Virus record (IMG/VR): IMGVR_UViG_3300025820_000107
Coordinates: 1 to 26,351 of that record
Reading direction: 5' to 3' (one strand)
From: a virus
DNA: 26,351 bases
The translations under genes were made by a program, and so were the position numbers. Every line of letters starts with the position of its first letter. Position 1 is the first letter of the stretch. Below are positions 1-26,351 of the stretch, in pieces. The notes below the pieces were generated by a model, which was not told where the DNA came from, did not search any database, and worked only from the letters and a program-made list of their open reading frames with translations.

Positions 1-1103
1 TTAAAGTCGACGGCATCACTTGGGTCGAGGTCATTGAAGATGAATTGCAGGGATTTGTCGGCGTGGCCTTTCAGTTCCATCCAGTCATCGAAGACCCAAT
101 CGAGCAGTTTACGGGCGGCCTGTTTGATCTCCCGGATCATGACCATCATTTTCTGCATGCTGACGGAGGCCGTGGCAAAGTTGGGACCGTCGCCGGTCAC
201 CAAGGACCGGGAAAGGCCCAGCGCCACCACAATGTCTTCTTTGACCTCCTTGACCTTGTCCTCGACATTGAGGACCTGTCCATCGGTGCCGTGAGTTTCC
301 ACATTCACATAGAACGGGACCACAAGGCCGCTTTTCATATCCATCTTGTTGACCATGTCGCGGACCTGTTCCAGCATCCGCTGGTCCGGCATCACCATCT
401 TCTGGCCAAACGCGCCGCCCACTTTAAGGAGTCGGAAAGGAGTCGCCCAGCGCTTTGCAATAGCCTGTTCGGCCCGTCGGTAATCCCGCAGCAGTTCAAT
501 GGCCTGAAACGCGGGCAGAACGAGTGAGTTTCCTCGTGGCGAGAACCCCGGAGCATCCCATTTCAAGTGGATGACCTGATCAACCGGCAGGTCGATGGGG
601 TCGCTGGCCGATCCTGAATCTTCGGCATATTGCTTGGCTTCGATGAGCTCACCTTGGGCATACTTCACCTTCACCGAAACCGGATTGACGCATACCACTT
701 CCTCGATGTCCTGACCGGAAGTTGCATAGCGCTTGAATCCAACGGCATCGCCTTTCACCAGGAGCTGAAGAACCATGTCCTTGATGAACTGCGAGACGTT
801 CAGCCGCCAGGCGGCCTCCAGAGCCTGCTCCTTGAGGGTCTCGTCATCGCTGGTGATTTTGATTTCATCACCGACCGCAAAGGTTCGCCATGAATTGACA
901 CAGTTTTTTACCAGCGGCTCTTCGACATAGTATTCCCAAGCCTTTCTGGCTCGCTCTTCCCATGTAGCCGGAACCGCGTCCGACGCGTTTACCTTACTAA
1001 AGGCAGATGCGTCGAGGGCTGCCGCTGCAGCCATAGGCACAATGGCGTATCCATTGGATTCGTTATCAGGCTGCTCGGTATCTGGCTGGGCGTTTGTATC
1101 CAC
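1..1103 (-). CDS. Phage portal protein, C-terminus cut by window edge
   Basis: The frame is open from a GTG at 1103 to the window edge, giving 367 residues without a stop. The GTG has a GAGAGG Shine-Dalgarno five bases upstream. The translation resembles portal proteins: an Ala-rich N-terminus, a segment reading KDMVLQLLVKGDAVGFKRY, then VDQVIHLKWDAPGFSPRGNS, and a helical stretch with LRDYRRAEQAIAKRWATPF. In tailed phages the portal forms the ring at the capsid vertex where terminase docks and DNA enters. It lies directly downstream of the terminase large subunit, the usual order. A phage-type bipartite promoter-like element lies 76 bases upstream of the start (1179-1209). The assignment is by overall resemblance and synteny; the exact portal family is not clear. 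Confidence 0.78.
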   Translation of the reverse strand, partial: MDTNAQPDTEQPDNESNGYAIVPMAAAAALDASAFSKVNASDAVPATWEERARKAWEYYVEEPLVKNCVNSWRTFAVGDEIKITSDDETLKEQALEAAWRLNVSQFIKDMVLQLLVKGDAVGFKRYATSGQDIEEVVCVNPVSVKVKYAQGELIEAKQYAEDSGSASDPIDLPVDQVIHLKWDAPGFSPRGNSLVLPAFQAIELLRDYRRAEQAIAKRWATPFRLLKVGGAFGQKMVMPDQRMLEQVRDMVNKMDMKSGLVVPFYVNVETHGTDGQVLNVEDKVKEVKEDIVVALGLSRSLVTGDGPNFATASVSMQKMMVMIREIKQAARKLLDWVFDDWMELKGHADKSLQFIFNDLDPSDAVDF

Positions 1104-1178
1104 GTAATCCTCTCGGGTTATTTCCGGTTTAACGGCCGCACATCTCCCCGCTGTGGGGCGATCTCGGCAACACTGGGG

Positions 1179-1209
1179 TTACTTACCGGATAGAGAGGAA
1201 AAACGTCGG
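1179..1209 (-). promoter_or_regulatory. Bipartite promoter-like element, copy 1 (portal unit)
   Basis: On the minus strand this reads CCGACG, 14 bases, then CCGGTAAGTAA. The same two blocks with the same 14-base gap occur at 6950-6980, 18395-18425 and 22833-22863, each upstream of a minus-strand gene. If TAAGTA is the -10 element, its distance to CCGACG is 18 bases, a normal promoter geometry. It sits between the TerL stop and the portal start, so it would start a new transcript for head genes. Confidence 0.65.
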
Positions 1210-1218
1210 AACGGCTGG

Positions 1219-2742
1219 TTAAATAAAGACCGGCTCTGTCAGAACAGGCTTGAGCCAAACGGTCTCTTCACCGGCAAGGTCGAGGTTGCCTTGCTCCCGA
1301 ATGAGCATGGCGCAACGGACCGCGTCGATGATATGGTCGTTCCCTTTGGAGTAGATGATCTTACCGTCCCGCAGGGTGTAAGTCTGGGTGGTGAACTGGT
1401 CTTCAATTTCCAGATCGTCTGATGGGAAGATGATCTGTTTGCGCTGGAGGGCACCGTTGATCAGGCTGGTCATCAGTTCCTTTGTCCGCTTTTTGATTTC
1501 CTTGCCGTCGCGGACGGTGAGCCGGGTCATGCCGCCGAAGTCGTATCCCTTGAGCCTGCCTTCCAGCTCCAGCCCTTTGTACTTATCCAGGGTGAGCAAT
1601 TCCTGAACCACCGCCAGACCGTTGCCGCCGTTGTCCACGCCGATCCCCGCCGGGGTGTAATAACGCTCCAGCAGCGCGATGATCTGGGCGATGTGCGGAT
1701 AGGAAACATGCTCCATGTGAATGCGCAGAACGAGCTTCAGGATATTGCGATCACCCACCTCGGCTTCTTGAAAAACCACCAGTTCAGTCGGGTCATTTGT
1801 ATATCCAAGGTCACCGCCAATCCAGAACATACCTGTTCGAGGCATGAGGTTGAGCAGCAGTTCAAGCCGGTCATAGGCGGCTTCCTCCGTTTCACAATCA
1901 CGCAGCTCGGTATCGGTAATGGTGACCTTCTGATATTCCAGCAATTCCTGTCGGCAGAGATTGAACTGCTCGACATTGAATGTTCCATAGGAAGGCTTCC
2001 CGTGTTCCCCGGCAACCTCATGCTGCCAGCCCGAGGTATCTTTGCCGCCATAAAACTCCAGCAGCTCCGATTCACGCTCAGCAGTCCAGAACGGATTGAG
2101 CCACGATGCCCAGCGGAACACTTTGAACTGTTCCGACATGGTCAGTCGATAGTAGGTGGTGTTTCGCAGGCCGTTGGGCGTGGAATAGATTTTCAGACGG
2201 CCGCCTGTTTTAAGGCATTGTCTGAGCGCCTTCCATGCACGCTCGGAAAGCCACGCGCCTTCATCTACCCAAACCCGGTCTACATGAAGCGAGCGGAATG
2301 CATCGCCATACGCACCGGCCGGACGGAAATAGATCACGGAGCCATTGGTAAACTCCAGTCGGAAGTATGGCTTCCGGGTGATTTTGGGTTTACCGTATTT
2401 CGAGATGGCAATGCTGTTCATCAAGTCTTCATTGTGATCCAGCTGGTACTCGATTTCTTCGATTACGGTGTCGAGATGTCCCTGATGAGGAGCGGCAATC
2501 AATCCCTTTCCGCCACGAGTCGTGAAGGCATAGTGCAGTGCATCCGTCGACAAAACGATGCTCTTGCCAACGTCTCGGCCATCGAGGTGGATGATGTTTT
2601 TGTGGGAGCAGCGGAGGTCTTCCTTCTGATGGTCCCAATACGACCGTGCCGAACCGTCCCGGTTGTAGAGATATGCTTGTCCCCACAAGACCGGGTCACG
2701 GAGTGTTGCGGCCAGCCTGCGCTCCTTATCAGAGACACCCAT
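1219..2742 (-). CDS. terL: Terminase large subunit
   Basis: A 507-residue DNA-packaging motor. The N-terminal ATPase carries a deviant Walker A (LDGRDVGKS, residues 53-61), a Walker B ending in D160-E161 (VWVDEG) and a coupling motif STPNG near residue 188. The C-terminal RuvC-like nuclease shows three acidic sites: D311 in GGDLGYTND, D370 in GVDNGG and D473 in HIIDAVR. The ATG at 2742 shares its A with the TGA of the upstream gene and has AAAGGA eight bases upstream, so translational coupling is likely; an in-frame TTG one codon earlier is less likely. The terminase-small-subunit-like gene is not adjacent but lies about 2.5 kb away, beyond an oppositely oriented recombinase cassette. Confidence 0.93.
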   Translation of the reverse strand: MGVSDKERRLAATLRDPVLWGQAYLYNRDGSARSYWDHQKEDLRCSHKNIIHLDGRDVGKSIVLSTDALHYAFTTRGGKGLIAAPHQGHLDTVIEEIEYQLDHNEDLMNSIAISKYGKPKITRKPYFRLEFTNGSVIYFRPAGAYGDAFRSLHVDRVWVDEGAWLSERAWKALRQCLKTGGRLKIYSTPNGLRNTTYYRLTMSEQFKVFRWASWLNPFWTAERESELLEFYGGKDTSGWQHEVAGEHGKPSYGTFNVEQFNLCRQELLEYQKVTITDTELRDCETEEAAYDRLELLLNLMPRTGMFWIGGDLGYTNDPTELVVFQEAEVGDRNILKLVLRIHMEHVSYPHIAQIIALLERYYTPAGIGVDNGGNGLAVVQELLTLDKYKGLELEGRLKGYDFGGMTRLTVRDGKEIKKRTKELMTSLINGALQRKQIIFPSDDLEIEDQFTTQTYTLRDGKIIYSKGNDHIIDAVRCAMLIREQGNLDLAGEETVWLKPVLTEPVFI

Positions 2743-3020
2743 CAATGCATTCCTTTGCGGATGGCAATCCCAAGAACCGATGAGATCAGCTCTGTGAGGA
2801 TCTGCTGGACCGCCAATGTGTTCGTACTGTTACTGACAGCCTCTTCGATATCCAGAATGGCCCGATCGAGTTCCTGCCATTCCACGTATTTCTGCCGGGC
2901 GGCTTCCATACGTTCGAATGCGTCGTCTATGCGCCCGGCCGCCAGCTCGGAGCCGATATCGACCAGCGCCTGTCCTGCCTCCCGGATCACATCGCTGTTT
3001 TGTTCGAGTATTTGTTTCAT
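2742..3020 (-). CDS. Small coiled-coil protein of unknown function
   Basis: A 92-residue protein, rich in Glu, Ala, Ile and Gln, predicted by eye to be almost all helical. It has no signal peptide or membrane segment. I do not recognise a family. It is locked in an operon: its ATG overlaps the stop of the lipoprotein gene (ATGA overlap at 3017-3020) and its TGA overlaps the TerL ATG. Position just upstream of TerL could suggest a packaging or lysis accessory role, but nothing in the sequence shows this. The C-terminal half (residues about 60-92, with ILTELISSVLGIAI) is hydrophobic enough to be an oligomerisation helix. Confidence 0.75.
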   Translation of the reverse strand: MKQILEQNSDVIREAGQALVDIGSELAAGRIDDAFERMEAARQKYVEWQELDRAILDIEEAVSNSTNTLAVQQILTELISSVLGIAIRKGMH

Positions 3021-3289
3021 TGTTCACTGTCCTCCGGATTTGTGTTCGCCCAGCTATCCAGTGAATCAATGGCCTTCTGCAGACGCAGGCCGATTCCGAC
3101 CAGACGCTCTGCATCCGGGTGGTTGGATTCGACCAGAGCCTTGTTTGCCTCCCGGACATATTCCGGGGTGTAGCGGTTCAGGGTGGATGTTGCCGACTGA
3201 ATCTGCTCAGGCGGCCTGTACGTGGCGCAGCCAGCAACCATACCGGCCAGCGTCAATGGGATTACCCATTCGAGTGCTTTCTTTAACAT
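3017..3289 (-). CDS. Small lipoprotein, possible outer spanin
   Basis: A 90-residue protein with a lipoprotein signal: charged MLKK start, hydrophobic stretch, then the lipobox VAGC with Cys near residue 21. After cleavage about 70 residues would remain, mostly helical and charged. Signal peptidase II processing would place it in the inner or outer membrane. Small phage lipoproteins of this size are often outer spanins that act in the last step of Gram-negative lysis; no inner spanin, holin or endolysin partner is visible in this window, so that role is only a possibility. The start has AGGAG seven bases upstream. It is the first gene of the block leading through the coiled-coil gene into terL. 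Confidence 0.75.
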   Translation of the reverse strand: MLKKALEWVIPLTLAGMVAGCATYRPPEQIQSATSTLNRYTPEYVREANKALVESNHPDAERLVGIGLRLQKAIDSLDSWANTNPEDSEQ

Positions 3290-3323
3290 GTTGCGCTCCT
3301 TTGTTTTAGGGTTGTTGAATTAA

Positions 3324-3399
3324 TGCAGAAACATCTCTGCAAACACTTGATTTCCAAGGGGATATAAGCGTCATTGGACATGACGCGGGACGGTCCCGC
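3324..3399. promoter_or_regulatory. Three inverted repeats in divergent intergenic region
   Basis: Between the divergent starts at 3289 (minus) and 3430 (plus) lie three perfect inverted repeats: TGCAGA-N6-TCTGCA at 3324-3341, GCGTCAT-N5-ATGACGC at 3368-3386, and GCGGGAC-G-GTCCCGC at 3385-3399; the last two overlap by two bases. The placement between divergent genes fits operators controlling the terminase block and the recombinase cassette. No convincing sigma70 promoter could be picked out, and the copies do not share one consensus. Confidence 0.5.
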
Positions 3400-3429
3400 A
3401 GAACCATAAACCGAAGCAGGAGACGCCCC

Positions 3430-3624
3430 ATGAAACAGGTAAAAAACAGCGACGACGCCAGAACGGCCTACAAAAAGCGCCAGGACAACATTTCCGAGTA
3501 CATCCAGCGGATTCAAAAGAAGCTGGCCGCAGATGCCGGGCAATCGAATATCAACTGGGCGCATGTCGGCTCGCTCGGGCATGTCGAAGAGCTGCTCCAG
3601 CAAATCGATGAGTTTCTGGGTTAA
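3430..3624 (+). CDS. Small helical protein of recombinase cassette, unknown
   Basis: A 64-residue, charged, mostly helical protein starting at an ATG with AGGAG seven bases upstream. It contains a Lys/Arg-rich N-terminal half and an acidic C-terminus (HVEELLQQIDEFLG). No family is recognised. It is the first gene of a plus-strand cassette also holding a free core-binding domain and a tyrosine recombinase, 33 bases upstream of the former. By size and position it could be a recombination directionality factor or regulator, but it lacks a clear HTH, so this is only a guess. Confidence 0.65.
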   Translation: MKQVKNSDDARTAYKKRQDNISEYIQRIQKKLAADAGQSNINWAHVGSLGHVEELLQQIDEFLG

Positions 3625-3657
3625 GCCACCGGCTTCAAAAACAAAGGAGTTAATGCC

Positions 3658-4029
3658 ATGACAGAAATGACCATTCATGAAACCACAGCCGCCTTCATCA
3701 ACCATCTTCGGGAGAACGGCAAAAAGGAGCGGACGCTCTACACCTACCGGAAGGACCTCGATCTCATCGAGGGATACTTTGGCAAAGACAAGAAGATTCA
3801 GGAGCTGCGTATCACTCAGGTTGGAAAGTTCCTCAAATGCGATTCGCTGCTGAAGCTCGGAAATGGCAATGCCCGGGCCGAAAGAACCGTCGCCAAGACC
3901 ATCCGCGTATTCCGGATGATGCTGGTCTGGGCCAAGGATACCGGACTTATCGATGAGCTTCCGCTGCCCAAGAGCACCCCGATGGGACACAGCAAGCAGA
4001 CGGAGGTGACCGATGCCGAACAGCAGTGA
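3658..4029 (+). CDS. Free-standing core-binding (SAM-like) domain protein of tyrosine recombinase type
   Basis: A 123-residue protein matching only the N-terminal core-binding domain of tyrosine recombinases: residues about 5-105 have the usual pattern (TAAFINHLRENGKKERTLYTY, then YFGKD, then a final helix with FRMMLVWAKDTGLI). No catalytic R-K-H-R-H-Y residues follow. Its stop lies inside the next gene: the two overlap by 17 bases (4013-4029) in different frames. The downstream recombinase has its own complete core-binding domain, so this is not simply its broken front end. It may bind the same DNA sites and act as an accessory or regulatory factor. AGGAG eight bases before the ATG supports the start. 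Confidence 0.75.
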   Translation: MTEMTIHETTAAFINHLRENGKKERTLYTYRKDLDLIEGYFGKDKKIQELRITQVGKFLKCDSLLKLGNGNARAERTVAKTIRVFRMMLVWAKDTGLIDELPLPKSTPMGHSKQTEVTDAEQQ

Positions 4030-4921
4030 TCGACTGGAAGCGGCAATAGAGCGGTTCTGTTCCCACCTGTCGGCCGAAAACAAAGCGGCAGGGACGGTGA
4101 CCGCATACCGGCGGGATCTGCGACTGGTGGCCTGTGTAGCCGAATCCTTCCAGCCCGGACTCTGCTGCCAAGATGTGACACCGGGCCTGCTGGACAGGAC
4201 TTTATCCTCGCCAGAGGTTTTGACCATAGACTCGGGAGCACGGTCACCGGCATCGGTGCATCGCTTGAAGGCGGCGGTCCGCTCGTTCTTTACTTGGACA
4301 ACCGATGCCGGGCTTACATCTGAAAACCCGGCTCGGTCGGTTCGCATGAAAAGACTGGCGCAGAAGCCGCCGGTGTTTCTTACGGCTTCAGAAAAGAAGG
4401 CATTGCTGAAAGAGGTAAAAGGTCGCACGGGCTTTGCCGGAATGCGGGATCGGGTCATGATCGAAGTCCTGCTTGGCACCGGCATCCGTATCGGCGAGCT
4501 TGAGGCATTGGACGTGGACGATATCGACCTCGATGCAAAGCATTTGAGAGTCAGAGCCAAAGGGAATGTGGTGCAGGTCAAGTTCATAAAAACCGACCTC
4601 CGCATCCTGCTAAACAGATATTTGAAAGAACGATCCCGGCAAAGCACAGCGCCATGCAGCGCACTGTTTCTGTCCAATAGAGGAACACGTCTTTGCCAGC
4701 GGCAGATAGCCAACCGAATAGCCTTGTGGCTGAGGAAGGCCGGGATTGAAAAGAACCTGACTCCGCATGGCCTGCGGCATACGTTTGCAACCCACCTTTA
4801 CGGTGCCACCAGTGACCTGCTTGTCGTGCAGAGGGCGCTGGGGCACCGGGATATTTCAACGACCCAGATTTACACCCACCTTGTCGATGGCCAGCTCGAG
4901 GATGCCCTTGAAAGACTGTGA
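4013..4921 (+). CDS. XerC/D-type tyrosine recombinase
   Basis: A full-length 302-residue site-specific recombinase that cuts and joins DNA through a 3'-phosphotyrosine. The core-binding domain spans about residues 5-110. All catalytic positions are visible in the C-terminal domain: R159 (GTGIRIGE), K183 (RAKGN), H252 and R255 (PHGLRH), H278 (ALGHRD) and nucleophile Y287 (TTQIYTH). The length and the VVQRALGH...STTQIYTH block are typical of Xer enzymes. The start has GGAGG before it. It is encoded against the surrounding phage genes and is followed at once by three 45-bp-spaced palindromic sites, which are candidates for its target. It could serve integration, dimer resolution or movement of this cassette. 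Confidence 0.92.
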   Translation: MPNSSDRLEAAIERFCSHLSAENKAAGTVTAYRRDLRLVACVAESFQPGLCCQDVTPGLLDRTLSSPEVLTIDSGARSPASVHRLKAAVRSFFTWTTDAGLTSENPARSVRMKRLAQKPPVFLTASEKKALLKEVKGRTGFAGMRDRVMIEVLLGTGIRIGELEALDVDDIDLDAKHLRVRAKGNVVQVKFIKTDLRILLNRYLKERSRQSTAPCSALFLSNRGTRLCQRQIANRIALWLRKAGIEKNLTPHGLRHTFATHLYGATSDLLVVQRALGHRDISTTQIYTHLVDGQLEDALERL

Positions 4922-4944
4922 CAGCAGTGTTCACCCGAACATCC

Positions 4945-4969
4945 GGAGCGGCTCCTGCTGCTCCTTTTT
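4945..4969 (+). terminator. Probable terminator after tyrosine recombinase
   Basis: GGAGC, ten bases, GCTCC, then five T, starting 24 bases after the recombinase stop. The stem is short and an alternative GGAGC/GCTCC pairing exists, so strength is uncertain. Confidence 0.45.
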
Positions 4970-5000
4970 CATTCCCGGGGCACGTATTCGAATTGCTGTA

Positions 5001-5108
5001 TATGGCGTTATGCGCACACAAGGCCATACAGTCCACTTTGGGATTTATGGCGTTATGTGCGCATAAGCCAATAAAGTTGATTTTCTTGTGTATGGTTTTA
5101 TGCACACA
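5001..5108. repeat. Three 18-bp sites at exact 45-bp spacing
   Basis: The 18-mer TATGGCGTTATGCGCACA at 5001-5018 recurs at 5046-5063 (16/18 identical) and 5091-5108 (15/18). The starts are exactly 45 bases apart. Each contains an arm resembling the XerC arm of the E. coli dif site (GGTGCGCATAA): TGTGCGCATAA on the minus strand of copy 1, the same on the plus strand of copy 2, and TGTGTGCATAA on the minus strand of copy 3. Copy 2 forms a near-palindrome GGC-g-TTATG-TGCG-CATAA-GCC. The 5156-5208 stretch also has three AAATTT-centred repeats. The region lies between convergent genes, so recombinase sites are more likely than operators. Confidence 0.7.
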
Positions 5109-5232
5109 GGATTGGAGGAAGCTGATGCTGAACCGATGGTTCATACCCGCCGTTCGAGAAATTTTGTTTAACTGAAATTTCCGGGAACATGCCTTATCTG
5201 AAATTTTTGTCATCTTGAGCCTCCATAACTGC

Positions 5233-5769
5233 CTAATCCTTCGCACTCTTTCTTTTTGAGGCTCCGGTGTTATCTGAACTTTTTTTCGGCTTTTTCACGG
5301 AAGCGGTCTTCTGTGCGGCGGTCTCGCTCACTTTTTCGAGAAGAGCGGAGGCCCATTCAGCCGGTGAAGTCTGCGGACCTTTCGGCTCTTCACCCTCGCG
5401 GGAAATCTTGGTGGTCTTAAGATCCTTCATGTGGCAGCGGATCATCCGGTCGAGACTCTCGGCCGCCTGTGTGTTGCCTTCGACCTGTGCCCGGACCAGC
5501 TTCACCGAGTAGATGCCCACCAGCTCGACCTGCAGGAAGTCACTGGATTTGTTGAACTGGAAGTCCTCGTGCAGCTTTTCAATGATGCTGTCGAACATGA
5601 CCTTCTCTTCCGGAGTCAGGCAGCGGTCGGCAAAGATGCCATGCTTGAGGGTTTGAAGGTTCCCTTGCATCGCTTCGACCTTGTTTTTCATGGCCTCGGA
5701 GTGTTCGGCTTTACCCTCATTCCGATGCCATCTGTCTAAGCTGCTTTTGTCTGTTTTCGATATCGCCAA
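5233..5769 (-). CDS. Terminase small subunit-like protein
   Basis: A 178-residue protein. Residues about 30-125 have the pattern of phage small-terminase-like proteins: QTLKHGIFADRCLTPEEKVMFDSI, then a run of helices with LQVELVGIYSVKLVRAQVEG. The C-terminal 50 residues are Lys/Ser/Thr-rich and probably disordered. Small terminases recognise the packaging site and load TerL. The start is a TTG with GGAG seven bases upstream; the first ATG would remove 26 residues of the conserved-looking start. It ends a three-gene block whose promoter-like element is at 6950-6980. Assignment rests on family resemblance; no HTH is obvious. Confidence 0.5.
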   Translation of the reverse strand: MAISKTDKSSLDRWHRNEGKAEHSEAMKNKVEAMQGNLQTLKHGIFADRCLTPEEKVMFDSIIEKLHEDFQFNKSSDFLQVELVGIYSVKLVRAQVEGNTQAAESLDRMIRCHMKDLKTTKISREGEEPKGPQTSPAEWASALLEKVSETAAQKTASVKKPKKSSDNTGASKRKSAKD

Positions 5770-5857
5770 GGGTTATCTCCGGTTTTTCATTTTCGTTTTG
5801 CTAAGTCGGGGTTCGGGGCGGAAGGCAGATTTAGCCCTTTTTCCCGCACCTCAAGCC

Positions 5858-6133
5858 TTACATACCGGAAGAGTCCTCAACCTGTCGGGCATCGGTTTCT
5901 TTTCTGTGGTCCGCAAGGATCTGATTGACCCGGCGACGTGTGATACCGGCAAGGCTGGCAATTTCATCGGTTTCGATTCCCTGACTTTTCAGGGCAATGA
6001 CCAGCTGCCTGCGCTCCTTGTAAAAACTGCCCGGCGCTGGAATCCAAAGAATGCCGGAATGATGCTTCTGAACCTCCTTGAGCAGCTCTCTCGTGAGGAT
6101 GTGTTCGGCATTGGCGTATTTCTTAATGCTCAT
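5858..6133 (-). CDS. Mor/CD3324-type HTH protein
   Basis: A 91-residue protein with the layout of the Mor/CD3324 family: an N-terminal KKYANAEHILTRELLKEVQKH segment, a linker with GILWIPAP, and a helix-turn-helix at about residues 45-75 (LKSQGIETDEIASLAGITRRRVNQIL). Mor and relatives are DNA-binding activators of phage middle or late genes, so this is a candidate regulator of the bipartite promoters or the iteron array nearby. Its ATG overlaps the upstream gene by 11 bases, with GGAG before it. It lies 88 bases upstream of the TerS-like gene. The last 15 residues are unlike the family. Confidence 0.65.
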   Translation of the reverse strand: MSIKKYANAEHILTRELLKEVQKHHSGILWIPAPGSFYKERRQLVIALKSQGIETDEIASLAGITRRRVNQILADHRKETDARQVEDSSGM

Positions 6134-6911
6134 GGTTACTCTCCACTTTCTTCAACCACGGCTGCGGAACATCTGGGTTGTGAAACCTAAGCGTGCTGGG
6201 ACGCGGTGTATCCGGGCTGTGGATGATTTCGATATTCTTTTCCGTCACGGCTCCAATCTTTCGATCACCGCCGACAAAGCAGACCAGTCCGTAATCCTGA
6301 CCGCAGGGGAACCGATATCGTCCCTGATTCTGGTAAAGCCTGGCTTCAGACCATTTCTTGGACATGGCTTCCTCCTTGATTGCATCAACTTTGGCCAATG
6401 CTTCCGCACTGACTTGCTCTATACAATTCCAAGCTTCTTCTGGCGGATAAATCCAGTTGTTCTTGGGAGGTTCTGCAGGTTTCTCAGGTTTTGCCGGAAC
6501 ATGGCGGGGAGCTGGGTAATTCTGCGGGCTAAGCTGGCGAGATGCCTGCTGAAGAGCTTCCTTGCCGAATGTCTGAACCGCGTATTCCTGAAGCGGGTTG
6601 AACCTGCTTTTCAGGCTTTCCCATGTTGATTCCGGAAGCTTACCGGCTTTGAAGGCGGACTGGGCTGCCAGCATCCGTGACCGGAGCCATGCGAAGTACT
6701 CCGGCTCGAGACGTCGATAGATTTTGCCGTTGTATTCAACATCGCTGGCGGACGTGACGGCCCACTCGAATTGTGCGGTATCCAGATCGGTGGATACAAA
6801 AAGATCGGGCTCCGGTGCGCTGCTGTCATTTTCAGTTGGCTGCGGAGTTTGTTGGGAAGGCTCACACTCTGGGGAATCGAGATGCGTGAGCATGGTTTGT
6901 AAAAGGCTCAT
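6123..6911 (-). CDS. Hypothetical protein with Pro-rich linker
   Basis: A 262-residue protein of no recognised family. Residues 1-40 are Ser/Pro/Glu-rich and probably disordered. Residues about 45-125 form a compact-looking domain (WAVTSASDVEYNGKIYRRLEPEYFAWLRSRM). A Pro/Lys-rich linker follows near 135-150, then an Ala/Glu helical domain and a C-terminal domain with RYRFPCGQDYGLVCFVGG. The start has GGAGG five or six bases upstream. It is the first gene after promoter-like element copy 2 and the iteron-like array, so an origin- or array-binding role is possible but unsupported by any motif. Confidence 0.7.
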   Translation of the reverse strand: MSLLQTMLTHLDSPECEPSQQTPQPTENDSSAPEPDLFVSTDLDTAQFEWAVTSASDVEYNGKIYRRLEPEYFAWLRSRMLAAQSAFKAGKLPESTWESLKSRFNPLQEYAVQTFGKEALQQASRQLSPQNYPAPRHVPAKPEKPAEPPKNNWIYPPEEAWNCIEQVSAEALAKVDAIKEEAMSKKWSEARLYQNQGRYRFPCGQDYGLVCFVGGDRKIGAVTEKNIEIIHSPDTPRPSTLRFHNPDVPQPWLKKVESNHEH

Positions 6912-6949
6912 GGGTGACCTCCGGAATTTCGGGTTTATTTTTCTTCCCG

Positions 6950-6980
6950 TTACTTACCGGAGCCGGACCATGTGTGTCGG
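6950..6980 (-). promoter_or_regulatory. Bipartite promoter-like element, copy 2 (TerS-like unit)
   Basis: On the minus strand it reads CCGACA, 14 bases, CCGGTAAGTAA. It is 39 bases upstream of the ATG at 6911. Only the last base of the first block differs from the other three copies. The iteron-like array begins 12 bases further upstream, so array-bound protein could influence this promoter. Confidence 0.65.
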
Positions 6981-6991
6981 ATGGTAAAAAG

Positions 6992-7304
6992 CGTAGAAAG
7001 GGGTTTCTACGTTCAGGGACCTTTCTACACCCCCTTTCTACATCTCTTAACAGTAGTAATAGCAGTTAGTTATATATGTTTTTGTAGAAAGTGTAGAAAG
7101 GTATAGGAATATTACTCACGCATAACCCAATTTTTTTATGCATGCCCTTTATCCAGTGAATTGAAAAAATGAACAGTAAGGGGGAGTAACCTCTGAAACC
7201 TTTCTACACTTTCTACGCCTGCCGCGTAACACCATAAATATCAGTTACTTGCGTTGTAGAAAGGTGCTCTTTGGACATTCTACATTGTAGAAAGGTCTTT
7301 CTAC
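6992..7304. repeat. Iteron-like array of GTAGAAAG / CTTTCTAC, candidate replication origin
   Basis: About twelve copies of GTAGAAAGG or its complement, some truncated, lie in both orientations: forward at 6993, 7084, 7093, 7256 and 7287; reverse at 7004, 7020, 7033, 7199, 7209, 7278 and 7297. Several form pairs: an inverted pair with a 4-base gap at 6992-7011, and direct pairs 9-13 bases apart at 7020/7033, 7084/7093 and 7199/7209. The gap at 7102-7198 is AT-rich (a run of seven T) and has TTATCCAGT at 7149-7157, close to a DnaA box. This fits an origin, a partition site or a multi-site operator. No Rep initiator is recognised next to it. Confidence 0.65.
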
Positions 7305-7400
7305 ATCGGCGGCCTTTGTAACGATTTTACCAGCCAGATGCCGGTTTCTAATCGTTTTGCCTGCGGGATAACAGTTTCGCCGGAATCTGCCGGGCATATA

Positions 7401-7436
7401 AACAAAAAGCCCGCAGAAATGAGTCCACGGGCTTCA
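7401..7436 (-). terminator. Terminator of RloAB operon
   Basis: On the minus strand AAGCCCG, 14 bases, CGGGCTT, then TTTGTTT. It starts 24 bases after the stop of the small third gene and separates the defence operon from the iteron-like region. Confidence 0.75.
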
Positions 7437-7457
7437 AAGGGATATGATTTATGAAAA

Positions 7458-7706
7458 TCAGCGTTCTTTGTTGGACTGAGACAAAATGGAGCCTGCCAGA
7501 GATTTTGTCGTATCGTTGTATTTTGAGCTCTGCAGAACCTTTGATGCGACATCTTCCATCTCCGCACCAGTCTGATGCTTAGATTTTGATTGTGACAGTG
7601 CCGATCCAGCCAAGGATTTCTGGATCTGGGAGGCATTCTGATCTTTGAGAATATCAGAAGCCAATGAAGCGATTTGTGTTGAAGTCTGTTTTTTGTTATT
7701 TGCCAT
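7458..7706 (-). CDS. Small internally duplicated protein, third gene of RloAB operon
   Basis: An 82-residue protein made of two similar halves: an ASLASDIL...KSLAGSALSQS block near the N-terminus and an ASKVLQS...KSLAGSILSQS block near the C-terminus. It is Ser/Gln/Lys-rich, with no signal peptide or membrane segment. The ATG at 7706 (MANNKK) has AGGAG seven bases upstream; the ATG two codons earlier would be only two bases from the Shine-Dalgarno. It starts 17 bases after the RloB stop and is followed by the operon terminator, so it belongs to the defence operon. Small proteins with this repeat are known in bacterial accessory regions, without an assigned function as far as I know. Confidence 0.72.
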   Translation of the reverse strand: MANNKKQTSTQIASLASDILKDQNASQIQKSLAGSALSQSKSKHQTGAEMEDVASKVLQSSKYNDTTKSLAGSILSQSNKER

Positions 7707-7723
7707 TTGCATGTCTCCTGATG

Positions 7724-8329
7724 TTATTGGTTCCTGGGAGATTCCAGTATGTTTTCAACAAGTTTGTAGACGGTCGTTCCTGTTGTGCGCGGCCAGTCAT
7801 CGCACTGAGGGCTGTCCCGTTGTCTGGCTCTCCTGATGGCATCGGCAATCATTGTGTCCGATATTTTTCTTATATCGATGCCTTTGTCGTAACTGGGGAG
7901 ATGACGCTCTAATTTTTGGGAACATATCTGTGAACTGCTGGCACCTCCACCATCCTCAAAATGCAGAAGAAGCCACAATTCGAATTTGGGATTACTGAGT
8001 GCAAATCCATAATTATCAGCCTGCTGGGACCATTGATGTATCTGTGACAATTGTTCGTCAGTCCATTGGTCCTTGTCGACCACCAGCCATGCTTCATCCG
8101 ACTTTTTCAAACCTTCCTTTTTCAGGTGGTTTTCCATTCTGGCAAGCACCTGAGGCGGCGAGCTGTCGTGTTTACCCTTGAGACAATTCACTCGAATAAC
8201 GGAATTCTGATCGTTGAATACAGCAAAGTACTGCGGCTCTGTCTTAATGCCTTCAACAGCTAAAATGAACATCTTCCGATAACGGCGTTCACCCAGCGGC
8301 CGACTGAATTTTCTTCTTTTGGGAGGCAT
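7724..8329 (-). CDS. RloB / AbiLii-family nuclease-like protein
   Basis: A 201-residue protein of the RloB family, paired in AbiL-type abortive-infection systems with an AAA ATPase. TOPRIM-like acidic residues are visible: E26 in AVEGIKTEP and D85/D87 in VVDKDQW. The family signature NPKFELWLLLHFED spans about residues 113-126. The N-terminus is very basic (PPKRRKFSR). RloB is thought to be the toxic effector, probably acting on nucleic acid. The ATG shares its A with the TGA of the ATPase gene, so translation is coupled. Here it would protect the lysogen from other phages. The precise system subtype cannot be set from sequence alone. Confidence 0.85.
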   Translation of the reverse strand: MPPKRRKFSRPLGERRYRKMFILAVEGIKTEPQYFAVFNDQNSVIRVNCLKGKHDSSPPQVLARMENHLKKEGLKKSDEAWLVVDKDQWTDEQLSQIHQWSQQADNYGFALSNPKFELWLLLHFEDGGGASSSQICSQKLERHLPSYDKGIDIRKISDTMIADAIRRARQRDSPQCDDWPRTTGTTVYKLVENILESPRNQ

Positions 8330-9657
8330 CAGTCATCCTCCCTTTGATTAGTCAGGGCGTTACTCAACAGTATTCGGGGCACACCTCCCAACCTTCCTTG
8401 GAGATAGCTTTTGCGGATATCCTTATCATACCGGACATCTTTATAATCGCTGAATGAAAGAAGATCGGAGCTGCCCTTGCGGTTCCTTTCGGCTACCCAC
8501 ATTTCATCCCGCCGGAAAAGCCCCTGATCCATCAGAAGAACATCGTGGGTGGTTATCAACAATTGCGCCCGGCTGTCAGTGCTACAGTTCGCCAGATATG
8601 CTTCGATCAATTGCCGTGTCAGCAGGGAGTGAAGACTGCGGTCAACCTCATCGATGACATACACTTTTTTGGAACTGGTGGCCGAGACTTCAAGAAATGC
8701 CGGTAGCAGGTCGATTACCCTTTGTGAGCCGTCCGATTCCTGGCGGATGTCAAATTTGGCTTCGGTTCCGTCGCTTCTTGAATGAAATGTGACCAGCTTT
8801 TTGGCAACAAGTTCACCAGCTTTCCTTGTAATGATAAACCGCTCGTTTGTCGGCGAAGCGAGAAAGCGGATGGTCATGCCCTCCTTGACGTCTTCCTGTA
8901 GCTTGCTTTTGAGGCTTTCCGGAAAAGGGATGTTTTCAAAGGGAATTTCCTCTCCGCCCAGATGGGAAATTCCGGTATCGAGCTGTGGCAGCATCTCATT
9001 CATGGTGCTGTACAGAGGATGGCCTTCATCAAGAAAATGTTCAAACGGTTCAAATCTTGAATCTGGAGCGATCAACTCCAGAGTATCCTTGAACCAGTCA
9101 TAAACAGGCCGAAAAATATCAACCTTCTGAGACACCGAATTTGTGAGAAATAACTGATTGTCCCTCGTTCCTTTAAACGCAAAATGCAGGAATTGATCCT
9201 TGGCGAGGCTTGGGTCAAAATTCGGGGTGTCTCCCTGCCGATCGTATAAAATCTTCTCGCTGGTACTGGTGATTTGGACCAGCTTTTCGTGGGTAACCGT
9301 CTTTCGGGTTACAGCAAAGCTGAATTCATAGATAATTTCATCAATCAGCAATTCCAGCTTGAAGCGAGAGGGCTTTTCGATGCTGGCACTGTCCAGTCGA
9401 TATGGTTCAACGGGAATCAGACTATCTGGCCCGCTACCTCTGAGGACCAATCCTTTGACAAAACTCAACGCCTTGAAAAAATTGGTCTTCCCGGATGCAT
9501 TGCCTCCATAGATCGCAGCAACCGGCAAAATTCTTGTCTGATATTTGGCCACTTTGGGAACTCGCTCTCCATGCTGCCTTTCTCTGCTGGCAACCATGGA
9601 AAAGGAGACCGAGTCCCGAAAGGACATCCAGTTTTCAATTGAAAAACTTATTATCAT
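8329..9657 (-). CDS. AAA/ABC-type ATPase of RloA / AbiLi family
   Basis: A 442-residue SMC/ABC-like ATPase. The N-terminus IENWMSFRD is typical of AAA_21 and OLD-like ATPases. Walker A is GGNASGKT (51-58), the signature-like segment ESDGSQR lies near 307-313, Walker B is VYVIDEVD (332-339), and an H-loop follows in [12 protein letters not shown] near 373. Such ATPases hold a partner nuclease in check and sense infection; the partner RloB follows with a one-base overlap. AGGAG lies eight bases before the ATG, and a near-consensus sigma70 promoter at 9701-9729 gives independent expression. Its base-level setting as a separate unit with its own promoter and terminator marks it as a phage-carried moron. 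Confidence 0.88.
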
Positions 9658-9700
9658 TATATAGTCTCCTTGTGAGAAATTTGCTCATTAAACACCATCC

Positions 9701-9729
9701 AATATATGCATATTGCCGAGTATTGTCAA
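9701..9729 (-). promoter_or_regulatory. Sigma70 promoter of RloAB operon
   Basis: On the minus strand TTGACA (9729-9724), a 17-base spacer, TATATT (9706-9701). This is nearly consensus and 44 bases upstream of the ATPase ATG, which explains how the defence genes could be expressed in a lysogen. Confidence 0.85.
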
Positions 9730-9730
9730 G

Positions 9731-9758
9731 TTGAATGAGAAATTTTCTCTTTATTCAA
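9731..9758. promoter_or_regulatory. Nested palindrome next to RloAB -35 box
   Basis: TTGAAT...ATTCAA encloses GAGAAA-T-TTTCTC, a two-tier inverted repeat ending one base before the RloAB -35 box and two bases after the primase stop. It lacks a T-tract on the minus strand, so an operator for the defence operon seems more likely than a terminator of the replication operon. Confidence 0.45.
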
Positions 9759-9760
9759 GA

Positions 9761-12700
9761 TTAAACTGAGCGGATGGTGTAGAGCTTTGTTCCATAGCGT
9801 TTCTGGCTGATGACAACATCAAATCCAGCCTCGCGGATGGTTTCAAGGTCGTTGGCAAAGCGCTGGGCAAACTGCCTCGATGAGTCCATTTCAAACCGGA
9901 GGCCAAAATCTCTGGCCACACGTTTGAGCGCCACAAACAGCTCCCGGGACAATACCTCCTTGAGGCAGCCGTCTTCTTCAAGCTGCACCTGATAGCGGGC
10001 AACGAACTCCTGAATGTGGTCCACCCTGCGATCGTTGTACATGTCTTTCCGGTCGGCCTCAACGGCTGTTCGCCATGCTTTGAACAATGTCGAGAGCGCC
10101 GTTGCGGTGTGATTGGAATCCCGGGCGGTTTCACGACTGGTCTGGTTGATGGTCTGGATCTGCTGTTTGAAAGCCGGTGTCAGAGTCGACATTCCCTGTT
10201 CGATCTGATCCTGAGACGATCCGGCCAGCAGCATCAAATACATCAGGCTGAGGTATTCGTTGCAGCGCCTTTTATCATGGTTGCCGAGAGCTTCATGCAG
10301 CAGCTTCATTGCCTGTGTTCGCATGCCCTCCTTCATCATGGCCAGCACCTCGCTGGTTCTTTTCATCAGGGCGGAAATAATCAGATCCCGGTTCCGCTGT
10401 ATGGCGGCAATGACATCCGATTCAATGAAACAATCGTTGCCCTGATTATCAATATCGAAATTGACGACAAAGCTCCGGGATTGAATTTCGGAAAGCTCAC
10501 CGCAAAGCGGTTCGATGCCGGTTGTGTTGAGCAGACATTTGGTCCGTTCGGTCACGGTTTCACTGTCGGTGCCGCTTTTGCGCTTCTCCTTAGCAATTCC
10601 GGTGATACTGGTAAGCATGAATGTGGTCAGTTCCTCGCTCATTTGCCGAACCTCAATGTTGTCAAGGACGATAAGCGGGTTCTGGGAACCATCAGTGTAA
10701 TTGGCTGCATCGGTGGCTTTCTTGTGCTGAGGTTCGCCGTAAAGCAGCGCTGAAATAATTTTGCTGGCTGTTGTTTTCCCTGAACCGGCCGATCCTTCAA
10801 AGCGTGTCATGGGCCGGGTGCCGGAAAAATCAATCAGCAGAAAACAGGTCAGCCATGATAAAATCAGAAAGCGGTCCCCCTGCGAGCAGGTCATATTGTT
10901 GATCAGAAGATCGACCAGCAGTTTGTCGGCTTCCTCCGGCGAGGCATCCTTGAGAAACTTCAACGGCTTCATCTTGCGGGAGCCGTCCAGAATAATTCCA
11001 TCGGCGTTTCCACCGTTTTTTAGGATCTCGATGCCGTCAGGTGTAATCCGAGCAATCTCATGGTCCTGATTGTTCAGATTGAAGTAAACCGTGAAATTGG
11101 AAATATCCGAATGGAGCCAAGAGAAATGATCACGGACCTGACCGCGAATCATAGCCAGACTGGGTAACACCTCAAAAAAAATGCGACCACCATTGGAAGT
11201 GGGAACCATGCCTGTATGCTTGTAGAGCATGGCTGCATACTGCCTTTTGCGCCCCCGATCGGGTGAATCCATCCAGTAGATGGAGTTGTCGAAATACATG
11301 AACGGCTCGCCGGTCTGGGTGTAAAAAAACTGGGCTCCGTTGGCCGAAAACCAGTCATAAGCAGCTTCGGCTGCAGCGGTGTAATCCGGTGCGCCATTTT
11401 CAATTTCTGTATCGATCAATACTTCATCGACGCGACCACGGCATGAGCCAGGCGGTGATCCGCTGAGACGCTTGGCCTTCTTCTTTTCCTTTTTGGCATT
11501 GTCTCTTCGGTTCTGTTGAACAGAACGAACCTGTTCTTTCAGCGTCGCCATTGGAACTGATTTACCAAGGCGTTCCTGAACCAGTTTCAGCAGGCGACTT
11601 TGCTCCAGTGGTGAGTGGGCTGAAATTTCGGCCAGAACCGGCTCGAGCTGGCGATTTCTTTCTTCCTCCGGGGCATCCTCAGGCAGGCTTTGAATACCGA
11701 ACTCCACCGGCGTAAAGGCCGCTGACAGCAGCTCCTGAAATTCGGCTTTGCCATTGCCCGATGCAAAGAAGTCGTTTACATCAATCTTGGCGTTGGCCAA
11801 CAGCGTTTCGGCATCCCGGATTTCCTCGGCAGAATGGCCTTCGAGCAATTTGGCCAGTTCCCGGGGACCGACAGCCGCCGTCATATTGAACCGCTCCTGC
11901 AGTTCCTGACGTGCCTGCTGCTGGGGCTCATTCAGTGGAATGGTGACCAGCTTCGTATCAATCTTGTGTTCGGCCAGCGTGCGAGCTGTCTGCAAGGCTC
12001 CCTTGAGTCCGGCCTCCGAGATTTCATTATCCTGACAGATATAGACGGTCTTGAGTCCGCGCATCTTCGGAACCAGACGCTCCCAGTCTGCGGCTCTGAT
12101 TCTTACCGTCACAGGAGAAAGCGCCGGGAATCCCTGTTGCATCAGAGCGATGCAATCCGTCACGCCTTCGGTAATGATGATGTGATCCGGCTTGCCCAGC
12201 AGGCAGTCCTCATTGAACAACACCGCGTTATTGATGAACCGGCCAATATAAGGACGTTGATGTTCATCGTGAACCGGAAGCTTTTTATACTTTCCCTGTT
12301 CCCAGTTTGCATCTGGTGTCAATGGTGTCTTGCGGCCGATCATGAACACCACGCGGCCACGGCTCCAGTATGGGAAGATGATGCGTTTTTCAAAAAACGG
12401 ATTCAATCCGTCCTGACTGGTCGGGCGAAAGGCTCCTGTGGCGGAAAGCTCCCGTTTGCTGAAGCCATGATCGCCGGAGCGCAGGGCAGCAATGACACCG
12501 GACTCATTGTCGGCAAAACCGATCAACAGGTCGTCGATGGTCTCATCGCTGATGGCGTATTTTTCTTTCAGCCAGGTCAGCGCCTCCTGATTTTCCTTGA
12601 GCCGCTGGTGATAGTAGCGGGCCAGCTCGGTCAGGGCATCTTTGACCCGGATCTCAAACGAGCGATCATTCTCCGTCTGCTCCAAGCGTTCCTGCGTGAG

Positions 12701-13060
12701 GCCGTAACGTGACAACGGCGGCATCTCGGCTTTCCCTGCAAGAAAATCACGGGCCTGCCGATGGCTGTCGGGCATGGGACCGGATTGCCCGGCGGTGACC
12801 GTACCCGATTGAATAAACTCAACGAGCTGGAGGACATCACCACCCACACCGCAGCCGAAGCAATACCAGCCCTGTTTGTCGAGCATCACATGAAGTGAGC
12901 GATGGGACTGACTCTGGTGATGCGGGCAATCGCACTGGAGCCGCTGCCGGGATTCCTGTGTGATCCTTCCGGCCAGAAGATCCCTTGCCACATCACCAAT
13001 ATCGAGCTCGGTTATCAGGCGGTAGTATTCTCTGACATTATTTGAACCGCCCATGCTCAT
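9761..13060 (-). CDS. Primase fused to helicase-like ATPase
   Basis: A 1099-residue replication protein. Residues 43-70 form a DnaG-type zinc finger (CPHH...CFGC: C45, H48, C67, C70), so it can contact the template. A TOPRIM primase core follows, with the glutamate in ITEGVTD (about 297-303) and QDNE near 343-346. After a charged linker (about 515-540) comes a P-loop ATPase with Walker A GSAGSGKTT (756-764) and Walker B-like LIVLDNIE. The order primase-ATPase matches phage primase-helicases, although the ATPase does not look like a classical DnaB. The ATG at 13060 overlaps the upstream helicase stop (ATGA); a second ATG follows two codons later. It is the last gene of the replication operon. 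Confidence 0.85.
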   Translation of the reverse strand: MSMGGSNNVREYYRLITELDIGDVARDLLAGRITQESRQRLQCDCPHHQSQSHRSLHVMLDKQGWYCFGCGVGGDVLQLVEFIQSGTVTAGQSGPMPDSHRQARDFLAGKAEMPPLSRYGLTQERLEQTENDRSFEIRVKDALTELARYYHQRLKENQEALTWLKEKYAISDETIDDLLIGFADNESGVIAALRSGDHGFSKRELSATGAFRPTSQDGLNPFFEKRIIFPYWSRGRVVFMIGRKTPLTPDANWEQGKYKKLPVHDEHQRPYIGRFINNAVLFNEDCLLGKPDHIIITEGVTDCIALMQQGFPALSPVTVRIRAADWERLVPKMRGLKTVYICQDNEISEAGLKGALQTARTLAEHKIDTKLVTIPLNEPQQQARQELQERFNMTAAVGPRELAKLLEGHSAEEIRDAETLLANAKIDVNDFFASGNGKAEFQELLSAAFTPVEFGIQSLPEDAPEEERNRQLEPVLAEISAHSPLEQSRLLKLVQERLGKSVPMATLKEQVRSVQQNRRDNAKKEKKKAKRLSGSPPGSCRGRVDEVLIDTEIENGAPDYTAAAEAAYDWFSANGAQFFYTQTGEPFMYFDNSIYWMDSPDRGRKRQYAAMLYKHTGMVPTSNGGRIFFEVLPSLAMIRGQVRDHFSWLHSDISNFTVYFNLNNQDHEIARITPDGIEILKNGGNADGIILDGSRKMKPLKFLKDASPEEADKLLVDLLINNMTCSQGDRFLILSWLTCFLLIDFSGTRPMTRFEGSAGSGKTTASKIISALLYGEPQHKKATDAANYTDGSQNPLIVLDNIEVRQMSEELTTFMLTSITGIAKEKRKSGTDSETVTERTKCLLNTTGIEPLCGELSEIQSRSFVVNFDIDNQGNDCFIESDVIAAIQRNRDLIISALMKRTSEVLAMMKEGMRTQAMKLLHEALGNHDKRRCNEYLSLMYLMLLAGSSQDQIEQGMSTLTPAFKQQIQTINQTSRETARDSNHTATALSTLFKAWRTAVEADRKDMYNDRRVDHIQEFVARYQVQLEEDGCLKEVLSRELFVALKRVARDFGLRFEMDSSRQFAQRFANDLETIREAGFDVVISQKRYGTKLYTIRSV

Positions 13061-15279
13061 AATGACCCCGCACAAGCTGACTGCTCTTCAGGGCAATTCA
13101 TATTGTTCAACAGAATGGAGAGAAAGGTCTTGCGGTCATCCACCTGACATTTCTTGGCGCAATTACGGATGCCCCAGCGGTCCCCCAGCACAATCGCAGT
13201 CTTGCGGGCACGGGTCACGCCGGTGTACAGCAGGTTGCGGTGATGCATGAACGAATGCGCCTTGTGGACCACCACGACAGCGCAGGGAAACTCCGATCCC
13301 TGGGTTTTGTGGATTGTCAGCGCATAGGCCAGCTGGATGTCCTGAAGGTTCGGTGAGCCTTTTTCAATCTCAACCGCCACACCCTCGAAATCAATCAACA
13401 GCGTGCCGTTGGGCAGTACATCGACCACATGACCGATAGCACCGTTCATCACGTTCAGGTCATAGTTGTTGCGGGTCTGAATGACCTTGTCGTGTTTCAA
13501 AAATGGCGACCGGCGGCCGGGTTGTGTTTCCGGAACATTCACATTCCAGAGACGCTTCTGGATAAGCCGCTGGAGGTCCTCATTGAGTGATTTGGTTCCC
13601 ATCGGCCCCTTGTGCGTCGGGGTCAACACCTGTACGTCCTTGATCAAATCAAAGCCAAGGGCATCGAGCCGCTTGTCAAAGAGGTCCAGCAGGAAATTGC
13701 GGGCGGCACCCGGATCGGTGAACTGATCCGCCAGATACCAGTCCCGGCATCCCTGTGTGCTTGCATCACTGGTCTTTCTGACTTCTCCTTTGAGAATAGC
13801 GGTGCTGTTTTCCTTCAGTACACCAGCCTGCCTGACCACCTTATCCAGAATGACCGTGGGGATGGCATTCGAGTGGATCAGATCCCGAAGGATATTCCCC
13901 GGTCCGACCGGCGGCAGCTGGTTGTGGTCACCCACAATGACAATGGCTGTTCTGGCAAAGTCGACCGCATTGAAAAGGTGCCAAGCCAACGGAACATCCA
14001 CCATGGAAAATTCATCGATGATCAGGATGTCTGCGTCGATGGGATTGTTGCTGTCCTTGGAAAAGGACTTGCCGTCATAGCCAAGTAGGCGATGGATGGT
14101 GGTTCCGGTGCGACCACTCACTTCCTCGAGCCGCTTGGCCGCTTTGCCTGTAGGCGCGGAAAGAACAACCTCCAGATCGCACTCTTCACATACCGCGTTG
14201 ATGACCGATACGGTGTAGCTCTTACCCGATCCGGCTCCACCGGATATCAGGCTGATGGAGTGCTGCAAAGCGGAGTGAACCGCTTCGAGCTGCTTTTCAT
14301 TGAGCGTTTCAGCCTGACGCAGAATCAGCTTCTGCAGATTGCGGGTCGATTTGAAATGAGGGTTCGAGGCATCTGCCTTGGTGAAAATGGCGGCGATGTC
14401 CTGTTCCATTTTCAGGATATCGGAAAGCGCCACCAGAAAACGTCCCGCGTGTGATTCACAGGAGAGCAGTCTTTCGCTGATCAGGTTGTCCAGCGATGCT
14501 TCGATACGGATGCGGCTGTCCAGATTATCCATCACCAAAAGCAGGTTGGCCTGATCAACAAGGTCCTCGTATTCGACCCAGCAGTTTCCCTGATCCAGTG
14601 CCTCGTGCATACAGTACTGGATACCGGCACGGATTCTTGGTGTGTGGTCTTTGGGCGTGCCCAGTTTGCGGGCAATCTTGTCGACCTTCTTGAAGCCGAA
14701 TCCCCGCAGTTCCCGGATGAGGATGTAAGGATCGGCTTTTAGGATCTCCAGACAGTTGCCGCCCAGCTTATCGACCAGCGTGGTCACCTGATGATGGGTC
14801 AACCCAAAAGCGGAAAGCCAAGCCAGAACGGCATTGACGCTGCGGTTTTTGCACCATTCCTCCTTCAGACGATTGGCGGCATCGAGGGAAATTCTGGCTT
14901 TTGAAGCAATAAGCTCCGGTGATTCAATCAGAGTCTCCTCAAATGAATCACCGAACTCTTCGACTATAAGGCGGGCTTTGGCTGGACCAATCCCTTTGAT
15001 GTCCGGGTGATTGGCCAGATAGTGAATCAATCCTTCCGGGTTCAGATCAAGATCGTGCTCCATGGCATCGACCTTGAACTGACGACCATATTTCGGATGG
15101 GTGGCCCACGTCCCCAAAAGGACCACGGGCTTATTTTCACGGGCAAACAGGTTTCCGGCAAACTGGATTTCCTCTCCGGTGGCGGTGAGTAAACGGCCTG
15201 CTGAAAACTTTGGCCCGGCATAATAAACTCTCTCTATTCTTCCCCGGAGTTTTGCCGGGGAGTTTGTTTTTCTTGGCAT
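13057..15279 (-). CDS. RecD2-like SF1B DNA helicase
   Basis: A 740-residue helicase related to RecD2/YrrC. The N-terminal domain has tandem helix-hairpin-helix motifs (DIKGIGPAKARLIVEEFG, 93-110; FGFKKVDKIARKLG near 195). The motor follows: Walker A GGAGSGKS (347-354), APTGKAAKRL (375-384), Walker B IDEFSMVD (421-428), GDHNQLPPVG, ALTIHKTQGSEF and the final LLYTGVTRARK motif. It is likely to unwind DNA 5' to 3' during phage replication or recombination. The start has GGAGG eight bases upstream, inside the 3' end of the ERCC4 nuclease gene, so the two overlap by 46 bases. The length matches the family. Confidence 0.92.
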   Translation of the reverse strand: MPRKTNSPAKLRGRIERVYYAGPKFSAGRLLTATGEEIQFAGNLFARENKPVVLLGTWATHPKYGRQFKVDAMEHDLDLNPEGLIHYLANHPDIKGIGPAKARLIVEEFGDSFEETLIESPELIASKARISLDAANRLKEEWCKNRSVNAVLAWLSAFGLTHHQVTTLVDKLGGNCLEILKADPYILIRELRGFGFKKVDKIARKLGTPKDHTPRIRAGIQYCMHEALDQGNCWVEYEDLVDQANLLLVMDNLDSRIRIEASLDNLISERLLSCESHAGRFLVALSDILKMEQDIAAIFTKADASNPHFKSTRNLQKLILRQAETLNEKQLEAVHSALQHSISLISGGAGSGKSYTVSVINAVCEECDLEVVLSAPTGKAAKRLEEVSGRTGTTIHRLLGYDGKSFSKDSNNPIDADILIIDEFSMVDVPLAWHLFNAVDFARTAIVIVGDHNQLPPVGPGNILRDLIHSNAIPTVILDKVVRQAGVLKENSTAILKGEVRKTSDASTQGCRDWYLADQFTDPGAARNFLLDLFDKRLDALGFDLIKDVQVLTPTHKGPMGTKSLNEDLQRLIQKRLWNVNVPETQPGRRSPFLKHDKVIQTRNNYDLNVMNGAIGHVVDVLPNGTLLIDFEGVAVEIEKGSPNLQDIQLAYALTIHKTQGSEFPCAVVVVHKAHSFMHHRNLLYTGVTRARKTAIVLGDRWGIRNCAKKCQVDDRKTFLSILLNNMNCPEEQSACAGSL

Positions 15280-15704
15280 TGAGCGAACCTCCGGTGAAAG
15301 CGCATTAAAAACTCTTCAACAAACCGGCAGGCTGCCTGACGGTCTGAACAGAAATAAACGGGCACACCGAATTCGATGATGATGGAGGCAATTGTTCCTA
15401 TGAGGGCGTTTGGATGGGCGTCGCTTTGGTAGCAGGCACCGAGAACATCCCGGTAATTGGCTTCAACAACGACACATGCCGCGTCATAATGCCGGAGCTT
15501 TTCCAGCTCCTTGTGAAAACGCTTTCGGCCTCGGATGACAGTGGAGACAAAATCCGCCATGGACTTCCTTTCCACCGCCACCCGGGTCTCGAATCCCTCG
15601 ATGGAGTAATCTCCTGCCGGGAGGGCCTTGCGGATTGATGCGACAGCTTCCGAGTCAAATCCGTAAGGCTCCTGTTCCCGGGTATCAACGACAACGGTAA
15701 CCAT
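15234..15704 (-). CDS. ERCC4-domain nuclease
   Basis: A 156-residue protein of the XPF/Mus81 nuclease fold. Visible motifs are VDTREQEP (6-13), GDYS (31-34) and the catalytic VERKS (44-48), followed by a basic segment (RGRKRFHKELEKL). Such enzymes cut branched or flap DNA. The ATG at 15704 was chosen because GAGG lies six bases upstream; in-frame ATG and TTG codons two and four codons earlier lack proper spacing. It begins nine bases after the SSB-like gene's stop and overlaps the RecD2-like gene, so these recombination genes are tightly coupled. Confidence 0.85.
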   Translation of the reverse strand: MVTVVVDTREQEPYGFDSEAVASIRKALPAGDYSIEGFETRVAVERKSMADFVSTVIRGRKRFHKELEKLRHYDAACVVVEANYRDVLGACYQSDAHPNALIGTIASIIIEFGVPVYFCSDRQAACRFVEEFLMRFHRRFAQCQEKQTPRQNSGEE

Positions 15705-15712
15705 GCCCATCC

Positions 15713-16186
15713 TCAAAACGGAATCATGTCGTCTACATCGTGACCGGTCGACGGTGCTGCGACATCTTCATCCGAAAGCACAATCCGGCGGTTGAAATAG
15801 ATGTTCTCGAATTCGTTTTTCGTGCGTTTGGTCACCTCGAGCCCGACATCCAGAAGGGTTTCCAGTTTGCCCGGGAGGTCAGAAAGTTTGTCCATCTGAA
15901 GGCCGCAGGTATAGAGATCCTGCTTGAGCCATTTCACATTGTCCTTGCTGGCAATGACGTTGTTGCGCCAGAGCAGCCGACCTTTGTGTGTGGGTCCCAG
16001 AATCTTCAGCGCCCACTTGAGCATGGGGTTGCCGGAAGTTTCCGAGCGGGTCAGCTCCACGCGATCGACCTTGACCTGATACTTCCCGTCGGGAACAGCC
16101 TCAAAGTCCTTTTCTTCAACATCTGCAGTGACAAAATCATCGTCGAACTGCGCCAGATCCATGGTATCGTCGTTATTCCAACTCAT
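15713..16186 (-). CDS. DUF669-family, SSB-like protein
   Basis: A 157-residue acidic protein resembling phage DUF669 proteins: EAVPDGKYQVKVDRVELTRSETSG, then a TSGNPMLKWALKIL core and a final acidic tail. The C-terminus DVDDMIPF closely mimics the last residues of bacterial single-stranded-DNA-binding protein (DDDIPF), which recruit helicases, primases and nucleases. It probably coats single-stranded DNA and recruits operon partners. AAGGAG lies before the ATG, and the gene starts five bases after the RecA-like ATPase gene. DUF669 members commonly sit beside Sak4-like ATPases, as here. Confidence 0.8.
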   Translation of the reverse strand: MSWNNDDTMDLAQFDDDFVTADVEEKDFEAVPDGKYQVKVDRVELTRSETSGNPMLKWALKILGPTHKGRLLWRNNVIASKDNVKWLKQDLYTCGLQMDKLSDLPGKLETLLDVGLEVTKRTKNEFENIYFNRRIVLSDEDVAAPSTGHDVDDMIPF

Positions 16187-16191
16187 AGTTA

Positions 16192-16962
16192 TTACTCCTT
16201 GTTTTGTGGTTTAGCCGTTGTGGCAGGCTCCGACTTTGTCCGGGCGGCACTCACCGCTGAACCGGAAGCCGTTTGATTGAAAGCTTTCAGAAAGGTCTGG
16301 AAATCCAGAGGGATCATCTCCGGAAGTCGGCCGGTTCGATCTCCGGCGTCATAATTGGGACTTGGCTTGGTGCGCATAACCCGCTGATACGTGGGCTTGC
16401 CGTCATCACCTGTTTTCATGTCCAGATCGCAGAACAGAATCAGGTCCACCAGACCTGTGACCAGCTTGCGTGCCTTATCCGGCAGAGTCGGCACGATGCG
16501 CGTGTGTTTTCCGGTACGTGTTTCGATGTCACGTTCGTGGGAATGGGAAATGAGGATCAGTCCGTAAGGCAGAAACGCCAGTTTGTTGAGAACACGCTGA
16601 AACTCATTGTTGATGAGGGCATAGCCTTTGCCGTAGCCAAGGTCGGACTCATGCTCAATCTTGAACTTCTTGCAGACATAATCCGCACACATGCGATAGG
16701 CGTTATCCACCGTATCGATGACAATGGTCTTGAAGTCGTGTTTGCCATCCGCAATCTCGGCGCACGCCTGCAGAAGGTCGTCCCAGCAGGTAATGGGCGC
16801 TTCGAACACTTCGAGGGCGTTCAGGCCCGGTTCCGTGGCGAGAAACAGGGCGTTCTCCGCATGGGAGCACCAAGTGCTTTTGCCAATTTTGCTCGGACCG
16901 TAAACCAGTGCGGTCAGGTCGTTCAGGGTTGCTTTCGGTTTGGTTTTGCTTTTTGGAAGCAT
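16192..16962 (-). CDS. RecA-like ATPase (AAA_24 / Sak4-like)
   Basis: A 256-residue RecA-fold ATPase. Walker A is GPSKIGKST (22-30), Walker B TIVIDTVD (79-86), and a later ILISHSHERD resembles the motif that senses nucleotide. Phage proteins of this class, including Sak4, act as single-strand annealing recombinases together with an SSB, which is encoded next to it. The last 30 residues are Ala/Ser/Thr/Lys-rich and disordered. The ATG is preceded by AAGGAG. It starts 25 bases after the Cas4/AddB-like nuclease gene. Confidence 0.82.
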   Translation of the reverse strand: MLPKSKTKPKATLNDLTALVYGPSKIGKSTWCSHAENALFLATEPGLNALEVFEAPITCWDDLLQACAEIADGKHDFKTIVIDTVDNAYRMCADYVCKKFKIEHESDLGYGKGYALINNEFQRVLNKLAFLPYGLILISHSHERDIETRTGKHTRIVPTLPDKARKLVTGLVDLILFCDLDMKTGDDGKPTYQRVMRTKPSPNYDAGDRTGRLPEMIPLDFQTFLKAFNQTASGSAVSAARTKSEPATTAKPQNKE

Positions 16963-16987
16963 GATTTATCTCCTTGTATGGTTTGGG

Positions 16988-18004
16988 TTAAAAAACAGGG
17001 GCAGCGTCTTCACTTGCTCCATCCCGCAGCTCTTCGTGCGGGAGCACCCGTTGGTAATGGTTTTCAATGACGTTGGGGTTCTCACCGCTTCGGCACAGCG
17101 GAAAGTAGGGACAGGCGCGTCCATACTGAAAACAGAAGGCCGTATTGCGGTAGAAAATGTTGCGGCGACGGGCATCCAGCATTGCTTTGGAAAGCTCCCA
17201 AAGCTCACTGCGGAGCTCGTCGAACTGGTCGCGGGAGATGTAGAGCAGTTCCCGGTGAAACATGCCCGGCTCGAGATATTTCTCTTTAAGGCGTTGCTGA
17301 AAGGATTCATCCGTCTCAGGCATCTTACGCTTGGCACTGCTCTTGCCGGTTTTGGATTTTGCAATCAACTCGGCACGGCGGGTTTCAAATTCAGCTTCAG
17401 TTTCACCTTTGCTCTGGCGCAGTTTGGCCTTGACCAGCACGTTGTAGATGATGCCGGAGATACGGATGCCGAGGGTCTGTTCCAGATACCACGCATAAAT
17501 GATGATCTGAAAATCAGTCCAAAGGCGCTCCAGATAACCGGCATCGATTTGTGAGGCGGTCTTATGTTCCAGAAGGAAATACTGCCCATCCTTCTTGACC
17601 AGGCCGTCCACCTTGCCAGCCAGCACGAAGCTTCTGGAAGCCGCATTGGTATCCGGGTTGATGATGGGGCCTTCAAAGGTCTTCTCCAGAGCGACCACAT
17701 CAAAGTCCTCGACGGGATACTGCTCCGAGTATGAGCTCATCATGGCGGTGGCGAGATGCCAGTCGGCAAGCTGGTGATCATCCTGTGCCCGGTTGGCATA
17801 GACCTGATCGATGTGTTCGAGAACTTTTTCGAGGTCCCGCTGGCCATGCCAGATTTCAAGACAGTCGTGGATGACCGATCCGAAAGCCAGGTTGTGATCC
17901 CGCTCCAGAGGAACAAGGTCCCTCAGGTAGCGGTATTCACAAGCCTTGCGGCAGTTGCGGAAGAGCCGCCACATGGAATACGTGGTGGTCATCAATTCGC
18001 TCAT
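16988..18004 (-). CDS. PD-(D/E)XK nuclease with probable Fe-S cluster (Cas4/AddB-type)
   Basis: A 338-residue nuclease. The catalytic PD-(D/E)XK core shows H46 (SVIHDCLE), D133 (GKVDGL) and E146-x-K148 (LLEHKT). Four cysteines flank it in the AddB/Cas4 pattern: C18 or C22 near the N-terminus and C291, C298 and C304 at the C-terminus (CFQYGRACPYFPLC), which probably hold a 4Fe-4S cluster. The enzyme likely resects DNA ends for the annealing ATPase downstream. The ATG at 18004 overlaps the preceding stop (ATGA) and has GGAGGTGG upstream. A longer in-frame start exists but lacks a ribosome binding site. Confidence 0.87.
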   Translation of the reverse strand: MSELMTTTYSMWRLFRNCRKACEYRYLRDLVPLERDHNLAFGSVIHDCLEIWHGQRDLEKVLEHIDQVYANRAQDDHQLADWHLATAMMSSYSEQYPVEDFDVVALEKTFEGPIINPDTNAASRSFVLAGKVDGLVKKDGQYFLLEHKTASQIDAGYLERLWTDFQIIIYAWYLEQTLGIRISGIIYNVLVKAKLRQSKGETEAEFETRRAELIAKSKTGKSSAKRKMPETDESFQQRLKEKYLEPGMFHRELLYISRDQFDELRSELWELSKAMLDARRRNIFYRNTAFCFQYGRACPYFPLCRSGENPNVIENHYQRVLPHEELRDGASEDAAPVF

Positions 18005-18321
18005 ACCGCCACCTCCATTGCTGAAGGTGCCTTTGCGTTGCAGGCGCATCCGCCACCGGCGGGTTCACGGTGGATCATTACCGCACGCTCGCCGTATTCC
18101 TTGGTGGCGAAGCCAGTGAAGATGCTCGCCAGATCACAGCCGACCTTGGTCGCGGCATCGATAAAGCAGGTGCGGTTCTGCTTATCCAGATTGAAGCGGG
18201 ATTCCATCCTCACTCTGGAGTGTCCATACATGCTTTCCACAGCCAGCAACGCCAGCATGAAGGTATCTTCTAAGTCCTGAGCCGGGACCGACTGATCAAA
18301 GCGATACTTGTAAGTTTCCAT
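18001..18321 (-). CDS. Hypothetical protein, first gene of replication operon
   Basis: A 106-residue protein of no recognised family. The N-terminal 65 residues look folded (METYKYRFDQSVPAQDLEDTFMLALLAVESMYG), and FIDAATKVGCDLASIFTGFATKEYG follows. The C-terminus is low-complexity and contains GGGCAC. The start has AGGAG before it. It heads the replication operon, 74 bases downstream of bipartite element copy 3, and is translationally coupled to the nuclease gene. The position suggests an accessory role in recombination or replication; nothing more can be said. Confidence 0.75.
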   Translation of the reverse strand: METYKYRFDQSVPAQDLEDTFMLALLAVESMYGHSRVRMESRFNLDKQNRTCFIDAATKVGCDLASIFTGFATKEYGERAVMIHREPAGGGCACNAKAPSAMEVAV

Positions 18322-18394
18322 TGTTAATCTCCTGTTGTTTCTCAGGTTTTCTGTTTACCGAGGCCCCGGTTGTCCGCTTCATGCGGCACGATGC

Positions 18395-18425
18395 TTACTT
18401 ACCGGAACCCCGGGCGATGCGTCGG
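18395..18425 (-). promoter_or_regulatory. Bipartite promoter-like element, copy 3 (replication operon)
   Basis: On the minus strand CCGACG, 14 bases, CCGGTAAGTAA, lying just after the sigma factor stop codon and 74 bases before the first replication gene. It would start the seven-gene operon that runs to 9761. Confidence 0.68.
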
Positions 18426-18429
18426 TCGA

Positions 18430-19014
18430 TCAGAGGTATTCTTCCAATCCGCCGTCCCGGAATGCGTCCCTCAGCTTGGTCAATTGTCCGTAGAGGGTGC
18501 TGCGCGGAACGCCCATCTCCCTTGCGATTTCAGCCATGTTGCTCGATTGCAGTTTTTCGCAGAGCTCCTGCAGATCTACAGGTAGTGCGGCAATGACCCG
18601 CTCGACATCGAAGCGGATATCGTTTTGCCGTTGCTCGATGGTTTCCTTGCCGTGGTGTCCCATCTGTCCCTCACTGGAAACCTGCTCGATGCGCTCTGCC
18701 GAATCGTTATCCCCGCCCGGAATGGGATCGTTGAGAGAGGCTGTGCATTTGCGCCAGTCCCGGCATTGCGCAAAGCGGGCTTCCAGAATGGTTGAAATCC
18801 GCCGCTCAACGATGCGGGTCATGAAGGTTGTCTTTTTGCCTTTGGCTGGGTTGAAGTGCTTCATCCTGCCCAGCAAATCAATCATCAGTTCCTGCTCGAG
18901 ATCCTGCCGATCGTCTTCTGTCAGTCCGGCTTTACCCACCAGTTGTCTTGCTTTGTGCCGAATAAGGTCTGCGGCATAGCCATCGATGCCGTCATAGGAA
19001 TTTCGATAAAACAT
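18430..19014 (-). CDS. Phage-encoded sigma70-like RNA polymerase sigma factor
   Basis: A 194-residue sigma factor with two domains. Region 2 lies at about residues 15-80: the DDRQDLEQELMIDLLGRMKHFNPAKGKKTTFMTRIVERRI segment matches the core-binding and -10 helices. Region 4 ends the protein, with a helix-turn-helix at about 159-182 (MAEIAREMGVPRSTLYGQLTKL) for -35 contact. The linker holds a Glu/Gln-rich stretch. It would redirect host polymerase to phage promoters, the bipartite elements being the obvious candidates. Its Shine-Dalgarno (GAGGAGG, five bases from the ATG) is buried in a perfect hairpin, so translation is probably controlled. Sigma genes of this short form occur in phages and integrative elements. 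Confidence 0.82.
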   Translation of the reverse strand: MFYRNSYDGIDGYAADLIRHKARQLVGKAGLTEDDRQDLEQELMIDLLGRMKHFNPAKGKKTTFMTRIVERRISTILEARFAQCRDWRKCTASLNDPIPGGDNDSAERIEQVSSEGQMGHHGKETIEQRQNDIRFDVERVIAALPVDLQELCEKLQSSNMAEIAREMGVPRSTLYGQLTKLRDAFRDGGLEEYL

Positions 19015-19210
19015 TTGGTCCTCCTCGGAGCGAGGAGGAGCACCGCGTGGGTGTCGGCACGGGCCAGAAACAGAGGACGGAGCTGATTCAACAAGCGGAG
19101 TGTCGCAGGTTCGCCTTTTCTGCCACCTGCCGTGCTGTTAAACACACGGTCAGGTTTGGCTCGGCGACACCCACAACAGCCTCCGCCTTGCGTCCAGCTT
19201 GTTGTCGAAG
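19015..19210 (-). ncRNA. Structured leader of sigma factor gene, switch-like
   Basis: The minus-strand leader folds strongly. An 8-bp hairpin, CCTCCTCG-CTC-CGAGGAGG (19020-19038), hides the Shine-Dalgarno. Upstream, GTGGGTGTCG (19165-19174) can pair with CGACACCCAC (19047-19056, 10 bp) or with GCGACAC-TCC (19097-19106, about 9 bp), two exclusive choices. CAACAAGC (19198-19205) can pair with GCTTGTTG (19088-19095), and CCTG-A-CCGTG/CACGG-CAGG forms another hairpin in between. Its first 42 bases (19165-19206) are about three-quarters identical to 22745-22786. The class is not recognised, and pairings were found by eye. Confidence 0.6.
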
Positions 19211-19229
19211 TGTCTAAAATTTCAGTTTG

Positions 19230-19556
19230 TTATGCTGCCCGTTCCTCAATCCGGATCAGAAATGGCAGCCCATGCTTGATTTCAAGATGACGGATGATTC
19301 CATCGCCTATGCCGGTAAGGTGTTCGAGTAGAGCGAGCACCTCCTGCTTCAGGGTGAAGTCATCCTTTTCCAGCTCCGGACGGGTACCGTTCTGGCCGCC
19401 CAGTTTGATTTCACGCTCGATAATTGTGTCTGCGGTGAGTTCGGGATTTCCGCCAACAACTGGAATGTTGGATATGCGCCCGAAGTTGATTTGCTGCATC
19501 AGCTCGATGAGCTTTTGCTGCGGTTCGTTTAGTTCTGTCTTCTTGATCTGGTTCAT
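19230..19556 (-). CDS. Hypothetical protein, small helical
   Basis: A 108-residue protein of no recognised family. The first half (LNEPQQKLIELMQQINFGRISNIPVVGG) looks helical and then loops; the rest is charged and contains GGQNGTRPELEKDDFTLKQEVLALLEHL. It has AAGGAGG eight bases or less before the ATG. It lies alone between the sigma factor leader and a leader hairpin at 19613-19654. It may share a transcript with the sigma factor, since no terminator lies between them. Confidence 0.7.
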   Translation of the reverse strand: MNQIKKTELNEPQQKLIELMQQINFGRISNIPVVGGNPELTADTIIEREIKLGGQNGTRPELEKDDFTLKQEVLALLEHLTGIGDGIIRHLEIKHGLPFLIRIEERAA

Positions 19557-19612
19557 GCCGAACCTCCTTTGTTAAAGACCTCCCGGAAGACAGGTCCGGC
19601 ATGATTTCTCCG

Positions 19613-19654
19613 GGTGAGGTCGTGAACGTTTTTCTGTTCACCAGACCTGTCACC
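19613..19654 (-). promoter_or_regulatory. Long imperfect hairpin in 5' leader of small gene
   Basis: In the minus-strand transcript GGTGACAGGTC-TG-GTGAAC loops back on GTTCAC-GACCTCACC, leaving an eight-base loop. The paired inner arms are perfect (GTGAAC/GTTCAC and AGGTC/GACCT). It ends about 57 bases before the ATG at 19556 and has no T-tract, so control of mRNA stability or translation is more likely than termination. Three GAAATTTC-centred repeats lie further upstream at 19664-19810 (19664-19671, 19683-19692 and 19794-19803), in the 325-base gap between this gene and the recombinase operon. Confidence 0.5.
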
Positions 19655-19663
19655 CTTCTTTGG

Positions 19664-19810
19664 CGAAATTTCGTTGGACCACTGAAATTTCACTTGATAT
19701 AGATGCGCTTTGATTGGCTAATGCGTTGAATTTAAGGGGGATTTGATTGGATGATACGGGGAAATATTTTTTAACTTTTTTTGCCACCCCTCAGTGAAAT
19801 TTCGTTGAAC
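19664..19810. repeat. Three GAAATTTC-centred repeats
   Basis: GAAATTTCGTTG-GAC at 19665-19679, ACTGAAATTTCACTT at 19681-19695 and GTGAAATTTCGTTGAAC at 19794-19810. Related ACTGAAATTTC and TCTGAAATTT also occur at 5171-5182 and 5197-5206 downstream of the tyrosine recombinase. The core is palindromic and could be an operator, but AT-rich DNA also gives such words by chance. Confidence 0.4.
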
Positions 19811-19825
19811 TCACTCGTCAGGGCA

Positions 19826-19853
19826 TAAAAAAAGCCGACACGAAGGTCGGCTG
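19826..19853 (-). terminator. Terminator of serine-recombinase operon
   Basis: On the minus strand AGCCGAC, a six-base loop, GTCGGCT, then a run of seven T. It begins 29 bases after the stop of the ParB-like gene and is a textbook rho-independent terminator. Confidence 0.88.
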
Positions 19854-19881
19854 TTGGGGATGGTGGTTTGTGGGATAGCGA

Positions 19882-20301
19882 TCAGCAGAATCCAAAGAAC
19901 GCTCGCTGCTCGCTCCAGTCGAGCGGGAATGTTTTCACCAGCTTTGACAGGGATAATCCGCTGGGCTCTTCACCGTTAATGATGGCTTCGACAATGTCCG
20001 GGGCGAGAGTGGTCAGCTTCAGGGTTCTGGCCACGTAGGATGAATCCACATCGAGATCCCTTGCCAGTTCGCTGATAGACTTTATCTCACCGCTCTCGAG
20101 GATGTCCGCCCATGAAAAGGCTCGGGCCAGCGACTGGACAATGGCCGTTTGAACGGTTTCCGGCATGGCCTCATTTTCACCGTCCAGCGTATCCGGCGTG
20201 AACACCATTTTGCGGCCACGCATCCTGCGGATGAACATGGGGATATGGATGTGCAGATTCCCGCTGTCTGAAAGTTTGATAGTTGGTTTAATCTTCTTCA
20301 T
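19882..20301 (-). CDS. ParB/KorB-like HTH protein of recombinase triad
   Basis: A 139-residue protein whose second half carries an HTH like that of ParB/KorB: ISELARDLDVDSSYVARTLKLT at about residues 76-97, followed by LAPDIVEAIINGEEPSGLSLSKL. The N-terminal arm is basic (RRMRGRKMVF). It starts with a one-base overlap (TGATG) with the serine recombinase. Short HTH genes of this type directly follow large serine recombinases of the DUF2924 triad in other genomes, and may act as a recombination or copy-control factor. No ParB NTPase domain is present. Confidence 0.75.
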   Translation of the reverse strand: MKKIKPTIKLSDSGNLHIHIPMFIRRMRGRKMVFTPDTLDGENEAMPETVQTAIVQSLARAFSWADILESGEIKSISELARDLDVDSSYVARTLKLTTLAPDIVEAIINGEEPSGLSLSKLVKTFPLDWSEQRAFFGFC

Positions 20302-21884
20302 CAGCTGTTACTCCTTTCCCTGACTTCACAGGCCAGACCGGCCAGCTCGGTGACAAGGTTTGTGAGGCCGTTGGTTTTCAGTTCCATGTCAATTCCCGTT
20401 TCCCTGATCTCGATGGTTTCCACCAAAAGCTGGATCAGCCGGTTGCGCTCGAGCGGGAACAGGTCCTCCCAGAAGGTTTCCACGCTCTGGAATGCCTCGG
20501 ATACATCACCCTCTGATATCAGCTCTGTATCGATGACCTTCAATCGCGCCGACACATTGGTGAGCTGCTTGGTCAAATCAACCGCCTGTTGGTTGACCAA
20601 GGGCAGTCGACTGTTACGGCCGGGCTCGTCATTGTCCGGCGACATAAGTTTCAATGCCTCCTGCCTGACATTCTGAAGCGACTGTTCGAGTTCTTTTTTC
20701 TGGGCCTGCAGGCGCTGCCGCTCTTCAGCCTCTATCTCTCTGGCGGCAAAGTAGGTTTTAGCCACCAAGGTCGGCGTTCTGAACACGGCACCGAGTTGCT
20801 CGAGCACCACGGACTCGATGTCTCCTGCTGGAACCCGCTTCAATGGGCATCGGCTGACAGCACGTTTGGTGTCCTTTTCACATATGTAATAGGAGTAGCG
20901 CCGGTCGCCCTTGTTGGTATAGGTGATGCCCATGGAGCTGTCGCAGTGTCCGCATCGGATTACACCACTCAAAGGGGAGACCATTTTCACCCGGGCCTTG
21001 CTCATCTTGGTTCGATTGTTTTCAGATAAAAGGTCCTGAACTTTGTCCCATGTATTTTGGTCAACCAGCGCTTCATGTTCAGCCGGGTAGTTGTTCTCTT
21101 TGTAAGCAATCTCCCCGATATAGAGCCTGTTATTGAGAAGGCGGTAGACCTGAGCCGTGTTCCATTCGGTACCGATCCGCTCCTTGCCTTTCTTGGTGGT
21201 CCATGATTTGGTTTTGTATCCTTGCTCGTTGAGTTCCTGCGCCACCTTCTTGGCCGATCCCACCTGCGTGTATCGCCTGAATATGAGTTTTATCAGCGGA
21301 GCCTCGCTCTGGTTGATCAGCAGTTTCTTGTTTTCACGGTCCACGTCATAACCGAGAACAGCAGGTCCGCCGCAGTATTTTCCACGGCGTTTTGCGGCGG
21401 CAACCTTGTCCCGGATACGTTCACCGATGACCTCCCGTTCGTACTGGGCAAAGGTGATCAAGATTCCCAGAAACATTCGGCCCGTCGAGTCGGTGGTACC
21501 GAAATGCTGGGTAACTGATACGAAGCTCACTTCCTTTTCGTTGAAGAGCTCGATCATCTTCATGAAGTCCAGCAGTGAGCGAGACAGTCGATCGACTTTG
21601 TAAACGACGATGACATCGATCTTACCGTCATCGATATCAACCAACAGCCTTTGAAGTGCCGGACGTTCCATGCTCCCGCCGGAAAATCCGCCGTCATCGT
21701 ATCGGTAAGGGATGGCTCTCCAGCCCCGAAGCTTCTGACTTTCAATGTAGGCTTCGGCCGCCTCTCTCTGTGCGTCGAGTGAATTGAATTCCTGCTCCAA
21801 GCCTTCCTCGTGACTTTTTCTGGTATAGATGGCGCACCGAAGCGTCTTGCATTGGCCATTCTGGGTATTGTTGTTATTAAGCAT
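20301..21884 (-). CDS. Large serine recombinase (integrase type)
   Basis: A 527-residue site-specific recombinase. The N-terminal resolvase domain holds the nucleophile S24 in YTRKS, and VYKVDRLSRSLLDF supplies the conserved arginines. A recombinase domain follows (GKYCGGPAVLGYDV...NRLYIGEI), then a zinc ribbon (CGHC...C...C near residues 320-355) and a long coiled coil (EIEAEERQRLQAQKKELEQSL). This layout matches integrases that carry out irreversible attP x attB recombination. The ATG at 21884 overlaps DUF2924 by eight bases; an in-frame GTG nine bases earlier would leave no gap to the Shine-Dalgarno. It could use the ssrA 3' end, 4.4 kb away, as attachment site. Confidence 0.92.
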   Translation of the reverse strand: MLNNNNTQNGQCKTLRCAIYTRKSHEEGLEQEFNSLDAQREAAEAYIESQKLRGWRAIPYRYDDGGFSGGSMERPALQRLLVDIDDGKIDVIVVYKVDRLSRSLLDFMKMIELFNEKEVSFVSVTQHFGTTDSTGRMFLGILITFAQYEREVIGERIRDKVAAAKRRGKYCGGPAVLGYDVDRENKKLLINQSEAPLIKLIFRRYTQVGSAKKVAQELNEQGYKTKSWTTKKGKERIGTEWNTAQVYRLLNNRLYIGEIAYKENNYPAEHEALVDQNTWDKVQDLLSENNRTKMSKARVKMVSPLSGVIRCGHCDSSMGITYTNKGDRRYSYYICEKDTKRAVSRCPLKRVPAGDIESVVLEQLGAVFRTPTLVAKTYFAAREIEAEERQRLQAQKKELEQSLQNVRQEALKLMSPDNDEPGRNSRLPLVNQQAVDLTKQLTNVSARLKVIDTELISEGDVSEAFQSVETFWEDLFPLERNRLIQLLVETIEIRETGIDMELKTNGLTNLVTELAGLACEVRERSNS

Positions 21885-22383
21885 TCGGACCACCTTCCTT
21901 TTTTCTGTGACTGCTCTTCAGACCGAAAAAGATCTTTCCATTCCAACGGGTGCCGGTAATTTCCCTCGCTATGGCGCTCAGAGATCTGAAGATGCGGCCG
22001 TCATACTCGAAGCCGCTTTCCCGGGCGATTACCTCATAGCGCTGGTCGTTCCAGATCCGGACAAAGCGAGTGCCCGACAGGATAGCCTCCTGTGATTTCC
22101 GTTCCTCCGGGATCTTGCGGATTACGGTTGCAACCGGATCGGTTTCGGAAACCTTCTTTAGGTGTTTTTTTGCCTGCTCCGACAGACCTCCATAAAAGAG
22201 TTCCTGAATACGGTGCGCCAGCCGTTTAACGAGAAACTGCTTCTTGTACTGGGGTGGTTCGGTTCCATAAAGATCCAGCCATTTCTCTTTGAGCTGATCA
22301 AGGCTCATACTCTGGAGCGTGGCCAATTGCCTCAACACCGAGGTCTTGGTCGGCTCCATGTTTTTGTTTTTCAAGTCATCCAT
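21877..22383 (-). CDS. DUF2924-family protein
   Basis: A 168-residue protein of the DUF2924 family. The typical features are MSLDQLKEKWLDLYGTEPPQYKKQFLVKRLAHRIQEL near residues 30-70 and, at the C-terminus, GTRFVRIWNDQRYEVIARESGFEYDGRIFRSLSAIAREITGTRWNGKIFFGL. These proteins sit immediately upstream of large serine recombinases and probably assist DNA binding or recombination, though the biochemistry is unclear. The ATG at 22383 was chosen for AGGAG six bases upstream; the ORF could extend to a TTG two codons earlier. It overlaps the recombinase start. Confidence 0.9.
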   Translation of the reverse strand: MDDLKNKNMEPTKTSVLRQLATLQSMSLDQLKEKWLDLYGTEPPQYKKQFLVKRLAHRIQELFYGGLSEQAKKHLKKVSETDPVATVIRKIPEERKSQEAILSGTRFVRIWNDQRYEVIARESGFEYDGRIFRSLSAIAREITGTRWNGKIFFGLKSSHRKKEGGPNA

Positions 22384-22403
22384 TTTCAACTCCTTATATT
22401 CGA

Positions 22404-22667
22404 TTACAGGACTCGGTTGTCATGAATGACGCTCTTTCTCGCAGAAGAATCAAGTCCTTCTCTGAAGGTTCCCGAAGAATCTGCAATATTCTTTAAGTTA
22501 TTGGCATTATTGGCCTTACGATACCGACTCCTGAGTGCGGCAATGGCCAGAATGGCCGCAATAGCATCCAGCCGCTGCTCCGGTTTAATGCCTTCAGCAT
22601 CCGGTAATTGGGCGTCGGTCAACTGGTTTGAATAAGGGTTTTCAGGTGCTAATTCCGCATCAAGCAT
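22404..22667 (-). CDS. Small protein heading recombinase operon
   Basis: An 87-residue protein with a recognisable middle segment, KPEQRLDAIAAILAIAALRSRYRK. Small genes with this PEERLDxIAxILAxALLRLR pattern often precede DUF2924 in recombinase triads, which supports the call; function is unknown. The ATG at 22667 has CGGAGG before it. A longer reading from a TTG at 22781 is rejected because its extra 38 codons lie across a terminator-like hairpin. It ends 20 bases upstream of DUF2924. Confidence 0.75.
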   Translation of the reverse strand: MLDAELAPENPYSNQLTDAQLPDAEGIKPEQRLDAIAAILAIAALRSRYRKANNANNLKNIADSSGTFREGLDSSARKSVIHDNRVL

Positions 22668-22712
22668 AAGGGCCTCCGTTGGGCCGGTGCCGATGAGAGA
22701 AGCTGCGGGTGC

Positions 22713-22761
22713 CAAAACAAAAGGCGGTTGGGATGCGCGTTTTTCAGCACCCACAACCGCC
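22713..22761 (-). terminator. Attenuator-like hairpin in recombinase leader
   Basis: On the minus strand GGCGGTTG-T-GGGTGC (22761-22747) pairs with GCGCATCC-CAACCGCC via 14 bp with one bulged T and one G-U pair, followed by TTTTGTTTT. It ends about 45 bases before the ATG at 22667. Its left arm is part of the 42-base module at 22745-22786 that is shared with the sigma factor leader. It can therefore be read as a terminator that a regulatory fold could open. Confidence 0.6.
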
Positions 22762-22786
22762 TCTGCCTGGCATCCGGCCAATTGTC
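22745..22786 (-). repeat. 42-nt leader module, second copy (homologous to 19165-19206)
   Basis: On the minus strand both copies start GACAA and end GAGGC(T/G)GTTGTGGGTG, with a middle GGAYGCMAGGC. About 32 of 42 bases match. In both the module lies in the leader of a minus-strand gene, and both can form a short stem between CAA near the start and GTTG near the end. A small palindrome, TTCCGAAG-N5-CTTCGGAA (22801-22821), lies just upstream in this leader. Confidence 0.55.
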
Positions 22787-22832
22787 TGGTTTCTAACTCA
22801 TTTCCGAAGGGAATCTTCGGAACTGTCAGAGG

Positions 22833-22863
22833 TTACTTACCGGGAGGGATTTCAATCCGTCGG
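22833..22863 (-). promoter_or_regulatory. Bipartite promoter-like element, copy 4 (recombinase operon)
   Basis: On the minus strand CCGACG, 14 bases, CCGGTAAGTAA. It faces away from the LexA-like gene's promoter, 22 bases from that promoter's -35 box. A long leader (about 160 bases) with the attenuator-like hairpin separates it from the first gene. Confidence 0.65.
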
Positions 22864-22884
22864 AAATTTTATTTACAAGATTTC

Positions 22885-22913
22885 TTGACCTGATGGATAT
22901 AAGGTCGTATATT
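22885..22913 (+). promoter_or_regulatory. Sigma70 promoter of LexA-like gene with candidate operator
   Basis: TTGACC (22885-22890), a 17-base spacer and TATATT (22908-22913). An inverted repeat GACCT-N10-AGGTC (22887-22906) covers the -35 box and spacer. It would suit self-repression by the LexA-like protein and could also shut the divergent element copy 4. It does not match the known E. coli-, Bacillus- or alphaproteobacterial-type LexA boxes. Confidence 0.75.
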
Positions 22914-22969
22914 TGTTTGTTATTCGGCCCAAACTGGGGCTCTCTGTTTTTTTAAAGAAGGAGTACGCT

Positions 22970-23593
22970 ATGGGCAGAAACAGAGAAGACGACATTACGC
23001 CGTTGCAGCAGGAAACACTTGATGAAATATGCCGGTATGTTTCAGCCAAAGGGTATCCGCCGACGGTTAAAGAAATGAGCGAAACATTTGGAATCAGTCA
23101 CGCCAGCGTGCATGACCGGATTAACCAGCTGGTTCGCAAAGGTTATTTGAAAAGAGAGGAAGGCAAAGCTCGCGGTCTAAGCGTAGCCAAACCTCCCCAA
23201 ACAAACGCGGTCGCTCTTGTGGCTGTCCCGATAGTCGGCACGGTTGCAGCCGGTCATCCGATCTTTGCTCAGGAGAACATCACGGGCGAGGTTCTGGTGG
23301 AAGCATCTGTGGTTGGATCAGGCAAGTGCTTTGCCTTGTACGCACGAGGTGACAACATGATCAACGCCGGGATAAATGACGGCGACCTGATCATTGTGAG
23401 GCGTCAGCCAATTGCCGAAGATGGTGATATCGTTATTGCTCTGCTTGACGATGAAGCCACCGTCAAAAGGTTGAAAATTGAAAATGAGCTCATCGAGCTG
23501 GTCCCGGAGAATCCGAGGCTGAAACCGATCAGGATCAAACCTGAAGATGAACTGAGGATTCTCGGCAAAGTAGTGGGCCGTAAACGAATTTGA
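22970..23593 (+). CDS. LexA-like repressor lacking catalytic Ser
   Basis: A 207-residue LexA homologue. The winged HTH covers about residues 10-70 (YPPTVKEMSETFGISHASVHDRINQLVRKGYLKREEG). The cleavage dipeptide is intact (A94-G95 in TVAAGHP), as is Lys166 (DDEATVKRLK). The catalytic Ser, expected in the pattern G-x-S-M, is Asn129 here (RGDNMINAGINDGDL; codon AAC at 23354-23356). A single change from AGC would explain it. Self-cleavage on RecA activation should therefore fail unless another protein supplies the Ser. It may be a stable prophage repressor. AAGGAG before the ATG and the promoter at 22885-22913 support the start. It heads a three-gene plus-strand unit. Confidence 0.88.
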   Translation: MGRNREDDITPLQQETLDEICRYVSAKGYPPTVKEMSETFGISHASVHDRINQLVRKGYLKREEGKARGLSVAKPPQTNAVALVAVPIVGTVAAGHPIFAQENITGEVLVEASVVGSGKCFALYARGDNMINAGINDGDLIIVRRQPIAEDGDIVIALLDDEATVKRLKIENELIELVPENPRLKPIRIKPEDELRILGKVVGRKRI

Positions 23594-23642
23594 GAGAACA
23601 CTATGTAAGGACAGCTATAAGCTAAAAAAACAGGAGATACTA

Positions 23643-24809
23643 ATGGCAACTTTTAACCTTCGCCGCTTTTCAAAGCCGGAAATGCTTCGGAAGATTGACC
23701 GAAGCCATCTGATCACATTTTTTGAGCCCTACACCGAATATCTATCCGGGCGAGGGATAGAGTTGCCATCGGCAGCCGCAGAAAACGGACTGGACTATAC
23801 AGTCATGAGTAACGTGCTGCTGAACCCGAACACCAGCACACCACCTGAGATGTCGGAAGCCCTCTATTACATTAACGAGATGTCGACTCCTGAGGGTTTC
23901 GACCTGATACAGGAGGCCATTGCCGACACCGAGATCGATGTCAGTATCTCCGAAGATGCCGCTTACGGTGACCTGGCTCTGCAGGTCTGGGTTCAGGACC
24001 GCAATATCATCGAGCGTCTCCATGCCGAGCAGTTCCTGTTTCGCCCCCGCTCATTTGAATATTTCAAATGCACCCGAGAAACCATTCCGGACTTTGAAGA
24101 ACCGAGCGAAGAAACCATCGCCGCCCTCGAAGCGGATCTGGATGAATGGTTTGCCAAGAAGCGCCGGGGCCGGGCTTCAAAGGTATTCATCTATGTGAAA
24201 GAGGATTTTGTCTGGTTCCTTGTCCGTCATGGAGAGCCCTTCGCTCGGGAATCAATCATCAAGGACGGTGAATCCAAAAGTCTGTTCTATCGGCCGGAAA
24301 AATATGACGTGATTGTTTACAACCCAGAGAATGGGGAGATCCGGATGAACGCACGCTCCAAAGGGGAAAAGGAACTGTACCGCACCAAGTTTGGCCTTCA
24401 TCTTTTTGGTGACAGCGAGTTTTTCGATGGCAAAAGCAAATTCACTTTGGAGCCGTTGAGGGAGTCTGGTTCAGCTTCCATCCTCTGTGATGATATTGAA
24501 GGGATCGATTGGGTGCGCCTCAAGGAGTTCCAGATCTTCCGTGGCGGAACACATAAAGAGATCGAAATCCGCAAAGCCGAGGACATCTTTGCATCACTGG
24601 AAGAGTGGGATCGCAGCATCCCCAATGGCGGCCGTTTGAGCAAAGCCAGCTTCCAGATCAAGTTTGCCGACTCCAAAACACCACGAACCGTTACCCTCAG
24701 CTCCGGCAACAGGGCTCAGTTCAAACGGGACGATGATGCTGAAGTTCTGGAAAAATGGCTGATTCGCCGTGGGTTTGTCATTTCCGGCGCGGAGGACGAC
24801 GGTGAGTGA
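23643..24809 (+). CDS. Hypothetical protein A of LexA-linked pair
   Basis: A 388-residue soluble protein of no recognised family. The N-terminal part (residues about 3-115: LRRFSKPEMLRKIDRSHLITFFEPYTEYL, then NPNTSTPPEMSEALYYINEMSTPEGFDLIQEA) looks helical; the middle is mixed with FVWFLVRHGEPFARES and NPENGEIRMNARS; the C-terminal third is beta-rich. No catalytic motif, HTH or membrane segment is evident. It has AGGAG before its ATG, 49 bases after the LexA-like gene, and overlaps the next gene by eight bases, so the two are translationally coupled. Proteins with a similar N-terminal LRRFSxPExL block seem familiar from other bacteria, but function is unknown. Confidence 0.82.
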   Translation: MATFNLRRFSKPEMLRKIDRSHLITFFEPYTEYLSGRGIELPSAAAENGLDYTVMSNVLLNPNTSTPPEMSEALYYINEMSTPEGFDLIQEAIADTEIDVSISEDAAYGDLALQVWVQDRNIIERLHAEQFLFRPRSFEYFKCTRETIPDFEEPSEETIAALEADLDEWFAKKRRGRASKVFIYVKEDFVWFLVRHGEPFARESIIKDGESKSLFYRPEKYDVIVYNPENGEIRMNARSKGEKELYRTKFGLHLFGDSEFFDGKSKFTLEPLRESGSASILCDDIEGIDWVRLKEFQIFRGGTHKEIEIRKAEDIFASLEEWDRSIPNGGRLSKASFQIKFADSKTPRTVTLSSGNRAQFKRDDDAEVLEKWLIRRGFVISGAEDDGE

Positions 24810-25869
24810 ACCCCGCCTGTGGCAATTTTTAGAAGAGCACCCGAAGCAGAATGCTGCGTGGTGTGAATGGCAGGATGCGTTTGGCGGCTGGGATTCCTTC
24901 AGTGGGTTTGAAACGAAGTTACTGCAGCTGACCAATCAGCGTGTGTCTGCGGTCAATTGCAGAACCGACTGTGGACTGGGCTGCCCCAGAAAAGTTGTCG
25001 AGCATGGCGCCGATGATATTGCTGCGGTGTGCCCTGAGCAGGAAGAGAAGCCATATAGTCTGAACAAGAGGGATGTGCTGGTCTATACATTGAACCGGTC
25101 ATCGTTCCACAAAAGCATCTGTGCCGGGCTTGGAATAACACGAAATGAAAATTCACTGGACGGCATTCCCGGTGTTTTCCGTCTGGGGGATTACACGCCG
25201 ACCGCCGGTTTCAATTTTCCGGTTTACCTGACCTTCAAGAACGACCCGGACGAACTTCTCGAAAGCGTCAGGAATATCCGCCTGCTTGGGCAGGACTCTT
25301 ATGCGTTGCTCATTCCAACCCGCAAGCAACTGACACCCCGGACCGAAGGCCTGCTGAGCCGGAGTGGTTCAATATGTATCGTGCTCAGCGAGGAATTTTC
25401 CATTCAAGCCAATGGTAGCCTGAAAGCTCTCAGGCCAGCGACCGATGTATTTGCAACCTTTCAGGCTGATGTACCTGAACCGGATTCTGGAGGTATGGTT
25501 CATTTCGACACGCCTGCCGGTATCAGCTGGAGCGGTATCACCATCAAATTTATTGACGGGCATACCGTTTCCATCCGTACCACCAAAGCGCACGGCCAAT
25601 ACAATTATACCCAGATGGGAATGGCTAATACCAGAAATGGCAACCCGACCATTCCTTGGGAGCTCCTTAGAGCTTTTGCCGAATCACGCGGCCAGATTGA
25701 TTGGCAGAGCCAGCATGCGTCTTTCAAGGTCAAGGACCAGAAACCGCGCCTGTCAAAAAAGCTCCGGGAGTTTTTCCGTCTGACAGACGACCCGATTGAA
25801 TACCTGAAGGAAGAAGGCTGCTATCGCTGCCTATTCACAATCAAGCCCGAGGGAGCCGATGATTATTGA
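24802..25869 (+). CDS. Hypothetical protein B of LexA-linked pair, Cys-rich
   Basis: A 355-residue protein of no recognised family. The N-terminus has an unusual cysteine cluster (C53, C57, C61, C77; C-x3-C-x3-C-x15-C), which could bind zinc or an Fe-S cluster. A middle part (LLGQDSYALLIPTRKQLTPRTEGLLSRSGSICIVLSEEF) looks alpha/beta, and the C-terminal 80 residues (NPTIPWELLRAFAESRG...SKKLREFFRLTDDPIEY) resemble a winged-helix-like fold, which I cannot confirm. The GTG start has GGAGG upstream and overlaps the previous gene by eight bases; an in-frame ATG 33 bases earlier lacks spacing. It is the last gene before the tmRNA. Confidence 0.8.
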   Translation: MSEPRLWQFLEEHPKQNAAWCEWQDAFGGWDSFSGFETKLLQLTNQRVSAVNCRTDCGLGCPRKVVEHGADDIAAVCPEQEEKPYSLNKRDVLVYTLNRSSFHKSICAGLGITRNENSLDGIPGVFRLGDYTPTAGFNFPVYLTFKNDPDELLESVRNIRLLGQDSYALLIPTRKQLTPRTEGLLSRSGSICIVLSEEFSIQANGSLKALRPATDVFATFQADVPEPDSGGMVHFDTPAGISWSGITIKFIDGHTVSIRTTKAHGQYNYTQMGMANTRNGNPTIPWELLRAFAESRGQIDWQSQHASFKVKDQKPRLSKKLREFFRLTDDPIEYLKEEGCYRCLFTIKPEGADDY

Positions 25870-26171
25870 TTCCGGGGCACTGGAAATCCGAATAAATATC
25901 ACTTCCCGAAACCTGCGAGAGACTTTTGATTTGTCTAAACGGGTGGTTTGACCCGACCATTTGATGTCTTAACACAACCGAAAAATACCGTCATTCGGCT
26001 AAATGCTTAATCTGAAAGGATATCTGTAACCGGACGCGTGTCGGACCCTGTCCGAAGAAAACAGAGAATACCGCCCCAAACAGAGAATGAACGTCGGGAG
26101 AATGGAGAGTATCTGGTGGCTGGAGAGAGGTTCCGGAAAGATGTCAAAACGGCCGAAACCCTTTGAATACA
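25870..26171. other. Gene-free stretch at the element-tmRNA border
   Basis: No gene is seen. It holds a palindrome TCGGAC-CCT-GTCCGA (26041-26055) and an 11-bp direct repeat AAACAGAGAAT at 26059-26069 and 26078-26088. It probably contains the boundary between the element and host DNA if ssrA is the attachment site, but no second copy of tmRNA sequence is present in the window to mark it. Confidence 0.5.
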
Positions 26172-26231
26172 AGGGAAAAAAGAAAACCCGTCACCCCGGA
26201 GAATGACCCCAGAGAGACGGGTTTGTCTTTT
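26172..26231 (-). terminator. tmRNA terminator, probably bidirectional
   Basis: AAACCCGTC (26184-26192) pairs perfectly with GACGGGTTT (26216-26224) around a 23-base loop. On the minus strand it is followed by TCTTTTTT, and on the plus strand by GTCTTTTTTT. It lies 13 bases after the tmRNA 3' end. Confidence 0.8.
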
Positions 26232-26236
26232 TTAAA

Positions 26237-26351
26237 TGGTGGAGGTGGCGAGAATCGAACTCGCGTCCGAAAACCTTTACGTCGAAGTCTCTACATGTTT
26301 AGACGGATTTTAATTTAACCGAATTCCAGCTCCTCCGCTCGGGATCTGAAG
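26237..26351 (-). ncRNA. ssrA: tmRNA (ssrA), 3' portion, cut by window edge
   Basis: The minus strand reads the 3' end of tmRNA: GAGACTTCGACG, a T-arm GCGAG-TTCGATT-CTCGC, then CACCTCC and an encoded ACCA end at 26237. This forms the alanine-accepting tRNA-like half that rescues stalled ribosomes. The 5' partner of the acceptor stem and the tag-peptide reading frame are outside the window, so the tag cannot be read. tmRNA genes are frequent integration sites for phages and integrative elements, and the nearby serine recombinase makes this plausible here. The intact CCA end suggests the gene remains functional. Confidence 0.92.

Follow-up and report, generated by a model that had tools for sequence, protein, structure and literature searches.

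The closest described counterpart of the locus studied here is LexA2 of Leptospira interrogans, a prophage-borne LexA that binds its own promoter at TTGTA-N10-TACAA, keeps Ser130 and Lys166, has a Cys-Gly scissile bond and is depleted after UV irradiation (PMC3789691). For the chromosomal LexA of E. coli, S119 and K156 are required, according to the work of Slilaty and Little (1987) as cited in PMC3789691. Phage repressors that cannot be cleaved form a well-known class, in which the property usually belongs to a whole lineage (PMC3121763, PMC10432266). Those of the Gifsy GfoR/GtgR type are short, have no cleavage motif and depend on an antirepressor as a family trait (PMC3121763).

The whole stretch of DNA analysed here, hereafter the window, comprises 26,351 nt of the virus record IMGVR_UViG_3300025820_000107, which stems from bacteria of the sulfate-reducing type. 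It contains a gene for a LexA-like repressor with the following features:

22970-23593, + strand: LexA-like repressor gene, 207 aa (translation, domain and family profiles, alignment to E. coli LexA)
22991-23176, + strand: winged-helix DNA-binding domain of LexA, PF01726, residues 8-69 (E 3.4e-15)
23249-23254, + strand: codons of the scissile bond A94-G95, conserved (translation, alignment to E. coli LexA, homologue survey)
23354-23356, + strand: codon 129, AAC (Asn), at the catalytic Ser position; AGC or AGT in relatives (translation, DNA, relatives)
23465-23467, + strand: codon of the catalytic Lys166, conserved (translation, alignment to E. coli LexA, homologue survey)

The open reading frame starts with ATG, preceded by GAAGGAG. 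Its product matched the lexA equivalog profile of NCBIfam (TIGR00498) over the full length with 178.7 bits, above the cut-off of 110.95, and the Peptidase_S24 domain (PF00717, residues 87-202) is complete. We read the gene as that of the LexA-type autorepressor in a family of temperate phages from Desulfobacterota.

An earlier note on this DNA had reported that the Ala-Gly bond and Lys166 are conserved and that Asn129 stands in place of the catalytic Ser; all three readings held. When the protein is aligned with the solved E. coli LexA, its A94-G95 bond corresponds to Ala84-Gly85, and K166 and N129 match Lys156 and Ser119, respectively. The residues in question lie in the contexts V-A-A94-G95, G127-D128-N129-M130 and T-V-K166-R, and the DNA around codon 129 reads GGT GAC AAC ATG. 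Of the features of self-cleaving S24 repressors, the window protein has the Ala-Gly bond and the Lys, 37 residues after the Ser position, but not the Ser itself. The LexA_DNA_bind and Peptidase_S24 profiles both matched strongly. Asn129 comes neither from misalignment nor from reading the wrong frame, and the open reading frame is not a product of chance.

The window is a partial record, so that phage defects elsewhere are possible; records of its relatives reach about 14-16 kb further left. Genes for a terminase, a tyrosine integrase, a primase, a RecD-like helicase, an exonuclease, a large serine recombinase and a DUF2924 protein were found, and the right end cuts a tmRNA gene (Rfam RF00023, 26237-26351, 3' part). 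This end point, together with the gene content, is consistent with an integrated prophage. Both types of integrase, tyrosine and large serine, are thus present in the window. In the related record L004 a full tmRNA occupies the matching place, which makes ssrA the apparent location of the element family. On the minus strand, positions 7724-9657 hold a gene pair matching abortive-infection AbiLi and AbiLii (PADLOC, E 1.8e-79 and 4.2e-25), within a stretch of about 7.45-9.76 kb that is unaligned in the four closest relatives.

Five close relatives with 94-97% identity were compared: the viral records L002, L003 and L004 and the bacterial genomes L005 (Desulfatitalea alkaliphila) and L006 (a Desulfobulbaceae MAG). 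All five have the catalytic Ser, encoded by AGC or AGT; in L006 the motif is GNSM, with an Asn one position earlier and the Ser retained. The Ser was also found in all of five deeper relatives from the same class (67-77% identity). When loci were fetched by similarity and not by the Ser motif, Ser was present in 36 of 37 distinct sequences, the window being the exception, while the A-G bond and the Lys were present in all 37. The lexA gene tree places the Ser-to-Asn change on the terminal branch of the window, whose sister L002 has the codon AGC, as one G-to-A substitution (AGC to AAC) at base 23355.

Motif scans bound, rather than measure, the true frequency of non-Ser forms, since a strict motif was demanded and the window's own record was left out. 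No viral contig had G-x-N-M with the GI-x-DGD motif, whereas the version with Ser AGY codons was found in at least 120. The viral-contig scan with the Lys spacing and codons [AG][AC]N gave two matches, one of them a chance match, against at least 120 for AGY, and among 291 genomes of the class there was no non-Ser site against 39 Ser sites. The other match of the viral scan, a UmuD-like protein on the reverse strand of L152 (motif 3369-3490) with GDAM, hence Ala for the catalytic Ser, and with the A-G bond and Lys intact, was the only other non-Ser case met.

Asn as a fixed trait of the family was ruled out by the Ser in close and deeper relatives and in the 36 survey sequences. The alignment of homologues, which the earlier note had proposed for deciding whether Asn is fixed, therefore turned out against it: in the sequences compared, Asn129 is private to one record. 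The finding is, provided the base is right, a private loss-of-nucleophile allele in one copy only.

The surroundings of the gene, upstream and downstream, are as follows:

22885-22913, + strand: promoter-like site TTGACC-17-TATATT of the lexA operon (position conserved across a 9-sequence alignment)
22887-22906, no strand: predicted operator GACCT-N10-AGGTC inside the promoter, in the -35/-10 spacer (arms conserved, spacer varies)
22926-22941, with tail to 22950, + strand: leader hairpin with a T-rich stretch behind it, downstream of the promoter and ahead of the lexA start (compensatory changes preserve the stem)
23643-24809, + strand: second gene of the lexA operon, 388 aa, conserved (synteny in 5 deeper relatives)
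24811-25869, + strand: third gene of the lexA operon, 352 aa, conserved (synteny in 5 deeper relatives)

For a given exact match of this kind, chance predicts about 0.025 occurrences in a sequence as long as the window (26351/4^10). Its arms are kept in all six close elements with a variable spacer, and its counterpart in the deeper relatives is (G/A)ACCTGA-N6-TCAGGT(C/T), equally placed relative to -35 and -10. Because the arms are kept while the spacer varies, and the placement is kept in deeper relatives, the repeat has the pattern of an autorepressor operator; the predicted site would be a palindromic operator over the gene's own promoter, as in autoregulation of the LexA2 kind. Further downstream, the leader hairpin with its T-rich tail looks like an attenuator by sequence; compensatory changes in relatives turn GGCCC/GGGCC into GGCGC/GCGCC.

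The 388-aa and 352-aa genes stay with lexA in five of the five deeper regions examined, and neither matched a family in Pfam, NCBIfam or PHROG. The predicted fold of the 388-aa protein, a medium-confidence model (pLDDT 70), matched RdgC and CENP-N in Foldseek with E 5.6e-6 to 7e-4 and a probability near 1, at low TM-scores of 0.2-0.33. RdgC is known to affect RecA. For the 352-aa protein, structure prediction gave a poor model (mean pLDDT 47). Some relatives carry additional genes at this operon that are absent from the window: in L003 an insertion of two genes (3824-4931) separates lexA from the operator, and in L004 the third operon gene is followed by one for a 193-aa protein (7923-8504), none of them with a family match in the libraries searched. 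Relative to the replication operon, the block running from a small recombinase-associated gene over the large serine recombinase, DUF2924 and lexA to the two lexA partners has the opposite orientation in L273, L274 and L275 from that in the window and L276.

The same repeat occurs once more in the window:

19577-19596, no strand: second exact GACCT-N10-AGGTC, possible second operator, just upstream of ORF 19230-19556

All six close elements and L276 have this copy without a mismatch, and ORF 19230-19556 is the first gene of the leftward replication operon. The leader of this gene (19557-19665, minus strand) is strongly conserved in L002-L006, L272, L273, L274 and L276. In its predicted fold (z -3.85) the ribosome-binding site and start codon are paired: CATGCCGGACCT pairs with AGGAGGTTCGGCATG, which contains both, and GACAGGTC, lying upstream, is perfectly complementary to GACCTGTC of that stem. 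This suggests two alternative folds. The leader had no family match in an Rfam search. Since the bases of the repeat belong to this conserved leader, a role in the RNA explains them equally well, and their reading as an operator of a lytic operon was downgraded in view of a leader that may sequester the ribosome-binding site.

In the ancestral element, the LexA-like protein would bind GACCT-N10-AGGTC, between the -35 and -10 boxes of the lexA promoter, and shut the operon of lexA and the 388-aa and 352-aa genes; upon DNA damage, RecA-stimulated self-cleavage at A94-G95 by Ser129 and Lys166 would release it. In the window record a recent single G-to-A change would then have converted Ser129 into Asn. 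The Asn129 copy is predicted to fold, dimerise and bind the operator normally but without cutting itself. It would behave as an Ind- allele, remaining bound when DNA is damaged except where a partner protein with Ser cleaves it in trans. We thus favour, with a probability of roughly 0.6, the reading that this lineage carries a prophage LexA of the ordinary kind, cleavable and autorepressed, of which the window holds a real, private G-to-A copy that is non-cleavable in cis.

That loss of the Ser nucleophile should abolish self-cleavage, as the earlier note had expected, agrees with the requirement for Ser119 and Lys156 in E. coli LexA (cited in PMC3789691), and cleavage of the Asn129 copy in cis should accordingly fail. 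The wider claim, that the substitution changes the induction logic of the element, was not borne out for the family: related elements elsewhere all keep Ser, so that their induction logic is conventional, and the effect is limited to one copy. By sequence, the element family would have an ordinary SOS-cleavable LexA-type prophage repressor with its own operator.

With cleavage site and Lys intact, the Asn129 copy could still be cut in trans, a reaction between molecules that is known for LexA. Both bacterial genomes carrying relatives contain a further LexA, about 37% identical. Trans-cleavage could come from a host LexA or from a co-resident Ser-bearing relative. The other source that had been proposed, a second protease-domain protein of the element, found no counterpart: the window has one S24 match, as has each viral record of L002, L003 and L004, and no second S24 protein was found in any of them.

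The most serious alternative to a real substitution is that Asn129 stems from faulty sequencing or assembly, or from a minority variant taken as consensus, the true gene having Ser129 and encoding an ordinary SOS-cleavable repressor. Only one base (23355) of one metagenomic-type virus record is concerned, Ser is present in every relative, and lexA shows no other degradation; moreover, selection normally purges real substitutions of catalytic residues while errors go unfiltered, which raises the relative odds of an error. The private substitutions of the window relative to the five relatives are 98 synonymous and 38 replacement, with no stop, whereas among random errors replacements should outnumber synonymous changes about 2.4-3.2 to one, with 3-4% stops. 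The private replacement/synonymous ratio of 0.39 lies within the 0.13-0.57 of the relatives and private stops are absent, so errors can account for only a small part of the private changes of the window. We consider an error at this base unlikely, though to be taken seriously; this weight is a judgement, with no computed value.

Only two private replacements fall within lexA, S129N and V189I. The pN/pS of the gene, about 0.09-0.11, is like that of most other genes; lexA is under purifying selection and its reading frame is intact. Hypermutation or G-to-A damage of the record was ruled out by a G-to-A share like that of the relatives, and gene decay by the normal pN/pS and the lack of private stops.

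A real Asn129 may instead have been selected, as a natural Ind- allele of a prophage that is locked in or domesticated, blind to SOS and released only in trans or by another signal, such as an antirepressor or attenuation at the lexA leader hairpin. Other phage groups often have non-cleavable repressors governed by an antirepressor (PMC3121763), and 210 of 271 repressors were scored as putatively non-autoproteolytic (PMC10432266); the conserved hairpin with its T-rich tail and the further LexA of the two bacterial genomes would also suit such a scheme. Against this stand the lack of Asn in any relative, the single S24 protein in the window and in the viral records of relatives, the lack of a recognised antirepressor-like gene in the parts of the window scanned, and the lack of any sign of repeated Ser loss in the family, and we hold selection for Asn to be improbable. 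That Asn129 supports some cleavage and leaves function unchanged is most improbable: Asn is polar and the remaining active site is intact, but direct support is nil, no scan gave an Asn homologue at position 129, and E. coli LexA depends on Ser119 (Slilaty and Little 1987, as cited in PMC3789691).

If the base is real, the copy favoured here would be a natural single-residue switch from an SOS-inducible to a non-inducible state in a phage family that is otherwise intact, and its near-identical siblings with Ser would serve as built-in controls. The case also advises caution where induction behaviour is inferred from one metagenomic record, which should be checked against relatives.

Like LexA2 of Leptospira, the window protein is a LexA-like protein in a prophage region, with a predicted inverted repeat of 10-base spacing at its own promoter (here GACCT-N10-AGGTC) and nearly equal catalytic positions (Ser130 and Lys166 in LexA2, 129 and Lys166 here); it differs in having Asn in place of Ser and Ala-Gly in place of Cys-Gly. 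With chromosomal LexA (E. coli, TIGR00498) it shares both domains, the A-G bond, the Lys and a full-length alignment, but its catalytic Ser is replaced and it is phage-borne, beside the host's own lexA, as seen in the hosts of relatives. As in Gifsy GfoR/GtgR and other non-cleavable phage repressors (PMC3121763), a working autocleavage site would be lacking; unlike the Gifsy type, the S24 domain is complete, one residue is changed in one copy, relatives keep the Ser, and no antirepressor family was found among the window genes scanned. Operator binding without cleavage is predicted, as for the laboratory non-cleavable LexA (S119A; lexA3) and lambda cI ind-, whereas the window allele is natural, has Asn rather than Ala and would act at a phage operator.
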